Shown here: positions 1-64,000 of the stretch, piece by piece
How the letters are laid out: each line of letters begins with the position of its first letter
Position numbering within the stretch: position 1 is the first letter of the stretch
From: Methanocaldococcus bathoardescens
Lineage (GTDB): Archaea; AGJL01; Methanococci; Methanococcales; Methanocaldococcaceae
Direction: 5' to 3'
Assembly: GCF_000739065.1 (NCBI RefSeq)
Contig: NZ_CP009149.1
Location: 1,187,311-1,251,310 of the forward strand
Length of the DNA: 64,000 bases
Notes under the pieces: generated by a model
The model's input: only the letters and a program-made list of their open reading frames with translations
Databases searched by the model: none
What the model was told of the DNA's origin: nothing
Made by a program: the position numbers and the translations under genes

Positions 1-793
1 TTCCAACTCTCATTAATGGTTCATCACATAGGCTTTTTGATATTAAATATTTTCTCTTTGACCATCTTTCAGCCAATTTTTTCATTAAATCTCCAACAAC
101 TTCACTAACTGAAGAAAAAACAATCTCTTCAGCTTTCTTTATATTGCTATTATATGTAAAATGTATAACAATATAATCCCAAATATATGGTGTTCCTTTT
201 GTGAAATTGATTATAGATGTTGTGAATATATAGGAATTTGGTATAACTAAAACCCTTCCAGTAGAATCTAATGTGTCTAAGGTTAATTCACTTAAGTAGA
301 TGTGCTGAGTATCTATATCAAATACATCTCCAGCTCCAACATTTTTAATATAAATCCTATCCCCAATTTTTATTGTTCTTGTGTATAGGATGATAATCCA
401 CCCAGCAAAGTTTAAAATTGGTTTTTGTAAAGCGTAAGTTATAGCCGCCCCAATTAAACCAACTGAAACAACTAATGATGATACATTTTGATAGAGAACA
501 CCAAAAATCATCAAAGCAACACAAACATAGACAAGATATTTAAAAATATAGTTTAGAGTTAGATATTCTCCAGCCTTCTCTTCCCTTTCCCTTGCATATT
601 TTCTAAATATCTCGGATGCAATATCCACAATAATAAGCCCAGATAAAATAATAATAGCAATAATCATTATTTGATTTTGATATTTGGTAAATAGCCCTAT
701 ATATGTCTCTAAATTAAAAACTGATATAAGGCTGTGCAGTAAAAATATTAATAATACTACTTTTATTCCTAATTTTAACTTGCTGTTAATCAT
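1..793 (-). CDS. MscS-family mechanosensitive ion channel (3' end cut by window edge)
   Basis: Reading leftward from an ATG at 793 gives 264 codons with no stop before the window edge. The protein has three hydrophobic segments (about residues 9-27, 38-55 and 75-97), then a glycine/alanine-rich pore helix with the sequence [15 protein letters not shown], then a beta domain with GDRI and the VIPNS motif. This order is typical of MscS small-conductance mechanosensitive channels, which release solutes on osmotic downshock. A GAGGT Shine-Dalgarno (SD) sequence lies just upstream of the ATG. The gene is divergent from the amidohydrolase, with only about 15-24 bases between the start codons. The C-terminal domain lies outside the window. 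Confidence 0.88.
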
Positions 794-817
794 AAATAAA
801 CCTCAACGGTGATTCTT

Positions 818-1945
818 TTGTTATTAAAAAGCCAATTTTTATATGGGGAAGATTTTGAGCTAAGAAAAGGGACTTTAGTTATTGAAGAAGGAATAATTAA
901 AGGTTTTACAAATGAATATAATGAGAGAGAAGTTTTTGAGTTTAAAGGGCTTGTTATTCCCCCACTTATAAATGCCCACACTCATATTGCTGATAATAGT
1001 ATAAAGGATATAGGGATTAATAAAACTTTGGATGAGTTAGTGAAACCACCAAATGGGCTAAAACATAGATATTTAGCTGAGTGTAGTGATGATATATTGG
1101 TTGAAGGAATGAAACTTGGTTTAGAAGATATGAGAGAACATGGAATAAAGTATTTTTGTGATTTTAGAGAAAATGGGGTTAGGGGGATTAATTTATTAAA
1201 AACTGCTTTAAAATGCTACGATTATCCAAAGGCAATAATCTTAGGAAGACCTACAAAAGTTGATAAAGATGAGATTGAAGAAGTTTTAAAAAACTCTAAT
1301 GGTTTGGGGTTAAGTGGGGCTAATGAGTTTGAGGATGATGAGCTAAAACTAATTTTTAGAATTTTTAAGAGATTTAAAGAAAAAGATGATAAGAAATTAT
1401 TTGCTATACATGCAGCTGAGCATAAAGGGGCTGTAGAATATAGTTTAAACAAATATGGTATGACAGAAGTTGAGAGATTGGTAGATTTAGGAATAAAACC
1501 AGATTTTATTGTTCATGGAACTCATCTCACAAATAATGATTTAGAGCTACTAAAAGAAAACAATATTCCAGTTGTTGCATGTGTTAGGGCTAATCTATCA
1601 TTTAATGTAGGTATGCCAAAATTAAATGAGCTCAATGATAATTTATTGGTTGGGATTGGGACAGATAACTTTATGGCAAACTCTCCATCAATATTTAAAG
1701 AAATGGACTTCATTTATAAGCTCTATCACATAGAGCCAAAGGATATTTTAAGAATGGCAACAATAAACAATGCAAAGATATTAAAGCTTGAGAATGTTGG
1801 TTTGATAGATGAGGGCTTTAAGGCTGTATTCACCTTCATAAAACCAACAAATGCTATATTATTTTCTAAGAATATTATTGCTTCAGTTGTTACAAGATGT
1901 GAGAAAGGGGATGTTGTAGATTTTAGTTTTTGTATAAATTTATAG
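818..1945 (+). CDS. amidohydrolase-superfamily deaminase/hydrolase
   Basis: About 375 aa. The metal-binding motif NAHTHIAD lies near residue 55, followed by [13 protein letters not shown] and GTDN. These are the four metal and catalytic blocks of the cytosine deaminase/chlorohydrolase branch of the amidohydrolase superfamily, so a metal-dependent cytoplasmic hydrolase or deaminase is expected; the substrate cannot be read. The frame is open from a GTG at 809, but the GTG overlaps the GGTGAT ribosome site and an in-frame TTG at 818 has better spacing, so I start there. It converges on hisB with a 6-base overlap of the gene ends. Confidence 0.8.
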
Positions 1946-2518
1946 CTTTACTTCTCCTTTAGTGCTTATAATTCCTTTTCTCTCATCAATTTTTGTAGCT
2001 AAATCTAAAGCAACGCCAAATGCCTTAAATAATGCCTCTGCCTTGTGATGTTCATTTTTTCCAATTACTTCATAGTGTATATTTAGCATTCCATAGCTTG
2101 CTACTGATTCAAAAAAGTGATTTATGTTTTCAGTTGCTAAATCTCCGATATATTCTCTCTCTGGTTTATAATTTCCTACACAATAACTTCTCCCACTTAA
2201 ATCAATAGCTACTGTAGCTCTTGCATCATCCATTGGAATTATTGCCCATCCAAACCTAAAAATATTCCTTTTTTCAATCTGGTTTAGAGCTAAACCTAAG
2301 CAAATTCCAACATCTTCAACAGTGTGGTGGTCATCAATCTCCAAATCTCCTCTTGCCTTAACAATCAAATCAAAACATCCATGTTTAGCAAAAGATGCCA
2401 ATAAATGGTCAAAAAATGGAATTCCAGTATCTATTTTATATTTTCCAGTACCATCGATGTTTATTTTTAAATAAACATTTGTTTCTTTTGTTTCTCTCAT
2501 TACTTCAAAAACTCTCAT
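1940..2518 (-). CDS. hisB: imidazoleglycerol-phosphate dehydratase
   Basis: 192 aa, full length for a monofunctional archaeal HisB. It dehydrates imidazoleglycerol phosphate to imidazoleacetol phosphate in histidine synthesis. The two manganese-binding repeats are both present: DHHTVEDVG at about residues 63-71 and [10 protein letters not shown] at about 156-165, together with FFDHLL near residue 35. The start ATG follows a GGTGGG ribosome site. No other his gene is adjacent, which is usual for the scattered his genes of methanococci. Confidence 0.96.
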
Positions 2519-2572
2519 ATTCCCACCAGACGTTTTTACTAAAAAATAATTTAAATTTATCTTAAAAAAGAT

Positions 2573-3262
2573 TTATCCTTCCCAAATACCAATGAACATA
2601 ATATGGTCTTTTTCAAATGGCTCAATATCTACTTCATCAACTATTTTAAATCCTCCTCTCTCTAAAATTTCTTTTTGTTCTTTAAATATTTCTTTTGGGT
2701 CTTTTGTAACATCTATACTCCTTGCCTTTATTGCTATCATTCCATATCCGCCTTTCTTTAAAAACCATTTAGCATTTTTAATTAATATCTCCGCCTGATT
2801 TGGCTGAGCAACATCCTCATAGATAACATCTACCTTCTCAACAATATTTGCATATTCTTGAGGTTTATTTGCATCTCCTAAAATTGGGATTATGTTTTCT
2901 CTCTCAGCACAGGCATCTAAAAGCTCCCTCATAATTCTTGGTGCATACTCTATGGCATATACAATGCCTTTATCAGCAATATCTGCAACGTGAGATGGTG
3001 TTGTTCCAGCTGAAGCTCCTAAGTATAAGATTTTTGAATCTCTCTTTATTGGCATAACCTTTAAACCTTTAATTATCGCAGCTGCCAACTTACTTTTATT
3101 TGGATTCCAAATTCTATACTCTTCATCTCCAATCTTTATTATTTTTTCGTCATAGACCTTTTTTCCTTTAACTATGGATTTTGTTGCTATTCTTTTTAAA
3201 CCATCTCCTAAATCAACTTCATAGATGTTTTCAAAAATCTCTTTGATTCTTATATCTTCCAT
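2573..3262 (-). CDS. flpA: fibrillarin-like rRNA/tRNA 2'-O-methyltransferase
   Basis: 229 aa. This is the catalytic subunit of the archaeal C/D-box sRNP; it transfers methyl from S-adenosylmethionine to the ribose 2'-OH at guide-selected rRNA and tRNA sites. The SAM-binding motif YLGASAGTTPSHVAD is near residue 75, with YEDVAQPNQ and the conserved MIAIKARS near residue 165. The frame is open 11 codons further upstream, but the ATG at 3262 has a GGTGA site right before it and matches the N-terminus of archaeal fibrillarin. Its partner Nop5 is nearby on the same strand, separated by a three-gene cluster on the other strand. Confidence 0.96.
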   Translation of the reverse strand: MEDIRIKEIFENIYEVDLGDGLKRIATKSIVKGKKVYDEKIIKIGDEEYRIWNPNKSKLAAAIIKGLKVMPIKRDSKILYLGASAGTTPSHVADIADKGIVYAIEYAPRIMRELLDACAERENIIPILGDANKPQEYANIVEKVDVIYEDVAQPNQAEILIKNAKWFLKKGGYGMIAIKARSIDVTKDPKEIFKEQKEILERGGFKIVDEVDIEPFEKDHIMFIGIWEG

Positions 3263-3444
3263 TTTTTCACCAAATATAATAAATCTATAATGCAATATAA
3301 ATAAAATTTGGATACATAGTCAATACAACATAATTAATGTTTTTAATGTTTTTATAACATTTAGAAACCTGGATTTTTTACTATAATACGTTAAGAAATG
3401 TAAGTTATTTGTTAATTGGTTATAAACTTATTTTGGTGAGTAGG

Positions 3445-3969
3445 ATGGATTTTTATTTATATATTGGAATTGTTTTATTAATACAGAGTATTATCATGTT
3501 AAATATTATGAAAAAAGATGCAAAACCAAAATCAAAAATCTTAAAATTAACAAAAATCCATTATATTAATTTGTTATATGGGAAGAAAGGAGAGTTTGAT
3601 AAGAAGGCAATGCCTATATTCCTTGGATTGATAGTTATTGGTTTAGTGGTATTTGACATTTTGTTGTATTGGATTTATGGCAGTTCAATTTCAATATCTT
3701 CAATAATTGCAGAGATTTTTATTGTTCTGTCGATGACTATTATGTGGAAAGCATACAATAAAGAGATTACTGTCTATTTATGTGAAGACGGAATCTATTA
3801 TCAAAATATATTTATAAGTTGGGATAAATTTAAAGAAACAAAAAATGAAAATGGATTTATTAAGCTTATTGGAAAAGGAAAAATCTTTTCACAAAGAATT
3901 TATTTAAAATATGAAAATGAGATTGAAAACATCATTAAATCTCAAATAGAAAAATTTAGAGAAGAGTAA
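3445..3969 (+). CDS. membrane protein with C-terminal DUF5673-like domain
   Basis: About 174 aa, of unknown function. There is an N-terminal hydrophobic stretch (residues 3-18) and two more near residues 65-110, then a soluble C-terminal domain with CEDGIYYQNIFISWDKF followed by a LKYENEIENII ending. The C-terminal block recurs in the next gene (YKWGEFKDYKIEDGYIRL ... LKYDKELENII), so the two are paralogues. The ATG at 3445 has GGTGAG upstream; an in-frame TTG at 3409 has no such site. The gene lies 6 bases from the next gene, so the two are probably co-transcribed. Confidence 0.7.
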   Translation: MDFYLYIGIVLLIQSIIMLNIMKKDAKPKSKILKLTKIHYINLLYGKKGEFDKKAMPIFLGLIVIGLVVFDILLYWIYGSSISISSIIAEIFIVLSMTIMWKAYNKEITVYLCEDGIYYQNIFISWDKFKETKNENGFIKLIGKGKIFSQRIYLKYENEIENIIKSQIEKFREE

Positions 3970-3975
3970 GATAAT

Positions 3976-4428
3976 ATGAGTTTTTTAGCATATATTTTAG
4001 CATTAACCTTAATCTATCTTATTGGATTGATTATCTTTGGATTTTGGGATTTTATAAAATTTTTATCCGATAATAAAGGGAAATTATTAAAAAGCTTAAA
4101 AATGAACTTATGGGAATTTAAATTTGGGAAAAGCTTTTTATTTATTCCAAATTTTATTATGGAAATTTTAGCATTTGAAGAGTTTGCACTTTTTAATATT
4201 TTTGACTCTTTAATTAATACTAAAATTAATATTTATGAGAAGGAGGTTGGATGCGGATTTTCATTTTATAAATGGGGAGAATTTAAAGACTATAAAATAG
4301 AAGATGGCTATATAAGATTAATTAGCAAATTTCCGCTAATAATTAGACTGATATTTGTGAGAGATGTTTATTTGAAGTATGACAAAGAACTTGAGAATAT
4401 AATAAAAAAGCATCTAAAACAAAAATAG
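3976..4428 (+). CDS. membrane protein, paralogue of the preceding gene
   Basis: 150 aa with a strong N-terminal membrane segment (about residues 5-27, rich in L, I and F) and a second hydrophobic stretch near residues 50-70. The C-terminal 50 residues resemble those of the upstream gene, including the shared pattern LKYxxELENIIKK at the end. It starts 6 bases after its neighbour and is followed 8 bases later by a 34-codon gene, so the three form one short operon. I do not recognise a function; the conserved tail is similar to DUF5673-type domains of methanococci. Confidence 0.68.
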   Translation: MSFLAYILALTLIYLIGLIIFGFWDFIKFLSDNKGKLLKSLKMNLWEFKFGKSFLFIPNFIMEILAFEEFALFNIFDSLINTKINIYEKEVGCGFSFYKWGEFKDYKIEDGYIRLISKFPLIIRLIFVRDVYLKYDKELENIIKKHLKQK

Positions 4429-4436
4429 GAGGAATT

Positions 4437-4541
4437 ATGGACAAAATCTGGATTATATCAACTACTATAGTGGTTGTAGATGCATTACTGTATTTTTTGT
4501 ATGTTCATTATCGTGAAAAAAATAAAAAGCGTAAAAAGTAA
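4437..4541 (+). CDS. 34-aa single-pass membrane peptide
   Basis: ATG at 4437 is preceded by a near-perfect AGGAGG ribosome site at 4427-4432, overlapping the end of the gene before it. The peptide begins MDKIWIISTTIVVVDALLYF, a single hydrophobic helix from about residue 4 to 24, then ends in a very basic tail (REKNKKRKK). That predicts a membrane peptide with the basic C-terminus in the cytoplasm. Its stop ends at 4541, directly next to the stop of Nop5 on the other strand. It is too short for most gene finders; the SD sequence and the operon position are the evidence. Function unknown. Confidence 0.6.
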   Translation: MDKIWIISTTIVVVDALLYFLYVHYREKNKKRKK

Positions 4542-5786
4542 TTATTTCCTACTCTTTGTTTTTCCTATAACTTTTCTTTCCATTTTGCCTTTTTTGTCTT
4601 TTTTCTTATCTTTCTTTTTCTTAGGTTTTTCTTTCTTACCTTTCTTTTCTTTTTTCTTTGCTTTAGGTTTTTCTTTCTTCTTTTTCTTTCTGGGTTTTGG
4701 ATACTTCCTTTTAATCTCTTCAACTCTCTTATTTAACTTTTCTAAGAGTTCATCTGCTATGTAATCTCCAGCATAATCAGCCCTTGCAGCTATAGCTAAT
4801 TTGCAAGCTAAAGCTCTTGCTATCTTCCCTCTTTGCCAATGTGGGGAACCTTGAATTAAAGGATGATTATAAATTATACCATGTTTTGGCGGTTCAGCTC
4901 CAGTCCTCAAGTGAGCGAATAAAGCTTTCTCAGCTCCTAAAACTTGTATTGTTGAAGCAGGCATCTTAGATAATTTTTCCAACCCTCCAGCTAAACCTAT
5001 TAATCTCGCTCCTAAGGAAACACCAGCGAGTTTTGTGATATTTGGGGCCTCTTCATTCATCAATTTCTCTAAATAGTTATATAGCTCTTTCCTCTTTTCA
5101 TATAGGTGACTTATTTCCTCAGCAAATTTAACAATAGCGTTCAAATCATAATCTTCCAACTCTCCTCCCATTGAATTTTTTGCCGCTTCAGCAATTTTTC
5201 CAGCTAATTTTGATGGTAGTATCTTTTTTAACTGACTCTTTGTAAAGTTTTCTCTCTTTTTTAAATTTGTTACTAAGTTGGCATAAACTTCATGTTTATT
5301 AACTAAGTGGTCTAACTCTGGGAAGTAGAGGGAATACCACTCTCTCAATCTCTCAGATAATAAGTTTAGAGTTTTATCCAAATCAGATATTGCTTCTGCA
5401 ACTTGGATAATGATTTTATCCTTTTGCTGAGCATAACTCTTTATAACTTTTTTTGTTAATTCAGTACTCCAAAAATGCATCTTCTTTCTAAATTCATCAT
5501 AGTTATTGAAGTATCCCAATTCTTTTCCAACTTCAAATAAGTTGTTTCTTAAAAACTCTCCTATATTAAATGGCTCAACACTAAGGGTTTCTAATTTAAC
5601 TTCATCTCCCCATTCTTCTTTCAACTCATCTGCTATTTTATTTGGCTGAGTTTTTAATTTAAACATTATATCTGGAATTTCTTCCTCATTAAACAATTTT
5701 TTATATTCTATGTCATCTAAGCTATTAACTATTCTATCATCTTTAACTCCAAAAGCTCCATAAGGTGTGAAAGCAACATAAATCAA
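4542..5786 (-). CDS. nop5: Nop5/Nop56-like C/D-box sRNP core protein
   Basis: 414 aa. Nop5 bridges L7Ae-bound guide RNA and fibrillarin in the C/D methylation RNP. A fibrillarin-binding N-domain is followed by a long coiled coil (about residues 120-240), then the Nop domain with GVSLGARLIGLAGGL, ASTIQVLGAEKALFAHL and HPLIQGSPHWQRGKIARALA, and a lysine-rich tail of about 50 residues. The reading frame continues upstream to 5825, but the homologous N-terminus (MIYVAFTPYGAFG) begins at a TTG codon at 5786, which sits just downstream of a strong GGAGGG site. I therefore choose the TTG start. Confidence 0.95.
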   Translation of the reverse strand: MIYVAFTPYGAFGVKDDRIVNSLDDIEYKKLFNEEEIPDIMFKLKTQPNKIADELKEEWGDEVKLETLSVEPFNIGEFLRNNLFEVGKELGYFNNYDEFRKKMHFWSTELTKKVIKSYAQQKDKIIIQVAEAISDLDKTLNLLSERLREWYSLYFPELDHLVNKHEVYANLVTNLKKRENFTKSQLKKILPSKLAGKIAEAAKNSMGGELEDYDLNAIVKFAEEISHLYEKRKELYNYLEKLMNEEAPNITKLAGVSLGARLIGLAGGLEKLSKMPASTIQVLGAEKALFAHLRTGAEPPKHGIIYNHPLIQGSPHWQRGKIARALACKLAIAARADYAGDYIADELLEKLNKRVEEIKRKYPKPRKKKKKEKPKAKKKEKKGKKEKPKKKKDKKKDKKGKMERKVIGKTKSRK

Positions 5787-5883
5787 AATAATCCCTCCAT
5801 AACTTTTTATATATAAGAACAACATTAAAATTTCATAAATAAATACTTTCCTTATAGAAAAGTTCTGTTTGGATGGGATATTT

Positions 5884-6501
5884 ATGAATGTTGAAGAGAT
5901 GGAAAGAAAATTAAAGCCAAAAGGGAAAGTTTCAATAATTGGATGTGGAAGATTGGGGATTAGAGTAGCTTTTAATTTGTTGGAAGTGCATAGAGGCGGG
6001 GTAGAGAAAGTTTATGTTTTTGATAATGCTAAAATAGAAGAAAATGATATTATCCATAGAAGATTAGGGGGAAAGGTTGGGGAATACAAAGTAGATTTTA
6101 TAAAGAGATTTTTTGGAAATAGGGTTGAAGCATTTAAAGAAAATATAACTAAAGACAATCTTCATTTAATTAAGGGGGATGTGGCAATTATATGTATAGC
6201 TGGCGGGGATACAATTCCAACAACAAAGGCAATCATAAACTACTGTAAAGAAAGGGGTATTAAAACAATAGGAACTAATGGGGTTTTTGGTATAGAAGAA
6301 AAAATAAAGGTTTGTGATGCCAAATATGCAAAAGGTCCAGCTAAATTTTTAAATTTGGACGAAGAGGGACATATAGTTGTAGGAACTGAGAAATTTATTA
6401 GAGATTTTGAGCCAATAACACCATATACATTAGATGAGATTGCTAAGAGGATAGTTATTGAATGTTTAAGAATATTGTGGAAGAAATACTATCGAAGTTA
6501 A
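5884..6501 (+). CDS. ThiF/HesA-type Rossmann-fold protein
   Basis: About 205 aa. The N-terminal half has a dinucleotide-binding loop (SIIGCGRLGIRVAFNLL) and the pattern VFDNAKIEENDIIHRRLGG, which resembles the VDxDxVexSNLnRQ segment of ThiF/MoeB/E1-like enzymes. A later GTNGVFG also fits the fold. The CxxC zinc pairs and the catalytic cysteine of full adenylyltransferases are not obvious, so it may be a degenerate or specialised member. The ATG at 5884 is preferred over an in-frame TTG at 5869. Its role is not clear from the neighbours; it precedes the tRNA-Cys gene. Confidence 0.65.
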   Translation: MNVEEMERKLKPKGKVSIIGCGRLGIRVAFNLLEVHRGGVEKVYVFDNAKIEENDIIHRRLGGKVGEYKVDFIKRFFGNRVEAFKENITKDNLHLIKGDVAIICIAGGDTIPTTKAIINYCKERGIKTIGTNGVFGIEEKIKVCDAKYAKGPAKFLNLDEEGHIVVGTEKFIRDFEPITPYTLDEIAKRIVIECLRILWKKYYRS

Positions 6502-6503
6502 AA

Positions 6504-6520
6504 CCATAAAATTTATATAC
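6504..6520 (+). promoter_or_regulatory. archaeal promoter (BRE/TATA) of tRNA-Cys
   Basis: The sequence CCATAAAATTTATATAC ends about 43 bases before the tRNA 5' end. A purine-rich BRE followed by TTTATATA is the strong promoter type of Methanocaldococcus stable RNAs. The same core occurs at 49164-49179 in front of the CRISPR-type repeats. Confidence 0.6.
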
Positions 6521-6562
6521 TACCTCTATATAGTTTATGTATGCAACTCATAGGTTTGGAGA

Positions 6563-6637
6563 GCCGGGGTAGTCTAGGGGCTAGGCAGCGGACTGCAGAT
6601 CCGCCTTACGTGGGTTCAAATCCCACCCCCGGCTCCA
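6563..6637 (+). tRNA. tRNA-Cys (GCA)
   Basis: 75 nt with encoded CCA. The acceptor stem GCCGGGG pairs with CCCCGGC, discriminator base U. The anticodon stem GCGGA/UCCGC encloses the loop CUGCAGA, giving anticodon GCA. The T arm GTGGG-TTCAAAT-CCCAC is perfect. No intron. The last 23 bases (6618-6640) recur in decayed form at 6771-6793 beyond a hairpin block. Confidence 0.97.
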
Positions 6638-6640
6638 TTT

Positions 6641-6793
6641 GAAACTTTAAGAAAGTTTCATCAAAGCTAACACCTCCTCGCTTACGCTCGGAGGTGTAAA
6701 TTAAGAGGCATTGCTTCCGTTAGGAAGCAATGCATCCGTTTTGATGAAACTTTTACTAAAAGTTTCGTTTAGATTTCACCTTCGGCTCCATTT
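6641..6793 (+). repeat. hairpin element with duplicated tRNA-Cys 3' end
   Basis: Directly after the tRNA come four hairpins. They are 6641-6659 (8-bp stem, loop AAG), 6671-6696 (CACCTCC/GGAGGTG around a CGAGC..GCGAG core, on the minus strand), 6705-6737 (GAGGCATTGCTTCC-GTTA-GGAAGCAATGCATCC) and 6746-6766 (GAAACTTTT-ACT-AAAAGTTTC). The outer segments are inverted copies of TTTTGATGAAAC..GTTTC, so the whole block is bounded by inverted repeats. The bases 6771-6793 match the tRNA 3' end 6618-6640 at 18 of 23 positions, including GGCTCCATTT. It looks like an element integrated at the tRNA 3' end; the distal tail has drifted mainly by C to T changes. Confidence 0.7.
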
Positions 6794-7040
6794 TTTTATA
6801 TATGGCTTAGGTTCTCTTTTTTATAGAGTTAAATTTTAAACCTAAAGGTGTATCTATCAATAATAATAAGATATAAATATAACCTAATCAAATTAATACT
6901 AAGCTTGTTTTATTGGTTTAAATTACTCTCTTTGATGTGGAGTTTTATGCTACAAAAATCTAAATCTTAAACACAAAATAAATAAATTGGAAAGAAAATC
7001 AAAATAAATTAATTAAAAAATAATTGAGAGAGGTGCAAAA
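6794..7040. other. AT-rich leader region of the S19e operon
   Basis: I see no convincing gene or RNA here. It is AT-rich and ends in GAGAGGTGCAAAA, the ribosome site of S19e, so it probably holds the operon promoter and 5' leader. Confidence 0.5.
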
Positions 7041-7487
7041 ATGGTAACTGTCTATGATGTTCCAGCTGATAAGTTAATTCAGAAGACAGCTGAAAAATTA
7101 AAAGAGATGAATATTGGAGTTCCAGAGTGGGTTCCTTTTGTTAAGACAGGAGTTAGCAGAGAGAGAAGACCTGAACAAGATGACTGGTGGTATATAAGGT
7201 GTGCATCAATCTTAAGAAAAATCTATATCTATGGACCTGTTGGTGTTTCAAGATTGAGAACTGCTTACGGAGGAAGAAAAAACAGAGGACACGCACCAGA
7301 ACACTTCTATAAAGGTAGTGGAAACATCATTAGAAAAGCTTTACAAGAATTAGAAAAATTAGGTTTAGTTGAAAAGACACCAGAAGGAAGAGTTATTACA
7401 CCAAAAGGAAGAAGCTTCTTAGACAACATTGCTAAAGAGGTTAGGGATGAAATAATTAATGAAATCCCTGCTCTTGCTAAGTACTAA
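7041..7487 (+). CDS. rps19e: 30S ribosomal protein S19e
   Basis: 148 aa, normal length for archaeal S19e, a small-subunit protein needed for late 40S/30S head maturation. Diagnostic segments are [29 protein letters not shown] near residue 52-80 and a winged-helix C-terminal half ending with [27 protein letters not shown] site precedes the ATG. It opens a compact operon with the PDCD5-like gene 11 bases later. Confidence 0.97.
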
Positions 7488-7498
7488 GGGGATGCTAA

Positions 7499-7828
7499 AT
7501 GGATGTTGAAGAAATTAAAAGAAGAAAGCTTCTTGAATTGCAAAAAAAGCTTGCTGAACAACAACAGCAAGAAGAGGAATTATTAGAGGCAGAGATGCAA
7601 AAAAGAGCATTATTAAGAAAGATATTAACACCCGAAGCAAGAGAGAGATTGGAGAGAATAAGATTAGCGAGACCTGAATTTGCTGAAGCTGTTGAAATGC
7701 AATTAATTCAGTTAGCTCAACTTGGTAGATTGCCTATTCCATTAAAAGATGAGGACTTTAAAGCTTTACTCGAGAGATTACATGCTATGACAAAGAGAAA
7801 GAGAGACATTAAAATTATTAGAAAGTGA
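7499..7828 (+). CDS. PDCD5-like DNA-binding protein
   Basis: 109 aa, the usual length of archaeal PDCD5 homologues. It has a basic, glutamine/glutamate-rich N-terminal helix (KKLAEQQQQEEELLEAEMQKR) followed by ILTPEARERLERIRLARPEFAEAVEMQL and the C-terminal KIIRK. The family forms a three-helix bundle with a flexible helix and is reported to bind DNA non-specifically; its role in archaea is unsettled. It is fixed between S19e and the PP-loop protein, and the conserved linkage to ribosomal genes hints at a translation or ribosome role. Confidence 0.92.
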   Translation: MDVEEIKRRKLLELQKKLAEQQQQEEELLEAEMQKRALLRKILTPEARERLERIRLARPEFAEAVEMQLIQLAQLGRLPIPLKDEDFKALLERLHAMTKRKRDIKIIRK

Positions 7829-8427
7829 AACTTATGGATGTTCATGTTCTCTTTAGTGGAGGGAAAGATAGTTCCCTCTCTGCAGTGATATTAAAAAAAC
7901 TTGGTTATGAACCTCATTTAATAACTATAAATTTTGGTGTTATTCCTTCTTATAAATTGGCTGAAGAAACAGCTAAAATTTTAGGATTTAAGCATAAAGT
8001 TATAACTCTTGATAGAAAAATTGTTGAAAAAGCTGCTGATATGATTATTGAACATAAATATCCTGGCCCTGCAATACAATATGTTCATAAAACTGTCTTA
8101 GAAATTTTGGCTGATGAATATAAAGTATTAGCGGATGGGACAAGAAGAGATGATAGAGTCCCAAAGCTTAGCTATTCAGAAATCCAAAGCTTAGAGATGA
8201 GGAAAAATATCCAATATATAACCCCGTTAATGGGCTTTGGTTATAAAACTTTAAGATATTTAGCAAGTGAATTTTTTATATTAGAAGAAATAAAAAGTGG
8301 AACTAAGTTGAGCTCTGACTATGAGGCAGAGATTAGGCATATATTGAAGGAGAGAGGAGAAAGCCCTGAAAAATATTTCCCTGAACATAAACAAACAAGG
8401 GTTGTTGCTCTTAAAAAGAAAATTTAG
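7825..8427 (+). CDS. PP-loop ATP pyrophosphatase superfamily protein
   Basis: 200 aa. The PP-loop SGGKDSS is at about residues 11-17, the signature of enzymes that adenylate a substrate with release of pyrophosphate (tRNA thiolation, asparagine synthetase and PAPS reductase relatives). A later [10 protein letters not shown] is consistent with the adenylation core. No zinc ribbon is seen. The GTG start at 7825 overlaps the PDCD5 stop as GTGA, suggesting translational coupling; an ATG at 7834 is the alternative. The position inside an S19e-L39e operon makes an RNA-modification role plausible, but that is inference. Confidence 0.8.
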
Positions 8428-8435
8428 GTGAGATG

Positions 8436-8591
8436 ATGGGAAGTAACAAGCCATTAGGAAAGAAGTTAAGATTGGCTAAAGCATTAAAGCAGAATAGAAG
8501 AGTTCCATTGTTTGTTATTGTTAAAACACGAGGGAGAGTTAGATTCCATCCAAAAATGAGATACTGGAGAAGAAAGAAATTGAAAGCTTAA
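8436..8591 (+). CDS. rpl39e: 50S ribosomal protein L39e
   Basis: 51 aa beginning [20 protein letters not shown] and ending [11 protein letters not shown], a full-length L39e, the small protein lining the lower exit tunnel of the large subunit. The second ATG (8436) is preferred over one a codon upstream, since the GGTGAG site is 5 bases ahead of the pair. It is 8 bases from the PP-loop gene. Its last seven codons plus stop recur at 8666-8689 downstream. Confidence 0.96.
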
Positions 8592-8689
8592 GTGAATGGA
8601 CATTAATTAGGGCTGAAAGCCCTAACTTAATGGACGAGTTTTGATGAAACTTTTACTAAAAGTTTCGAAGGAAGAAATTGAAGGCTTAA
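8592..8689 (+). repeat. hairpin element with duplicated rpl39e tail
   Basis: Two hairpins follow the L39e stop: 8607-8625 (TTAGGGCT-GAA-AGCCCTAA) and 8646-8666 (GAAACTTTT-ACT-AAAAGTTTC), the second preceded by the TTTTGAT flank also seen at 6739. The bases 8666-8689 then repeat the end of rpl39e and still read R-R-K-K-L-K-A-stop in frame; the differences (AGA/AGG, AAA/AAG, and AGA/CGA at the junction) are silent. The copy's TTAA supplies the stop codon of the convergent UPF0146 gene. Confidence 0.75.
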
Positions 8690-9099
8690 ATTTGTTTTTC
8701 TTTTATATAAAACACTTCCTCTTTATAGTTTTTTAGTTTCAGTTCTTTTATGGGCATTTCATTTAAAAGAGGTCTTATAATTAAATTGGCATTAATCTCT
8801 TTTGACAAATCTAAAATATACGGCTGTAAATCTCTCGGAGGTCTTATAGAATATATTAAATTAACATCTTTATATAAATCTATATTTGGATTAAATAAAT
8901 CATCCTTATAAGCCTTTAATCCAAACAATTTGGCTTTTTCAACTGCTCTTTCATTAATATCAATGACTATCAAATCAAAATATCTGCTTAACTCTTTTGC
9001 AACATCAAATTTAAATCCAATCCCAACTTCAGCTATTTTTTTGCAGTTATTTTCTTCTGCAAAGTTTTTTATGAACTCAACTATCACTGCTGTATTCAT
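8686..9099 (-). CDS. UPF0146 family Rossmann-fold protein
   Basis: About 137 aa. A methyltransferase-like Rossmann half is visible: KKIAEVGIGFKFDVAKELS (loop), then LIVIDINERAVEKAK (acidic end of strand 2), and LIYSIRPPRDLQPYILDL. It matches the archaeal UPF0146 family, small SAM-methyltransferase-like proteins of unknown function. The frame is open 10 codons upstream, but the ATG at 9099 has GATGTGG before it and gives the family N-terminus. Its stop lies inside the duplicated rpl39e tail, so the last residues may have changed when that element arrived. Confidence 0.72.
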   Translation of the reverse strand: MNTAVIVEFIKNFAEENNCKKIAEVGIGFKFDVAKELSRYFDLIVIDINERAVEKAKLFGLKAYKDDLFNPNIDLYKDVNLIYSIRPPRDLQPYILDLSKEINANLIIRPLLNEMPIKELKLKNYKEEVFYIKEKQI

Positions 9100-9204
9100 T
9101 TTTCCACATCTTTGAAATTTTAGAAACATTTAAATATAAATAAATAATAAAAAATTCTGTCCAATTTGGACTTTACTTTACATTATTAAACTGGGAGGGG
9201 AATT

Positions 9205-10197
9205 ATGAACTATAAATACCTAATACTTTCTTTATTTTTAATAGTTGGGGTTTTCTTTTCAGGATGCACACAGCAGATGACTGCAGATGAGATAGCAAAG
9301 AAAATGCAAGAAAAATATGAAGCTATCAACACTATGGAAGGAAATTTGGTAATGACATTAAATGTAAATGGAAAGATAGAGACGATACAATATAAATATT
9401 CCTTTAAAAAACCAAATAAATACTATATGGAGAATGATGATGTTTTAATAGTTTCTGATGGAAAGATAATGTATCTTTATGATAAGAAGAGCAACAAATA
9501 TATGAAAACAGAGATTAGTGGAGAAAATCCATACAACCCAGATTATGGAAAGTTTATTAAGGAAATGTTGAATGAATATGACGTCAAATACTTAGGAGAA
9601 GAAAACTATGATAATAAAAAGTGCTATGTTTTAGAATTAACATCTAAAAAAGACCCAACAATTAAAATTAAAATGTATGTTGATGAAGATTACTGGCAAC
9701 CTCTCAAAATAGAAACAAAAGATATGATTATTGAATATAAAAATGTTAAGTTTGATGTAGATATTCCAGACAGCAAATTTACCTTTACTCCACCAGAAGG
9801 AGCGGAGTTAATAAGTTCTGGAAAAATAGCAACCTCAACCAATATAGATGAGATTCAAAAAGAAGTTAATTTTAAAATATTAATCCCAAAATACACTGCA
9901 GGGCTTAAATTACAAAAGGCTAATTTAGCAAAACAAAATGTCGATGGAGAAGAATTTGAAATGGTTAGCTTAGTTTATGGAGAAAGCGGGGATTTAATAA
10001 TAATGGAAATGAAAGATATAGGAAATCAGATGGATGTTGGCAATAAAATTACATTAAATAATGGTGTTAATGCTGCAATCTATGAGAGTAATGGATATAC
10101 AGCATTAACATTCTCTTACAATGGAGTTAGAGTAAGTATAATGAGCAAATTAAGTAAAGATGAGTTAATAAAAATAGCAAATTCTATGATTGAATAA
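9205..10197 (+). CDS. LolA-like secreted lipoprotein
   Basis: 330 aa. An N-terminal signal (hydrophobic residues 5-18) ends in the lipobox FFSGC, with C21 the predicted lipidated residue. The mature part starts with ADEIAKKMQEKYEAINTMEG and has alternating strands such as YSFKKPNKYYMEN and YVLELTSKKD, as in the LolA/LolB-like lipoprotein-sorting domain. The C-terminal 110 residues form a second domain. It is likely anchored on the outside of the cell membrane. A GGGAGGGG site lies before the ATG. Function in an archaeon without an outer membrane is unknown. Confidence 0.8.
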   Translation: MNYKYLILSLFLIVGVFFSGCTQQMTADEIAKKMQEKYEAINTMEGNLVMTLNVNGKIETIQYKYSFKKPNKYYMENDDVLIVSDGKIMYLYDKKSNKYMKTEISGENPYNPDYGKFIKEMLNEYDVKYLGEENYDNKKCYVLELTSKKDPTIKIKMYVDEDYWQPLKIETKDMIIEYKNVKFDVDIPDSKFTFTPPEGAELISSGKIATSTNIDEIQKEVNFKILIPKYTAGLKLQKANLAKQNVDGEEFEMVSLVYGESGDLIIMEMKDIGNQMDVGNKITLNNGVNAAIYESNGYTALTFSYNGVRVSIMSKLSKDELIKIANSMIE

Positions 10198-10201
10198 AAA
10201 T

Positions 10202-10963
10202 TTATTTTTTATTTTTAATTATTTTCTCAGCAATTTCTTCAACTTTTTTATAAACTTCGTTATCTTCTGGAAGATTCCACAATGGAATGCCTTTTAAATC
10301 ATACTCAGCAATTTCTTTATCATAAGGAAGTTTCCCAATCAAATTTAAACCAAGTTCTTTTGCATAATTTTCAATTAGCTCTTCATGCTCTGGCTTAACC
10401 TTATTTGCAACAACATAAATATCCTTAAACTTAACTTCTAACTCATTAGCTAATTTTTTTATTCTCTTTGCAGTTCCTAAACCTCTTTTTGATGCATCAG
10501 TTATAACAACCATCACATCTACATTTTGAGTAGTTCTTCTGCTGAGATGTTCTAAACCTGCCTCAGTATCTATAACAACAAATTCGTAATCTTTTGATAG
10601 GTTATCAATAATCTGCCTTAGCCAATTATTTACACTACAATAACAACCACTACCTTCAGGTCTTCCCATAACCAATAAATCATAATATTTTGTTTCAACT
10701 AAAATTTCAAAAATCTTGCTTCTTAAATAATCTAATTTTGTCATTCCTGCTGGAATCTCATCCTTTTCAACTAACTTTTTTAACTCTTCCCTAATATCCC
10801 CTACTGTTTTTTCTACTTCAACACCTAAAGTTTCAGGTAAATTTGAGTCAGGGTCTGCATCAACAACTAAGATACTGTTTGTTTTTTTAGATAATGCTTT
10901 AATTAATAAGGTTGTAAATGCTGTTTTCCCAACTCCGCCTTTCCCGCTTACAGCAATAATCAT
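10202..10963 (-). CDS. CooC-like MinD-family ATPase
   Basis: About 253 aa. The deviant Walker A GKGGVGKTAF is at the extreme N-terminus, with VDADPDSNLPETLG, VIDTEAGLEHLSRR (switch/Walker B region) and VVANKVKPEH. This is the pattern of CooC, the nickel-insertion ATPase for carbon monoxide dehydrogenase, and of related MinD/ParA maturation ATPases. A CxC pair (GCYCS), the dimer metal site of CooC proteins, is present near residue 112. The ATG at 10963 follows GTGGCA; the longer frame from 10978 has no site. No CODH gene is nearby. Confidence 0.87.
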   Translation of the reverse strand: MIIAVSGKGGVGKTAFTTLLIKALSKKTNSILVVDADPDSNLPETLGVEVEKTVGDIREELKKLVEKDEIPAGMTKLDYLRSKIFEILVETKYYDLLVMGRPEGSGCYCSVNNWLRQIIDNLSKDYEFVVIDTEAGLEHLSRRTTQNVDVMVVITDASKRGLGTAKRIKKLANELEVKFKDIYVVANKVKPEHEELIENYAKELGLNLIGKLPYDKEIAEYDLKGIPLWNLPEDNEVYKKVEEIAEKIIKNKK

Positions 10964-11065
10964 TTTATGCCACCACAATAAAATATTTGATTTAGTTGTT
11001 TATCCATTTTTCTTAGTATTAATAATTAATAACTATTATCTTCAACGTTTATAAATGGTGATGCT

Positions 11066-12190
11066 ATGTTATCAAAAAGACTTTTAAATTTTGAATCATT
11101 TGAAGTTATGGATATTTTGGCATTAGCCCAAAATTTAGAAAATGAAGGAAAAAAAGTTATACACTTAGAGATAGGAGAGCCGGATTTTAACACACCAAAG
11201 CCAATTGTTGATGAAGGAATTAAAGCTTTAAAGGAGGGGAATACACATTATACAGACAGTAGAGGGATTTTAGAGTTAAGAGAGAAGATTGGTGAATTAT
11301 ATAAGGATAAATACAAAGCAGATGTAAATCCAGATAATATAATCATTACTGGAGGTAGTTCTTTAGGTTTATTTTTTGCTTTATCTTCAATAATTGATGA
11401 AGGGGATGAGGTTTTAATTCAAAACCCTTCATATCCATGCTATAAAAATTTTATTAGGTTTTTGGGAGCTGAGCCAGTGTTTTGTGATTTCACAGTTGAG
11501 AGTTTAGAGAAAGCTTTATCTGATAAAACTAAAGCTATAATTATTAACTCTCCTTCGAATCCATTGGGAGAAGTTATAGACAAAGAGGTTTATGAGTTTG
11601 CCTATGAAAACATCCCCTATATAATCTCTGATGAAATCTACAACGGCTTAGTTTATGAAGGAAAATGCTATTCAGCAATTGAATTTGATGAAAATTTGGA
11701 AAAGACCATTTTAGTTAATGGATTTTCTAAGTTGTATGCGATGACTGGATGGAGAATTGGGTATGTTATATCCAATGAGAATATAATAGATGCTATATTA
11801 AAATTACAGCAAAATTTATTTATCTCTGCCCCAACTATATCTCAATATGCAGCGTTAAAAGCATTTGAAAAAGAAACTGAAAAAGAAATAAATAATATGA
11901 TAAAAGAATTTGATAGAAGGAGGAAATTAGTTTTAAAATACGTCAAAGATTTTGGATGGGAAGTTAATAACCCAATTGGAGCTTATTATGTATTTCCAAA
12001 CATTGGAAAAGATGGGAGAGAGTTTGCTTACAAATTATTGAAAGAAAAATATGTTGCTCTAACCCCTGGAATTGGTTTTGGAAGTAAAGGAAAGAATCAT
12101 ATAAGGATTAGCTACGCTAATTCTTACGAAAACATTAAAGAGGGTTTAGAGAGAATTAAAGAATTTTTAGACGAAAATAATGATAACTAA
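11066..12190 (+). CDS. class I/II pyridoxal-phosphate aminotransferase
   Basis: 374 aa, full length. Fold-type I markers are all present: GEPDFNTP near residue 37, NPSYPCYKNF, INSPSNPLGEV, ISDEIYNGLVYEG, the PLP lysine in GFSKLYAMTGWRIGY (about residue 227) and a C-terminal HIRISYANS with the arginine that binds the substrate carboxylate. The family covers aspartate, aromatic and branched-chain amino donors; the exact substrate cannot be read. A GGTGATGCT site precedes the ATG. Confidence 0.9.
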   Translation: MLSKRLLNFESFEVMDILALAQNLENEGKKVIHLEIGEPDFNTPKPIVDEGIKALKEGNTHYTDSRGILELREKIGELYKDKYKADVNPDNIIITGGSSLGLFFALSSIIDEGDEVLIQNPSYPCYKNFIRFLGAEPVFCDFTVESLEKALSDKTKAIIINSPSNPLGEVIDKEVYEFAYENIPYIISDEIYNGLVYEGKCYSAIEFDENLEKTILVNGFSKLYAMTGWRIGYVISNENIIDAILKLQQNLFISAPTISQYAALKAFEKETEKEINNMIKEFDRRRKLVLKYVKDFGWEVNNPIGAYYVFPNIGKDGREFAYKLLKEKYVALTPGIGFGSKGKNHIRISYANSYENIKEGLERIKEFLDENNDN

Positions 12191-12270
12191 AACTTTATGC
12201 ACTATTGATATTAAATATTAAAAATAACATAAAATAATAAACTAAAAAAGAAACACCCGCGGTGATGAGT

Positions 12271-15195
12271 ATGAGGGATATTTTAAAGAGAGTTTCTGAT
12301 GTAGTTTGGGAATTGCCTAAAGATTATAAAGAGTGCATGAGAGTTCCTGGAAGAATATATTTAAGTGAAGTTCTTTTAGATGAGTTAGAGCCAGAGGTTT
12401 TAGAACAAATAGCCAATGTTGCATGTCTTCCTGGGATTTATAAATACTCTATTGCAATGCCAGATGTGCATTACGGTTACGGTTTCTGCCTTCATCCAGA
12501 TGCAAAGGTTTTAACTGAACATGGTTTCTATTATAGAATAAAGAATTATGAGAGCTTAAAGGATGAGAGAGTTAATGTCTTCAATACAGAAGATAAAAAA
12601 ATAGAGGCAAGTGATGTTAAAAAGTTCTTTAAATTAAAACCATACTGCAAAATCTATAAAATTAAAACAAAGCTCGGATATGAGACAATAGCAACAGAAG
12701 ACCATCCATTCTATACTCCTTATGGCATGGTTGAGCTTAAAAACTTAAAAGTAGGAGATAGATTAGCTATCTATCCGTTTGAAGGAGTTGAGTATGAAGA
12801 GCCATCAAATGAGATTATTATAGATGAAAATGATGTAATTAAATGTATGGAAAAGCTAAATCTAAGCAAAAATAGTAAAGAAATCATCTTAAGAAAACTA
12901 AAAGAAAGAGATTTAATTCCATTAACCTACAATCACAAAAAGTTGCCTTACTTATTGAAAATTATGGGTTTTGTCTTTGGAGATGGTTCAATGAACTTTA
13001 TTGGAAAGAGAGGAGATGGAATTATACACTTCTCTTCAAAACACTCAGAGGATTTAGAGAGAATTAGAGAGGATATTAAAAAGATTGGCTATACCCCTTC
13101 AAGAGTTTATAAAAGAGAAAATGATTGCTACTTCTTCTATGTAAATGCATCAAGTTTGGTTGTTTTGCTATATGCATTAGGAGTTCCAATAGGAAACAAA
13201 ACATTAAATAAATATAGCTTCCCAGAGTGGATATTCAACTGCAAATTGTGGCAGAAGAGATTGTTCTTAGCGTCATTCTTTGGAGCTGAATTAAGAAAGC
13301 CATATCCAAGAAAGGATAGGAAAGCTTTATTTACATTTCCAACATTAGAAATGGCTAAAAATATAAAGATTAAGGAAGATGCATTAAAATTCTTGGAGAA
13401 TATTGTTAAGTTATTGAATGAGTTTGGTGTAGAGGCAACAATTACAAAGAGAAACTCAATTCACAAAAGAAATGATGGAATTGAGACAGTTAGATATGTT
13501 TTAACAATAATTGGCACTTCTAAGAACTTAATAAACTTATGGGCTAAGATTGGTTATGAATACAACAGAGAGAGGCAAGAACTTGGATGCTATGCAGTGG
13601 CATTTTTAAAGTATAGGGAGAGGGAGATAAATAGAAGAAAGGCACTTGCTGAAAAGGTAAAAGAGTTATTTAATGAAGGTAAAAAGCCATCAGAGATTAT
13701 AAGATTGCTAAATGTAAGTAAAGAGGATAAAAGATTTGTTAAAGATATCTGGAGCAAGTTAAAGAATGGAAAGGAGATTAAAGAGATAAGAGTTCCTTTA
13801 AACTTCCCAAGCTATGAAGAATTTATTAAAGAAAGAAAGGTAGGAGATGGATTAATTTGGGATGAGATTGAAAGTATAGAAGAAGTTGATGATGTAGATG
13901 AGGTCTATGACTTCACCATAAATCACAAAGACCACAACTTTATAGCTGACAGCTTCTTAGTTTCAAACTGTATCGGTGGAGTAGCGGCTTTTGACCAAAA
14001 AGAAGGAGTTATAAGCCCTGGAGGAGTAGGATTTGATATCAACTGTGGAGTTAGGCTTATAAGAACAAATTTAACAAAAGATGAAGTAGAACCAAAAATA
14101 AAAGAGCTCGTAAAAACACTATTTAAAAATGTCCCATCAGGTTTAGGAAGTAAAGGAATTTTAAAGTTCAGCAAAAGTGTTATGGATGATGTTTTAGAAG
14201 AAGGAGTTAGATGGGCTGTTAAAGAGGGCTATGGATGGAAGGAAGATTTAGAGTTTATTGAAGAGCATGGATGCTTAAAAGATGCAGATGCATCTTATGT
14301 ATCAGATAAAGCAAAAGAGAGAGGAAAGGTTCAATTAGGAAGTTTAGGAAGTGGGAATCACTTCTTAGAGGTTCAGTATGTTGAAAAGGTATTTGATGAG
14401 GAAGCTGCTGAAATATATGGAATTGAAGAGAATCAAGTAGTTGTTATGGTTCACACAGGTTCAAGAGGTTTAGGGCATCAAATCTGCACTGATTATTTAA
14501 GAACTATGGAAAAAGCAGCTAAGAATTATGGAATAAAATTGCCAGATAGACAGTTAGCATGTGCCCCATTTGAATCAGAAGAGGGGCAGAGTTACTTTAA
14601 AGCGATGTGTTGTGGAGCAAACTATGCATGGGCAAATAGGCAGATGATTACACACTGGGTTAGAGAGAGTTTTGAGGAAGTATTTAAGATACATGCTGAG
14701 GATTTAGAGATGAGTATAGTTTATGATGTAGCCCACAACATTGCTAAAAAAGAAGAACACATAATAGATGGAAGAAAGGTAAAAGTTGTTGTTCATAGAA
14801 AAGGAGCTACAAGAGCATTTCCACCAAAACATGAGCAAATACCAAAAGAATATAGAGATGTTGGACAACCAGTTATTATTCCAGGAGATATGGGAACAGC
14901 TTCCTATTTAATGAGAGGGACAGAGATTGCTATGAAAGAGACATTTGGTTCAACTGCACATGGGGCTGGGAGAAAACTTAGCAGAGCTAAAGCTTTAAAG
15001 TTATGGAAAGGTAAGGAAATACAAAGAAAATTAGCTGAGATGGGAATTGTTGCTTTAAGTGATTCAAAGGCAGTTATGGCAGAGGAAGCACCAGAAGCAT
15101 ATAAGAATATTGATTTAGTTGCAGATACTTGCCACAAAGCAGGAATATCTTTAAAAGTAGCAAGAATGAGACCATTAGGGGTTATTAAAGGATAA
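12271..15195 (+). CDS. rtcB: RNA-splicing ligase RtcB, with intein
   Basis: 974 codons, of which 480 encode the RtcB extein. RtcB joins 2',3'-cyclic-phosphate and 5'-OH RNA ends, using GTP and Mn2+, to ligate spliced tRNA halves. Extein signatures are [10 protein letters not shown] / CIGGVAAFD (metal-binding D and C), [31 protein letters not shown], and [13 protein letters not shown], which includes the histidine that is guanylylated. The intein interrupts exactly before the catalytic cysteine. The ATG at 12271 follows GGTGATG with good spacing; GTG and ATG codons just upstream overlap that site. Confidence 0.97.
12487..13968 (+). mobile_element. intein in RtcB with LAGLIDADG endonuclease domain
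   Basis: 494 codons from Cys (in [11 protein letters not shown]) to the terminal Asn (FLVSN|CIGG). Splicing blocks: [13 protein letters not shown] (block A), [11 protein letters not shown] (block B with the conserved histidine), [22 protein letters not shown] (blocks F and G, though the penultimate residue is Ser rather than the usual His). The homing endonuclease has [13 protein letters not shown] and a second motif [11 protein letters not shown], so both acidic positions are kept. The +1 residue is the RtcB active-site cysteine, so the ligase is inactive until splicing. Family membership is established; the activity of this copy is inferred. Confidence 0.93.
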
Positions 15196-15349
15196 ATCGT
15201 TCTATTTATTTCTATTTATTTTTTAGGTGTAAGTTTTAAATATGACTAATAATTATTTTAGCATAACATCATTATGGATTTTTGTTTTTGCTTTTTTATT
15301 AATTTATTGAGCAATGATATTATTTTTTAAATCTTAAAAAGGTGAAACT

Positions 15350-16177
15350 ATGGATAATAACTTAGAAATTAAAGATTTGGAAAAAATAGCAAAAAAGGTT
15401 AGATATAATATTGTAAAAATGGTTGGTTTAGCAAAGTCGGGGCATCCAGGTGGAAGTTTATCAGCAACTGATATCATTGTAGCCTTATATTTCAAACTAA
15501 TGAACTACGACCCAAAAAACCCATATAAAAAAGATAGAGATAGGTTTGTTTTAAGTAAAGGGCATGCAGCTCCAGCATTATATGCTGTTTTAGCTGAGTT
15601 AGGAATAATAGAGGAAGAAGAATTATGGAAATTGAGAAGATTAGAAGGAAAGTTGCAAGGACACCCATCAATGGATACACCAGGAGTTGAGATTTGCACC
15701 GGTTCATTAGGACAAGGATTTTCAGCAGCAGTAGGAATGGCTTTAGGATGTAAGTTAGATAAGTTAAATAACTATGTTTATGTATTGTTAGGAGATGGGG
15801 AGTGTCAAGAAGGTATAGTTTGGGAAGCAGCAATGGCAGCAGCCCACTATAAATTAGATAACTTAATTGCATTTGTTGATAGAAATAAATTACAGATTGA
15901 TGGATGCACAGAGGATGTTATGAGTTTAGGAGATATAAAAGCTAAATTTGAGGCATTTGGATGGGACGTTTTTGAAATAGATGGACATAACTTTGAAGAA
16001 ATTATAAAAACAGTTGAAAAAGCCAAAAATTTAAAAAATGGTAAGCCAAAGATGATTATTGCTTATACAATTAAAGGTAAAGGCGTTTCATTTATGGAAA
16101 ACAACGTTGCATTCCATGGAAAAGCTCCAAATGAAGAGCAGTTAAAGCAGGCATTGGAAGAGCTAAAATATGAATAA
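15350..16177 (+). CDS. tktA: transketolase, N-terminal (ThDP-binding) subunit
   Basis: 275 aa, the first half of a split transketolase that moves two-carbon units between sugar phosphates. Visible: [30 protein letters not shown] and the thiamine-diphosphate motif [25 protein letters not shown] near residue 145. A GGTGAAACT site precedes the ATG. In the operon, ribulose-phosphate 3-epimerase and the C-terminal half follow, an order (N-half, epimerase, C-half) suited to non-oxidative ribose formation from hexose phosphates. Confidence 0.96.
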
Positions 16178-16200
16178 AATTTTATTTTTTGGTGATTTGA

Positions 16201-16869
16201 ATGATTAAAATTGGGGCTTCAATACTATCAGCTGATTTTGGACATTTAAAGGAGGAGATTAAAAAAGCTGAGGAAGCAGGAGTTGATTTCTTTCACGTTG
16301 ATATGATGGATGGGCATTTTGTCCCAAATATAAGTATGGGGATTGGGATTGCAAAGCATGTTAAAAAATTAACTGAACTTCCAGTGGAAGTTCATTTGAT
16401 GGTAGAAAATGTTGATTTATTTATTAATGAATTTGAGGAGATGGATTACATAACATTCCACATAGAAGCTGTGAAATTCCCATTTAGAATTATAAATAAG
16501 ATTAAAAGTATTGGAGCTAAGCCTATTGTGGCTTTAAATCCAGCAACTCCTTTGGATGTAATAGAGTATATCTTAGATGAGGTTTATGGAGTTTTAGTTA
16601 TGACTGTTGAACCTGGTTTTTCTGGACAGAAGTTTATTCCAGTCATGACAAAAAAGATTAGGAAGTTAAAGAGCATGATTGTTGAAAATGGCTATGATAC
16701 AAAAATCTTTGTTGATGGAGGTATAAATGTTGAAACAGCTCCATTAGCAGTGAAAGCTGGGGCGGATGTTTTAGTTGCTGCATCTGCAATATTTGGAAAA
16801 GATGATGTTAAAACAGCTGTTAAAAACTTAAGAGAAGCAGCTTTAAAAGCTTTAAATGAGAAAAAATAA
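16201..16869 (+). CDS. rpe: ribulose-phosphate 3-epimerase
   Basis: 222 aa TIM-barrel enzyme interconverting ribulose 5-phosphate and xylulose 5-phosphate. Key segments are GASILSADFGHL, FHVDMMDGHFVPN (metal-binding His and Asp), VHLMVENVD, TVEPGFSGQKFIP and FVDGGINVETA. Catalytic residues look intact. It lies 23 bases after the first transketolase half and 18 before the second, with GGTGATTTGA as ribosome site, so it is part of the same transcript. Confidence 0.97.
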   Translation: MIKIGASILSADFGHLKEEIKKAEEAGVDFFHVDMMDGHFVPNISMGIGIAKHVKKLTELPVEVHLMVENVDLFINEFEEMDYITFHIEAVKFPFRIINKIKSIGAKPIVALNPATPLDVIEYILDEVYGVLVMTVEPGFSGQKFIPVMTKKIRKLKSMIVENGYDTKIFVDGGINVETAPLAVKAGADVLVAASAIFGKDDVKTAVKNLREAALKALNEKK

Positions 16870-16887
16870 TTATTTAGGTGAAAAATC

Positions 16888-17838
16888 ATGGTTAAACTGA
16901 CCGGAGTTTATAAAGGGATGAGAAAGGGTTATGGAGAGACATTAATAGAGTTAGGTAAAAAATATGAAAATTTGGTAGTTTTGGATGCTGATTTATCAGG
17001 CTCTACACAAACAGCCATGTTTGCTAAAGAATTCCCAGACAGATTTTTTAATGCAGGAGTTGCAGAGCAGAACATGATTGGAATGGCAGCAGGTTTAGCA
17101 ACAACTGACAAAATTGTCTTTGCTTCATCATTCTCAATGTTTGCTTCTGGAAGAGCATGGGAAATAATAAGGAACTTAGTGGCATATCCAAAGTTAAATG
17201 TTAAAATTGTTGCAACACATGCAGGAATTACTGTTGGAGAGGATGGAGCTTCCCATCAAATGTGTGAAGACATAGCTATAATGAGAGCAATTCCAAATAT
17301 GGTTGTTATTGCTCCAACTGATTATTACCACACAAAAAATGTTATTAGAGTTATAGCTGATTATAAAGGCCCAGTTTATGTAAGAATGCCAAGAAGAGAT
17401 ACAGAGATAATTTATGAAAATGAGGAGGAAGCAACATTTGAGATTGGAAAAGGAAAGGTTTTAGTTGAAGGAGATGATTTAACTATTATAGCAACTGGAG
17501 AGGAAGTGCCAGAAGCTTTAAGAGCTGCAGAGATTTTAAAAGAAAATGGTATATCAGCTGAGATTGTGGAGATGGCTACAATAAAACCAATAGATGAAGA
17601 AATAATTAAAAAATCAAAAGATTTTGTTGTTACTGTTGAAGACCACAACATTATTGGCGGTTTAGGAGGGGCAGTTGCTGAGGTAATAGCTTCAAACGGT
17701 TTAAATAAAAAACTCTTAAGAATAGGAATTAATGATGTATTTGGAAGAAGTGGAAAGGCAGATGAGCTTTTAAAATACTATGGATTAGATGGAGAAAGCA
17801 TAGCTAAGAGAATCATGGAAGAAATGAAAAAAGAGTAA
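16888..17838 (+). CDS. tktB: transketolase, C-terminal subunit
   Basis: 316 aa, the pyrimidine-binding plus C-terminal domains of transketolase. Marks are VLDADLSGSTQTAMFAKEFP, FFNAGVAEQNMIGMAAGLA (with the glutamate that activates ThDP), HAGITVGEDGASHQ, YVRMPRR and VTVEDHNIIGGLGGAV. It completes the split enzyme started at 15350. The ribosome site GGTGAAAAATC is 5 bases before the ATG. Confidence 0.96.
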   Translation: MVKLTGVYKGMRKGYGETLIELGKKYENLVVLDADLSGSTQTAMFAKEFPDRFFNAGVAEQNMIGMAAGLATTDKIVFASSFSMFASGRAWEIIRNLVAYPKLNVKIVATHAGITVGEDGASHQMCEDIAIMRAIPNMVVIAPTDYYHTKNVIRVIADYKGPVYVRMPRRDTEIIYENEEEATFEIGKGKVLVEGDDLTIIATGEEVPEALRAAEILKENGISAEIVEMATIKPIDEEIIKKSKDFVVTVEDHNIIGGLGGAVAEVIASNGLNKKLLRIGINDVFGRSGKADELLKYYGLDGESIAKRIMEEMKKE

Positions 17839-17890
17839 ATCTATTTTTTAAATTTTAAATATTTCAAATAATTTTTTTTATGTTGGGATT

Positions 17891-18853
17891 ATGAAGCTTA
17901 GATTTATTGAATGTCATATACCTAAGCATTTATTTATGGGAATTGATGAAATAAGAGAGTGGGATGGAGTTATTTGGGCTAATGTTAAAACAAATGGGAC
18001 AATTTCAACTATACAAATTTTAACGACATTAAAAGATAGTGAGAAAATTGTTGATAAACTTAAAGAGAGATATGGTGGAGCAAATTATAGAGTTGTTGTA
18101 TTTGAACCAACTATGACATATCCACCAATTGAAGAGGAGGAAGAGAAAGAAGAACCAGAAAGACTAATTAGGGAAGAGCTATATAACATAGCCTCAGATA
18201 TTGCAAATCTAACCAAGGAGAATATATTAATGCTTATATTATCAACAATTGTTGCCATAGCAGGAATTTATAAGAATGATGTTGCTTTATTGATTGCTTC
18301 AATGATTATAGCCCCTTTATTAGGGCCGAATATCTCTCTATCTTTATCAATTACAGTAGCAGATTATAAGTTGGCATTAAAAAGTATAAAGACAATAATA
18401 ACTGAATTGGTTTTTGTTATAGTTTTATCAATGATTGCTGGTCATTATTTGCCTATATCTTTAGATAATCCACAAATACATTCAAGAATTACCTTAGATT
18501 TTTGGAATGTTATTATTGCTTTATCAGCAGGGATTGCTGGAAGTTTATCAACAATATCAAACATTTCATCTACTGTTGTTGGCGTTATGATAGCTATTGC
18601 CTTACTTCCTCCATTGGCTGTGTTTGGTTTGCTAATAGGGGCTGGTTATGTTGAGCAAAGTTTTTCAGCATTAATTTTATTTTTAATAAATATGATAGCA
18701 ATAAATTTATCTGCCATTGTTATATTCTCAGCTTATGGGATTTCACCATATAGATGGTGGGAAAAAGAGAAGGCAAAAAAATATACGTTATATGCAATTT
18801 TATTATGGATTGTATTATTTATAGCAGTGTTTGTGCTAATTTTTTATCACTAA
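17891..18853 (+). CDS. DUF389 family membrane protein
   Basis: 320 aa. A soluble N-terminal domain of about 90 residues ends in an acidic linker (IEEEEEKEEPE), then a hydrophobic C-terminal part with about six membrane segments, containing the family core LIASMIIAPLLGPNISLSL and SNISSTVVGVMIAIALLPPLAV. This is the DUF389 (TIGR00341-type) family, whose transport or sensing role is not established. It follows the transketolase genes with a 52-base gap, so it may be a separate unit. Confidence 0.88.
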   Translation: MKLRFIECHIPKHLFMGIDEIREWDGVIWANVKTNGTISTIQILTTLKDSEKIVDKLKERYGGANYRVVVFEPTMTYPPIEEEEEKEEPERLIREELYNIASDIANLTKENILMLILSTIVAIAGIYKNDVALLIASMIIAPLLGPNISLSLSITVADYKLALKSIKTIITELVFVIVLSMIAGHYLPISLDNPQIHSRITLDFWNVIIALSAGIAGSLSTISNISSTVVGVMIAIALLPPLAVFGLLIGAGYVEQSFSALILFLINMIAINLSAIVIFSAYGISPYRWWEKEKAKKYTLYAILLWIVLFIAVFVLIFYH

Positions 18854-18931
18854 CTTAAAAATATATAGTTGAAAAATCTATATTCGATAACAGGTTTTAT
18901 TAAATAACTATAATCTACGGAGGGATAGTTT

Positions 18932-19924
18932 ATGAAAAAAGGAACTGATTTGTTAAAGAAAGGATTTGCTAAGATGGTTAAGCATGGAGTTGTAATGGAT
19001 GTTACTAATGTAGAGCAGGCACAGATTGCTGAAGAAGCAGGAGCTGTTGCAGTTATGGCTTTGGAAAGAGTTCCTGCTGATATTAGGGCAGCCGGTGGAG
19101 TTGCGAGAATGTCAGACCCAGCTTTAATTGAGGAGATAATGGATGCTGTCTCAATTCCAGTCATGGCTAAATGTAGAATTGGGCATACAACAGAGGCGTT
19201 AGTTTTAGAGGCTATTGGAGTAGATATGATTGATGAGAGTGAAGTTTTAACTCAAGCAGACCCATTCTTCCACATATATAAGAAGAAGTTTAAAGTTCCA
19301 TTTGTTTGTGGAGCAAGAAACTTAGGAGAGGCAGTTAGAAGAATCTGGGAAGGAGCAGCTATGATAAGAACAAAAGGAGAGGCAGGAACTGGAAATATAG
19401 TTGAGGCAGTTAGACACATGAGATTGATGAACGAAGCTATAGCTCAATTGCAGAGAATGACTGATGAAGAAATTTATGGGGTTGCTAAATTCTATGCTAA
19501 CAGATATGCGGAATTAGCTAAAACTGTTAGAGAAGGAATGGGATTGCCAGCAACTGTTTTAGAAAATGAGCCAATCTATGAGGGCTTTACATTAGCTGAG
19601 ATTGTTGATGGATTGTATAAAGTTTTATTAGAAGTTAAAAAATTAGGAAGATTGCCAGTAGTTAATTTTGCAGCTGGAGGGGTTGCAACACCAGCAGATG
19701 CAGCTTTAATGATGCAACTCGGCTCTGATGGAGTATTTGTTGGTTCAGGAATATTTAAATCAGAAAATCCATTAGAAAGAGCGAGAGCAATTGTTGAGGC
19801 TACTTATAATTATGATAAGCCAGATGTTGTTGCAGAAGTTAGCAAGAATTTAGGAGAGGCAATGAAAGGGATAGATATAACTCAAATAAGCGAAGCTGAA
19901 AAGATGCAATACAGAGGAGATTAA
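18932..19924 (+). CDS. pdxS: pyridoxal 5'-phosphate synthase subunit PdxS
   Basis: 330 aa. PdxS builds pyridoxal 5'-phosphate from ribose 5-phosphate, glyceraldehyde 3-phosphate and ammonia supplied by PdxT. Both catalytic lysines are in place: MAKCRIGH (near residue 77) and [13 protein letters not shown] (near 145). [23 protein letters not shown] and [19 protein letters not shown] are intact. No pdxT gene lies in the window. An ACGGAGGGAT site precedes the ATG. The pentose operon upstream could supply its ribose 5-phosphate substrate. Confidence 0.97.
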
Positions 19925-20053
19925 ATTTGGTTATTTATCTTTTATTTTCTTTTTTGCTTTATTTTTATTTTTTATTTGTTTAAATTCAATTGGAGAGCTA
20001 TAAAATATATATCAAAATATTTAAGTATTCAACAAAAGTTATAGAGTGGGATT

Positions 20054-21061
20054 ATGAAAATCACACGAATGCATGGAGCTGGAGGAAAGGTAATGCAGGA
20101 GCTTATAAAAAATATCATTTTAAAAAATTTGGAGATAACATCAGTTAATGGAGGAATTGGTTTAGAGAGTTTAGATGACTCAGCAACTATCCCTATAGGA
20201 GATAAGGAGATTGTTTTTACTGTTGATGGACACACAGTTAAACCAATATTTTTCCCAGGTGGAGATATAGGTAGATTGGCAGTTAGTGGAACTGTAAATG
20301 ATTTAGCAGTTATGGGAGCTAAGCCATTAGCTCTATCTCTATCTTTAATAATTCCAGAAGGTTTTAACTTAGAGGATTTGGAAAAAATAGTTAAATCAAT
20401 AAACGAAACTTCTAAAGAGGCTGAGGTAGCTATAATAACAGGAGATACAAAGGTATCTGATGGTGTTGATGATATTATCATCTCAACTGCTGGAATAGGG
20501 ATTGTTGATAGAGGAAAAGCAATAAGGGATTGTAATGTTCAGGAGGGAGATGCAATAATAGTCTCTGGAAATATAGGAGAACATGGATTAGCTATTTTAT
20601 TATCGAGAGAGGGATTCGATTTTGAAACAAACATAAAATCTGATGTAGCTCCAATAAATAAATTGATTGAAAAAGTATTGAATGAAGGTATTCAAATAAA
20701 TGCCATGAAAGACCCTACAAGAGGAGGTTTGGCAGATGCATTAAATGAGATGGCTGAAAAGAGCAATGTAGGAATAACTATCTTTGAGGATAAAATCCCA
20801 ATAAGTGATGAAGTTCAGTCAATTTGTGATATCCTTGGCTTAGACCCTTTAACTATAGCAAATGAAGGTAAGGTTGTAATGGCAGTTAAAAAGGAAGACG
20901 CTGAAAGATGCTTAGAGATTTTGAGAGAACATCCATTAGGAAAGAATGCAGAGCTTATTGGCTATGCTACAAAAGAACATAAAGGAGTTGTGATGGAAAC
21001 AATTGTTGGTAGGAGAATTGTTGATATGCCGATTGGTGACCCAATACCGAGAGTGTGTTAA
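20054..21061 (+). CDS. hypE: hydrogenase maturation protein HypE
   Basis: 335 aa, PurM/AIR-synthase fold. HypE dehydrates a carbamoyl group on its C-terminal cysteine to thiocyanate, the source of the CN ligands of [NiFe]-hydrogenase. Visible are HGAGGKVMQELI, LDDSATIPIG, FPGGDIGRLAVSGTVNDLAVMGA, MKDPTRGGLADALNEMA and the required C-terminal PRVC with cysteine as last residue. The last 42 bases, which encode this critical tail, are duplicated at 21135-21176 beyond a hairpin element. Confidence 0.96.
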   Translation: MKITRMHGAGGKVMQELIKNIILKNLEITSVNGGIGLESLDDSATIPIGDKEIVFTVDGHTVKPIFFPGGDIGRLAVSGTVNDLAVMGAKPLALSLSLIIPEGFNLEDLEKIVKSINETSKEAEVAIITGDTKVSDGVDDIIISTAGIGIVDRGKAIRDCNVQEGDAIIVSGNIGEHGLAILLSREGFDFETNIKSDVAPINKLIEKVLNEGIQINAMKDPTRGGLADALNEMAEKSNVGITIFEDKIPISDEVQSICDILGLDPLTIANEGKVVMAVKKEDAERCLEILREHPLGKNAELIGYATKEHKGVVMETIVGRRIVDMPIGDPIPRVC

Positions 21062-21176
21062 ATAAGAGGCATCACCGAGCGAAGCGAGGTGATGCATCCT
21101 TGGGTATAGCAATAGGGCGGTAGCCCTATGCTACGTTGATATGCCGATTGGTGACCCTATACCAAGAGTGTGTTAA
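21062..21176 (+). repeat. hairpin element with duplicated hypE tail
   Basis: Hairpin 21066-21099 has the form GAGGCATCACC-GAGC-GAA-GCGA-GGTGATGCATCC; the GA/GA internal positions can form tandem sheared G.A pairs. Hairpin 21112-21129 is ATAGGGC-GGTA-GCCCTAT. The bases 21135-21176 then repeat 21020-21061 at 40 of 42 positions and encode the same 13 residues (V-D-M-P-I-G-D-P-I-P-R-V-C) and stop; both differences are silent third positions. Same hairpin order and orientation relative to the gene as at cbiX and the S2P protease. Confidence 0.8.
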
Positions 21177-21208
21177 TCTTTATTAATTTTCCTTATTTTG
21201 GTGAAATA

Positions 21209-22384
21209 ATGAAAATCATTGGAAAAATTGGAAAAGGTAAAGTAGAAGTTGATGAAAAGGCAAAGTTCTCAATACTTTTAGATAGTGTTGCTAAAAAAGC
21301 TGATATTGCTGAGGGAAAGAGGGCTGTAGAGGATATAATTAGAGTTATTTATAGACATCAGCCAATATCAACAAAAAAGATTGGTCAAAAAACTAGATTG
21401 CCTTTACCAATCATTGCTAAGGTAAGAACTATCTTAGAGAGAGAAAAAATGTTAAAGAGAACTGAAAGAGGGGCTGAGCTAACAGATTTAGGTAAAGAAT
21501 TTGCTGAAAACTTTTTGAAATTGAAGTATAAAAAATCTCTTACCTGCAAAACTTGTAATGGTAGAGGAATAGTTTTAGATGAATTTTTTGAAGATATTTT
21601 AAATAAGGTTAGAGTTTGGGCTAAAAAAAGACCATTGGTAGATACAACCATAGACCAATCCTTTGCAACACCAGAAACATCAACTTATAGAGCTGCTTTA
21701 ATGTATGAAAGAGGGGATTTAGAGGGAAAGAGAATTTTATTTGTTGGGGATGATGACCTAACTTCTTTACCAACCGCTCTAACAAACATGGCTGAAGAGA
21801 TAGTAGTTATAGATATAGATGAGAGGATTTTAAAACTTATAGAAAAATTTTCACAAAAAGAAAATGTTAAAATTAAGACGATTAAGCATGATTTAAGAAA
21901 CCCATTACCAGAAGATTTAAAAGAGAGATTTGATGTTATCTCAACAGACCCGCCATATACTGTTAATGGTTTAAAGTTATTTTTATCGAGAGGAATAGAG
22001 GCTTTAGGAAAAGAAGGGATTGCTTATCTTTCTTATTCTCACAAACCAATAGATGAATGGCTCTCTATTCAAAAAGCAATTACTGATATGGGTTTTGTTA
22101 TTTCAGAGCTGATTCCAAATTTTAATTATTATGAAGGTAGTGAGATAATTGCAAACACAACATTTATAGCGAGATTAGTTGGGAAAAATTTGAAGATAAA
22201 TATTGGAGACACTGAGAAAATATATACTGGTTTAGTTAAGCCAGTTATAAGATATTATAAATGTCTAAAATGCGGAAAGGTTCATAAAGTTGGAGAAGAG
22301 GTTAAGAAAGTTGAGGATTTAGTTTGTGAATGTGGAGGGAAGAAATTTAAAATGATTAAGAGGGAAAAGTTGAAAAATGAATAA
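21209..22384 (+). CDS. bpsA: BpsA-type branched polyamine synthase
   Basis: 391 aa. An N-terminal winged-helix-like region (residues 25-95) is followed by a CKTCNGRG cysteine pair, an aminopropyltransferase Rossmann core with FVGDDDLTSLPTAL (the GDDD substrate motif) and STDPPYT, and a C-terminal zinc ribbon CLKCGK...CECGGKK. This layout matches archaeal N4-bis(aminopropyl)spermidine synthase, which makes branched polyamines that stabilise nucleic acids in hyperthermophiles. ATG at 21209 follows GGTGAAATA; the frame is open back to 21170, inside the duplicated hypE tail. Confidence 0.88.
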   Translation: MKIIGKIGKGKVEVDEKAKFSILLDSVAKKADIAEGKRAVEDIIRVIYRHQPISTKKIGQKTRLPLPIIAKVRTILEREKMLKRTERGAELTDLGKEFAENFLKLKYKKSLTCKTCNGRGIVLDEFFEDILNKVRVWAKKRPLVDTTIDQSFATPETSTYRAALMYERGDLEGKRILFVGDDDLTSLPTALTNMAEEIVVIDIDERILKLIEKFSQKENVKIKTIKHDLRNPLPEDLKERFDVISTDPPYTVNGLKLFLSRGIEALGKEGIAYLSYSHKPIDEWLSIQKAITDMGFVISELIPNFNYYEGSEIIANTTFIARLVGKNLKINIGDTEKIYTGLVKPVIRYYKCLKCGKVHKVGEEVKKVEDLVCECGGKKFKMIKREKLKNE

Positions 22385-22395
22385 TTAAAATATTT

Positions 22396-23412
22396 TTAAT
22401 CATAAATTAAATCTAAGTTATACTTCTCTGCTAATTCTAATGCCTTCTCTATCTCATCATAAGTTAATCTTCTGTTTATATCAGGATCTTCCTTAGCTTT
22501 ATATTCTGGGCGATATTGAAACATGACATTAACTACAGCGTTATCTAAATTTTTTGAGATGAACTCAAATATTTTATCTGTGCAACAATCTAAGTGGTTT
22601 GGCATTACTAAATGCCTTATTATAACTTCTTCATCTTTTATAAGCAAGTGATTTCTTCCAACTATATCAAAATAGTTTTTGACTTTTGATAATCTTTTCC
22701 CACATTCATTATTTCCAAATTTAAAGTCAGTTAAATATACATCGACAATACCTTTTAATAAATACATTCCTTCAACGGTTAGATACATATTTGAATTCCA
22801 AACTACTGGAATATTTCTATTTAAATAACTTAGAGTTTTTAAAATACTTAATAAATGTGGGGTTGGGTCTCCACCAACAAAATTGACGTTTTTTGAATAA
22901 TTTCTTCTATATTCTATAATTTTAGCCATCTCTTTTGGATTGTATGGGATGCAGTTATTTGGAATTGTTTCATCAAAATAAACTTGAGATATATCCCAAT
23001 TTTGGCAGAAAACACATTTAAAATTACAGCCACAGAAGAAAATTGTATGTGATGGAACTAAAACTCTCTCTTCTCCAAGATGCAAAAATTCCGATGAGTA
23101 ATAGCTTTCTTTTATTCTACAAAACCCTCTTTCAAACTCTCTATTTACATAACATCTATGCTCACAAAAATGGCAATTTCTAAATATTCTCTTAGCAATC
23201 TCTACTTTTAAGTCCAATAGATTTGGTTTCATATACTCTAAATTATCAAAATCAAAATCATCAAAATCTACTTTTTTCAAAATCTTGTTATGGATTTTCC
23301 ATAATTCATTTATTTCCAATCCATCAAATTCTTCAACTTCTATACACTTAGCTATTATAAACTTTGCTGGGACTAAATCTTTTGAAACAGCTAAATATCT
23401 CTCAAGTTTCAT
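22396..23412 (-). CDS. radical SAM protein, PflA/PflX-like
   Basis: 338 aa. The radical-SAM cluster motif is FFCGCNFKCVFCQNWDIS (CxxxCxxC near residue 130), preceded by HFCEHRCYVNREFERGFCR, a second cysteine set of the kind seen in COG1313-type PflX homologues. NFVGGDPTPH and VWNSNMYLTVEG follow. The family resembles pyruvate formate-lyase activating enzymes, but the partner protein is unknown in archaea. It converges on the bpsA gene with 11 bases between gene ends. Confidence 0.85.
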   Translation of the reverse strand: MKLERYLAVSKDLVPAKFIIAKCIEVEEFDGLEINELWKIHNKILKKVDFDDFDFDNLEYMKPNLLDLKVEIAKRIFRNCHFCEHRCYVNREFERGFCRIKESYYSSEFLHLGEERVLVPSHTIFFCGCNFKCVFCQNWDISQVYFDETIPNNCIPYNPKEMAKIIEYRRNYSKNVNFVGGDPTPHLLSILKTLSYLNRNIPVVWNSNMYLTVEGMYLLKGIVDVYLTDFKFGNNECGKRLSKVKNYFDIVGRNHLLIKDEEVIIRHLVMPNHLDCCTDKIFEFISKNLDNAVVNVMFQYRPEYKAKEDPDINRRLTYDEIEKALELAEKYNLDLIYD

Positions 23413-23488
23413 AATTTCACAGCTTATAATTAATTTAAATAGATAAATTATGTAAGGTATAAAAAATTAAAATATAAGCTTGAAAAAT

Positions 23489-23878
23489 TTACTCCTTAAT
23501 TAATATTGCATTAACAGTTCCATCTTGCCCTGGTCTTGATGTAACTTTTGCCAATCCAAGTTCTGTTTCGATAATTGCTCCTTTTGTTATAACGTTTCTT
23601 CTAACGTAGTGGATGTTTGCTTTGTTTTCTCTAACTGTTATTATTTTAACTTTCTTACAAACCCCTGTTTCTGGGTCTAATACATTAGCAAATCCTGTTC
23701 TAACAACTTTAACCTTTAAGTTTCCTCCTCTTGTTCTAACCTTTTTTATTCTAAATGCCTCTTCTGCTACGTGTGTTTCTATTGGTTCTCTACCCATTTC
23801 ATATTTTCTCTTTTTTCTTGCTGGTCTATATAATCCACCTGTTGGTTTTCTTCTACTTCTTCCTTGCCATACACTCAT
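23489..23878 (-). CDS. rps8e: 30S ribosomal protein S8e
   Basis: 129 aa starting [20 protein letters not shown], the typical archaeal S8e N-terminus, with [34 protein letters not shown] in the second half. Complete in length. It is monocistronic here, with a 270-base divergent spacer to the transporter gene. Confidence 0.97.
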
Positions 23879-24151
23879 ATTAACACCTGTAATAATTGTT
23901 TTTAATATTTTTCAACTGGATTTCTTTCTTATTATTTTATTATTCTTGGTCTTTGGATTATTTATCCTAAATACCCTTATAGTTTTATAATTTTTACTTT
24001 AAGTTTTGTTTTGTAAAAGAGACACGGGTCAGGCCATGCGAGTCTATGAATAATGAATAAACATACAAGAGATATAAAAACTTAACTATTAACATTAATA
24101 AGTTATTATGCTATAAACTAAAGGAAATTTAAATTTGGTGGGGGAGGGATA
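23879..24151. other. divergent spacer with a GC-rich 24-base segment
   Basis: Mostly AT. At 24021-24044 lies a GC-rich stretch whose ends can pair (GACACG with CGAGTC, one mismatch) and which contains GCCATGCGAGTC, a sequence I recognise from the start of archaeal 16S rRNA. It could be a small RNA, an rRNA-derived fragment or chance. The rest should hold promoters for S8e and the transporter. Confidence 0.35.
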
Positions 24152-25450
24152 ATGAGATTATCCAAGGAATTTATAGGATTGGGAATAATTATAGCCTCTC
24201 TTATTTTTGGTGCAACATTACCAGATATTTACAAAGGTATTGTTATATTAGTAGTTGCTGGATGTTTATGGTTTTTTGAATTACTACCTCTTCCAGTTAC
24301 GTCCTTAGTAATCCCAATAATGGCAGTGTTTTTAGGAATTTTTAATTTAAAAGAAGCTTTAACATACTTTGCCCATCCAATAATATTTTTATTCTTAGGA
24401 GGGTTTATGCTTGCACAGGCATTAAAAAATCATAATTTAGATAAATTTATTGCCTATAAGCTACTAAATTATGGAAAGGATTTTAAAACTACATGCTTTT
24501 TAATGTTTCTATCGGCATATTTTTTGTCGATGTGGATTAGTAATACATCTGCCACATTAATTTTATTACCCATAGCTCTTGGACTATTACATAAAAAAAC
24601 TGATAAGTTGAGGGATTTTTTATTGTTAGGGGTTGCTTACTCTGCCTCTATAGGTGGGATAGCAACAATTATTGGCTCCCCACCAAATGCAATAGCAAGT
24701 AGTTATTTAGATTATGGGTTTTTTAGCTGGTTTAAAGTTGGGTTTCCAATAAGCGTATTATTATTTTTAATCTCTACTTTAACATTATATATTTATTTCA
24801 AAAACTGGATTCCAAAAGAAGATATTGCTATTCAGGCAAGAGTAGAACTGAGCAAAGATGCTTATAAATTATTGGCTATATTTTTATTGATAGCTTTACT
24901 TTGGATAATTAGTGATTATTTAAGTGAAATTTTTAGCATTAAATATTTTGATTCAGTTATTGCCATATTCGCCATAATATTATTGTTTGTATTTAATTTA
25001 GTTAAAGTTAATGATTTCAAGAAGATAGATTGGGGAACTTTAATTTTATTTGGTGGAGCTTTATGTTTAGGAGGAATTATTGTTAAAAGTGGGGCTAATA
25101 CATTTTTATCTGAAAAACTTATAGCTATATTAGGCAATTTAAGCCCAATTGTGGTTTTATTTGCAGTAATTACAATAACAATAATTCTAACCAATTTTAT
25201 AAGCAACACTGGACTGACTGGAATATTGGTCCCAATACTATTTGGAGCGTCTTTAGGAATTCCAAAAGAGATTTTAATATTGGCTATTGGTATATCAGCA
25301 TCATGTTCATTTATCTTACCTGTTGGAACACCACCTAATGCTATTGTATATGGTGAAGGTGTCAAAAAAGAAGAGATGATGAAAATTGGGACGATTTTGT
25401 CAATACTCTCTGCAACTGTAATAACTTTATACTTCTCTCTTTATATGTGA
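24152..25450 (+). CDS. DASS/CitT-family sodium-coupled anion transporter
   Basis: 432 aa, about 11-12 hydrophobic segments. Family hallmarks: WISNTSATLILLPIALGLL, the hairpin IGGIATIIGSPPNAIASSYL near residue 168, a second inverted-repeat half with NFISNTGLTGILVPIL and SFILPVGTPPNAIVYGEG. The paired SNT and GTPPNA/GSPPNA motifs bind sodium and carboxylate in divalent anion:Na+ symporters, so uptake of a dicarboxylate, sulfate or phosphate is likely; the substrate is not readable. GGTGGGGGAGGG precedes the ATG. Confidence 0.9.
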   Translation: MRLSKEFIGLGIIIASLIFGATLPDIYKGIVILVVAGCLWFFELLPLPVTSLVIPIMAVFLGIFNLKEALTYFAHPIIFLFLGGFMLAQALKNHNLDKFIAYKLLNYGKDFKTTCFLMFLSAYFLSMWISNTSATLILLPIALGLLHKKTDKLRDFLLLGVAYSASIGGIATIIGSPPNAIASSYLDYGFFSWFKVGFPISVLLFLISTLTLYIYFKNWIPKEDIAIQARVELSKDAYKLLAIFLLIALLWIISDYLSEIFSIKYFDSVIAIFAIILLFVFNLVKVNDFKKIDWGTLILFGGALCLGGIIVKSGANTFLSEKLIAILGNLSPIVVLFAVITITIILTNFISNTGLTGILVPILFGASLGIPKEILILAIGISASCSFILPVGTPPNAIVYGEGVKKEEMMKIGTILSILSATVITLYFSLYM

Positions 25451-25464
25451 ATAGAAATAATATA

Positions 25465-26319
25465 TTATTTTCCTGAATAGTAGGAAAATATTTTATTATA
25501 TAGTTCAACAGCTTTCTCTAAATCCCCCATTTTTTCATATGCTATCGCTTTGCCAAGCTGAGCCTCCAAATGATAAGGATTCTTTTCTAAAATTTTGTCA
25601 AATACTTCAATGGCTTTTTTAAACTCTTTTAATCTCAAATGGACAAGACCTAAAATAAACAAAGCCCGTATATCATCAGGTCTTATATCAAGTGCTTTTT
25701 TTAATGTCACCATCGCCGCTGAAAGTTTATCTAATGATAGTAAAATTTGAGATTTCAGTATAAGTGCAGATAAAAAATTGGGTTTTATTTCCAAAGCTTT
25801 ATTTAGGCATTCTAAAGCCTCTTCAAGTTTTCCTAAGTTATATAAAATTGAGGCTTTCCCATAAAGGGCTGTTATGTTTGGAGCAATTTCTAATACTTTG
25901 TTGTAACATTCTAATGCATCTTCATATTTTCCAAGATTTCTAAGAATTTCTGCTTTTCTAACCAATGCTGGGACTAAAAATGGGGTAGTTTTTAAAATTT
26001 CATTATATTCTTTTAAACTTTCATTATTCATGTTTAGATGTTCATAAACATAAGCTTTCGAATATTTCACAAAGGTATTATTAAGATCTGATTTCAAAGC
26101 GTCGTCTAATAATTTTAATGCATTTTCAAAGTCACCAGTCATACTTAGCAAAAGCCCTTTTAGAAAATTAACAATATGGTGATTTGGAGACAGTTTTAAC
26201 ATATCCATCAATTTTTCTATATACTCATCAATTTTGTTTAATGACTTAGGTGTTAGTTCAGGATTATTTTTCTGCTTTTTTAGATTATTCATATCCTTTC
26301 CATTTTCAGATTTACTCAT
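25465..26319 (-). CDS. tetratricopeptide-repeat protein
   Basis: 284 aa, made almost entirely of about seven 34-residue TPR units after a 30-residue polar N-terminus (KKQKNNPELTPKS). Repeats show the pattern A-L-x-x-L-x-x-A-L-x-x-x-P, for example YEDALECYNKVLEIAPNITA and LEEALECLNKALEIKPN. It is likely a protein-binding scaffold in the cytoplasm. Partners are unknown. The start follows GGGGGGACGTTTC. I do not remember a gene at this place between the transporter and the reductase in M. jannaschii. Confidence 0.85.
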   Translation of the reverse strand: MSKSENGKDMNNLKKQKNNPELTPKSLNKIDEYIEKLMDMLKLSPNHHIVNFLKGLLLSMTGDFENALKLLDDALKSDLNNTFVKYSKAYVYEHLNMNNESLKEYNEILKTTPFLVPALVRKAEILRNLGKYEDALECYNKVLEIAPNITALYGKASILYNLGKLEEALECLNKALEIKPNFLSALILKSQILLSLDKLSAAMVTLKKALDIRPDDIRALFILGLVHLRLKEFKKAIEVFDKILEKNPYHLEAQLGKAIAYEKMGDLEKAVELYNKIFSYYSGK

Positions 26320-26458
26320 GAAACGTCCCCCCCTGTAAATTTTTATAAAACTGTAAATTCAATTCTTAGATTGTTTAATCTAAATGCGTATTCTTACCAT
26401 TATATATTTATCTATGTTCAATTATATAAAACTTAAGTTTTATTTAACTAAACATTGA

Positions 26459-27145
<687 letters not shown>

Positions 27146-27161
27146 TCATAATGTGAGAGCC

Positions 27162-28241
27162 ATGCTTCCAAACAAAAGAGCATTGGAAATTATTAGAAAG
27201 TATATGAAAATCTACAATGGGAGAAATGAAGAAGATATTAAAGAGAGATTAATTAAAGAGTTAAAGGAAGAAAATGTCTTAGTAGAAACTGAAGACGGAA
27301 CTTATACATTAAAAGCAGAAGATGAAGAGGAAATGATGCATTCAAAGGTTGGGGCTTTAAAGGAAGCGATTTATAAGTTTGCTAAACCATCAAAAATTGA
27401 AAATTTAAAAAACCCGAGAGTTTTAGATTTGTGTAGTGGTATGGGGTACAATGCTATAGCTGCTTTGCATTATAATAAAAATGCAAAGATAGATATGGTT
27501 GAGATTTGCGAAGAAGTTTTATTTTTAACTTTATTTTTAGATATTCCATATAAAGAGCATGAGATTATAAAAGATAAGGTTAGAGAGTATTTTTTAAACA
27601 AAATTGGCATTGAATATAAGTCAGATTATGATAATATCAATTTATATGTTGGAGATGCGAGAAAATTTATAATAAAGAGTGATAAAAAATACAATGTGGT
27701 TTTTCACGATGCATTTTCACCAAAAAGAGACCCCACTCTCTACACCTATGATTTTTTGAAAGAAATTTATAAAAGAATGGAAGATAATGGAGTTTTGATA
27801 TCTTACTCTTCAGCAATTCCTTTTAGAAGTGCTTTGGTTGATTGTGGTTTTGTAATTTCAGAAAATGAGAGTGTTGGGAGAAAAAGAGGGATAACCTTAG
27901 CTTACAAAAACCCAAATTTTAAACCAAATAGAATTAATGAGGTTGATGAGAGAGTTATAGCTTTATCAGTTATAGCTCTACCTTATAGGGATGAAACATT
28001 AAGCTTAACTAAAGATAAAATAATAGAGAATAGGGAAGAGAGAAGAAAAAAATTAAAAGAAAAATTAATTAAAATAGAAAAATACCTATCAACAAAACAG
28101 ATAAAAAAAGGAAATATTCCAGAAGAGGTTTTAAAAATTCAAAAAGAAGATTTGAACTCATCAGAGATAATTAAAAAGATGAGGTTGAAATTTTTCTCGA
28201 ATATAGGCGATAAAATATTTATTGAGATGTTCAAATTTTAA
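27162..28241 (+). CDS. MnmC-like SAM-dependent methyltransferase
   Basis: About 359 aa. The SAM site VLDLCSGMGYNAIAALHY is near residue 88, followed by IDMVEICEEVLFL, LYVGDARKFI and VVFHDAFSPKRDPTLYTYDFLKEI. The HDAFSPKRDPxLYT block and SAIPFRSALVDCGF match the MnmC methyltransferase domain (Methyltransf_30, COG4121). In bacteria this domain acts on 5-aminomethyl-2-thiouridine at the tRNA wobble base. The archaeal form has an extra helical C-terminal part of about 90 residues. An ATG at 27162 is used; a GTG at 27153 is possible. Confidence 0.82.
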   Translation: MLPNKRALEIIRKYMKIYNGRNEEDIKERLIKELKEENVLVETEDGTYTLKAEDEEEMMHSKVGALKEAIYKFAKPSKIENLKNPRVLDLCSGMGYNAIAALHYNKNAKIDMVEICEEVLFLTLFLDIPYKEHEIIKDKVREYFLNKIGIEYKSDYDNINLYVGDARKFIIKSDKKYNVVFHDAFSPKRDPTLYTYDFLKEIYKRMEDNGVLISYSSAIPFRSALVDCGFVISENESVGRKRGITLAYKNPNFKPNRINEVDERVIALSVIALPYRDETLSLTKDKIIENREERRKKLKEKLIKIEKYLSTKQIKKGNIPEEVLKIQKEDLNSSEIIKKMRLKFFSNIGDKIFIEMFKF

Positions 28242-28412
28242 TTTTGATGAAACAGAAAGCTCTGCTTTCTGGCTACAAATCCGTAGGATTTGTTCAATCG
28301 AAGCGTTAGCTTCGGGTTATAAAAACTCTTATGAGTTTTTATTTAACCAAAGCGTTAGCTTTGGGCAATGAAAACCGTTAGGTTTTCATCTAACTTTTTC
28401 TAAAAGTTTCAT
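28242..28412 (+). repeat. six-hairpin array inside one closing stem
   Basis: Starts one base after the methylase stop with TTTTGATGAAAC and ends with AAAAGTTTCAT, so ATGAAAC (28247-28253) can pair with GTTTCAT (28406-28412). Between them are six perfect hairpins: 28253-28271 (loop TCT), 28275-28293 (GTA), 28299-28314 (GTTA), 28319-28342 (TTAT), 28347-28364 (GTTA) and 28369-28388 (GTTA). Stems are 6-10 bp and all different, separated by 3-5 bases; a small seventh hairpin (AACTTTT-TCT-AAAAGTT) precedes the end. The outer arms match the flanks of the elements after tRNA-Cys and rpl39e. No clear copy of the gene tail is seen here. Confidence 0.72.
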
Positions 28413-28511
28413 GCAAACCTTTTTATACTATAAGCTCATAGTTGTTGAGGATGCTAAAATCTCTTTTTAGCATCTTTAAAAATTACTAAATTTTATTAGG
28501 AAGTGGAATAT

Positions 28512-29600
28512 ATGAATTTTAATGAATTAAATTTATCAGATAGTATCCTAAATGCCATTAAGAATAAAGGTTTTGAAAAGCCAACAGACATACAGATGAA
28601 GGTTATTCCGTTATTTTTAAATGATGAATGTAATATTGTAGCTCAAGCAAGGACTGGAAGTGGGAAGACAGCATCATTTGCAATTCCATTAATTGAGCTT
28701 GTCAATGAAAACAATGGAATAGAGGCAATTATTCTAACCCCAACAAGAGAATTGGCTATACAAGTGGCTGATGAAATAGAGTCATTAAAAGGTAACAAAA
28801 ATTTAAAGATAGCTAAAATTTATGGTGGAAAAGCTATTTATCCACAAATTAAAGCTTTAAAGAGAGCAAATATAGTTGTTGGAACCCCAGGAAGAATTTT
28901 AGACCACATAAATAGAGGCACTTTAAATTTAGAAAATGTTAAATACTTTATATTGGATGAAGCTGATGAAATGCTCAATATGGGATTTGTTGAGGATGTT
29001 GAAAAGATTTTAAACGCCTGTAATGGAGATAAAAGGATTCTGTTGTTCTCTGCAACCATGCCAAAGGAGATATTAAATTTGGCTAAAAAGTATATGGGAG
29101 ATTATAACTTTGTAAAAGCTAAGATAAATGCAAATATTGAGCAGAGTTATGTTGAAGTTAATGAAAATGAGAGATTTGAAATCTTATGTAGAATTTTAAA
29201 AAATAAGGAATTTTATGGATTAGTTTTTTGTAAAACTAAGAGAGATACTAAAGAATTGGCAAATATGTTGAGAGATATTGGATTTAAAGCTGGTGCAATT
29301 CATGGAGATTTAAATCAATCTCAAAGAGAGAAAGTTATAAGGCTATTCAAACAAAAGAGAATTAAAATTTTAATTGCCACTGATGTTATGAGTAGAGGAA
29401 TAGATGTTAATGATTTAGGTTATGTAATTAACTACCATCTTCCACAAAATCCTGAATCTTATATGCATAGGATTGGAAGAACTGGAAGAGCTGGAAAAAA
29501 AGGAAAGGCAATATCAATTATCAATAGAAAAGAATATAAGAAATTGAAATATATAGAGAGAGCAATGAAATTGAAAATTAGAAAATTAAAAATTAAATAA
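28512..29600 (+). CDS. DEAD-box RNA helicase
   Basis: About 362 aa, a minimal two-domain DEAD-box ATPase very close to the crystallised M. jannaschii enzyme. Motifs in order: Q motif with GFEKPTDIQ, motif I ARTGSGKTAS, Ia PTRELA, Ib TPGR, II LDEADEM, III SATMP, IV VFCKTKRD, V TDVMSRGIDV, VI HRIGRTGRAGKKG. It is expected to unwind short RNA duplexes, for example in ribosome assembly or cold response. ATG at 28512 follows GGAAGTGG; the GTG at 28503 lies inside that site. Confidence 0.96.
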   Translation: MNFNELNLSDSILNAIKNKGFEKPTDIQMKVIPLFLNDECNIVAQARTGSGKTASFAIPLIELVNENNGIEAIILTPTRELAIQVADEIESLKGNKNLKIAKIYGGKAIYPQIKALKRANIVVGTPGRILDHINRGTLNLENVKYFILDEADEMLNMGFVEDVEKILNACNGDKRILLFSATMPKEILNLAKKYMGDYNFVKAKINANIEQSYVEVNENERFEILCRILKNKEFYGLVFCKTKRDTKELANMLRDIGFKAGAIHGDLNQSQREKVIRLFKQKRIKILIATDVMSRGIDVNDLGYVINYHLPQNPESYMHRIGRTGRAGKKGKAISIINRKEYKKLKYIERAMKLKIRKLKIK

Positions 29601-29806
29601 TAAAACATTAAAAAACTTTATTATTTATTATTATTTTTAATTAATTATTTTAGCTATTTTTATGTCCATAAGAACATACATATGTACATATAGAAGCATG
29701 TGCAAAAAATTCATAAATATTTTAATACCATAACATAAAATACAGAGCTAAGAGGAGTTTTGTTTTGCATGTATTTTTATATTGTTTATATTTTTTGGTG
29801 ATATTT

Positions 29807-30028
29807 ATGAAAAATGATGAAAAAATTTTAGAGGACCTAAAAATCATTAACAGTAAAGCAAAATTTATTGGTATTAAAATTCTTATGATAAGACACATTA
29901 TCGAGTCACATATTGATGATAGAAAATTAATATATAAAATATTAGAATCTACAAAAAACACTGAGTTATATGGATTAATTTTGACGGCATGTCCAAAATT
30001 AGAAAAAATTATTGAAAAATCAAATTAA
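29807..30028 (+). CDS. small conserved-type helical protein, unknown function
   Basis: 73 aa beginning [20 protein letters not shown], predicted helical and charged, with three short helices and no motif I recognise. The ATG at 29807 has GGTGATATTT upstream; the frame is open to 29765 but that extension is a hydrophobic stretch without a ribosome site. It ends one base before the end of the convergent AMP phosphorylase gene. About 200 bases of AT-rich spacer precede it. Confidence 0.6.
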
Positions 30029-30029
30029 T

Positions 30030-31541
30030 TTAGAATCTTGAAATTTTTTGAAGCAGCATGCCTTCAACTTTAACTGGATATACTATTCTCGCTAATTTAA
30101 CAGCTGATTTTAACCTCTCTTCAGAGTCAGAATATATTGTGTATAAAACATCCCCTCTTTCAACCTTGTTTCCAACTTTTACGTTTAGGTAGACACCAGC
30201 TTTTTTATCATTTGGAGCTCCTGCTTCTTTGGCGATTTTTGTTATTCCAATATTTGATATTCTTGTAACATACCCGTCAATAGGTGAATGGATATCTGCC
30301 TTATATTTTCCAACTTCAATCTCATCAGAGCTAACTTCTTTTCCTCCCTGTGCTACAATAATTTCCATAAATTTGTCATGAGCTTTTCCTCTTGCTAATA
30401 AATCTTCAGCTAAGTATTTTCCTTCTCCAGTAGGGGCTACGCCACCCATCTCTAATAAAATTCCTGCAAGTGATATAGATTTTTCTACTAAACTTGTTGG
30501 AGCTTGCTTATAATCTTCTAAAGCTAATAATGCCTCTTTTGCTTCTAAAGCTGGACCAATAGCTCTACCAATTGGCTGTCCTCCATAGGTAATTGCACAT
30601 TCAGTAGCTATCCTTAATCTATCACTTAATTCAATAAAATTCCTTGCTAAACTTGAAGCTTCTTTTATAGATTTAACTTTTGCCCCATATCCCGTTGGAA
30701 TGTCAATCAATAGTTTATTAACACCCATAGCTAATTTTTTTGCCATAACACTTGACAATAATAACGGCTCTGGGTCTATGCCAAGAGGTCTTTCAACGTT
30801 TATTGTTATATCATCTGCTGGAGCTAAGTCCAAAGCCCCTCCCCATACCATACAGCCATTAGTTTCTTTAACAACTCTCTTTATCTCTTCAATAGTTAAA
30901 TCTACTCTTGTTAAAACTTCAACAACATCCGCTGTTCCTGCCGCTGAAGTTATTGCCCTTGAAGAAGTTTTTGGGATTTTTAACCCAGCAGAGGCGACTA
31001 TTGGCACTACTAATAAAGCGTATTTATTTCCTGGAACTCCTCCAATTGAATGCACATCAAATATATGCCCCTCCCAATTGACCATTTCCCCAGTCTCAGC
31101 CATTCTAATAGTCATTGCTTCAATCTCATCCATGTCCATTCCATTTATATAAAGAGATGTGACAAAAGCAGATATCTCAATATTTGTTAGCTTCCCATCA
31201 ACCATCTCATCTATAATTGCAAAAATTTCCTCTTTTCTTAATTTATTTCCATCCATCTTTTTTCTTATATATGGAAGAGATTTTGGTTTTTCAGCATGTT
31301 TTATTGTTACTGTATCCCCTTCTTTAACACCTAACTCTTTAACTAACTTTTGTGGCAATCCAATTTCTCCTCTATTTATTAATGTGGTTGAAGAATACAA
31401 AACTCCAATAACCTCTTTTCCTTTAAATTCAACAACTACTCTATCTTGAGGGAAATACTGAGAGTTTTTTAAATCTTCAGAATTAATTAAAACTAAATTT
31501 TCCAAGTCAATGTCTAAAACTCTAACTTTTAGAAATAACAT
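30030..31541 (-). CDS. deoA: AMP phosphorylase
   Basis: 503 aa, the archaeal type that is longer than bacterial thymidine phosphorylase because of an extra N-terminal domain (about 85 residues). It converts AMP and phosphate to adenine and ribose 1,5-bisphosphate, feeding an AMP pathway to ribulose 1,5-bisphosphate and type III RuBisCO. Marks are DVHSIGGVPGNKYALLVVP, KTSSRAITSAAGTADVVEVL, VWGGALDLAPADD and KSIKEASSLARNF. The start is an ATG preceded by GGTGATTTAA. Confidence 0.94.
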   Translation of the reverse strand: MLFLKVRVLDIDLENLVLINSEDLKNSQYFPQDRVVVEFKGKEVIGVLYSSTTLINRGEIGLPQKLVKELGVKEGDTVTIKHAEKPKSLPYIRKKMDGNKLRKEEIFAIIDEMVDGKLTNIEISAFVTSLYINGMDMDEIEAMTIRMAETGEMVNWEGHIFDVHSIGGVPGNKYALLVVPIVASAGLKIPKTSSRAITSAAGTADVVEVLTRVDLTIEEIKRVVKETNGCMVWGGALDLAPADDITINVERPLGIDPEPLLLSSVMAKKLAMGVNKLLIDIPTGYGAKVKSIKEASSLARNFIELSDRLRIATECAITYGGQPIGRAIGPALEAKEALLALEDYKQAPTSLVEKSISLAGILLEMGGVAPTGEGKYLAEDLLARGKAHDKFMEIIVAQGGKEVSSDEIEVGKYKADIHSPIDGYVTRISNIGITKIAKEAGAPNDKKAGVYLNVKVGNKVERGDVLYTIYSDSEERLKSAVKLARIVYPVKVEGMLLQKISRF

Positions 31542-31645
31542 TTAAATCACCATCTACCCCCACTATTTTTTAATAATTTAATTTTTATATTCTCAACTTT
31601 ATATATCTTCTTAATCTTAATATCACTTTTACTATTGGTGAAAAC

Positions 31646-32839
31646 ATGAAGCTAATAAGAAAATTAATGTCCTTAAAAAATGCTGAAAAAATTGTGTATG
31701 AGCACTTATATAAGTATTTAAGCGAAAATAAAAAAATTAAAGAAATTAATATTATTGAGGCGTTAAATAAAATATCTGCTGAAGATATTAAATCCCCAAT
31801 AGATTTGCCATATTTTAATAAAGCTGCAATGGATGGATATGCTGTTAAAGCAGAAGACACTTTTGGAGCATCTGAAACAAACCCGATAATATTAAATCTC
31901 GTTGAAACGGATGAGATATTTTCAGGAGAGGCGAAGAAAATATTTACTGGAGATGAATTGCCAAAAAATGCAGACGCTGTGGTTATGAAAGAATTTTGCA
32001 ATGAAGTTGATGATTTTGTTGAAATCTATAAGGGAGTTCATCCAAATGAAAATGTTTCAAGAATTGGAGAAGATGTTAAAAAAGGGGATGTGGTTTTAAA
32101 AAAAGGAGATGTTATTAATCCTTATCACCTAAATATGCTTGCATCTTTAGGAATTAAAAAAATTAAGGTTTATGATTTAAGTTTTGGAATAATCCCTACA
32201 GGGGATGAACTTATCAGCTTGGATGAGATTAACAATATTGAAAAAGATATTAACAAACTAAAAGGAAAAATTATAAATTCTAATTCATATATGCTATATG
32301 GTTTAGTAAAAAATCTTGGATTTGATGCAAAAATTTATGATGCTGTTGAAGATAATAAAGAAAAGTTAAAAAAAGCCATTAAAACAGCTCTAAATGAAAA
32401 TGATGCTGTGTTAATAACTGGAGGGACTTCTGTAAGTGAGAGAGATATAACCATTGAAACAGTTAAAGAAATGGGAGATGTTATAGTTCATGGGGTAAAT
32501 ATAAGACCTGGAAAACCTTTTGGATTTGGAATAGTTGATGATAAACTTATCTTTATGCTATCTGGTTATCCTGTAGCATCAGCTGTCCAATTTGAACTAT
32601 TTATCCAAAGATTTTTCATGAAAAGGAAAAAAATCAAAATACCTTTAAAAAGAAACATAGCTTCTGAACTTGGTAGAGTTGATTTTGTTAGGGTTAGAGT
32701 AGATAAAGAGGTTGAACCCATAAGAATAACTGGAAGTGGTGTTATTTCCTCATTGATAAAAAGTGATGGCTATATTTTAATTCCAGAGAATGTTGAGGGC
32801 TATGAAAAAGGAGAGCTTGTAGATGTGTATTTATTATAA
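31646..32839 (+). CDS. moeA: molybdopterin molybdenumtransferase MoeA
   Basis: 397 aa. MoeA inserts molybdate or tungstate into adenylylated molybdopterin, needed for formylmethanofuran dehydrogenase and other Mo/W enzymes. Domain markers: ISAEDIKSPIDLPYFNKAAMDGYAVKAED, FTGDELPKNADAVVMKE, FGIIPTGDELISLDE, TGGTSVSERD, GVNIRPGKPFGFG and LSGYPVASAVQFELF. Length and order are typical. GGTGAAAAC precedes the ATG. Confidence 0.94.
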   Translation: MKLIRKLMSLKNAEKIVYEHLYKYLSENKKIKEINIIEALNKISAEDIKSPIDLPYFNKAAMDGYAVKAEDTFGASETNPIILNLVETDEIFSGEAKKIFTGDELPKNADAVVMKEFCNEVDDFVEIYKGVHPNENVSRIGEDVKKGDVVLKKGDVINPYHLNMLASLGIKKIKVYDLSFGIIPTGDELISLDEINNIEKDINKLKGKIINSNSYMLYGLVKNLGFDAKIYDAVEDNKEKLKKAIKTALNENDAVLITGGTSVSERDITIETVKEMGDVIVHGVNIRPGKPFGFGIVDDKLIFMLSGYPVASAVQFELFIQRFFMKRKKIKIPLKRNIASELGRVDFVRVRVDKEVEPIRITGSGVISSLIKSDGYILIPENVEGYEKGELVDVYLL

Positions 32840-32906
32840 GTTAAGCAAAATTAAAAGATGAAAAAACTTCTGTAGAGTTAATGTAGTATTTATTGGGGTG
32901 ATTGTT

Positions 32907-33926
32907 TTGGATGTATGGATTGATTTAACAAACGCTCCTCATGTGCATTATTTTTGCCAACTAATAAAAAAATTTGAAAAGGAAGGGATTGAGTATTTAT
33001 TAACTTTTAGAGACTCGAAAAATTTGGCTAAATTAGTAGAAATTTACAATTTTGTTGGAAAATGCATAGGAAAGCATGGAAACACATTGAAAGATAAATT
33101 AATTTTTTATGCTGAGAGAGTTATTGGCTTAGCTGAGCTAATATCCAATATAAAGCCAAAAGTAGCCATAGCTAAACACTCTGTTGAACTGCCAAGAGTT
33201 GCTTTTGGTTTAAACATTCCAATAATTTTTGTTGTAGATAATGAACATGCTGAAGCTCAAAATAAATTAACTCTCCCATTGGCAGATGAGATTATTAAAC
33301 CTATAGCAACAGATGAAAATAAGCTTAGGGATTTTGGAGGAAGAAATTTTATAAATTTTGATGGAACTTGTGAAGTGGCAAATGTAAATTCTCGGCTAAA
33401 GGGCTATTATCCAATAGATAATGAAATTTTAAAAAAATTGGGAATTTTAAATAATAATCCAACAATAGTTATGAGACCTTGCCCAAACTCTTCCTATTGT
33501 AATGGACATAAAGATATACTGCCAAAAATTATCAAAGAACTTCAAAAAAGAATTGATTGTAATATAGTTGTGTTTCCAAGAGATGAAAATCAAAAAGAAA
33601 TATATAGGGAGCTTAATGTTATTGTTCCAAAAGAAACAATAGATGCTCTCTCTTTATTATATAATGCCGATTTTATGATTGGTGCTGGAGGAACAATGAA
33701 TAGGGAGAGTGCTATTCTTGGAGTTCCTACAATATCTTGTTATCCTCAGGAATTACTTGGAGTTGATAAATATCTAATTGAAAAAAATAGAATGATTCAT
33801 ACAAATGATATTAAGGAAATAATAAGCTATGTTGAAGATAACTTAGGAAAGAAACTTGGAGTTATTCAATTAGAAGACCCAACTGATTTGATGCTTGAAA
33901 GAGTTTGTAATTATTTAAAAAAATAA
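32907..33926 (+). CDS. DUF354 family protein (GT-B-like)
   Basis: About 339 aa. It begins with the diagnostic VWIDLTNAPHVHYFCQLIKKFE and continues LTFRDSKNLAKLVE and VMRPCPNSSYCNG, then GAGGTMNRESAILGVPTISCYP, where the GGTMNxESA loop resembles the sugar-nucleotide site of GT-B glycosyltransferases. DUF354 proteins are common in archaea; their substrate is unknown. A TTG at 32907 is 4-5 bases after GGGGTGAT and is preferred to a GTG inside that site at 32898. Confidence 0.8.
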   Translation: MDVWIDLTNAPHVHYFCQLIKKFEKEGIEYLLTFRDSKNLAKLVEIYNFVGKCIGKHGNTLKDKLIFYAERVIGLAELISNIKPKVAIAKHSVELPRVAFGLNIPIIFVVDNEHAEAQNKLTLPLADEIIKPIATDENKLRDFGGRNFINFDGTCEVANVNSRLKGYYPIDNEILKKLGILNNNPTIVMRPCPNSSYCNGHKDILPKIIKELQKRIDCNIVVFPRDENQKEIYRELNVIVPKETIDALSLLYNADFMIGAGGTMNRESAILGVPTISCYPQELLGVDKYLIEKNRMIHTNDIKEIISYVEDNLGKKLGVIQLEDPTDLMLERVCNYLKK

Positions 33927-33934
33927 GATAGATA

Positions 33935-34807
33935 TTATTTCTTTGGAAATCTTCTATACAAACAATTTGGATAATTTGTGCATCCTAAAAACTCTCCCTT
34001 TCTTGTTCTAACTACTCTCAACTTAGCTCCACACCATGGGCAGGTGTTATCATCTATCTTTGACATTATATCCAATATAGCAGGATTTTTGTTGCATAAT
34101 CTCTCTTTATTGCAAATTATTTTATTGTTTATGGTATCAACATACACAATGAAGTTTTTAAATAGATGAGAGTTTTCTAAGTCAATTATAACTTTGCCAT
34201 TTTCAATTCTTATTCCCGGAGTTATTTGCATATTTGTTTTTATTGGAAGCAAATAGTAACCTTGTCCAGAATATTCTAAAATTCCCATATTGTATTTTAT
34301 TCTCCCAATTAACCAATTGTAATCTCTATTAGCAATGAATCTTATTGTTTCTTCTATATTATCAAACATATTTTTCTCTTTTATGTTGTCAAGAACTTCT
34401 CTAATGAATTCATCTTCTTCATAACCTTTAGTGAGCATTTCTATAGCTTTTTCAATAAATTCTGTCTTATCAAATTTTATTAATAAGAGAAGCCCATTAA
34501 ATGCATTTGCAACAACATATTTTTCTTTTTCAATAATATCTCTTCTATCAAAAATATAATAAATCCTTGCAAAAACTTGTTTTTGCCCTTTTGGTGAAAC
34601 CACCTTTTTAATTTCAAACTCTTTGTTGTATGAATTTGTTATTCCATAATAAAAAACAGGCATTTTAGCATTTTCAAGTCCTATTATTGAAATAAATCCT
34701 TCTGGAACTTTCCAATTTTGTTCATAAGTTTCAGAATTTAGTTTTGTAGCATTAAAATGTAAATCTTTTGATAAAATTTTAAATAACTCATTTAAAGTCT
34801 CTTCCAT
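33935..34807 (-). CDS. uncharacterised protein with C-terminal topoisomerase-type zinc finger
   Basis: 290 aa. The first 240 residues are mixed alpha/beta without a motif I recognise. The last 45 carry CPWCGAKLRVVRTRKGEFLGC and then TNYPNC, the four-cysteine zinc finger found at the C-terminus of type IA topoisomerases and in some restriction-type nucleases. Single-stranded DNA binding is plausible for that finger. It is encoded tail to tail with the DUF354 gene with 8 bases between. Confidence 0.68.
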   Translation of the reverse strand: MEETLNELFKILSKDLHFNATKLNSETYEQNWKVPEGFISIIGLENAKMPVFYYGITNSYNKEFEIKKVVSPKGQKQVFARIYYIFDRRDIIEKEKYVVANAFNGLLLLIKFDKTEFIEKAIEMLTKGYEEDEFIREVLDNIKEKNMFDNIEETIRFIANRDYNWLIGRIKYNMGILEYSGQGYYLLPIKTNMQITPGIRIENGKVIIDLENSHLFKNFIVYVDTINNKIICNKERLCNKNPAILDIMSKIDDNTCPWCGAKLRVVRTRKGEFLGCTNYPNCLYRRFPKK

Positions 34808-34869
34808 ACTATCCCCCCGTAAAATTTAAATTGTTAAACTAATATATATTAAATAATTAAAGTTATCAA

Positions 34870-36327
34870 TTAGACATTTGGTTTTGGTAATGACTCATTT
34901 TCCGTCTCAACAACTATCAACAATGGCTTGTTCTTTTTTAGATAATTCTTAATTTCTGAGCTAATATCATCAGCTTTTTCAATGTAACAGTTATCTATTC
35001 CAAAGGCATCAGCTATTTTGTTAAAGTTAGGGTTTTTTATTCTACAAAACTCAGCTAAATTATTATTTTTCATCACAATCATTAAGATTTTTAAATCATA
35101 TTCAGAAACAACTTGAAGTTCCTCTATATTCATCAAAAATCCGCCATCCCCACTAATTAATACAACCTCTCTATCGATGTTAAAATCAATAGTCCCAAAT
35201 TTAACTCCAATGGATGCAGGCAAACCAAAGCCCATAGTTCCAAATGAATGTGAGGAAATAATATTTCTTGGAATAATGCAATTCTTTAATAAACATGTAA
35301 ATACAGTATGTTTGCCCGCATCTGTAACTATTACAGCATCTTCTGGAATATTTTCAATAATTTCATTAATTTTGTTTGAATAATCACCAGAAGGTGAAAA
35401 TTTGTTATTATTTTTAGTTATCCAATTGTTATTTTCTATGCTTAAATTTTCAAAAAATTCTTTTAACTCTTTGATATTTTTTAGTTTCAGATTTATATTT
35501 AAGGTTTTACTTAAAAGCTTTTCCCTAACACTTTCAACATAGGTATTGTAAGAGAGTGAAGAACCAATATTTATTATCTTATCTGCCTCTAATAAAGATT
35601 TTAAATCTCCTCTTCTACCAACTAAACCAATACAGTTATCTGCTTTTTCATTAATAACTCCTCTTGCTGGAAATGTTGTGGCTATAGGACAATTTATTTT
35701 TTGCAGAATTTTTGATATTTTTAGCATCTCTTTATAACTTAAAGTTCCAAATATGCCCTGTCCAATTAAAAATAGTGGTTTTTTGGCAGTTATCTCTTTT
35801 ATATCATTTAAGGTATCTTCATTATCGCCCTTATTTATATCTATATATGCATTTGTATTTATATCTTTTGCCTCCTCTTTGTATAAATCTGCTGGAATAT
35901 TTAGCTGAACTGGCTTTTTATTAGTTAAGCAGTCATTAAATGCATTAGCAACATAATTTATCTCTGCTTTATCAACAAAATATCCTTTATAAAAGTTTAA
36001 AAAGTCCATATTTATTTCTTGGAAGTAATTTTTGCCAATATATTTTCTCTGACATCTTCCAGTAATTGCCAATACAGATGAGTTATCTTTATATGCGTTA
36101 GCTATTGGTGTTGTTAAATTTGTGCTTCCAGGTCCTGCTGTTACTAAACAAACTCCTATATAGTTGGTTATTCTTGCATAGCCATCAGCCATGAAGCCAG
36201 CTCCTCTCTCATCCCTAACCATAATATTTTTTATACTGCTATTTTCAATCTCATTATACAACGGTAATATCTGCTCTCCAGGATAGGAAAATATAGTTTT
36301 TACATTTTTCTCTAAAAAATCTATCAT
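34870..36327 (-). CDS. thiamine-diphosphate enzyme of the acetolactate synthase type
   Basis: At least 485 aa. ThDP-enzyme landmarks: FSYPGEQILPLYNEI, DERGAGFMADGYAR with the catalytic glutamate, TAGPGSTNLTTPIANAY, a central domain, then GTMGFGLPASIGVKFG and GDGGFLMNIEELQVV...MKNNNL, the cofactor-binding motif. Probably a 2-oxoacid carboligase or decarboxylase; substrate unknown and no ilvN-like subunit adjacent. The N-terminus from the ATG at 36327 is about ten residues shorter than the family usually has; the frame extends upstream to an ATT codon at 36345 placed 4 bases after GGTGA, which may be the true start. Confidence 0.86.
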   Translation of the reverse strand: MIDFLEKNVKTIFSYPGEQILPLYNEIENSSIKNIMVRDERGAGFMADGYARITNYIGVCLVTAGPGSTNLTTPIANAYKDNSSVLAITGRCQRKYIGKNYFQEINMDFLNFYKGYFVDKAEINYVANAFNDCLTNKKPVQLNIPADLYKEEAKDINTNAYIDINKGDNEDTLNDIKEITAKKPLFLIGQGIFGTLSYKEMLKISKILQKINCPIATTFPARGVINEKADNCIGLVGRRGDLKSLLEADKIINIGSSLSYNTYVESVREKLLSKTLNINLKLKNIKELKEFFENLSIENNNWITKNNNKFSPSGDYSNKINEIIENIPEDAVIVTDAGKHTVFTCLLKNCIIPRNIISSHSFGTMGFGLPASIGVKFGTIDFNIDREVVLISGDGGFLMNIEELQVVSEYDLKILMIVMKNNNLAEFCRIKNPNFNKIADAFGIDNCYIEKADDISSEIKNYLKKNKPLLIVVETENESLPKPNV

Positions 36328-36366
36328 AGCTTCTAAGAATTTAATAATCTCACCTTTGGTGATATT

Positions 36367-37068
36367 GTGGATAAGAGAATTTTAGTTAGATTGGCAATCT
36401 ATCCTATTGCTTATATTATGTGGGGGGGATTGATGTGGTATTCTCAAATTATAGAGCCAATTGATGCAACTAATTTGTTATTAAAATTTCCCTTATGCAG
36501 TAAGGAATTTTATTTATTTCTGCAGTCATTACCAAGTATTGTTATTGAGTTTTTTAGAATTATTTATCTATATGGCTTTTCTTTTATGATTGTTGGAGGT
36601 ATTGCTTATTATTTATTTATAAAGAAGGATTTTTTAAAGAGTGATATTATTTTAGTTGATTTAGCTTTAGGTTGGCTATTTGCAGGTTTGATATATACTA
36701 TTGTTGTTGTTCAATCACCATTTCAAGTGGGTGTTGCTAAAGATTTAATAAATATGCATTATTTTTGGATATTTACAAAACCAACTTATGAAATTCCTTC
36801 ATTACATACAGCATATTCTTTTTTATTGGCACTACATTTTAAAGACGAAAAACCCTTAAACTATATTTACTTTGCTTTGGCAATATTAATCCCAATCTCA
36901 ACTTTAATTATGGGAATGCACTGGATTGTTGATGTTATTACAGGAATTTTGTATGGTTATGTTATATATAAATTCCCTAAAACTATTCATTTAAAGATTA
37001 ACAAAGCATTAGATTTTTTAGCTGGGCATATAAAGCCATGTATTTCATGTGGAAAGTGTAAAAATTAA
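36367..37068 (+). CDS. PAP2-like membrane phosphatase/phosphotransferase
   Basis: 233 aa with about six membrane segments. The conserved PSLHTAYSFLLALHF and GMHWIVDVITGILYGY correspond to the SxxH and HxxxD catalytic blocks of the PAP2 family (Aur1/Ipt1-type branch), so it should act on a lipid phosphate at the membrane. Its soluble tail ends in CISCGKCKN, a cysteine cluster unusual for the family. GTG start after GGTGAT. It shares a one-base overlap or close contact with the next gene, so the two are co-transcribed. Confidence 0.78.
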   Translation: MDKRILVRLAIYPIAYIMWGGLMWYSQIIEPIDATNLLLKFPLCSKEFYLFLQSLPSIVIEFFRIIYLYGFSFMIVGGIAYYLFIKKDFLKSDIILVDLALGWLFAGLIYTIVVVQSPFQVGVAKDLINMHYFWIFTKPTYEIPSLHTAYSFLLALHFKDEKPLNYIYFALAILIPISTLIMGMHWIVDVITGILYGYVIYKFPKTIHLKINKALDFLAGHIKPCISCGKCKN

Positions 37069-37082
37069 TGAAAGGGATGATT

Positions 37083-37616
37083 ATGAAAAGTACATCAAAA
37101 AACAAAACAAATAAAATAAATTTTGATGTTTATTTGGATGGAATAGCGTATCATTGCATAAAATGTGGATTCTGCTGTGATGCTCCAACAGTTACAAAAA
37201 AGGATTTAGCAAAAATAGCAGGATATCTAAAAATTCCACTTGCTGAAGTTTTTAAAAAATATGTTGGATTTTTTAATGGATATATTGGTGAGCTTAAAGA
37301 AGTTGGGGGGAAATGTATATTTTTGGATAAAAAAACCAAAAAATGTAAAATTTATGATGCCAGGCCTTTAATATGTAGGCTTAGGCCATATTCAGTGCAA
37401 CTTAGAGATGGGAAGTTAACATTAACCTATGATATATGGTTTTTAAGGCATTGTAGAGGACTTTATTTGGGAGATGATAAAGTTGAAGATGAATATTTCA
37501 AATATGCTGAGCTTGTTTTGAAGTATTTGGGATTTGAGGAAAGTGTTGATGAAGAAGAGTTTAAAAAGGCTAAAGAGAGGTTATTGGAAGAATCTCTAAA
37601 ATATAGAAAAAAATGA
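37083..37616 (+). CDS. YkgJ-family cysteine-cluster protein
   Basis: About 177 aa. Eight cysteines occur in the YkgJ pattern: HCIKCGFCCDAP near residue 22, GGKCIFLDKKTKKCKIYDARPLICR, and RHCRG. This family binds zinc or an iron-sulfur cluster and has no settled role. The ATG at 37083 follows GGGATGATT; two earlier in-frame ATGs have no site. It directly follows the PAP2-like gene, whose product also ends in a cysteine cluster. Confidence 0.82.
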   Translation: MKSTSKNKTNKINFDVYLDGIAYHCIKCGFCCDAPTVTKKDLAKIAGYLKIPLAEVFKKYVGFFNGYIGELKEVGGKCIFLDKKTKKCKIYDARPLICRLRPYSVQLRDGKLTLTYDIWFLRHCRGLYLGDDKVEDEYFKYAELVLKYLGFEESVDEEEFKKAKERLLEESLKYRKK

Positions 37617-37668
37617 GATTAGTTTGTTTTTATTTATAGTTGTGTAAGAATATAAAAATATTTGCACA

Positions 37669-37685
37669 TCCATAAGTATTTATAC
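37669..37685 (+). promoter_or_regulatory. promoter of the TRAM gene
   Basis: TCCATAAGTATTTATAC is close to the tRNA-Cys promoter CCATAAAATTTATATAC. It predicts a transcript starting near 37710 with a leader of about 50 bases. Confidence 0.45.
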
Positions 37686-37759
37686 TACTTTTGACAAGGT
37701 TATTGTTGAGCAAGACGCGATGAAATATCTAAATACTACTTTGAAATTTGGTGAATTAA

Positions 37760-37993
37760 ATGTTTAATAATAAAGGAAGAAGAAATGTAAGAAATAATGA
37801 AATTAGAAGAAATGTTCCAGTTAAAGAAGGTGAAACCTACACTGTTACAATTGAAGATATGGGTAGAGGCGGAGACGGAATAGCAAGAGTTGAGGGATTC
37901 GTTGTCTTCGTCCCTGAAACACAGAAAGGAGATACCGTAGATGTAAAAATAACAGCTGTAAAAAGTAAGTTTGCATTCGCAGAAAAAATTTAA
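37760..37993 (+). CDS. TRAM-domain RNA-binding protein
   Basis: 77 aa. A basic N-terminus ([16 protein letters not shown]) is followed by the TRAM fold: [38 protein letters not shown] and [18 protein letters not shown]. Stand-alone TRAM proteins of methanogens are abundant nucleic-acid-binding proteins reported to act as RNA chaperones, often cold-induced. It is monocistronic with a strong promoter, which suits high expression. Confidence 0.9.
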
Positions 37994-38057
37994 AAACCAT
38001 TTAAGGTTTAGCTAAACCTTTTTATTACTTTTTTACTTTTAAAATAATTTAAAGAAT

Positions 38058-39014
38058 TTATACAAATTTGTAGAACTTTCCTGTGTAGCCAAGACTTTTT
38101 AAAAATTCAATGTCTTCTTTATTCAATTCATATTTTTTTGTTGGAGGGATTTCCTTTCCATCCCTTGCATATATAATTCCACCTTTCTTTTTAGCTCCTA
38201 AATATTTTCCAGCATTTCCATCAACGACTATTATTCCTTTTTTCATTTCAAAACCAGTAAAGTCATTAGTATTTCCGTTAATTATAACAGTTCCTCCATT
38301 TAAAACAGCTCCGGTATTTTTTCCAGCGTTCCCATTAACAATAACTTTTCCCTTTTTCATTAAAATTCCAGTGGATAAATCAACATCTCCATTAACTATA
38401 ATTGTTTTATCTTCATTTAATCTTGCTCCAATAGTGTCTCTTTTTATTTTATCATTAATCTCCAAAACTCCTTTATTTTTATCAAATTTATTTGGCTTTA
38501 AGAGCTTTTCATCTCTGTATCTATATTCAACAAACTCTGTTATGGATATGAATTTTCTATAGCCCTTAATATCACTCTCAACTTCAATAACATTTCCCAT
38601 TGGCTCTTTTATCTTATTTTTTTCATTAATATAAACGGTTCCAGACAACATGCTTATTCCAAATCTTGTATCAACATCACCATCTACTATAACTGTTCCT
38701 ACTTTTATTCTTCCCCCACTTCCACCAAAATATTTTAAATCAACACCCATTGAAGAGCAAAATCTCTTTCCAACATTTCCTTTTATATAAACTATCCCGC
38801 CATTTTTCAAATGCTCTACAAGGGTTTTGAAGGAAATGTTTTCTTTTATTTTAGTTTCTGGATTAAAATTACTTTGCCATATAAAGTTGTAAGTGAAGTC
38901 ACATAAACAATCTACTGGTTTATTTAATTCCAATGTTAAAATTTTATCTTTATTCTCATCTAAGAATTCATCCAATTTCTTTTTATTGGATTTTTTAAAG
39001 ATATTGAATAGCAT
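38058..39014 (-). CDS. GXGXG (glutamate synthase alpha-type) beta-helix protein
   Basis: About 318 aa. The C-terminal 220 residues consist of repeating turns such as [60 protein letters not shown] and [22 protein letters not shown]. This is the right-handed beta-helix of the glutamate-synthase GXGXG domain, also used in formylmethanofuran dehydrogenase subunit C. No catalytic residue is evident, so a structural or assembly role is likely. The ATG at 39014 follows GGTGGGG. Confidence 0.84.
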
Positions 39015-39148
39015 AAACCCCACCAAAATTTTATTTGTTCAATTTTATTTTTTGTTTTAAATTGTTATTTAAGGTTTTTATATTTGTAAATTTAAATTTA
39101 TAAATATAAGATTCAAAAATAAAAAAATAAAAAAGAGAAAAAATTAAT

Positions 39149-39391
39149 TTATTCTTCTTTTAATAATCCAGCAGCATCTAAAGCTAATTTAACCTCTTCT
39201 GTTGAAGCTCCTTTTGGAATATCAACTTTTTTCTCTGTTGGTTCTAAGTGTTTTATGTTGCATCTTCTTCTCTTAACTAATCCATCAACTATAACGAAGT
39301 TTTTATCTAAGATATCTACGATAACACAAACTTTTCCTGCTTCTCTTCCTGCTGTTTTTATACAAACTCTTCCTACTTCAATAGCTGGCAT
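39149..39391 (-). CDS. rpl14e: 50S ribosomal protein L14e
   Basis: 80 aa starting [20 protein letters not shown], an SH3-like KOW protein typical of L14e, with [18 protein letters not shown]. Ribosome site TGAGGTGAGG precedes the ATG. It lies 76 bases downstream of cmk in the same direction; the spacer holds two hairpins. Confidence 0.95.
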
Positions 39392-39467
39392 TTACCTCAC
39401 CTCATTTTTGTTGTTGTGACTCTCGCGAATCACAACTCATCCTCCAATGAGGGAGGTTTAATATTGC
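39392..39467 (-). promoter_or_regulatory. hairpin-containing spacer between cmk and rpl14e
   Basis: On the minus strand it contains CCTCC-CTCATT-GGAGG and GTTGTGA-TTCGCGAGAG-TCACAAC. Two hairpins directly in front of a ribosomal protein gene could regulate L14e translation or mark an RNA processing site between cmk and rpl14e. Confidence 0.4.
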
Positions 39468-40004
39468 CTACCTCTTTAAATTATCAATGGCAGAGGAGAC
39501 AATATTAAACACTCCCTCCACATCCCATTTTGAAGTGTCAATAACCAAATCGTAAATGGATAAGTCATCTAAATCTATATTATAAATTTCTTTATATCTT
39601 TTTTTCTCACTTGCTTCTCTTTCAACCATCTTTTTTAAAGCAATTTCTTTATCTACACTTTCTCTTTTACTTATTCTTTCAGCTCTAACTTCAAGGGGGG
39701 CTTTAAACCAGATTGTTAAATCTGGCTTAATTCCATTTTTTAAAAGCATCCAGGCGGCTAATCTACCTTCTAACACAACATTTCCTTGCTTTGCTATCTC
39801 TACTTGCCTTCTATCTATCTCTTCATCGACTTCTTTATGCTGTTCTGCATACTTGCTGAATTCCTGTAAATCCATCCCCATCTCTTTTGCCATCTCTCTA
39901 AATATGAATCCTGCACATACGTGTCTTAAGTTATATTTCTCTGCTATCATCTTTGCAATTGTTGTAGTCCCTGTCCCTGGTAGCCCCCCAATGGTGATTA
40001 TCAT
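39468..40004 (-). CDS. cmk: cytidylate kinase (archaeal type)
   Basis: 178 aa. Walker [20 protein letters not shown] at the N-terminus, then [21 protein letters not shown] and [11 protein letters not shown], followed by [11 protein letters not shown] in the lid. It phosphorylates CMP/dCMP with ATP. Archaeal Cmk genes often sit among ribosomal protein genes, as here between L34e and L14e. Confidence 0.94.
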
Positions 40005-40068
40005 CTATTCACCCATCCAAAATGGATTAACCATTATGCAATCTTTTGTTATATAAACTTTATTGAAA

Positions 40069-40341
40069 TTACTTCAAGTTCCTTGCTTTTTGAATCATTA
40101 ATCTCTTTAAGCATCTTGGGCATAAGTAGCCTCCATAAGGTCTCTCAGGTCTTCTCTGTGATTTTGGTAATTTTCTAATCTCAACAGGTCTTCCTCTTGG
40201 AACTCCGTGTAATTCAGCTCCACATACAGCACATTTTGCCTTGTTTGGTTTTCTTCTCTTATAATGGATAACGATTCTTCCTCCTGGGGTTCTTCTGTAT
40301 ATCCTTCTATATGACCTTGACCTGTATCTTGGTGCTGGCAT
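40069..40341 (-). CDS. rpl34e: 50S ribosomal protein L34e
   Basis: 90 aa, very basic. A zinc ribbon is visible as [14 protein letters not shown] and [10 protein letters not shown], after the N-terminal [20 protein letters not shown]. Full length for archaeal L34e. It leads the L34e-cmk-L14e cluster, preceded by GGTGAGCTAAAC. Confidence 0.96.
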
Positions 40342-40507
40342 GTTTAGCTCACCTTTTAATATTGAATTTTGATAGTATTAGAATTAGCTGTTTTATTATT
40401 AACAAAAAATCGTAGTATATTTTTAAATGTTTTTTAATTTGCCATTAAAAATTTAATATCATTATACCATAAGAATTACTATTTAAAACTTTTGGTTGGT
40501 GAGCTTT

Positions 40508-41416
40508 ATGTTGAAAACAAAAATCTGTGGAATAGAGTTCAAAAACCCTGTTTTTTTAGCAAGCGGGATAATGGGAGAGACAGGAAGTGCATTAAAAAGA
40601 ATTGCCAAAGGAGGAGCTGGAGCTGTAACAACAAAATCTATAGGGTTGGAGCCGAATCCTGGACATAAAAATCCAACTATTGTAGAGGTTTATGGGGGCT
40701 TTTTAAATGCTATGGGGCTACCAAATCCTGGAGTTGATGAGTATTTAGAAGAAATAAAGAAGGTTAGAGATGAATTAAATAGAATGAATGTTAAAATTAT
40801 TGGCTCAGTTTATGGAAAGAATGAGGAGGAGTTTGCTGAAGTAGCTAAAAAGATGGAGAAATATGTTGATATTATAGAGCTCAACATCTCTTGCCCTCAT
40901 GCTAAAGGATATGGAGCTACAATAGGACAAAATCCAGATTTATCTTATAATGTTTGTAGGGCAGTTAAAAAGACAGTTAATATCCCAGTTTTTGCTAAAT
41001 TAACACCAAATGTTACAAATATTGTTGAAATAGCCCAAGCAGTAGTAGATGCTGGAGTAGACGGACTTGTGGCTATAAATACAGTTAGGGGAATGGCTAT
41101 AGATATTAAAGCAAAAAAGCCAATTTTGGGAAATAAATTTGGTGGTTTAAGTGGGAGAGCAATAAAGCCAATAGGTATAAAAGTTGTTTGGGATTTGTAT
41201 GAGAATTTTGATGTACCAATCATTGGTGTTGGAGGAATAATGACTGGAGAGGATGCTATTGAATATATGATGGCTGGAGCTTCAGCTGTTCAAATAGGAA
41301 GTGGAGTTTATTATAGAGGATATGATATATTCAAAAAAGTTTGTGATGAGATAATAAACTTTCTAAAAGAGGAAAACTTAACATTGGAAGAGATTATTGG
41401 AATAGCTCATGAATAA
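40508..41416 (+). CDS. pyrD: dihydroorotate dehydrogenase (class 1B catalytic subunit)
   Basis: About 302 aa. TIM-barrel flavoenzyme of pyrimidine synthesis. Class 1 features are FKNPVFLASGIMGETG, the FMN loop, NISCPHAKGYG with cysteine as the active-site base, VAINTVRGMAID and GVGGIMTGEDAIEYMMAGASAVQIG. Class 1B enzymes work with PyrK; pyrK is not in the window. ATG at 40508 follows GGTGAGCTTT. Confidence 0.95.
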   Translation: MLKTKICGIEFKNPVFLASGIMGETGSALKRIAKGGAGAVTTKSIGLEPNPGHKNPTIVEVYGGFLNAMGLPNPGVDEYLEEIKKVRDELNRMNVKIIGSVYGKNEEEFAEVAKKMEKYVDIIELNISCPHAKGYGATIGQNPDLSYNVCRAVKKTVNIPVFAKLTPNVTNIVEIAQAVVDAGVDGLVAINTVRGMAIDIKAKKPILGNKFGGLSGRAIKPIGIKVVWDLYENFDVPIIGVGGIMTGEDAIEYMMAGASAVQIGSGVYYRGYDIFKKVCDEIINFLKEENLTLEEIIGIAHE

Positions 41417-41434
41417 ATTTTTAATTTTTTATTT

Positions 41435-42019
41435 TTATTCTTCTTTTTCTTCAAATTCTTCTATACACTCATCACATAAGTATCTTCCTTGATACAATCT
41501 GACTCTCCCTTGATAGCCACAGTTTTCACATAACCCATTTATATACTCTTCCCTAAATTCATCAGTATCTAATGAAATAACTTCTCTCTCTTCTGGTTTT
41601 ATTGATGCATATTCTGCAACTATCTCTAACAACTCTGGAGAAACTTTAACTATATCACTTTGGGTAACTATTCCCACTAATTCTCCGTCTTTTACAACTG
41701 GCAATCTTTTAATTCCATGAGTTGCCATTATCTTTGCAGCTTCAGTAATTGAAGCATTTTGAGGGATTGTAATTATCTTTTTACTCATCACTTCCTCAGC
41801 CAATACATCCTTTGGCTTTAAATTTTTTGAAACTACCCTTTTTACAATATCTCTCTCTGTTACAATACCAACTGGTTTATTGTTTTCTACAATAACAACA
41901 GCACCTATATTCTTTTCTGTCATTATATTGGCTATGTCATAGATTGACATATCTTTTGTAGCTGTAATTACAGGAAAACTCATAACCTCTGAAACAGGAA
42001 TATCACATGCGATTTTCAT
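41435..42019 (-). CDS. tandem CBS-domain protein with zinc ribbon
   Basis: About 194 aa. Two CBS domains (about residues 8-60 and 72-128; VITATKDMSIYDIANIMTEKNIGAVVIVE and IITIPQNASITEAAKIMATHGIKRLPVV) form a Bateman module that binds adenosyl nucleotides. A C-terminal ribbon CENCGYQGRVRLYQGRYLC-DEC follows. Likely a regulatory protein. It is convergent with pyrD with 18 bases between gene ends. The ATG at 42019 follows GGGGAGT. Confidence 0.87.
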   Translation of the reverse strand: MKIACDIPVSEVMSFPVITATKDMSIYDIANIMTEKNIGAVVIVENNKPVGIVTERDIVKRVVSKNLKPKDVLAEEVMSKKIITIPQNASITEAAKIMATHGIKRLPVVKDGELVGIVTQSDIVKVSPELLEIVAEYASIKPEEREVISLDTDEFREEYINGLCENCGYQGRVRLYQGRYLCDECIEEFEEKEE

Positions 42020-42058
42020 ACTCCCCACCCATAAACCTATCTAACAAATAACTCAATA

Positions 42059-42625
42059 TTATAATTTATATACTTTATTATATTCTTTTAGATATTCCAA
42101 AATTTCTTTATGAATCTCATTTATTGACTTTTTTGTTGTATCAATAACTATAAAGTTGTATTCTTCAGCCAACTCTAAATATTTGTTTTGCACCTTCTCT
42201 AAAAAATCCTTTTTTTCAAATATGTCTTTTGTTTTAACTCTTTTTAATGCTGTCTCAATATCAACAATTAGCAAAAAAACAACATCTGGTTTTAAAGCAT
42301 ACCTATTTATTGATTTTATAAAGTCTTCATCAACTCCTGCAATGCTTTGATATGCTATTGAAGAATACAAATACCTATCACAAACAACATCTCTTCTTTT
42401 TAGCTCTTCTTTTATTAATTTAGTGTGCTCTACTCTATCAGCTGCAAATAATAAAGCTAAGGTTTTATCATCTACTTTTATTTTTCCAGATAATATTTCT
42501 CTTATTAACTTCCCTACCGAACTGTTTGATGGCTCACAAGTCCAAAATGCATTTAATTTTTTGGCTAAAAGTCCTGACTGAGTTGTTTTCCCACTACCAT
42601 CTATACCTTCAAACACAATAAACAT
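42059..42625 (-). CDS. tmk: thymidylate kinase
   Basis: 188 aa. P-loop FEGIDGSGKTTQSGLLAKKL at the start, the DR(Y/H) substrate motif in VCDRYLYSSIAYQ, and PDVVFLLIVDIETAL. It converts dTMP to dTDP. The frame runs 28 codons further upstream, but the ATG at 42625 has GGTGAGCGAG before it and gives the standard N-terminus. From remembered gene order, a rearrangement relative to M. jannaschii lies between this gene and the CBS gene. Confidence 0.95.
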   Translation of the reverse strand: MFIVFEGIDGSGKTTQSGLLAKKLNAFWTCEPSNSSVGKLIREILSGKIKVDDKTLALLFAADRVEHTKLIKEELKRRDVVCDRYLYSSIAYQSIAGVDEDFIKSINRYALKPDVVFLLIVDIETALKRVKTKDIFEKKDFLEKVQNKYLELAEEYNFIVIDTTKKSINEIHKEILEYLKEYNKVYKL

Positions 42626-42700
42626 CTCGCTCACCAAAATGTATAAATAAGATTTATCATTATTAATCATTACAAATACCTTTATAAATTGGTGATGTTT

Positions 42701-42970
42701 ATGGAACAATTTATTGGGATTGTCAAGGATATTCTTGTTTTTATTGCTTCATTTGGTATTTTATTAGCTTCTTATAGGTTATGGATAGAGAAAGATAGAA
42801 AAAACATCATTTATGCAAGAATCCATATCTTAGGAGTTATTGACTGTGCATGCTTTTTAATTTTTATAGCTTTGGGAGAACCTCTTTTAGCATTTGTTTA
42901 TTTAATTTTAGCTCCATTCTTAGCTCATGCAATTGCAAATGCTGCATATAATGATAAGTTGTCTGAATAA
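42701..42970 (+). CDS. MnhG/EhbB-like small membrane subunit
   Basis: 89 aa with three hydrophobic segments. The pattern ARIHILGVIDCACFLIF and FLAHAIANAAY resembles MnhG/PhaG antiporter subunits and the corresponding small subunits of energy-converting hydrogenases of methanogens, whose genes are scattered in methanococci. This is a suggestion from pattern only. GGTGATGTTT directly precedes the ATG. Confidence 0.55.
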   Translation: MEQFIGIVKDILVFIASFGILLASYRLWIEKDRKNIIYARIHILGVIDCACFLIFIALGEPLLAFVYLILAPFLAHAIANAAYNDKLSE

Positions 42971-43001
42971 ATAAAAATTAATAGTGATAATGGGAAAATA
43001 G

Positions 43002-44231
43002 TTAAAACTCTCTTTCAGTTGAAAACTCAAACTCTTCTTCTCCAAACAATTTTCTAACCATCCAGTCAGCATCAAACTCAATTAAATCTGAGTATCTTTG
43101 CCCAACCCCTAAATATAGAATTGGTTTTCCAATTGCATAACCTATTGAAAGAGCTGCCCCTCCTTTAGCATCGGCATCTACTTTTGTTAAGATAATTCCA
43201 TCGATATTTACTGCATTGTTGAATTCCTCTGCTTGATATACAGCATCATTCCCAGTTAAAGCATCTCCAACAAATATAACCAAATCTGGCTTTGTTACTC
43301 TAACCACTTTTTTAATTTCTTCCATTAAGTTGGTGTTTGTTGCCTGTCTTCCTGCTGTATCAGCCAAAACAACATCAATTCCTCTTGCTTTAGCATGCTG
43401 TATAGCATCGTAAATAACTGCCGCAGAATCAGCTCCCTGCTTATGCTTAATAACTTTAACTCCAACATTTTTAGCATGCTGTTCTAATTGCTCAATAGCT
43501 CCAGCTCTGAAAGTGTCTCCTGCAGCTAATACAACACTATATCCCTTTTGCTTTAATTTATATGCTAATTTAGCTATGGTCGTGGTTTTTCCAGTTCCAT
43601 TGATTCCAACAAATACAATAACTGTTGGTTTTCCTTCTGCCTTATTCTTTTTGATTATCTCTTCAATATCAATTTTTTCCTGGGATAGGATATTTTTTAT
43701 AGCATTTTTTACAGCATTTATTGTAATTTCCTCTACATTATCATTGGGGGATATTTTTCTTCCAACTAATTCGTTTTTGATATTCTCAATTAACTTTTCT
43801 ACGACTTCTAATGCAACATCTGCCTCTAAAAGCTCTATTTCTAACTCTTCTAACACATCTTCTATATCTTCCTCTAAGATGACAACTTCTTTTTTAAGAA
43901 CTTTCTTAATAGCCCTTGTTAAACCAAATCTATCAAAGAAACTTATTTTTTTCTTTTCTGTTTCTTCTTTAATTTCTTTAACTTCTTCTTTATCTTCTTC
44001 TACTTTTTTAGGAATTTCTGTTTTTACAATTTCAGTTTTTTTAATTTCTGGTTCTGTTTTTTCTTTTTTTATTTCTTCTTTTTTAGATTCTCTTCTAAAT
44101 AAATTTGTTAGAGAAATTTTTGGTTTTTCTTTCTTTTCTTCTTTAACTTCTTCAGCTTCTCCTTTATTGTAGATTTTTTCAGTAATTTTTGATGCTGTTT
44201 TCAAAAGTTTTTCTTTTAATTTTCCAAACAT
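43002..44231 (-). CDS. ftsY: signal recognition particle receptor FtsY
   Basis: About 409 aa. A highly charged N-terminal region of about 110 residues (runs of E and K, membrane-docking) is followed by the NG domain: [20 protein letters not shown] (G1), [31 protein letters not shown] (G3), [14 protein letters not shown] (G4) and [13 protein letters not shown] (G5). It is the GTPase receptor for SRP54 in co-translational protein targeting. ATG at 44231 follows GGAGGGATTACTA. Confidence 0.96.
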
Positions 44232-44362
44232 TAGTAATCCCTCCATAACAATATACGAAATAAACATTTTTTGTTAATCTGGATTTTTAATATTAAATCT
44301 TATATAAACCTAGTTACAAAATATTAATATATTTTTTTATTGATTTATTTTTAGGTGGAAAT

Positions 44363-44992
44363 ATGGAATGTATTTTAAAACGAGAAAAGATTAAAGAATT
44401 AATTAAAAATGGTAAGATAGATAATGCCTTACAAATCATTGAAGAAGACCCTTCATCATTAGAGGAAATATATAGTTTTTTACATTGTAATGATAATCAG
44501 TTGAAGATTAACTGTTTAGCAGTTTTAAGAAATTTGTATCTAAAAGGGAAAATACAAATAACTACATTAATTGAACGTTTAGAAAATGTATTTTCAGAAA
44601 ACGATAAAGAGATAATTTCAGACGCTTTCTTATTTTTTAAAGAAATTTCTGAAGTATATGAAGAAGAGATATTGAAAATGGAAGAGTTAAAATCTAAAAA
44701 AGAAGATGATTGTAATAATGAAGAGGATAGAAATGACCTACCCAACACGAAACGAGATAAAATAATAATATTTGATATTTTGAAAGTAATAGAAAAAAAT
44801 GAAGAACTAAAAAAGACACAAATAATGTATGCTGCAAATTTAGATTGGAAAACATTTAATAGGTATATTACTTATTTATTAAATAATAAATTTATTAAAA
44901 AAACAGATGGGACTTATATATTAACACCTAAAGGTAAGTTATTGTTAGGGAAAATTAGAGAAGTATTTGAACTAATTTATCCAGATAAATAA
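44363..44992 (+). CDS. winged-helix regulator with helical N-terminal domain
   Basis: 209 aa. Residues 1-105 form a helical, HEAT-like region (NGKIDNALQIIEEDPSSLEE); an acidic linker with KSKKEDDCNNEEDRND follows. Residues 133-209 are a winged helix (TQIMYAANLDWKTFNRYITYLL) with a wing KTDGTYILTPKG, of the HTH_45 type common in archaea. The same winged helix recurs in the 96-aa protein at 46971, so the two flank the exported-protein genes. Probably a DNA-binding regulator of the cluster; that is inference. Confidence 0.7.
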   Translation: MECILKREKIKELIKNGKIDNALQIIEEDPSSLEEIYSFLHCNDNQLKINCLAVLRNLYLKGKIQITTLIERLENVFSENDKEIISDAFLFFKEISEVYEEEILKMEELKSKKEDDCNNEEDRNDLPNTKRDKIIIFDILKVIEKNEELKKTQIMYAANLDWKTFNRYITYLLNNKFIKKTDGTYILTPKGKLLLGKIREVFELIYPDK

Positions 44993-45283
44993 ATGTATAG
45001 TTGGATACATTATTTGTATCTTTTTTTACTTTTTGTGGAAAATTTAAAATTTATGGATAAAACCCATGTTTTTTCTATATGCTTTACGTTCATAAACTAT
45101 ATTAACAAAATACACAATATAGTATAATCACAAATGTGGGGAGGGGTGGTAAAAGAGTAGAATTCAACAATACACATACTAAATTGCTAAATCTACTTGA
45201 TTAGTTTAATTAGTAGGGCTTTAAAATATTAAGTATAATTTTTAGTTGATGCAATATTTTCAATTATAACGGGGTGTTTAAAA
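44993..45283. other. long spacer before the exported-protein gene
   Basis: 291 bases, AT-rich, with a G-rich patch at 45136-45150 (GTGGGGAGGGGTGGT) that stands out. TATA-like runs lie near 45095-45130. The final ACGGGGTGTTTAAAA supplies the ribosome site for the next gene. It most likely holds the promoter and a long regulated leader. Confidence 0.4.
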
Positions 45284-46339
45284 ATGAAAAATGCTAAAAG
45301 ATATGTACTGTCTTTGTTACTCTCTATAATCATGGGAGTTGCGGTAATGGGCTCTGCATTTGCTCATTCAGGTTATGGAACAGGATATACCGAAGGGTAT
45401 AATACCTGTGTAACTGTATGTAATTACCCTCCTGAAATTGACTGCAATAGTTACGAACTTAAAATAACAACTCTACAAGGATGGAAAGTATATGAATACA
45501 AGAATACAACCGGAGTAACTCCTAAGCTTCTAAGAAGTGATGCTTTAATGGCTTATGCATACACTGGAGAGGGAGTAACTTTCTATATAAATGTTAGCGA
45601 CCCTAACGGAGTGCAAGATTTACAAGCAATGGGTGCTGGAGTAGATTTCTTATTAGTTCCACAGGGAGGAAATCCTAAAAATCCAACATACACAATCCCA
45701 GCAGGATTTGACCCATCAACAACTACTTCAACAGGCGCAACATTCTACGCACAATGGACAGTCCCTGCAGGAGCATACGGATGCTTCGATGTCTATGTTA
45801 AAGCAAGAGACGGAAAACATGGACATGGACATGGAAAATGCACGAGACCGGTATTAAAGGGTAAAATATTCTTAAACCCAATGGTTGGAATAGAGATTAC
45901 AAAAGATAACGATAGATTTGAACCAAAAAATAACGATGGAAATGCAAATTATGCTCAATTTACTGGATTATGTTTCGGTAAGACAACTCCAGGAGCTACT
46001 AATGTCTCTGCAAAAGAGAATGTTGTAACAATCCACAATATCGACCCAGACAATGTAGGAACTCAGATGGCAGTATTCGTTTCAGCAACCTCAATGACAC
46101 AGTCAAAAGGAACTGGAATAATTCCAGCAGAAAATATTAAAGCACATGTTATAAAGGCAAACAACGTAGCACAGAGCTACAGTGTTCACTTACAAAACAA
46201 TGCCAGAGTATTATTATGGCAACCACTCAAACCATGCGACACAAATGCTTTAGAGGTTAATTTCACACTCGATGTCCCAACACCATTGCCAAGCGGTCAC
46301 TACAAAGGTTCAATTGCATTCTATGGACTTGGACTCTAA
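45284..46339 (+). CDS. exported protein with signal peptide, unknown function
   Basis: 351 aa. A signal peptide of about 27 residues (basic start MKNAKR, hydrophobic core, cleavage near AFA-H) precedes a mature protein with four early cysteines (CVTVC, CNY, DCN), a histidine/glycine segment DGKHGHGHGKC near residue 183 and many beta-rich stretches such as SVHLQNNARVLLW and GSIAFYGLGL at the end. No membrane anchor. Codon use is richer in GC (ccc, acc) than its neighbours, as seen for abundant proteins. Likely an extracellular or cell-surface protein. Confidence 0.75.
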   Translation: MKNAKRYVLSLLLSIIMGVAVMGSAFAHSGYGTGYTEGYNTCVTVCNYPPEIDCNSYELKITTLQGWKVYEYKNTTGVTPKLLRSDALMAYAYTGEGVTFYINVSDPNGVQDLQAMGAGVDFLLVPQGGNPKNPTYTIPAGFDPSTTTSTGATFYAQWTVPAGAYGCFDVYVKARDGKHGHGHGKCTRPVLKGKIFLNPMVGIEITKDNDRFEPKNNDGNANYAQFTGLCFGKTTPGATNVSAKENVVTIHNIDPDNVGTQMAVFVSATSMTQSKGTGIIPAENIKAHVIKANNVAQSYSVHLQNNARVLLWQPLKPCDTNALEVNFTLDVPTPLPSGHYKGSIAFYGLGL

Positions 46340-46390
46340 ATCCCCAAATTTTTAATTTTTTTAAATTTTTAGATATTATGGTGATTACTT

Positions 46391-46927
46391 ATGAAAAATT
46401 TTTCTGTAATTTCTGGTTTATTAGCAATTATATTTATTACTTTAGCTATTTCACAAGTTAATGGTTTAAGTGGGGCTATAACTCCACCAAAAATTGATAT
46501 TATGGCTAATGCAAGTAATGGATTTCCTCAGGATGTAAATAGTATCATTTATATAAAAAATCCTAATGACTTTCCAGTTAGGGTAGAAATCCTTACAACT
46601 GGTGATTTAAATAATTCTGAAAAAGTAGAAGTTAAAATTAATGAAAATAACTTCACATTAAAACCAGGAAGAACTGTTAGAGTAAATATTACGTTTACTG
46701 TAAAAGAAAATGACAAATATGAAGGAAATATTTTAACAAAAATTAGTCCATTGGATTATGGAGATAATAAAGAAGGTGTAAGTCTAAAAGCGAGTGTAGT
46801 TTTACCTACAAAAGTTGCGATAATGGTAGTTGATAGTGAAAATTATATAAAAAAAATGGCAATTACTGCAGTTTTAATTATGAGTATGTTGGGAATGGGA
46901 ATCATGCTTATTAGAAAGTATATTTAA
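46391..46927 (+). CDS. surface-anchored Ig-like domain protein
   Basis: 178 aa. A signal sequence (residues 5-25) is followed by a beta-rich domain with YIKNPNDFPVRVEILTTGDL and LKPGRTVRVNITFTVKEND and by a C-terminal membrane helix (about 157-175) ending RKYI. The architecture is a small extracellular Ig-like domain tethered to the membrane, reminiscent of DUF916-type domains that help display surface proteins. It starts 52 bases after the exported protein gene, so a joint function on the cell surface is plausible. Confidence 0.68.
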   Translation: MKNFSVISGLLAIIFITLAISQVNGLSGAITPPKIDIMANASNGFPQDVNSIIYIKNPNDFPVRVEILTTGDLNNSEKVEVKINENNFTLKPGRTVRVNITFTVKENDKYEGNILTKISPLDYGDNKEGVSLKASVVLPTKVAIMVVDSENYIKKMAITAVLIMSMLGMGIMLIRKYI

Positions 46928-46970
46928 TTTGAATTTCTTTTAAAAGCTATTTGGTGTTTAAAGTGGTAGT

Positions 46971-47261
46971 ATGAAAATTCTTCCAACTCTTTCAAATAAC
47001 AAAAATAAAAGATATAAGAGGTCCCCATTTGAAGTGATTTTTGAAATATTGCATACCATTAAAGAGGGGGAGCAAATAAAGACAAGGATTATGTATGCTG
47101 CAAACTTGGATTGGAGAAATTTCTCAAGATATATGGATTTTTTAATTGATAAGGAGTTTATTAAAAAGAATAAAGATGACAAATTTGAACTTACAGAGCT
47201 GGGGAAAAAGCTATATTTTTATTTATGTGAGTTGTTTGAGATTATAAACTGTAAACCTTAA
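46971..47261 (+). CDS. small winged-helix regulator
   Basis: 96 aa. After a basic N-terminus comes IFEILHTIKEGEQIKTRIMY and AANLDWRNFSRYMDFLI with the wing KKNKDDKFELTELGKKL. It is a paralogue of the C-terminal domain of the protein at 44363 (shared MYAANLDW). Such HTH_45 proteins are usually dimeric repressors. It lies 44 bases after the Ig-like gene and is probably in the same transcript. Confidence 0.75.
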   Translation: MKILPTLSNNKNKRYKRSPFEVIFEILHTIKEGEQIKTRIMYAANLDWRNFSRYMDFLIDKEFIKKNKDDKFELTELGKKLYFYLCELFEIINCKP

Positions 47262-47284
47262 ATCTCAAATTGTGAGGGATAGAT

Positions 47285-47638
47285 ATGAAAAAATTTGGAA
47301 TACTTTTATTTTCAGACATTGTTAAAGAATGCATGAATGGAGATGAATTTGCAAGAGAAATTATTGAAGATTTGCTTAATTTTTTAATAAAATTACGGAT
47401 TTGGAGATGGAAATATTTGTTATCACAAAATCAAAAAAATGAAATTCAAATGTCAGAGTTGTTACCACTAATAAAAGAAGAGAAAGAAGAAATTGACAGA
47501 TTATTTTCGTTCCTATATAATACAGATATCTCTGTTGAGAATAGAATTGAAATTCTAATGTTATTAAAAGAATTTGTGAAAGAGGAAATTAAATGGATTT
47601 TAATGGATGCTAACCAGGTTAATCTTGTAAGAAAATAA
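47285..47638 (+). CDS. uncharacterised helical protein
   Basis: 117 aa, almost entirely helical and charged, beginning MKKFGILLFSDIVKECMNGD. No known motif. It starts 24 bases after the small regulator with GTGAGGGATAG as ribosome site, so it belongs to the same operon. The leading segment and the repeated LLKEF pattern near residue 98 recall helical-repeat sensor parts such as the N-terminal domain of the 44363 protein, but the similarity is weak. Confidence 0.6.
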   Translation: MKKFGILLFSDIVKECMNGDEFAREIIEDLLNFLIKLRIWRWKYLLSQNQKNEIQMSELLPLIKEEKEEIDRLFSFLYNTDISVENRIEILMLLKEFVKEEIKWILMDANQVNLVRK

Positions 47639-47727
47639 TGCTTTTTTACATAAATAATTTTAACAACATTGTAAAATTCTACCATTTTAATTATGTAACT
47701 ATAAATTTAAATTTACAGATTATAGAA

Positions 47728-47764
47728 AAGTTTATATAGAACTTCAAAAACACAATTTATATAG
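47728..47764 (+). promoter_or_regulatory. two tandem TATA boxes of the small heat-shock gene
   Basis: AAGTTTATATAGAA (47728-47741) and AATTTATATAG (47754-47764) lie 26 bases apart in front of the HSP16.5 gene. The upstream box would give a start near 47760, the downstream one near 47787, practically leaderless. Two promoters could serve basal and heat-induced expression. Confidence 0.5.
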
Positions 47765-47790
47765 AAAACTAAAAGAGAGAGGTGGGGGAC

Positions 47791-48234
47791 ATGTTTGGAA
47801 GAGACCCATTTGATTCATTGTTTGAAAGGATGCTTAAAGAGTTTTTCACAACACCAATGACTGGAACCACAATGATTCAAAGCTCAACAGGAATTCAAAT
47901 ATCTGGAAAAGGATTTATGCCTATCTCAATTATTGAAGGGGATAAGCATATAAAAGTTATTGCATGGTTGCCAGGGGTTAATAAAGAAGACATAGTTTTA
48001 AATGCAATTGGTGATACATTAGAGATTAGGGCTAAAAGAAGTCCATTAATGATAACTGAAAGTGAAAGAATTATTTACTCAGAAATTCCAGAGGAAGAAG
48101 AGATTTACAGAACAATAAAACTTCCTGCTAATGTTAAAGAGGAGAACGCATCAGCTAAATTTGAGAATGGTGTTTTAAGTGTTACTTTACCAAAGGCAGA
48201 ATCTTCAATTAAGAAAGGTATTAACATTGAATAA
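47791..48234 (+). CDS. hsp16.5: small heat-shock protein HSP16.5
   Basis: 147 aa, near-identical to the crystallised M. jannaschii HSP16.5, which forms a hollow 24-mer and holds unfolded proteins. N-terminal [15 protein letters not shown], alpha-crystallin domain from about residue 45 ([20 protein letters not shown]), signature [12 protein letters not shown], and the C-terminal IxI tail INIE. A few conservative changes from the sequence I remember (for example FTTP in FFTTP) support a sister species. ATG at 47791 after GAGGTGGGGG. Confidence 0.96.
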
Positions 48235-48299
48235 TTTACTTATTTTATTTTTATATTAAATTACATCTATAGAATCATATATTTAAATTAGGTGAAGAA

Positions 48300-48929
48300 A
48301 TGATAAAGAAAAAGCACTTAGAGATGATATTGGATTCTTTAAAAAGGCATCCAAACCCAAAAGTTGATTTAGAACAATATACAATAGATGGAAAGTTAGC
48401 ATCTGACATTTTATTTTTTGCAGTGAATGATTTTTATGGCAATGTTGTTATTGATTTAGGATGTGGAACTGGAAGGTTAGCTATAGGTAGCAAAATTTTA
48501 GGAGCTAAGAGAGTTATTGGTGTAGATATTGATAAAGAAAGTATTGAAACTGCAAAAGAAAATGCTAAAAAGCTGAATGTTGATATAGATTTTTATTGCA
48601 TGGACATTAGGGATGTTGATGATGAATTTTTAAATAACGTGCTTGGAGAGGATAGAAATTTAAAGAAGGTTATTATTCAAAATCCTCCTTTTGGAGCTCA
48701 GAAAAAACACGCTGATAGGATATTTTTAGATAAAGCATTAGAAATTGGGGACATAATTTATACTATCCACAACTACCCAACAAAAGATTTTGTTATGAAG
48801 TATGTTGAAGATAAAGGAGGGAAAATAACTCATATCTATGAAGCGTTTTTTAGAATTCCCGCAATATATGAATTTCATAAGAAGAAGGTTGTAAATATTC
48901 CTGTAGTTGTTTTTAGAATAGAGATATAG
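48300..48929 (+). CDS. METTL5-like rRNA adenine methyltransferase
   Basis: 209 aa. SAM-binding DLGCGTGRLAIGSKILGA at about residue 57, GVDIDKESIETAKENAKKL, and the catalytic NPPFGAQKKHAD motif of N6-adenine methylases. The C-terminal YEAFFRIPAIYEFHKKK matches METTL5/COG2263, which modifies small-subunit rRNA in eukaryotes; an equivalent rRNA target in archaea is likely but inferred. GGTGAAGAA precedes the ATG. Confidence 0.87.
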   Translation: MIKKKHLEMILDSLKRHPNPKVDLEQYTIDGKLASDILFFAVNDFYGNVVIDLGCGTGRLAIGSKILGAKRVIGVDIDKESIETAKENAKKLNVDIDFYCMDIRDVDDEFLNNVLGEDRNLKKVIIQNPPFGAQKKHADRIFLDKALEIGDIIYTIHNYPTKDFVMKYVEDKGGKITHIYEAFFRIPAIYEFHKKKVVNIPVVVFRIEI

Positions 48930-49160
48930 CATTATATGTTTAAATATTCAATGACATTTATCACGCGGAATGTTCCTTATTTTCAATTTAAAGCTTTCTA
49001 AAAACTTATTTTTCAATTTTAATAATTTTTATCAAATTTCTAAGGTTAGTTATTTTAAAGATTTTATTTACTTGGATTTATTAAATTATAGAGATTTTTA
49101 AGAAATTTTGGATAATTATTTTTAAATTAAAATTTCCCCGATAATTAAGAAGTTTTTAAA
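48930..49160. other. AT-rich spacer upstream of CRISPR-type repeats
   Basis: No gene or hairpin family seen. It is extremely AT-rich with many A/T runs, as expected for a CRISPR leader, and ends in a strong promoter at 49161. Confidence 0.4.
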
Positions 49161-49180
49161 AATCCATAAAATTTATATAT
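49161..49180 (+). promoter_or_regulatory. strong promoter before the CRISPR-type repeats
   Basis: The core CCATAAAATTTATATA is identical to that of the tRNA-Cys promoter. Transcription would start near 49200 and read through both repeats beginning at 49237. Confidence 0.55.
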
Positions 49181-49236
49181 GGTTAAGATAAAGAATAACC
49201 TTAGATTAAAAACTTCGAGGGTTTATAAATAATAAG

Positions 49237-49332
49237 GTTAAAATCAGACCGATTCGGTATGGAAACTAACTCCCACCTCCTTTTTTATTTTTTTAACCAC
49301 TGTTAAAATCAGACCTCTTGGAGGATGGAAAT
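49237..49332 (+). CRISPR. remnant CRISPR: two degenerate repeats and one spacer
   Basis: Repeat 1 is 49237-49266 and repeat 2 is 49302-49332, both starting GTTAAAATCAGACC and ending TGGAAA; the spacer between is 35 bases. The frame matches the M. jannaschii CRISPR repeat (GTTAAAATCAGACC, then TTTCGGAATGGAAAT) as I remember it. The central hairpins differ but both pair: ACCGA-T-TCGGT in the first, CCTC-TTG-GAGG in the second. No cas gene lies in the window. It could be a decayed array or a single promoter-driven crRNA-like unit. Confidence 0.65.
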
Positions 49333-49357
49333 ACTCAACAATAAAAATAAGGAATGA

Positions 49358-50170
49358 CTAATAATAAACCTTACAAACAATTGGATTTTTTAAGATGGAT
49401 AAAGCATCATCTAACGTCTCTTTTTTTGAAATACAAAATAAAGTATTTCCTAACATAGATTGAGAAGCTCCAACTGTAAATTTTAAATCTTCACAGATAT
49501 CTAAAATTTTTTCATTTATAAGCTCTGTATTTACAGCAAATTTGTATGAGAGATTAACAAAATTTTCCAAAGTGGGATTTTTTAAAAGCTCATTTAAACA
49601 TCTCTCTCCATATTCGTTTATCTTTTTAATCCATTCTTCATTTGTTATTATCTCTTTTGTCTCTTTTTTTCCAAAAATTTCAATTATAATATAATAATCA
49701 TCATTAACAGCGATTTTTTCAACATTTATAGGAAATCCAGGAGCTTTTCTTATAACGAATCCTTTTGTATATTGAGCTATCACATCCCCTAATCCAGTTC
49801 CGCACTCTACTTCACTTATATGAGCTATCTCTACATAATTTTCATTTAAATTTAGTGTTTCATTTAATTTTTTAGCTAATATTAAAGCACACCCTCCAGA
49901 CATTCCTAATCCACTACCTAAAGGAAAATCAGATGAGAATATTATATCATAATCATCATTATATCCAAATTCTTTATAATATTCAACAACCTTTTTAACA
50001 ACACAAATATCTACCTTTTTATCATTATAAAAAACATCTCCGTTTCCCTTTTTTAGCTCAATATTGACTCCTCTATTTATGGTGATTCCAGCACCTATAG
50101 AACCAGTTTTTAACTTATTAGAGGATTTACAAATTGCAAAAAATCCCGTTATATGCCCTGGAGCAAACAT
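49358..50170 (-). CDS. pantoate kinase
   Basis: 270 aa GHMP-family kinase. The N-terminus APGHITGFFAI and the ATP loop DFPLGSGLGMSGGCALILAKKL are clear, with ECGTGLGDVIAQYTKG following. In archaea this enzyme, with phosphopantothenate synthetase, replaces bacterial PanC/PanK in coenzyme A synthesis. GGAGGTTGAGTT precedes the ATG. Confidence 0.88.
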   Translation of the reverse strand: MFAPGHITGFFAICKSSNKLKTGSIGAGITINRGVNIELKKGNGDVFYNDKKVDICVVKKVVEYYKEFGYNDDYDIIFSSDFPLGSGLGMSGGCALILAKKLNETLNLNENYVEIAHISEVECGTGLGDVIAQYTKGFVIRKAPGFPINVEKIAVNDDYYIIIEIFGKKETKEIITNEEWIKKINEYGERCLNELLKNPTLENFVNLSYKFAVNTELINEKILDICEDLKFTVGASQSMLGNTLFCISKKETLDDALSILKNPIVCKVYY

Positions 50171-50296
50171 AACTCAACCTCCTTAATTACTTAAAAAATA
50201 GTTTAAGTTCATGTTTATCAGTTTGTGTAGTTTAAAATAGTTTATAAAATTATTGTTATACAATAAAAAAAGATTTCAAATTTTTAATTTTCAAAT

Positions 50297-50397
50297 TTAT
50301 CTTCCAAACGCTCTATACGCTATAGGGCTACTGCCCTATTGGTATACCGGGATGCACTACCTCGCTACGCTCGGCAGTGCCTCTTCTTTATTTGTTC
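50297..50397 (-). repeat. hairpin element with duplicated cbiX tail
   Basis: Read on the minus strand after the cbiX stop: hairpin GAGGCACTGCC-GAGC-GTA-GCGA-GGTAGTGCATCC (50350-50383, one G.T wobble), then ATAGGGC-AGTA-GCCCTAT (50322-50339), then an exact 20-base copy (50297-50316) of the end of cbiX (50398-50417), including the stop codon. Same hairpin order as at hypE and the S2P gene. Confidence 0.8.
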
Positions 50398-50844
50398 TTA
50401 TCTTCCAAACGCTCTATCGATAATTATATCTACAATCCTATCATCAGCACCTATTGGTTCTCTGTAAATAATTTCAACATCTTCTGGAATCTCTAACTTT
50501 TCATGTTCGTGATGATGGTGATGATGGTGATGGTGCCCATGGCCGTGTTCATGATGATGGTGTTCATGTTCTTCATCATCATTAATTAACCCTAACAACC
50601 TTGGAATATCTCTTGTTGTATGGATTCCATGAGCTAAGAAAACAGGAACAACAATAATTTTTTTAGCTCCCTGCTCAATTGCTTTTTTAACTGCTTGTGG
50701 AATTGTAGGTTCATTAAATTCCATTAAACCTATTTCAACAATTGGAAATATATTTTTTTCTTTAACCTTTTCGGCTAATTTTACTAAAAGCTCTTTACTA
50801 TATGGTAGTCTACTACCATGCCCTACCAATACCAATGCTTCCAT
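50398..50844 (-). CDS. cbiX: sirohydrochlorin cobaltochelatase CbiX (short form)
   Basis: 148 aa, the short archaeal CbiXS that inserts cobalt into sirohydrochlorin for cobamide synthesis (or acts as a Ni-sirohydrochlorin chelatase for F430). Visible are LVGHGSRLPYSKELL, VEIGLMEFNEPTIPQAV and VPVFLAHGIHTTRDIP with the catalytic histidines. Residues 96-118 form a histidine-rich insertion (DEEHEHHHHEHGHG, then nine H in a row), probably a metal store. GGTGAGGTT precedes the ATG. The last 20 bases are duplicated downstream. Confidence 0.93.
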   Translation of the reverse strand: MEALVLVGHGSRLPYSKELLVKLAEKVKEKNIFPIVEIGLMEFNEPTIPQAVKKAIEQGAKKIIVVPVFLAHGIHTTRDIPRLLGLINDDEEHEHHHHEHGHGHHHHHHHHHEHEKLEIPEDVEIIYREPIGADDRIVDIIIDRAFGR

Positions 50845-50951
50845 AACCTCACCATTATTATTTTACGTGGTAGAGTTCATACTAACTATTATATATATTT
50901 TTTTCATTTATTTATGAATTTAATTAAAATCAAATTATGGAGGAGTAATGC

Positions 50952-52043
50952 ATGGACACTTCTAAATTCATCTTAATTGTGGCAATAATAATTTGGCTAA
51001 TTTTATATGTTATTAGGGATTCAATAAACTTAAAAACCTATGGAGGAATTTTTGGAATTTTAAGAACTAAATTGGGGTTAAAAACAATTGAAAAATTAGG
51101 AAAGTATAAAATTTGGCAGAAAATAGGAATTATCTCTATACCAATATGTGTAGTACTTGGGTTTATTATGCTTTTCAATATAATAGCTATGAGTATAAAG
51201 CTGTTATCAGGAACTCTGCCAAAAGAAGCGGCAAAACCAGTAGTGTTTTTGTTTGGAGATGTAATTCCATGGATTCCAGGGATTATAGCTCTATTAATAG
51301 CAATTTCAGTACATGAATTAGCACATGGTATATTTGCAAGGTCTTTTGGAATTAAGGTTAAAAGCTCAGGAATTTTATTATTATTGGGTCTTCCATTGGG
51401 AGCTTTTGTTGAATTAGGAGATGAGTTTAAAAATGCAGAGAAAAAAATTAGAGGAGCTATTGCTTCAGCAGGACCATTAGCAAATTTATTGATTTTTTTA
51501 ATATCAATTCCACTACTTTCATTTAGCTACACATTACCAACAGAGTTAAAAATTATTGATGTTAAAGAGCCAGCATCTGAGTTTTTACAAAAAGGAGATG
51601 TTATTTATGAGATTAACGGTAAAAAAATAAATTCATTAGAAGATTTTAGAGAATTTGCCAAAACCATAGAACCAAATAAAGAGTATGAAATAAAAGTTTT
51701 GAGGGATAATAAAATACTGACGTATAAAATTATTAGCTCTGATGAAGGAAAGATTGGAGTTATGGTTTCACCAACAAAAAATACAGCACTATTCATAAAT
51801 ACAATATACTGGACTTATTGGTTTAACTTTTTATTGGCTTTATTTAACTTACTTCCAGCAATGCCTTTAGATGGCTTTCACGTATGGAATGCTTTCCCAG
51901 AATTATTAAAAGAGAGAAAAAATAGATTTATTGCAAAGATTGGACAGATATTAGAATTGTTTATAAATGAAAAAACTTTGGGCTCAATAACCCTTTTGGT
52001 TTGGTGGATTATTCTTGGAAGTATATTATATTCGATGTGGTAG
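50952..52043 (+). CDS. site-2 protease family (M50) metalloprotease with PDZ domain
   Basis: 363 aa. Several membrane segments; zinc motif SVHELAHGIFARSFG (HExxH) near residue 121, a second metal motif NLLPAMPLDGFH near residue 300. A PDZ domain lies between, with FLQKGDVIYEINGKKINSL. Site-2 proteases cut membrane-bound regulators within the membrane. AGGAG precedes the ATG. The last nine codons are duplicated at 52129-52157. Confidence 0.93.
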   Translation: MDTSKFILIVAIIIWLILYVIRDSINLKTYGGIFGILRTKLGLKTIEKLGKYKIWQKIGIISIPICVVLGFIMLFNIIAMSIKLLSGTLPKEAAKPVVFLFGDVIPWIPGIIALLIAISVHELAHGIFARSFGIKVKSSGILLLLGLPLGAFVELGDEFKNAEKKIRGAIASAGPLANLLIFLISIPLLSFSYTLPTELKIIDVKEPASEFLQKGDVIYEINGKKINSLEDFREFAKTIEPNKEYEIKVLRDNKILTYKIISSDEGKIGVMVSPTKNTALFINTIYWTYWFNFLLALFNLLPAMPLDGFHVWNAFPELLKERKNRFIAKIGQILELFINEKTLGSITLLVWWIILGSILYSMW

Positions 52044-52157
52044 GATTTAATTTCTCTTTATTTATGAGGCATTGCCGAGCGTTAGCGAGGCAATGCATCC
52101 TATCCCAATAGGGCGAAGCCCTATGGTTCGGGAAGTATTTTATATTCAATGTGGTGA
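52044..52157 (+). repeat. hairpin element with duplicated S2P tail
   Basis: Hairpin GAGGCATTGCC-GAGC-GTTA-GCGA-GGCAATGCATCC (52065-52099) is followed by ATAGGGC-GAA-GCCCTAT (52106-52122). Then 52129-52157 repeats the end of the protease gene (52017-52043) with a 2-base TA insertion; the substitutions ATA to ATT, TCG to TCA and stop TAG to TGA are all silent. The copy ends in GGTGA, which is the ribosome site of marC. Confidence 0.78.
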
Positions 52158-52162
52158 AATAT

Positions 52163-52801
52163 ATGGATATAATCAACTTTTATCTTTATGGATTTGTTTC
52201 CCTTTTTATTACAATAGACCCAATTGGCTTAATTCCAATAGTGCATTCTTTAACATATCCTTATCCAAAAGAGCAAAGAATTAGAATTATTAAAAAGGCA
52301 ATTATCTCATCAACTACAGTTTTGTTGCTATTTGCTTTATTTGGAAATTATATTTTTGGTTATTTTGGGATTACAATAGATGCTTTTAGAGTGGCTGGAG
52401 GGATTTTGCTATTTAAAATAGCTTGGGATATGCTTCATGCAGAAATTCCAAAAACAAAGCATAAACCAGATGAAAGATTAGATATTGAAGATATTGACAG
52501 TATAGTTTATGTTCCATTGTCTATTCCTTTAATCTCCGGCCCTGGAGCTATAACAACAACTATGATTTTAATTAGCAAAGCCCAAAGTATTTTAGATAAA
52601 GGGGTTGTTGTTTTATCTATACTATCAGCTATGTTAGTTTCTGGAATCATTTTATCATTAACTGACTTTATAATTAGAAGAGTTAATATATATGGAATTA
52701 ACGCCTTTGTAAGGATTATGGGATTGTTATTGGTGGCAATTTCAGTTCAAATTATATTTATTGGGATAGTTGGGCTATATAATAGCATTAGTGTTCAATA
52801 A
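52163..52801 (+). CDS. marC: MarC-family membrane protein
   Basis: About 213 aa, six membrane segments. It has FITIDPIGLIPIVHSLT (the family IDPIGxxP block) near residue 18, FRVAGGILLFKIAWDML and VPLSIPLISGPGAITTTM. MarC/SNARE-like proteins were once tied to antibiotic resistance; their substrate is unknown. ATG at 52163 follows GGTGAAATAT, which comes from the duplicated tail of the upstream gene. Confidence 0.9.
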   Translation: MDIINFYLYGFVSLFITIDPIGLIPIVHSLTYPYPKEQRIRIIKKAIISSTTVLLLFALFGNYIFGYFGITIDAFRVAGGILLFKIAWDMLHAEIPKTKHKPDERLDIEDIDSIVYVPLSIPLISGPGAITTTMILISKAQSILDKGVVVLSILSAMLVSGIILSLTDFIIRRVNIYGINAFVRIMGLLLVAISVQIIFIGIVGLYNSISVQ

Positions 52802-52802
52802 A

Positions 52803-54038
52803 TTATCTCTTTTCTTTATTTTCTAACATTTTCTTTAATTCTTTCATTTTTGGTGGCAATTTTTTCCATCTCCAAAAGCCTCTTAAAATCTCATCTTCAT
52901 CATAACCAAATTTTTTCAAAACATTAACCCATTTATTAAACAACTCTGGATAAAGTTCTCTAACTCTTAAAAACTCAGAATTTAATGTAGCTGGGCACAT
53001 ATAGCAGCCAATTCTTTCAAATCCTTTATCATAAAGCTCATTATAAATAATATCATTTAAGTATATCCAGCTCCAGACATCAGTTCCTTTCCAATCTAAT
53101 ATTGGGAAAACGTTTATTTGATTTTCAATAAATCCACTTTTTCTCTCATAACTTAATTTTCCTCTCGCAAAGCTTTCATATTTTCTTGAACCGTCGATTG
53201 TATAAATTCTCTTATATTTCTTTAAATACTCTTTTAACGGCTCTAATTTGCAAACACTATTACACCATCTATAATCTTTGGTAGGTATTCCTTCTTTATC
53301 TAAATATTCCCAGAAATCCTTTCCTTTTAAAACAACTAAATTTAAATCATACTTTTCAGCAAATTTTTTAGCAAATTTAATAGTGTCTTTAAATTCTAAA
53401 CCAGTATCTATAAAGATAACTTCCAAATCATCTATAACTTTATTAGATAGCAAAGTAGAGACAGAAGAATCTTTACCACCGCTAAAAGAGGCGTTTATAG
53501 CATAACCTTTATCTTTACATTTTTCATAATACCTTTTTATGATTGATAATGATTTTCTCTCTAATTTTTTAATTCTTTCATGATTTTTTCTTAAATAATC
53601 TTCAATTTTTTCAAATTTAATCTCTTTTTTTAGAGTTAGGTCTTTGATTTTTAATGTTTCTCCTTTTTTAACTGCTACACCAACATAATTTTTCATTTTT
53701 ACTCCAACATATTCATTCTCATCAATATTTTTAAGCTCTTCAGGATTTTCAATTAAATCAATTGGGACTTTTTTACCCTTTAACCTTCTTTTTGTTGGTT
53801 TTATTTTAATTTTTGGCTCTTCTATTAAATAATAAGGGGCATAGGGATGAAATTTCCAATCTAAGTCAATTAAATCAAATTCTAATATTCCAATGCACTC
53901 TCCATTAATAAAAACTTTCTTTCTGTAATCTAATCCGCCAATTTTCTTTAAAATTATCGCTAAATCATGAGAGAAATTTTTATTAAGTAGTTTGTTTAAA
54001 ATATCTATTTCAAACTTAGAAGCAAATTTATCATCCAT
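52803..54038 (-). CDS. PAPS-reductase-like PP-loop protein with PUA-like N-domain
   Basis: About 411 aa. An N-terminal PUA-type region carries LGLDYRKKVF-like elements (GGLDYRKKVFINGECIG); then [17 protein letters not shown] is the PP-loop near residue 195, with VIFIDTGLEFKDTI, CNSVCKLEPLKEYLK and a zinc-type pair GCYMCPATLN. The family (PAPS reductase/DndC-like of methanogens) may reduce a sulfonucleotide or modify nucleic acid; substrate unknown. It converges on marC with one base between ends. ATG at 54038 follows GGTGATTAAA. Confidence 0.83.
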   Translation of the reverse strand: MDDKFASKFEIDILNKLLNKNFSHDLAIILKKIGGLDYRKKVFINGECIGILEFDLIDLDWKFHPYAPYYLIEEPKIKIKPTKRRLKGKKVPIDLIENPEELKNIDENEYVGVKMKNYVGVAVKKGETLKIKDLTLKKEIKFEKIEDYLRKNHERIKKLERKSLSIIKRYYEKCKDKGYAINASFSGGKDSSVSTLLSNKVIDDLEVIFIDTGLEFKDTIKFAKKFAEKYDLNLVVLKGKDFWEYLDKEGIPTKDYRWCNSVCKLEPLKEYLKKYKRIYTIDGSRKYESFARGKLSYERKSGFIENQINVFPILDWKGTDVWSWIYLNDIIYNELYDKGFERIGCYMCPATLNSEFLRVRELYPELFNKWVNVLKKFGYDEDEILRGFWRWKKLPPKMKELKKMLENKEKR

Positions 54039-54055
54039 TTTAATCACCTAAGTTT

Positions 54056-54150
54056 AATAGGACTTTCGCAGTTTATATATTTAATAAAGGTATTTGGATG
54101 CCTTTAGGCATCAGTTCCTTAAAAAATTTTATTTCTGCGAAAGTCCTATT
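54056..54150. repeat. 95-bp element with 16-bp terminal inverted repeats, copy 1
   Basis: The ends AATAGGACTTTCGCAG and CTGCGAAAGTCCTATT are perfect inverted repeats. A central hairpin GATGCC-TTTA-GGCATC lies at 54097-54112. It fills the spacer between the divergent PP-loop and RecJ-like genes. A second copy lies at 57794. The form is that of a MITE or a cruciform-forming element; no transposase is in the window. Confidence 0.78.
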
Positions 54151-54256
54151 TAAATTAATCACAATTAAATATTTTTAATGTTAATGCTTCAAATAAAAAT
54201 ATTAGGTTAAATTTTTTATTTACAATATAGAAAATCATAAAATTTTCAGTGAAACT

Positions 54257-55666
54257 ATGGAAAATTGGATTGAATTAAAAAAAGGAGCTAAAGTATTAGA
54301 AAAAAACAAAAACAACAAAATTTTGATAGTTACACATATAGATACTGATGGATTAACATCAAGAGCTATTTTGCAAAAATTAGCTGAGAGATTAAACTTA
54401 GATGCAGATTTTATGTTTTTAAAGCAAATTACCATAGAAACAATAAATGATATTCCATTTGAAGATTATGATTTAATAATTTTTGCTGACTTAGGTAGTG
54501 GGCAACTAAAGATGATTAAAGAAAAATTGGATGAGCTCAACTTATCAGATAAAAAAAACAAAATTATCATCTTAGACCACCACCAACCTGAAGAGATAAA
54601 GATTCCTGAAACTATTGTTCATATAAACCCACTAACAATAGGAAAAAGTGGAGCTGAGATTTGTGGAGCTGGTGTCTCTTACTTATTTGCGAAAACAATC
54701 AACAATGAATGGATTGACTTAGCTAAATATGCTGTTTTAGGAGCTGTTGGTGATATTCAAAACATAGAGGGAAAATTAACAGGCTTAAATAGAAAAATAC
54801 TATCTGATGCCATTATGAGTGGAGATATTAAAGTAGCAACTGACTTGCAGATGTATGGTAGGCAAACGAGGCCTTTATTTGTATCTATGAGATATTGGGC
54901 GGATATTAGGACTGATTTACTAAACAATGATTCAAGAATAATAAAATACATCCAATACATAAATAAAAAGTATGGTATTGAAATAAACCCAACAATGAGA
55001 ATAGCAGAAATTCCTTTTGAATACAAAAAGATTATTGGAAATGAACTTTTAATAAAATGCTTAAACTATGTTCCAAACCACTGGACACCTTATGTCCCAA
55101 AGGTCATATTTGGAGAGGTTTATGAATTTAGATATGAGGAATTTGGTTCTCCATTGAGAGATTTGGAAGAGTTCTCAACCTGTATAAATGCATGTTCAAG
55201 ATATGGGGATTATGAAACTGCTTTAAATGTGTTGATGGGAGATAAAGGAAAATACTATAGTAGAATGCTCTCAAATTTAAGAAAGCATAGGAATAATTTA
55301 AGAGAGGCATTGGAGCATGTAAAGAATGATGTTGAGATAATTCAGAAAGAAAACTTCCAATACTTTGAGACAGATAAAATTATGCCAAATATTATTGGAA
55401 TCGTTGCTGGAATGAGTTATTCTATTGAAGAAGTGGATTGGATGAAGCCAATATTTGCAATAACAGAGGATGATAATGGCTATAAGGTTTCTGCAAGATG
55501 TCCTAAGCTTTTATGCTTTGCTGAAGATGTAAATTTAGCTAAGGCAATAAAATATGCTTCAGAAAAGGTTAATGGTAGTGGGGGAGGGCATAAGTTTGCT
55601 TGTGGGGCATATATCCCAGATAATAAGAGAGAGTTTATAAAATATATTGAGATTGCTCTTAAGTAA
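54257..55666 (+). CDS. RecJ-like single-strand exonuclease (DHH/DHHA1)
   Basis: 469 aa. DHH phosphoesterase motifs: [31 protein letters not shown] (motif III), then [20 protein letters not shown]; the C-terminal DHHA1 domain has [15 protein letters not shown]. It is close to the M. jannaschii protein that complements E. coli recJ, a thermostable single-strand exonuclease. In archaea such proteins associate with the CMG/GINS replication machinery; note the MCM gene at the end of this window. Confidence 0.93.
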
Positions 55667-55672
55667 TAATTT

Positions 55673-56995
55673 TTAAATAATTATTCTTTTCCAAGGCATT
55701 TTATCTATTTTTTCTAAGTATTTATCTAATAATTTATCTTTTTTTAATGCACTAATTAAGCTTGTTGGATTTTTTGAGTAATCTAAGTATTTATTTAATA
55801 TCCCATCTCCCCTTGCCAACACACACTGGCAAATCATGGAGTTGAAGTTCTCATATTCTACTCTAATATTTTCTTTTTTTAAAGATTTTTCAATATACTT
55901 AATTTTTTTCTTAGATGATAAATCAAACTCTTCACATTCAAAATCTGTATGAGGTTTTGGAATCATTGGATTAATTGAGATTTCAACCTTCCTAATTTCT
56001 CTTTTTATCTTCTTTGTTAAATTTATCAGTTCTTCAATATCTTCATCTGTTTCTGTTGGAATTCCAACCATAAAATAGAGTTTAATCTTATCAACGTTGT
56101 ATTTCTTAGCTAAATCAACCGCATTAGCTATGTCTCCCTCTCTAATATCTTTTTTTATAAATTCCCTTAACCTTTCACTACCTGCTTCTGGAGCAATTGT
56201 TAGAGTTTTTGGCTTTAAAATTTTCATTAAATCATCGTTTAAAGTATCCGCCCTTAAAGATGAAGGAGATATTTGAATATTTTTCTCATCTAAAAAGTTG
56301 CATAGTTCAACTATATATTTATAATCTCCAACTGATGGAGCTATTAGAGCTACTTTATTAACTTTATTAACCGTAACTCCTTCTTCTGCCAAATACATTA
56401 AATCATCAAGCTTTCTAAACCTTGGTGGATAATAGATAGCTCTTGCTAAGCAAAATCTACACCTTCTTGGACAACCTCTTCCAATCTCTAACAAAAAGGA
56501 TTTTCCATAAGCTCCTTCTTCAGAAGTTGGCTGATATATTGGGTAATCCTCAACTCCCAATTTTTTTGGATATATTCTTTTAACCTTCTCTTTTTCTAAA
56601 AATTTTGAATAAACTCCTTCAACATCAAACTCTCTATTTATAACTTTTAACATTACATCACTATTCTCAATCTCTCCAACGATAAATGCATCAAAAAATT
56701 CAGCTATTGGGAAGAAATTTTCCATTACACATGGCCCTCCAGCAACAAAAACGGCTTTAGGGTTGGTTTTTCTTAAATCTTTAACTATCTTTATTGCATT
56801 AAAGTAATCATTTTCATACTGCAGAGTGATAAAAATTGCATCAAAATTTCTTATTCTTTCATAATTCTCTAAGAAATACACTCCTACATTTAAATCTCTA
56901 TATTTGCTTAGATGATTAGCCAATACATGCACAGCTAAGCAAGAAATCCCGGCTTTAAATTTGTTTGGATAGATTATAGCAACGTTTTTTATCAT
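55673..56995 (-). CDS. B12-binding-type radical SAM protein
   Basis: About 440 aa. An N-terminal Rossmann-like B12-binding-type domain (AIIYPNKFKAGISCLAVH, VAGGPCVMENFFPIAEFF, FIVGEIE) is followed by the radical SAM site IGRGCPRRCRFCLARAIYYP (CxxxCxxC) near residue 180 and VGIPTETDEDIEEL. This is the COG1032 layout. The reaction is not readable. ATG at 56995 follows GTGATTAAA. Confidence 0.86.
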   Translation of the reverse strand: MIKNVAIIYPNKFKAGISCLAVHVLANHLSKYRDLNVGVYFLENYERIRNFDAIFITLQYENDYFNAIKIVKDLRKTNPKAVFVAGGPCVMENFFPIAEFFDAFIVGEIENSDVMLKVINREFDVEGVYSKFLEKEKVKRIYPKKLGVEDYPIYQPTSEEGAYGKSFLLEIGRGCPRRCRFCLARAIYYPPRFRKLDDLMYLAEEGVTVNKVNKVALIAPSVGDYKYIVELCNFLDEKNIQISPSSLRADTLNDDLMKILKPKTLTIAPEAGSERLREFIKKDIREGDIANAVDLAKKYNVDKIKLYFMVGIPTETDEDIEELINLTKKIKREIRKVEISINPMIPKPHTDFECEEFDLSSKKKIKYIEKSLKKENIRVEYENFNSMICQCVLARGDGILNKYLDYSKNPTSLISALKKDKLLDKYLEKIDKMPWKRIII

Positions 56996-57013
56996 TTTAA
57001 TCACAGATATTAT

Positions 57014-57742
57014 TTATTGACTATCTAACACATTAACAACGTCACCAACAACTATAACTCCCGGTGGTTTAGCTCCTTCTTTCTTAGCCTTTTCAACAAT
57101 ATCTCCCAAAGTTCCTTTAATGATTTTTTGATTCTTTGTAGTTCCTTCCATAATAATTGCTACTGGTGTATCTTTGCTTCTCTTTGGGTTTTGTAATAGC
57201 TCTTTAACCAAATTCTCCAAATTAGTTATTCCCATTAAAATTACAATGGTGTCGGCGTTTAATTTACTTAAATCAACCTGTTTCTCTTTCTTATCCTCTG
57301 CTTCATGTCCAGTAACTACTGTAAATGAAGTAGCAACCTTTCTATGCGTAACAGGAATTCCAGCAACTTCTGGAACTGCTATAGCTGACGTTATGCCTGG
57401 AATAACTTCATAAGGTATATTATGCTTTTTTAGCTCTAATATTTCCTCCCCTCCCCTACCAAAAACAAATGGGTCTCCACCTTTTAATCTAACAATCAAC
57501 TTTCCTTCTTTTGCTTTTTCAACCAATATTTTATTAATCTCTTCCTGCTTAAATGAATGTTTTCCTTTTCTTTTTCCAACATAAATTAATTCAGCATCTT
57601 TTTTAGCATAATTTAACAACTCTTTTGATATTAAGTCATCATAAACAATAACATCTGCTTCTTTAATAGCTTTTAAACCTTTTATTGTTATTAACTCTGG
57701 GTCTCCTGGTCCAGCTCCTACTAAGATAACTTTGCCTGTCAT
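57014..57742 (-). CDS. cobA: uroporphyrinogen-III C-methyltransferase
   Basis: About 242 aa. N-terminal VILVGAGPGDPELITIKGLKAI, then VYDDLIS, VRLKGGDPFVFGRGGEE and PGITSAIAVPEVAGIPVTHR, the blocks of SUMT. It methylates uroporphyrinogen III twice to precorrin-2, the entry to cobamides, sirohaem and F430; CbiX above acts on the oxidised product. ATG at 57742 follows GTGGTGAAAG. Confidence 0.95.
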   Translation of the reverse strand: MTGKVILVGAGPGDPELITIKGLKAIKEADVIVYDDLISKELLNYAKKDAELIYVGKRKGKHSFKQEEINKILVEKAKEGKLIVRLKGGDPFVFGRGGEEILELKKHNIPYEVIPGITSAIAVPEVAGIPVTHRKVATSFTVVTGHEAEDKKEKQVDLSKLNADTIVILMGITNLENLVKELLQNPKRSKDTPVAIIMEGTTKNQKIIKGTLGDIVEKAKKEGAKPPGVIVVGDVVNVLDSQ

Positions 57743-57793
57743 TCTTTCACCACAAATTTTTATATTTTTTAGCATTAAAATAACTTTAGCTTT

Positions 57794-57889
57794 TATAGGA
57801 TTTTCGCAGGAATAAATGTTTTATTGAATATTGATGCCTTTTGGCATATAAATTCCAAAAGTTAATATAGAAACTGCGAAAGTCCTATA
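57794..57889. repeat. 96-bp element with terminal inverted repeats, copy 2
   Basis: Ends TATAGGATTTTCGCAG and CTGCGAAAGTCCTATA are inverted repeats with one mismatch. A central hairpin ATGCC-TTTT-GGCAT mirrors that in copy 1 at 54056. It sits in the divergent spacer between cobA and hyuA, so it lies in or next to both promoters. Confidence 0.78.
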
Positions 57890-57915
57890 TTAATACTAAT
57901 TTTTATGGGATGGTT

Positions 57916-59951
57916 ATGAGCTATAGGGTAGGGATAGATATTGGGGGAACATTTACAGACCTTGTTTATTTTGATGAGCATAGCAAAGAATTTCATGTAG
58001 TTAAAGTTCCAACAACACCAAAGAATCCTGCATTTGGGGCAATAAATGCAGTGAAGACAGCTAAAATACCATTTGATAAGATAAATATTCTGATTCATGC
58101 AACAACCTTAGGAACAAACATGTTTTTAGGGCAAGAGCATTTAACTCCACCAAAAATTGCACTAATTACAACAAAGGGGTTTAGGGATGTTATTGAGATT
58201 GGTAGGCAGAGAAGACCTAAGCTGTATGATTTGTTCTTTGAAAAACCTAAGCCATTGGTAAAAAGAAGAGATAGATATGAGGTTGAAGAAAGAATAGATG
58301 CAAGTGGAAATATTGTAATTCCATTAAATGAAGAAGAATTGCAAAAATAGCTGAGATAATTAAAAAAAGAGGTTATGAAGTTGTTGTTATCTCTTTTTTA
58401 CATAGCTATAAGAATCCAATTCATGAAAAGAGGGCAAAGGAAATAATAAAGAATCTTTGTCCTTCTGTAGATGTTATAACTTCTCATGAAATTGACCCAG
58501 AATATAAAGAATATGAAAGAACAAGCACAACCGTAGTTAATGCTTATCTAAAACCATTAATGTCAAATTATCTAAAAAACTTCATAGATTCTTTAAAAAA
58601 TGGAGGATTTAATGGGAAATTTTATATTATGCAAAGTAGTGGGGGAGTTTCTAATATAAAATATGCCACTAAAAAACCTGCAGCGTTTATTGAATCTGGA
58701 CCAGCAGCTGGGGCTATTGCAGTAGCTTATTTCTCAAAAATTTTAAATGATAACAAAGTTATCGGCTTTGATATGGGGGGAACAACTGCCAAGGCATCAA
58801 CTATAATTAATAGTTCCCCATTAGTAACGAATGAGTATGAAGTTGGAGGAGAAATTCATGCTGGAAGATTAATTAAAGGTTCTGGTTATCCAGTTAGATT
58901 TCCATTTATTGATTTGGCTGAGGTTAGTGCTGGAGGAGGGACAATAGCGTGGGTTGATGAAGGTAACGCCTTAAGAGTCGGCCCAATAAGTGCTGGAGCA
59001 GACCCAGGGCCTGTTTGTTATGGAAAAGGAAATGATAAGCCAACAATAACTGATGCTAACCTAATCCTTGGTAGATTGGGAGAGAAGCTTAGTGGAGGAT
59101 TATTAACATTAAGAAAAGATTTGGCTGAGAAGGCAATATTAAAATTGGCAGAAAATATTGGAGAAAGTGTTGAAGAAACTGCTTATGGAATAATAAGGCT
59201 GGCAAATACAACAATGGCAAAGGCATTGAGGATAGTTACTGTTGAGAGGGGCTATGACCCAAGGGACTTTGTCATGTATGTGTTTGGTGGAGCCGGCCCT
59301 TTACATGGAGTTGAGTTAGCAGAGGAAATGGAGATTAAATCAATCTTAATTCCTCCTTCATGTGGAGTTTTCTCTGCTTTAGGATTATTGCTTTCAGATT
59401 GTAGAGTTGATAAAGTTAAAAGTATATTAAAAGACATTGATGAAGTTGATGAGGAAGAGATTGAGAAGATATTTATTGAGTTGATAGAGGAGGGAATTAA
59501 AGAGGTTGAAGGCTTTGAGGAGATAAAGATAGTTAAACAGATTGATGTTAGATATAAAGGGCAATCTTATGAACTAACAATTCCATGGACTGGAGATTTA
59601 AAAGAATTGGCAAATAATTTTCATAAAAAACATGAGGCAGTTTATAAATTCAGTTCTTTGGATGAGGATGTTGAGTTAGTTAATGCAAGAGTTACAATTG
59701 TTGGTTTATTGACAAAACCAGAGATAAAATTCAGTGAAGTTAAAGAATACACACCAAAGCCAGAAAGTTATAGGAAGGTTTATTTCAATAGTGGATGGGA
59801 AGAAGCTGCAATTTATAATAGAGATAAGCTTAAACCAGGAGCTATATTTGAAGGGCCTGCAATAGTTGAGGAATATGATTCAACTATCGTTATTCCCCCA
59901 GAATATAGTGTATTTGTTGATAAATATGGATGTTTAAGGATTGAGAAATAG
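57916..59951 (+). pseudogene. hyuA: hydantoinase/oxoprolinase subunit A, frameshifted
   Basis: The first part runs 57916-58350 and starts with the ATP site GIDIGGTFTDLVYF. It then hits TAG at 58348. Adding one base in the run of five A at 58343-58347 restores an open frame through 59951 with IGFDMGGTTAKAS, AGGGTIAWVDEGNALRVGP, SAGADPGPVCYG and YVFGGAGPLHGVELA. HyuA is the ATP-dependent amidohydrolase subunit acting on hydantoins or 5-oxoproline. Either a homopolymer sequencing error or a true mutation; the partner hyuB is also broken. Confidence 0.85.
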
Positions 59952-59961
59952 AGGGATTTAT

Positions 59962-61651
59962 ATGGATGCAATTACAGTTGAAGTTATTAGAAATTCAACC
60001 TCATACATTGCAGAAGAGATGGGAATAATTTTGAGAAACACATCCTATTCTCCAAATATTAAGGATAGATTGGATTTTAGCTGTGCTATTTTATCATCTA
60101 ATGGAGAGTTAATAGCCCAAGCAGAACACATCCCAGTACATTTAGGAAGTATGGCTATTGGAGTTAAGAATGTTATTGATTATCTAAAAAAAGAAGGTAT
60201 TGAGATTGAAAAAGATGATGTAATTATAGTTAACGACCCATACATAGCTGGAACTCATCTAAATGACATCACTTTATTAAAACCAATATTTTATAACGAT
60301 GAGATAATTGGATATGTTGCAAATAAAGCTCATCATGTTGATGTTGGAGGCTGTGCTCCAGGAAGTATATGTAGTGATGTAAAAGAGCTGTATCATGAAG
60401 GATTAATAATTCCTCCATCAAAACTCGTTGAAAATGGTAAATTAAACAAAGAGCTTTTAAATTTAATAACATCAAATGTTAGAGTGCAGAAATCTACAAT
60501 TGGAGATTTAAAAGCCCAAATAGCATCATTAAATATAGGTGTTGAGAGGATTTTAAAATTAATTGAGAAATATAGTTATAAAGAGGTTCTTGAAGCTTGG
60601 AAAAAAAGCTTAGATTATTCTGAGGCATATTTAAAATCAAAGATTAAAGATATTTGCTGTGTGTGAAGCGGTTGATTATCTTGAATATAAGGACAAATTG
60701 ATAAATATAAATGCAAAGGTTGAGATAAATAGAGGCAAAATAAAAGTTGATTTTACTGGAACGCATAGGCAGTTAGATGCCCCATTAAATGCTGTTTATG
60801 GCGTTACAGTTGCATCAACATCCTTTGCACTAAAAGCAATTATAGACCCAGATTTACCAATGAATCATGGTATTTTTAGAGTTTTAGATATTGTAGCTCC
60901 AGAGGAAACAATTGTTAATCCAAAAAAACCAGCTCCAGTTGCAGTGGGAAATGTTGAAACCTCTCAAAGAATTGTAGATGTGATATTTAAAGCTCTCTAC
61001 AACCAATTCCCAGATAAAGTGCCAGCAGCATCAAATGGAAGTATGAATAATGTAATTATAGGAGGAAGAGGTTGGGCGTTTTATGAAACAATTGGAGGAG
61101 GTTTTGGAGGAAGAAACGGAAAAGATGGAGTTGATGGAGTTCATGCAAATATGACAAACACTCTCAACACTCCAATTGAGGTTATAGAGAACGAATATCC
61201 AATAATGATTTTTGAATATTCTTTGAGAGAAGATTCTGGAGGGGCTGGAAAGTATAGAGGAGGTTTAGGGATAAGGAGAGTTTATAAGCTTCTTTCAGAT
61301 TGTACCGTATCTTTAATTGCTGAGAGGATTAAAATTGCTCCATGGGGGGTTAATAATGGATATAGTGGCTCTTGTGGTGAGCATTATGTTATAAAAGAGG
61401 GTAAAAAAATCCCTTTATCTGGAAAGAATACATTATCCTTAAGTTGTGGGGATGTGATTGTTATAAATACTCCTGGTGGGGGAGGATACGGCTCTCCTTA
61501 TGATAGAGATATAAATCTAATTTTAGAAGACGTTAAAGATGGAAAAATTTCCATTGATTCTGCATATAAAGATTATAAAGTAAAAATTATTAAAAAAGAT
61601 AATGAATTTGTTGTTGATATGGAAGAAACAAAGAAATTAAGAAGTTTGTGA
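59962..61651 (+). pseudogene. hyuB: hydantoinase/oxoprolinase subunit B, frameshifted
   Basis: The first frame runs 59962-60666, with DFSCAILSSNGELIAQAEHIPVHLGSM, NDPYIAGTHLNDIT and ANKAHHVDVGG. It stops with TGA at 60664. The continuation is in another frame from about 60653 to 61651 and includes VDFTGTHRQLDAPLNAVYGVT, GGGFGGRNGKDG and NTPGGGGYG. At the junction the family usually has an (I/L)PDG(x)Y segment; here only about 19 bases stand where about 24 are expected, so a 5-base loss fits as well as one extra T. That favours a real lesion. Confidence 0.83.
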
Positions 61652-62023
61652 ATTTAATTTTGATTTTAGTTTTTCTTCCAATTTTTTCCTTCTTTTTTCT
61701 TTCTTTTCTCTAATCATTGGAATTCTATATATTGCCCCACATTCTAAGCAGGTTATAACAACATGTGGATATCTTTTACTTTTAACTCTAACTCTTGCAT
61801 TTTTTCCATACAACAAAAAAGTTCCGCATTTTTTACATATCCTTCTTTTCCATTTTTTAGGAAATCTTATTCTCATTTTCATAGCTATTCTTCTTGCTAA
61901 ATACACATACCTCTTAGCCCTTTCCCAATTTCCTTTTTTTGCTTCTTCTTCAGCTAAGCTCATTAATATATCAATTCTTTCATAAGCTATCTTTTTTAGC
62001 TTTTTTTCTAAAAACTTTTTCAT
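61637..62023 (-). CDS. rnp4: RNase P protein component 4 (Rpp21/Rpr2)
   Basis: 128 aa. N-terminal helices (KIAYERIDILMSLAEEEAKKGNWERAKRYVYLARRIAMKM) are followed by the zinc ribbon CKKCGTFLLYG ... CLECGAIYRIP. This is Rpp21, which with Rpp29 binds the specificity side of RNase P RNA and raises tRNA 5'-processing. It overlaps the end of hyuB by 15 bases on the opposite strand. Confidence 0.94.
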   Translation of the reverse strand: MKKFLEKKLKKIAYERIDILMSLAEEEAKKGNWERAKRYVYLARRIAMKMRIRFPKKWKRRICKKCGTFLLYGKNARVRVKSKRYPHVVITCLECGAIYRIPMIREKKEKRRKKLEEKLKSKLNSQTS

Positions 62024-62051
62024 GTTTTCACTTAATAAAATTTATAAAAAT

Positions 62052-64000
62052 TTATAATAATCCCCAAAATCCAATTCTTGGGTTGTATATGTCTCCTGCC
62101 TTCTTTAAATATTCTAAGGCACTTTCAACATCTTTCTCAGACAAACCAACACTCTCAGCTCTCTCATATATCTCTTCTTCAGGAGCTAAGCCGTCATCTC
62201 TCAAGCTAACAATTTCTCTAATAATATTTAGGACTGCATCCATCTTATCTCTTCTTGATTTTGGAGTTCCAGCTATTTTATCTAAATCTAATGTTCCTGT
62301 TTCTGGGTCATAAGCTACCTGCTTTAAGCAATCATCAATTATACTTATCGCCACTTGAGCATCGATATCTTCAACTTTAGTGGATAATCTTGCTTTAGCG
62401 TGCATTTCAGCAATTCTAATTATCGCCTCTAACTGTCTTGCAGTTATTGGTATTGGGTTGTCTCCTTCTCCCAACTTTCTCATCTCTAAGTAATACTTTT
62501 TAATCATCTTCTTTGCTTTATCAGTTAAATAAGGCATAATTAGCTTTGTTTCATCAAACTCTCCTAAGTATAAATCTTGGTTCTCTTCTATATATGCACA
62601 GCTTCTTGCATAGATGATATAGTATTTCAAAAGCTTCTCATCCACAGTTATTCCATCAATATCAATAGCTCCTAAGATTTTGTAGTCTTTTGTAGCTGTT
62701 TCAATGTGAGTATTTAATATATGTTCAGCTATCTCCTCATCTCCTTTTCTATTTGGCTTATCCATTAATGGGAATATTAAATCAAACCTACTTAATAATG
62801 GGGCTGGAATATCTATCTGCTCTATAACTGTTAGGTTTCTATCAAATCTCCCTCTCTTTGGATTACATGCAGCTAAAACAGCACATCTTGCTGGCAGTTT
62901 AACGTTAATCCCCCCTTTATTAACATGGATTGTCTGGCTTTCCATCGCCTCTAAGATGTATTTCATTACATTCTTATCTACTGTTAGCTCATCAATACAG
63001 GCAGTTCCTTCATTAGCCCTAACAAAAACTCCTGGCTTAACAACCCAACCATCTCCAATCTCTGTAGCTTCTCTAATTACGTTGGCAGTTAATCCTCCTC
63101 CAGTAGCAGTAGTTACAGAGGCATAAGCATTTTGAGGGAATAATCTTGCTATCCTTCTAAGCATAGTGGTTTTTCCAATACCCGGGTCTGTAATTAATAA
63201 AATATGGCTATCTCTCCTCAATGGTGTTCCGTCTGGTAAGAATTTAAAAGCTCCTTTTATTTGTTGCAAAAATATTGCTTTTTTAACTAACTCATATCCT
63301 TTTATTTGGGAGATTAGATAATTTGATAAAATGTCAATAATATTCTTCTTCCTTCCTAATTCATTTAGTGTCTCTATAAGTTCTTCATTTCCTAAAATAT
63401 CCCTAACCTCAATCTTTTGATAACTTTCAGATATTTTAACATAATTACTTTTAACAAAAATTTCAAAAACTGGCAATTTTGGTCTTGTTTTTTTCTTTAG
63501 GACAGTCCCCACAACATCAACTCTTCCAGAATAAATCCCAGGACTGTTTTCTAAAAACACCTTTATACTTCTTGGAGGGTCATCCGGGTTTTTCATCAAA
63601 TCAATTGGCTGCTGAATCTCTAACTCTTGAATATTTATATAAGTAGATTCTTCATAATCAATAACCATCTTTTCTTTACAATCCCCATTGTTGCAAATAA
63701 CCTCTGGAATTTCAAAGTAGTTGTGTATAGTTTTATATCTTATATTTCCACATCTTGGACAGACAAAACATGCTCTTTTTAATAAAGCACAAACCTTTCC
63801 AGCTTTAACTATAACACCTTCAAATTTAACCAACTTATTTATATCTGATGATGATATATCCTCAATTAATTTTTCACAACCTTTTGGATTTTTAAAAGCT
63901 ATTTGTATCTTTTCTAACTCTTTATCTTCACCAAATAGCTCAACATAAGCTTCTTTAAATATATCCAATATTATCTCTTCAATTTCTTTTGGTCTCTCAA
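62052..64000 (-). CDS. mcm: MCM replicative helicase (N-terminus cut by window edge)
   Basis: 649 codons are visible and the frame is still open at the right edge, so roughly 110 residues are missing if the length is like that of M. jannaschii MCM. The N-domain has the zinc finger CPRCGNIRYK ... CNNGDCKEKM. The AAA+ core has Walker A TDPGIGKTTML, Walker B ACIDEL, sensor 1 LAACNPKRGRF and the arginine finger LLSRFDLIFPLMDK. A C-terminal winged helix ends AGDIYNPRIGFWGLL. It unwinds DNA at replication forks. The TDPGIGKTT P-loop differs from the usual GDPGxAKS. Confidence 0.94.
   Translation of the reverse strand, partial: ERPKEIEEIILDIFKEAYVELFGEDKELEKIQIAFKNPKGCEKLIEDISSSDINKLVKFEGVIVKAGKVCALLKRACFVCPRCGNIRYKTIHNYFEIPEVICNNGDCKEKMVIDYEESTYINIQELEIQQPIDLMKNPDDPPRSIKVFLENSPGIYSGRVDVVGTVLKKKTRPKLPVFEIFVKSNYVKISESYQKIEVRDILGNEELIETLNELGRKKNIIDILSNYLISQIKGYELVKKAIFLQQIKGAFKFLPDGTPLRRDSHILLITDPGIGKTTMLRRIARLFPQNAYASVTTATGGGLTANVIREATEIGDGWVVKPGVFVRANEGTACIDELTVDKNVMKYILEAMESQTIHVNKGGINVKLPARCAVLAACNPKRGRFDRNLTVIEQIDIPAPLLSRFDLIFPLMDKPNRKGDEEIAEHILNTHIETATKDYKILGAIDIDGITVDEKLLKYYIIYARSCAYIEENQDLYLGEFDETKLIMPYLTDKAKKMIKKYYLEMRKLGEGDNPIPITARQLEAIIRIAEMHAKARLSTKVEDIDAQVAISIIDDCLKQVAYDPETGTLDLDKIAGTPKSRRDKMDAVLNIIREIVSLRDDGLAPEEEIYERAESVGLSEKDVESALEYLKKAGDIYNPRIGFWGLL

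Follow-up and report, generated by a model that had tools for sequence, protein, structure and literature searches.

Palindromic repetitive elements of Methanocaldococcus jannaschii (MJRE) were described by Suyama, Lathe and Bork (2005; cited here via PMC2229807), and the part of that citing review dealing with such repeats also covers YPAL, RU-2 and other bacterial palindromic MITEs, which are small palindromes with duplications of variable length (YPAL 3–26 bp). Two larger systems bring a homologous end of the target gene with them: prophage e14 sits in the 3' end of icd in E. coli with a displaced 163 bp icd fragment beyond it (PMC6379469), and SpyCI sits in the 5' end of mutL (PMC4129442).

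The locus compared with these systems lies in a window of 64,000 nucleotides of Methanocaldococcus bathoardescens (NZ_CP009149.1, positions 1,187,311 to 1,251,310, forward strand), whose genome (home genome, G000) is a single contig of 1,607,556 bp. Other genomes are given as G numbers and loci as L numbers. The working hypE gene is followed there by an insert of 73 nt with two hairpins and then by a second copy of its last 42 bp; the copy that ends the gene is called F (working) and the other D (displaced).

The hypE locus and the element family

The features at hypE are:
20054..21061, + strand, hypE, working gene (ORF of 335 aa; Pfam AIRS and AIRS_C; ends PRVC-stop)
21020..21061, + strand, working (F) copy of the hypE tail (repeat comparison within the window)
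21062..21134, + strand, palindromic element; the A end (ATAAGAGGC) adjoins hypE and the R end (GCTAC) adjoins the D copy
21066..21098, + strand, module A hairpin of the element (RNA fold)
21107..21133, + strand, module B hairpin of the element (RNA fold)
21135..21176, + strand, displaced (D) copy of the hypE tail

The two tail copies are identical at 40 of 42 bp and both translate to VDMPIGDPIPRVC-stop; the differences, CCA/CCT and CCG/CCA, are both silent third positions of proline codons, as the initial annotation had stated. The element folds as RNA at -33.9 kcal/mol (z -5.06; 0/200 shuffles). In the window, Rfam gave no match of the element at gathering score, only one tRNA and two CRISPR repeats being matched. 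Taken by themselves the two silent changes at hypE are weak evidence, as both would be silent under drift with a probability of about 0.06 (0.24 expectation), and the silent pattern of tail copies is established by pooling loci only. Compared with G006, hypE of G003 carries 13 silently changed codons among its last 28, against 1–8 in other codon windows; no close donor of this divergent tail was present among the sampled genomes.

In general terms, the insertion is a palindromic non-coding element of about 50–180 bp between two copies of a gene's terminal 20–75 bp; the duplication length varies over this range and is not fixed. Modules A (GAGGCATCACCGAGCGAAGCGAGGTGATGC), B (GGTATACCAATAGGGCGGTAGCCCTATGG) and C (TTTTGATGAAACTTTT...AAAAGTTTC) are freely combined. 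Matches were obtained in 13 of 14 genomes of the genus both with the hypE stretch as query (E <= 0.01, where some matches are hypE tails) and with the element alone (E <= 0.001), and the module C hairpin is present in 11 of the 14; the rest of the order gave matches in only two genomes, both of one other genus, with 25 places in one of them. A 15-base scan of viral contigs for the element returned unselective matches. Judged by described traits and not by consensus sequence, the hypE-type element probably belongs to the MJRE family.

Direct repeats (straddling repeats counted at a score of at least 15) flank 18 of 31 element clusters in the home genome, compared with 6 of 400 control places taken from the window; the genome was covered by stretches around the elements. 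Among the repeats looked at individually, most were heads or tails of genes or else 3' ends of tRNAs. Pfam names of target genes include IMPDH, ATP-synt_D, tRNA pseudouridine synthase, eRF1, TPP enzyme, tetrapyrrole methylase and GHMP kinase. The copies are only 46–277 nt apart in 31 measured pairs and the hypE insert is 73 nt of hairpins, so that the elements encode no integrase, and there is no room for an endonuclease gene between the copies.

CRISPR arrays carry elements too, lodged in their terminal repeats and accompanied by a duplication of about 24 bp of repeat sequence (L046, G004:C1:293381 and 293563; L026, G005; L025, G004); at L046 the spacer-repeat-element unit is itself tandemly duplicated. 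One array of the home genome ends in CRISPR-DR13-like repeats with a composite element between them (L063 1040–1107, G000:C1:160340). At L282 (G035) two successive D copies of one gene tail, each beside a module C hairpin, represent serial insertion at the same gene end, and the inner hairpin of the IMPDH element (L016/L081) is inverted between G000 and G006, the adjacent coding tail being identical.

Further loci in the window

Gene-end duplications were located at four further places in the window:
8569..8591, + strand, working copy of the rpl39e tail (repeat comparison)
8592..8666, + strand, element behind rpl39e, ending in a module C hairpin (identical in G003)
8667..8689, + strand, displaced copy of the rpl39e tail (repeat comparison)
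50952–52043, + strand, S2P gene (Peptidase_M50, Pfam)
52017..52043, + strand, working copy of the S2P tail, stop TAG (repeat comparison)
52066..52130, + strand, element behind S2P, A end toward the gene (matches to element family)
52131..52157, + strand, displaced copy of the S2P tail, stop TGA overlapping the next gene (repeat comparison)
50398..50417, - strand, working copy of the cbiX-like tail (repeat comparison)
50317..50397, - strand, element behind the cbiX-like gene, A end toward the gene (sequence comparison)
50297..50316, - strand, displaced copy of the cbiX-like tail (20/20 identical to the working copy)
6614..6640, + strand, working copy of the tRNA-Cys 3' end (ARAGORN tRNA 6563–6637)
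6641..6766, + strand, composite element behind tRNA-Cys (sequence comparison)
6767..6793, + strand, displaced copy of the tRNA-Cys 3' end (21/27 identical)

The rpl39e copies are identical at 21 of 23 positions with two silent changes, in agreement with the silence claimed for them earlier. At S2P the copies differ by ATA/ATT, TCG/TCA and TAG/TGA, all of which had been listed in the initial annotation, and the 2-base indel that it added was not seen. Two cases in the window, those of tRNA-Cys and the cbiX-like gene, are absent from it. In the displaced tRNA-Cys end all changes relative to the working end are transitions (by eye five C to T and one A to G), and these might preserve pairing via G-U pairs.

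Other repeats were noted in the same window. A nested hairpin run lies inside a module C hairpin at 28250–28410, like the nesting at rpl39e in G006 and G001. A different inverted-repeat pair with 23-bp arms (ATAGGACTTTCGCAG ... CTGCGAAAGTCCTAT) and a distant related copy account for 54049–54157 and 57790–57888, and two solitary CRISPR-repeat-like sequences (DR13, DR39) lie on opposite strands at 49237–49332.

Silent divergence between working and displaced copies

Over 35 coding pairs, 154 codon differences between F and D are silent and 38 are replacements, a silent fraction of 0.80, versus about 0.23 expected for a neutrally drifting copy. These pairs are not independent where one locus recurs in several species, and they were found via nucleotide similarity, so that decayed copies are under-sampled; reading frames for hypE, rpl39e, L009 and L071 were set by hand before pooling. 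With one pair per locus the counts are 106 silent to 26 replacement, and in the home genome alone 48 to 19. The view of the initial annotation that the displaced copies have not been drifting freely is borne out by these further pairs, since their replacement share is far from neutral. At the same codons of element-free orthologues the silent share is 84% between free alleles, 86% between F and free alleles and 76% between D and free alleles, a pattern in which D copies resemble gene ends that functioned until recently, with replacements in some excess. Decayed D copies occur at hypE in G011, at L009 in G006 and at L071, where 7 of 9 changes are replacements. The F–D differences would be silent because they are mostly divergence between functional genes and not drift of a dead copy.

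A single ancient insertion followed by free drift is ruled out by the pooled silent excess together with the concerted sites described below. Direct selection on D as an expressed piece was also set aside as unlikely, since no start to express the tail pieces was seen and decayed D copies are tolerated.

Origin of the two copies

In 23 pairs, element-free orthologues agree with F at 81 sites and with D at 62, with 8 ties; S2P adds four sites, all in favour of D, which gives 81 to 66 over 24 pairs. The idea that the distal copy is always ancestral was discarded on these counts. The comparison with uninterrupted orthologues that the initial annotation had proposed came out for D at S2P and weakly at hypE and for F at rpl39e, so that its prediction is borne out at part of the loci only. 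At hypE, D is favoured at both sites by majority, and the nearest free relative, G006, is split 1:1. At S2P both internal sites are D-type in the free alleles of G003, G005, G011, G013 and G007, and D has ATT, TCA and the overlapping TGA in common with element-free G003.

Imported working ends are clear, by sequence comparison, at IMPDH, eRF1 and S2P. At IMPDH the last ~180 nt are 98–100% identical between G000 and G006 (0.83–0.93 further in the gene), and the D copies of these two genomes differ from each other. At the eRF1-like head, the 16 nt before the F start codon match the native flank of G013 in G006 (15/16) and the native flank of G001 in G011 (15/16), and the flanks beside D in G000 and G006 are those of G003 (16/16). 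At the truA head of G000, D begins with the ATGTATAT type of G003, G001, G005 and G011, and F with the ATGCACATA type of G006. The divergent hypE tail of G003 was read in the same sense, as a working end brought in from elsewhere. The flank at L009 showed moderate similarity to G011, which was matched in 6/500 and 31/500 shuffles, and was left out of the import argument. The working end derives from a diverged homologue, with D native, at S2P, IMPDH, the eRF1-like head, the truA head and the L008 tail. The earlier suggestion that the distal copies were once the working end, or were imported, accordingly stands in its first part for these loci; it does not extend to a rule, given the site counts, rpl39e and the decayed D copies.

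A perfect duplication of ~74 bp (66 coding and about 8 flanking bases) is present at IMPDH in G007 and is likely the fresh state; simple duplication therefore occurs as a starting state. Other identical duplications are the cbiX-like tail of G000 and rpl39e in G006 (25/25). The atpD insertion is common to the sister species G007 and G013, with the same element and the same flanks, and the 360 nt upstream are 99.4% identical. The atpD tails of the two species differ at 6/69 positions in F and 7/69 in D (tail vs upstream body, Fisher p 3e-4 and 6e-5). Four sites are concerted (F = D within a species, different between species) and none has the orthologous pattern, so both copies changed together after the species split; the evidence for concerted change is this one sister pair with its four sites, plus one site at IMPDH.

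Polarity

The GAGGC (A) end points toward the working copy in 17/17 scored pairs, tails and heads alike (p 1.5e-5; some loci are included in two species, which leaves about 15 independent pairs, and three further pairs were unscorable). Polarity was scored on the asymmetric outer bases of module A, as the module itself is palindromic. S2P agrees with this orientation, and so by eye do L287, L282 and L274 of G035. The R end directly abuts D at nearly all junctions, and short extra sequence is found on the F side; a GT preference at R-end junctions was noted by eye only, with no proper count. Symmetric target duplication predicts the A end toward F in half of the cases, and 17:0 is unexplained by ordinary target duplication. 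Such a constant orientation, A to F and R to D, suggests that the joining step is asymmetric, and it constrains how the elements move.

Mechanism

We think it probable, with some reserve, that insertion duplicates the gene end and that exchange with diverged relatives and conversion between the copies follow. Insertion would duplicate the end together with a few flanking bases, as suggested by IMPDH in G007, the cleanest case. Homologous recombination with alleles of other species could then replace F, D or both, which would leave F and D as functional gene ends of different lineages; the ortholog-like divergence, the foreign F at several loci and the native D at several loci support this step. 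A crossover inside D would retain the native end as D and add the donor end as F, which amounts to tail replacement on entry. Gene conversion between F and D would make both copies change together, as appears in the one sister pair, and from this we infer that exchange may be ongoing. D copies that are not refreshed would decay, as seen at several loci, and element-free alleles are probably regained by recombination between the repeats. The comparison covers one genome per species, and the model needs population polymorphism within species. Against it stands the 17:0 polarity, which symmetric duplication plus recombination does not predict; the lack of a donor among the sampled genomes for the hypE tail of G003, and D copies such as that of L071 in which replacements prevail, also count against it.

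The polarity is better accounted for if replacement on entry, as proposed in the initial annotation, is primary, a tentative reading to which we give a minor share of belief. Incoming DNA would end at the R end, with the donor's gene end adjoining the A end; homology would join it on the side of the gene body, and its R end would join inside the recipient gene end, which becomes D, so that the duplication would consist of two homologues from the outset. All 17 orientations, the junctions of the R end with D and the extra sequence on the F side agree with this, as do the foreign 5' flanks beside F at the eRF1-like head, the native D at S2P and the imported IMPDH tail in common. The identical or near-identical duplications (IMPDH in G007, cbiX-like in G000, rpl39e in G006) would however require a donor of the same species, D is not favoured overall by free orthologues, and no origin is given for the first insertion beside a gene. 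Since both copies changed together in two sister species, ongoing recombination accounts for more of the observations than one replacement event at entry would; of the earlier proposal, foreign F ends at several loci survive, and the exclusion of simple duplication does not, in view of the perfect IMPDH duplication. A related and equally doubtful possibility is that a polar joining reaction of a kind not yet described, acting at one end only, moves these gene-less palindromes; the R end would join into a gene end and the A end keep the incoming homologous end, such that each spread between species would replace the terminal codons of a housekeeping gene.

MITE-like transposition with a long target-site duplication, the copies drifting under different constraint, would fit the identical duplications at some loci, the partial repeat duplication around elements in CRISPR repeats and the decayed D copies (hypE in G011; L071), but the silent fraction weighs heavily against it as the whole explanation; an orientation that is not independent of the gene, the concerted change in sister species and the variable duplication length also speak against it, and we consider it improbable. 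More improbable still is site-specific integration by a tyrosine recombinase acting in trans at gene-end attachment sites, as for e14/icd or tRNA islands: gene-terminal direct repeats with the working end restored, the use of tRNA 3' ends and the fixed orientation are as expected for it, but the many unrelated target genes have no evident shared core, gene heads and tails are both targeted, and the elements are without a recombinase gene.

Comparison with known systems

Under duplication followed by exchange and conversion, D most likely stays gene-like because gene ends are repeatedly swapped between copies and species. Gene ends would then act as exchange points at which a dead-looking fragment evolves like a functional gene, and short recombination tracts exchanged between hyperthermophile species could be counted with the elements as markers. 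A duplicate that has diverged at silent sites only is not necessarily expressed.

A limited literature search found no account of gene-less palindromic elements with gene-end duplication, silent divergence, polarity or interspecies exchange. With MJRE the present elements have in common that they are palindromic, non-coding, dispersed and repeated, and from the same genus; the part of the citing review that concerns MJRE (PMC2229807) does not mention gene-end duplications, silent-only divergence, polarity or interspecies exchange. Compared with YPAL and RU-2 as presented in that part of the review, the gene-end duplications are longer here (~20–75 bp) and evolve like functional sequence. e14 and SpyCI are of kilobase size, carry an integrase and use one target gene, whereas the elements here are short, gene-less and found at many targets. 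The arrangement of a homologous gene end brought in by the element, with the older end displaced beyond it, is shared with e14. In homing elements, co-conversion carries flanking coding sequence along, and here too flanking coding sequence moves with the element (the IMPDH tract of ~180 nt); the elements described here differ in having no endonuclease gene and in that the recipient end is retained as D.

Follow-up and report, generated by a model that had tools for sequence, protein, structure and literature searches.

The hairpins of one family in this archaeal genome form the left half of a short DNA element with two hairpins, and this element often lies between two copies of the same gene terminus. 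We consider it probable that the element is palindromic mobile DNA that inserts at gene termini, such that the host gene stays complete while an extra copy of its end remains behind. The window referred to below is the whole stretch of 64,000 nucleotides that was analysed, which belongs to a genome of 1,607,556 bp in one contig (G000); G001, G003, G004, G005, G006 and G009 are other genomes of the genus Methanocaldococcus.

The hairpin family and the architecture of the element

The hairpin family is real. All five hairpins of the original prediction were present, four with a tandem G.A core (6671-6696 and 50350-50383 on the minus strand, 21066-21099 and 52065-52099 on the plus strand) and one, 6705-6737, without it. 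The core, CCGAGC-N2..8-GCGAGG, matched 4 times in the 64-kb window compared to 0 matches in 100 shuffles, and 26 times in the whole genome compared to 0 for the reversed pattern. Furthermore, it was found in 13 of 14 Methanocaldococcus genomes at 2 to 27 copies per genome, the highest number being that of G003 (1,664,970 bp; 27 cores), which we infer to be M. jannaschii, and two genomes of a second genus of the same order carried 8 and 28 cores.

Two features had been missed by the original prediction: a second hairpin on the right, AATAGGGC..GCCCTAT (23 in the genome) or GATGAAAC..GTTTC, and the duplicated gene ends that flank the pair. The left end of the element is TAAGAGGCA or TAATTTACACC. 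When units recurring at different places were compared, the left-end junctions lay at CTAAGAGGC or CTAATTTACACC, and the right junctions mostly lay directly after CCCTATGG/GC or AAAAGKTTC/G. Terminal inverted repeats of the MITE type were not found, the left ends being TAAGAGGC/TAATTTACACC and the right ends CCCTATGG/AAAAGKTTC; each end of the element pairs within its own hairpin and not with the opposite end. Inserts of 70-300 bp held no reading frame and had no room for an endonuclease gene. The element is thus probably a non-coding, palindromic and mobile stretch of about 70-300 bp, built as a chain of two or more hairpins. One composite of more than 200 nt occurred twice, 867 bp apart and in equal orientation (L004 and L005, at G000:C1:145548 and 146415), which we read as a recent copy or local conversion. 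In one insertion shared by G000 (L001) and G006 (L059) the gene-side flank was identical and the tip was inverted (CCGAGCGAAGCGAGG in one, its reverse complement in the other).

The elements often lie between two copies of a gene terminus

Three of the four elements in the window sit between two copies of a gene terminus, and the fourth, at a tRNA-Cys gene, sits between two diverged tRNA 3' ends:

21020-21061, plus strand: gene-attached copy, the last 42 nt of the AIRS-type gene 20054-21061 (Pfam AIRS/AIRS_C), 95% identical to 21135-21176
21062-21134, plus strand: element 1, hairpin A (21066-21099) and hairpin C (about 21106-21134), from sequence and fold (z -5.2)
21135-21176, plus strand: detached copy of the AIRS-type gene end, from direct-repeat comparison
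50398-50417, minus strand: gene-attached copy, the end of the CbiX-type gene 50398-50844 (Pfam CbiX), 20/20 identical to 50297-50316
50317-50397, minus strand: element 2, hairpin A (50350-50383) and hairpin C (50322-50339 plus flanks), from sequence and fold
50297-50316, minus strand: detached copy of the CbiX-type gene end, from direct-repeat comparison
52017-52041, plus strand: gene-attached copy, the end of the peptidase M50 gene 50952-52043 (Pfam M50), 92% identical to 52131-52155
52063-52130, plus strand: element 3, hairpin A (52065-52099) and hairpin C (about 52105-52123), from fold
52131-52155, plus strand: detached copy of the M50 gene end, now in the upstream region of a MarC-family gene (52151-52801)
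6614-6640, plus strand: gene-attached 3' end of tRNA-Cys (tRNA gene 6563-6637), 78% identical to 6767-6793
6641-6766, plus strand: element 4, a composite, from sequence and fold
6767-6793, plus strand: detached copy of the tRNA-Cys 3' end, from comparison with 6614-6640

Element 4 begins with an inverted unit, consisting of a small stem (6641-6669) and a core hairpin on the minus strand (6669-6700), and continues with the core-less hairpin A (6704-6737) and a hairpin B (about 6739-6766). Taken alone, the duplication of the tRNA-Cys 3' end (L019) was not above shuffles in a local-alignment test. An unbiased scan of the window for direct repeats 60-330 bp apart returned only 5 pairs in 64 kb, 3 of which flank these elements. 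The site of element 1 was empty in G006, G001, G005 and G009; element 3 was also present in G006, and its site was empty in G003, G004 and G005.

Across the genus, duplications flanked 59 of 111 cores, at 57 distinct places, and in related species the gene was present without the element and without a second copy at many sites. About half of the 111 cores had no detectable duplication; around nine such loci of our own genome, searched to 1.4 kb, there were only copies of other elements. The duplicated termini included 3' ends of protein genes, 5' ends with the start codon, tRNA 3' ends from the T loop onward, and CRISPR repeats. Most duplications measured 20-76 nt, and this wide range rules out the short target duplication of fixed length that is typical of a MITE. 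The homology between the two copies often ended at the stop codon or in the start region. In 39 of 49 automatic ORF calls the intact gene lay on one constant side of the hairpin; after inspection this polarity stood at 43 to 4, six of the opposite calls proving to be four neighbouring genes and two CRISPR arrays, and one of the 4 remaining opposite cases was a copy with the tip alone inverted. The second genus showed an equal arrangement (L231 and L246), once over 90 nt at 97% identity. Fresh duplications were seen at the CbiX gene of G003 (33 nt, identical), in L060 (38-45 nt) and at the two loci of the other genus. The freshest duplications show identity over 33-45 nt, and over 79 of 90 nt in the other genus, so the duplication seems to be made by the insertion itself.

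The two copies often look derived from different species

We analyzed the differences between the two copies by codon position (1/2/3). Copy-to-copy differences numbered 37/28/129. Polarised with relatives that have the empty site, changes on the gene-attached branch numbered 10/5/51 and those on the detached branch 18/18/43, a third-position share of 0.54 with a site-bootstrap interval of 0.40-0.68; a separate count for the detached copy gave 20/18/49. The detached copy serves no gene now, and its third-position excess would therefore mean that a considerable share of its divergence dates from a time when it was still a coding sequence.

In many cases the two copies resemble sequences of different species; at one site, for example, the gene-attached end was of the G003/G001 type and the detached end of the G006 type. 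Over all, relatives matched either copy equally (82 vs 86 discordant positions), and at 32 sites the assignment of the foreign copy was split 16 to 14 with 2 ties, varying from site to site. A rule by which the detached copy is native and the gene copy always foreign fit the first sites of G000 and failed over the 32 sites.

Insertions, or insertion ends, shared between species, few as they are (three cases), carried short identical tracts. One insertion shared by G000 and G006 had 0 mismatches in the 138 nt beside the element and then about 10%, a second shared site had 0 mismatches in 69 nt beside the element, and in G003/G001 there were 0 mismatches in 47 nt beside the element and then about 15-20%. 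Because identity was confined to the 47-138 nt beside the shared insertions, gene end and element appear to move between species as a unit; a short piece of the gene would so have passed together with the element, the far junction staying at the right end of the element.

A mechanism for gene-terminus insertion and its alternatives

In the mechanism that we propose, insertion at a gene terminus would leave the last ~20-90 nt of the target on both sides. The insertion would then be passed from one species to another through recombination that, on one side only, converts a short piece of the gene, and as a consequence the gene-attached end and the displaced end would come from different lineages. 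Diverged copies may persist because they no longer recombine with each other to excise the element, and the hairpins would function at the level of DNA, serving a putative enzyme as substrate for breakage or joining. More tentatively, and with clearly less confidence than in the mechanism as a whole, we suggest that a hairpin element free of a nuclease and of any coding sequence might spread between archaeal species in a homing-like way, its hairpin DNA directing one-sided joining by a host enzyme. If so, a synonymous foreign gene end would be swapped in and the native one displaced, rendering insertions near gene ends harmless.

Several observations count against the proposed mechanism: no autonomous partner or enzyme for the element was found, about half of the cores lack a detectable duplication, the length of the duplications varies widely, unlike in ordinary transposition, the copy that is foreign differs from site to site, the fixed polarity is not accounted for by a simple staggered cut, and the cases of shared tracts number only three.

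A possible, though rather doubtful, alternative is one-sided homologous recombination in a single step, in which hairpin-ended DNA of a relative recombines within the gene, while non-homologous joining attaches its hairpin end ~50 nt short of the end of the resident gene. It amounts to a more specific version of the inter-species step of our mechanism, and it explains the pairing of foreign and native ends, the end points at gene boundaries, the use of both 5' and 3' ends and the variable overlap. However, the fresh identical duplications require a donor in the same genome, and the element has a fixed orientation relative to the junction, which is not expected of an element already present in the donor.

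It is unlikely that plain transposition alone, with a target duplication that is long and variable, drift of the detached copy and no exchange between species, accounts for the arrangement. Fresh identical duplications of 33-45 nt are in its favor, and part of the changes in the detached copy (20/18/49) look neutral; however, in many cases the homology runs no further than the stop codon or start region, identical tracts between species occur only beside the element, the polarity is fixed, and changes in the detached copy are enriched at third positions, an excess that already weakens plain transposition.

Relation to known mobile elements

The closest architecture known to us is that of the gene-end hybrids of fungal mitochondria (Allomyces, Glomus), which are made by mobile endonuclease ORFs and consist of a foreign, protein-synonymous gene end, an insert and the displaced native end (PMC3630166). 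Whereas the fungal insert encodes a homing endonuclease (PMC3630166), the archaeal insert is a non-coding hairpin chain of 70-300 bp, and unlike the fungal hybrids it is found at tens of genes, including 5' ends and tRNA genes, in an archaeal host. A gene-specific nuclease that causes homing in trans would yield this equal architecture (PMC3630166) and the tracts that resemble co-conversion, and a foreign gene end with a displaced native end and one-sided co-conversion, as in a homing element, was indeed found, with three shared-tract cases. Such homing is nevertheless improbable, given tens of unrelated target genes, inserts without a reading frame and the failure to find a nuclease.

Some resemblance to other systems was also apparent. 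Integrative elements, such as tRNA islands and e14 in icd, restore the 3' end of their target gene. As with these, a diverged copy here restores the gene end and the old end is displaced, and the archaeal tRNA copies begin in the T loop; in contrast, there is no integrase and no cargo, and the targets are tens of different genes, also at their 5' ends. Among mitochondrial hairpin elements, the GC clusters of yeast, the double-hairpin elements of Allomyces and the sponge RHE are likewise short single or double hairpins that are thought to be mobile and are mostly intergenic, whereas gene-end duplications do not feature in the sections of PMC2800124 that treat them, and for Allomyces the absence of flanking duplications is stressed there (PMC2800124).

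In the same genus, palindromic MJRE repeats of Methanocaldococcus jannaschii were reportedly described by Suyama, Lathe and Bork in 2005 (FEBS Lett 579:5281). The passages on archaeal repeats in PMC2229807 cite a 2005 publication on palindromic repeats of M. jannaschii, state that MJRE-type repeats can be fused into protein genes, and, unlike the present analysis, mention neither gene-end duplication nor ends from different species. Compared by description, the hairpin family is probably identical with these published MJRE1-3 repeats: both are palindromic and dispersed, and our cores occur in 13 of 14 genomes of the genus, including the 27 of G003. Our literature search, largely outside subscription journals, returned no publication that describes duplicated gene ends at these repeats.

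Many small palindromic repeats have been described from microbes and organelles, and how most of them move is still open. The insertions described here document their own history: the hairpin lies between two gene ends whose reading frame is known and whose origins usually differ, and from these the age, donor and side of joining can be read for tens of events. On the proposed mechanism, hyperthermophile species would exchange gene ends in pieces of about 50-140 bases, an element could enter a gene without breaking it, and the result would be an archaeal counterpart of the fungal mitochondrial gene-end hybrids without their nuclease.

Covariation and the modular tip of the hairpin

Paired changes in the outer stem, as originally claimed, were borne out: there were 66 two-sided cells compared to 19.3 expected, and 0 of 500 shuffles reached as high a count, in a control that ignores the relatedness of the copies. 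Among 33 distinct hairpins 99.4% of stem cells paired, 7 of 11 pairs showed two-sided change, and the signal was lost when the partner was slid by 1-3 columns; a second count on 96 unique hairpins was in agreement. Three outer stem positions alternated between 2 or 3 different Watson-Crick pairs, the GAGGCA subfamily included. Covariation thus persisted in the genus-wide alignment, where its loss had been named as what would refute the prediction. As single strands, the hairpins of the element also fold well (z -2.8 to -8.9).

The constancy of CC-GA-GC...GC-GA-GG, in contrast, held only for copies selected by the core itself. Two subfamilies are distinguished by their flanks, GAGGCA...TGCATCC and TTTACACC...GGTGTTAG. 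Among hairpins anchored on the first pair of flanks (n=17), 11 had the exact core, 2 kept the G.A pairs with altered inner pairs (one compensated from G-C to A-T, one G-U) and 4 had other, unrelated tips without the core. An invariant core is ruled out by these copies, and its constancy is partly a selection effect; with 11 of 17 exact cores and four unrelated tips, the hairpin tip is a module. Most loops were of the GNA or GNNA type, which confers stability on DNA and RNA hairpins alike.

Selection on a folded RNA or on single-stranded DNA had been proposed as the cause of the paired changes. The branch of single-stranded DNA and mobile elements is favoured by the empty sites, the composite at two places, the duplicated gene ends and the inverted tip, and selection on folded RNA is not needed, since self-templated correction and palindrome inversion yield equal paired changes. 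That the hairpins are selected as a small RNA or as an mRNA end structure, with insertions secondary, is accordingly very improbable: the strong covariation, the compensated inner pair that preserves the G.A pairs and the position after stop codons would fit, but a scan of Rfam matched the hairpin to no known family, hairpins also occur at 5' ends and beside tRNA genes, the tip is inverted in one shared insertion, and core-less versions exist.

The example given at the time, a transposase substrate, found no support in its usual form, as IS200/REP-type transposases were absent from this genome and, across the genus, from 12 of 14 genomes. A REP/IS200-type or reverse-transcribed element is the least probable reading and is largely refuted by the absence of its enzymes: paired hairpins dispersed between genes do resemble REP doublets and REPIN/BIME elements, but these depend on a Y1-type transposase, reverse transcriptase (PF00078) was found in 0 of 14 genomes with positive controls, and to our knowledge REP-type insertion leaves no target duplication, unlike here.

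Further observations

The duplications at tRNA genes in L160, L175, L194 and L216 all start at GTTCGAAT of the T loop, and in L050, L183 and L191 three related genes, probably DNA methyltransferases, are joined at one common codon; the shared start point and the shared codon hint at some target preference.

In G004, elements with an ATT loop lie at the ends of several CRISPR arrays with equal flanks (L045, L057, L068, L214 and L217), as though the copying of an array end had carried the element along. A possible remnant of an array lies at 49237-49332 of the window, where two isolated and diverged CRISPR repeats (Rfam CRISPR-DR13 and DR39) are separated by about 70 nt.

At 28241-28417 of the window, four to five small hairpins are nested within a GATGAAAC..GTTTC hairpin. 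This chain begins right at the stop codon of the ORF 27153-28241, where no gene-end duplication was found, and it looks like growth by hairpins inserting into the loops of hairpins.

Follow-up and report, generated by a model that had tools for sequence, protein, structure and literature searches.

The array of hairpins at positions 28242-28412 of the window (the whole stretch of 64,000 nucleotides of Methanocaldococcus bathoardescens DNA that was analysed; its genome is called G000 below) is best read as one copy of a non-autonomous mobile palindromic element of the MJRE kind that grows in a modular, nested manner, a reading to which we give a probability of about 0.6. Short palindromic repeats are common in prokaryotes and the origin of hairpin arrays has mostly been guesswork; the orthologous sites described here show the states before and after hairpin units were gained within a hairpin, down to the exact junction. 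Modular, nested growth of such elements is newly resolved here, the repeat class having been only roughly known. According to papers that cite the original work, MJRE1-3 are palindromic repetitive elements of Methanocaldococcus jannaschii, some copies of which lie in frame inside coding genes (Suyama, Lathe and Bork 2005, FEBS Lett 579:5281; cited in PMC2229807 and PMC2996958). Judged by this description, the likeness is that of dispersed palindromic repeats in the same genus, with 17 matches to the present element in relative G003, and it extends to a copy with a single unit that runs in frame through a 412-codon ORF of G000 (L104, 8379-8450), adding about 24 codons. We take G003 to be M. jannaschii and the product of the 412-codon ORF to be LarC. 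The MJRE paper is not known to describe A-B units (the double hairpins that are dealt with below), growth inside hairpins, flanking repeats or occurrence outside the genus.

Upstream of the array is an MnmC-like gene (27153-28241) and downstream of it a DEAD-box helicase gene preceded by a TATA-like stretch (28420-28428); the array occupies the entire gap from the stop codon of the former to this stretch. Read from 28242, it consists of TTTTGATGAAA, A1, GCT, B1, TCAA, A2, B2, A3, GCA, B3, CT, D and TCAT (Table 1). The sequence-only reading had placed six perfect hairpins here; the location was right, but there are seven hairpins when the last, D, is counted. It had correctly noted that three of the loops are GTTA, and its remark that the outer arms equal the two halves of a simple hairpin at 6739 and 8639 turned out to be the key to the locus, that simple hairpin being the form of the element that has no units (n = 0). 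The outer pair ATGAAAC/GTTTCAT is present, and as its right half overlaps an arm of the seventh hairpin the two pairings compete. The folding energy of the array was -64.1 compared with -31.8 (sd 3.6) in shuffles (z = -9.1; 0 of 200 shuffles), and Markov-simulated copies of 322 kb of the G000 genome gave 0 clusters of at least three hairpins. An Rfam 15 search of the window returned only one tRNA and two CRISPR repeats above the gathering score, and the array was without a family. The focal copy has no clear flanking direct repeat. A separate hairpin, GATGCTAAAA-TCTCT-TTTTAGCATC, is found at 28450-28474 in the 5' leader of the DEAD-box helicase gene and, unlike the array, it is conserved in G003 and G006.

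Table 1. Parts of the focal array and related hairpins and repeats elsewhere in the window.
Feature	Position	Strand	Remark
n = 0 form, reverse orientation	6640..6665	-	abuts tRNA 3' end
Two partner palindromes of other families (ACACCTCC..GGAGGTGT; GCATTGCTTCC-GTTA-GGAAGCAATGC)	6668..6733	.	same composite as the hairpins at 6640 and 6739
n = 0 form (parental hairpin) TTTTGATGAAACTTTTACTAAAAGTTTC	6739..6766	+	in composite behind tRNA gene
Left copy of ~23-bp direct repeat flanking site R composite	8569..8591	+	
Partner palindrome TTAGGGCT-GAA-AGCCCTAA of site R composite	8607..8625	.	
n = 0 form, site R	8639..8666	+	orthologous site n = 1 in G006 and G001
Right copy of site R direct repeat	8667..8689	+	begins right after GTTTC
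Left arm of parental hairpin, TTTTGATGAAA	28242..28252	+	begins right behind TAA stop of upstream gene
A1 hairpin CAGAAAGC-TCT-GCTTTCTG, then GCT linker	28253..28271	+	
B1 hairpin ACAAATCC-GTA-GGATTTGT	28275..28293	+	
A2 hairpin TCGAAGC-GTTA-GCTTCGG	28298..28315	+	basal T.G, then 6 Watson-Crick pairs
B2 hairpin ATAAAAACTC-TTAT-GAGTTTTTAT	28319..28342	+	
A3 hairpin CCAAAGC-GTTA-GCTTTGG	28347..28364	+	
B3 hairpin ATGAAAACC-GTTA-GGTTTTCAT	28368..28389	+	
D, terminal hairpin AACTTTT-TCT-AAAAGTT	28392..28408	+	right arm pairs also with left arm 28246-28253
Right outer arm GTTTCAT	28406..28412	+	

The stems of the array had been thought unrelated and of random sequence. They are instead alleles of two alternating families, A and B, which show compensatory changes and recur in dozens of dispersed copies, and the unit that is added is a fixed A-B double hairpin where single hairpins had been supposed. 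Nearly all copies obey the grammar TTTTGATGAA-(A hairpin-GCT-B hairpin-TTAA)n-ACTTTT.CTAAAAGTTTC, in which n is 0 to 3 and the linker behind the B hairpin is TTAA or TTCAA; A-GCT-B-TTAA is repeated one to three times in dozens of copies, and n is 3 in the focal copy. Stems of the A family are CCGAAGC, TCGAAGC, CAGAAAGC, TGGAAAGC or CCAAAGC, and those of the B family are ACAAATCC, ACAAAACC, ACAAAATCT, ACAAAACTC, ACAAAAACTC, ATAAAAACTC, ATGAAAACC and similar. At the core is the 28-nt hairpin TTTTGATGAAACTTTT.CTAAAAGTTTC, usually accompanied by at least one partner palindrome. The locus has 24-25 matches in G000 (1,607,556 bp) and the element has 17-22 in three relatives, while 16 of the 36 Methanococcales genomes searched, from which the relatives with other G numbers are taken, contain matches; these copy numbers are minimum values, the reading having covered stretches around matches that amount to about 320 kb of G000. 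Another repeat family, of about 113 bp (L112, 8420-8540), has dozens of copies in G000 and relatives.

A comparison of orthologous sites bears directly on how the arrays grow. The focal site has n = 3 in G000 and n = 1 in G006, the A1-B1 pair being the same, and in G003 a deletion has removed both the element and the final codons of the gene. Gain or loss of whole hairpins among relatives had been anticipated for this locus and is what these three, one or no units represent; a hairpin number and sequence conserved in all relatives, which would contradict such turnover, was sought and not observed. Site Q (L112, near 11920) has n = 0 in G000, G006, G013 and G007 and n = 2 only in G003. The n = 0 form, TGCAACTTTT-aga-AAAAGTTGCA, and the n = 2 form of G003 have the same altered outer arms, giving a locus-specific, compensated outer stem (TGCAAC/GTTGCA) that is common to both states. 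In a tree built from four gene regions, G013 and G007 lie outside the close group, and since this outgroup has n = 0 at site Q, n = 0 is the older state there and two units were gained in G003. The earlier proposal that hairpins are added inside a parental hairpin thus holds, with A-B units gained inside a resident hairpin at one site, Q. Independent insertion of ready-made elements was considered as the source of the differing n at site Q and was rejected, because both states have the TGCAAC/GTTGCA outer stem. Neither the element nor the flanking duplication of about 73 bp is present at site Q in G001, G004, G009, G010 and G011, which calls for several losses at this site. A search of G003 for a donor array nearly identical to the gained units found none, the best partial match being 94% over 50 bp. 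Two further sites differ in the same respect: at site P there are two units in G000 and none in G003 and G006, and at site R, G006 and G001 each have one unit, with differing B stems, where G000 and G003 have none. Outgroup polarisation applies to site Q only, sites P and R being unpolarised as the order of G000, G003 and G006 has a support of 0.46. At all compared sites the units are positioned at GATGAA^ACTTTT, which is in the 5' arm of the hairpin and not in its loop, where insertion had been suggested.

As to the route by which A-B units get into the hairpin, we infer that a resident hairpin would receive new units copied from other elements, anchored on the common ends TTTTGATGAA and ACTTTT..AAAAGTTTC, or alternatively that units would be inserted directly at GATGAA^ACTTTT; the tandem units could then grow or shrink in number by recombination. 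There is also a second double hairpin, CTGCAACC...GGTTGCAG-GGA-AGTTGAATAATC...GATTATTCAACT, which lies within a B hairpin, on its 5' arm, and is followed immediately by AAATC or AAACC. It occupies this position in two genera, in G000 (L115) and in G035 (L251, and less clearly L250), and G033 has a copy outside such a hairpin (L246). Hairpin pairs within hairpin arms are therefore not unique to the A-B units.

Throughout the family the stems covary and the loops drift. When hairpins were picked by their flanking anchors, with complementarity not required, 340 of 399 pairs were Watson-Crick compared with 222.5 (sd 7.3) for shuffled partners, a count that is lowered by a few chance anchors. Two arrays at different loci in G006 have seven identical stems and identical linkers and differ in three loops only; the G000 orthologues of these loci carry other arrays, a pattern indicative of copying from one locus to another. 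In some hairpins two alleles are combined into a chimera, for example CAGAAAGC...GCTTTCCA. Stems might be kept perfect if the folded single strand is recognised by a copying or mobility machinery or, alternatively, if one arm templates the repair of the other, and the loops would be free to drift. Replication template switching at hairpins could in principle build and perfect hairpins passively, with no mobile element, and perfect stems with drifting loops, together with the chimeric hairpins, fit such arm-templated correction. As the whole explanation, however, we consider it very improbable, as it leaves unexplained the dispersed copies with common stems, the filled and empty sites, and the letter-perfect hairpins found across archaeal phyla (see below). 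Passive palindrome expansion may act in addition to the mobile element.

Strong covariation of stems could also arise by selection on RNA, if the array acted in the transcript of the upstream gene as a functional RNA or terminator. The position of the array, beginning right after a stop codon and ending ahead of the TATA-like stretch of the next gene, is compatible with this, as is the rarity of copies between divergent genes (1 of 55). Relative to genes, however, 22 copies are in tandem-sense and 19 in tandem-antisense orientation (10 are convergent, 1 is divergent and 2 are in ORFs), so there is no strand bias. Mismatches among 1274 stem pairs, a set that includes a few chance hairpins, were G.T (G.U in RNA) in 20 cases, A.C in 13 and others in 10, with G.U not clearly above A.C and hence no clear RNA signature. 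Furthermore, the number and identity of stems vary between orthologous sites, and one copy lies in frame within the 412-codon ORF. We therefore regard a role as RNA as unlikely, and the element is most likely without a fixed host function at the focal locus.

If the array is a copy of a mobile element, copies would spread along the chromosome, often landing between target direct repeats. Among 92 composites made up of a partner palindrome and the element, flanking direct repeats were above the 95% control level in 42 and above the 99% level in 37, where about one is expected, the controls being mismatched flanks in which per-site composition is not modelled (the same caveat applies to E-values). 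The repeats are 11-73 bp long and are seen at about 40% of copies, and comparison of filled with empty sites confirmed duplications of about 24 and about 73 bp. The right end of the element is constant (GTTTC) and the left part is variable. One composite in the window (6640-6795), made up of four palindromes and bounded by copies of CGGCTCCATTT, immediately follows a tRNA gene; G000 and G003 have it, and G006 and G001 do not. At 52065-52126, upstream of a gene, the palindromes GCATTGCC-GAGCGTTAGCGA-GGCAATGC and ATAGGGC-GAA-GCCCTAT are found between 26-bp near-identical direct repeats (GGGAAGTATATTATATTCGATGTGGT). Long and variable direct repeats, a constant right end and a variable left part would be accounted for by a SINE-like retroposon, the structured RNA of which is copied into staggered nicks. 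This we judge to be extremely improbable, as a reverse transcriptase (PF00078) had no match in G000 and 34 others of the 36 Methanococcales genomes, the one match being in G033.

The lengths of the direct repeats vary too much for one known transposase. It is nevertheless conceivable, if doubtful, that the element is of a REP/BIME- or PATE-like type and was moved by a single-strand Y1 (IS200/IS605, RAYT) transposase that has since been lost from G000, with A and B descending from its end palindromes. Y1 genes (PF01797) are present in 5 of the 36 genomes (G006, G013, G022, G029 and G034), and in G034 and G022 B-like palindromes adjoin the gene (ACAAAAACC-gta-GGTTTTTGT and ATAAAAACC-gaa-GGTTTTTAT). 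The focal B3 hairpin recurs in G013 and G007 repeats of the same layout, seven copies in G013 and six in G007 being identical over the 25 bases around it. These two observations make descent or exchange with IS200/IS605 ends a serious rival. In addition, the element hairpin is preceded by TTGAT, the target pentanucleotide of ISDra2. Against this, G000, G001 and G003 have many copies of the element but PF01797 had no match in any of the three, and a Y1 transposase was rejected as the present mover as there is no match in the host G000. That element-rich genomes lack this usual single-strand transposase suggests that another enzyme or host repair is at work.

Known systems resemble the present element in part. 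As in REP/BIME-RAYT systems, there are tandem two-palindrome modules, the number of which varies by strain, and complementary stem changes (PMC2817692), and the head-to-tail hairpin units with short fixed linkers recall BIMEs; however, REPs within BIMEs are arranged in alternating orientation and require a Y1 transposase (PMC2817692), whereas the present units are head to tail and the cognate Y1 is without a match in the three element-rich genomes. The PATEs and SMR-A of Haloquadratum walsbyi are likewise archaeal, transposase-free and palindromic, with a small element found within another, but the palindromes of PATEs are near-terminal in longer elements, and PATEs and SMRs have no target duplication (PMC3119063) where many of the present copies have long ones, which also speaks against a PATE-like origin. 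The mobile two-hairpin units of mitochondria, the double-hairpin elements (DHE) of Allomyces and the repetitive hairpin-forming elements (RHE) of sponges, are alike in their mode of action only: they are small mobile hairpin pairs with nested or tandem insertion, conserved stems, varying loops and occasional copies in coding or RNA genes, but they belong to organelle DNA and those of Allomyces are stated to be without flanking duplications (PMC2800124).

The parental hairpin of the element extends well beyond the genus. The exact 27-base pattern TTTGATGAAACTTTT.CTAAAAGTTTC was found in 45 stretches, against about 0.003 expected by chance in the collection; nearly all are archaeal, one non-archaeal stretch being from a WWE3 bin. 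The n = 0 hairpin is present in Micrarchaeota, Pacearchaeota, Woesearchaeota, Nanoarchaeota, Aenigmatarchaeota, Diapherotrites, Thaumarchaeota, Methanobrevibacter, Methanovirga and Methanocaldococcus, and in intergenic positions of two IMG/VR viral contigs (L255, 4384-4410; L256, 4356-4382), while the plasmid and phage collections searched gave no match. Seven of 54 copies, all from DPANN archaea (L258, L263, L265, L271, L276, L294 and L299), are found within tRNA genes, including those for Ala, Ser and Arg, as introns 31-62 bases long called by ARAGORN with its intron option; the hairpin makes up nearly the whole intron in L258 and L265, and another three copies abut tRNA ends. With a letter-perfect hairpin in many archaeal phyla and two viral contigs, in part as tRNA introns, the question can be addressed outside a single genus. 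We tentatively suggest that in archaea a widespread, horizontally moving 28-nt hairpin could serve as a landing site for double-hairpin modules. A candidate structure-directed activity might insert units into the 5' arm of a folded hairpin, always equally far from the loop, and another might put new hairpins between long, variable target duplications, both without a Y1 transposase or reverse transcriptase, the hairpin being a tRNA intron in some DPANN archaea. Viral contig L256 also contains tandem GAAGCTTTT-agg-AAAAGCTTC hairpins near 9108. Bins of Pacearchaeota and Aenigmatarchaeota contain tandem copies of the n = 0 hairpin and its flank, 27 to 60 bases apart (L283, 7104-7191; L282, 4067-5131; L284, 3320-3374).
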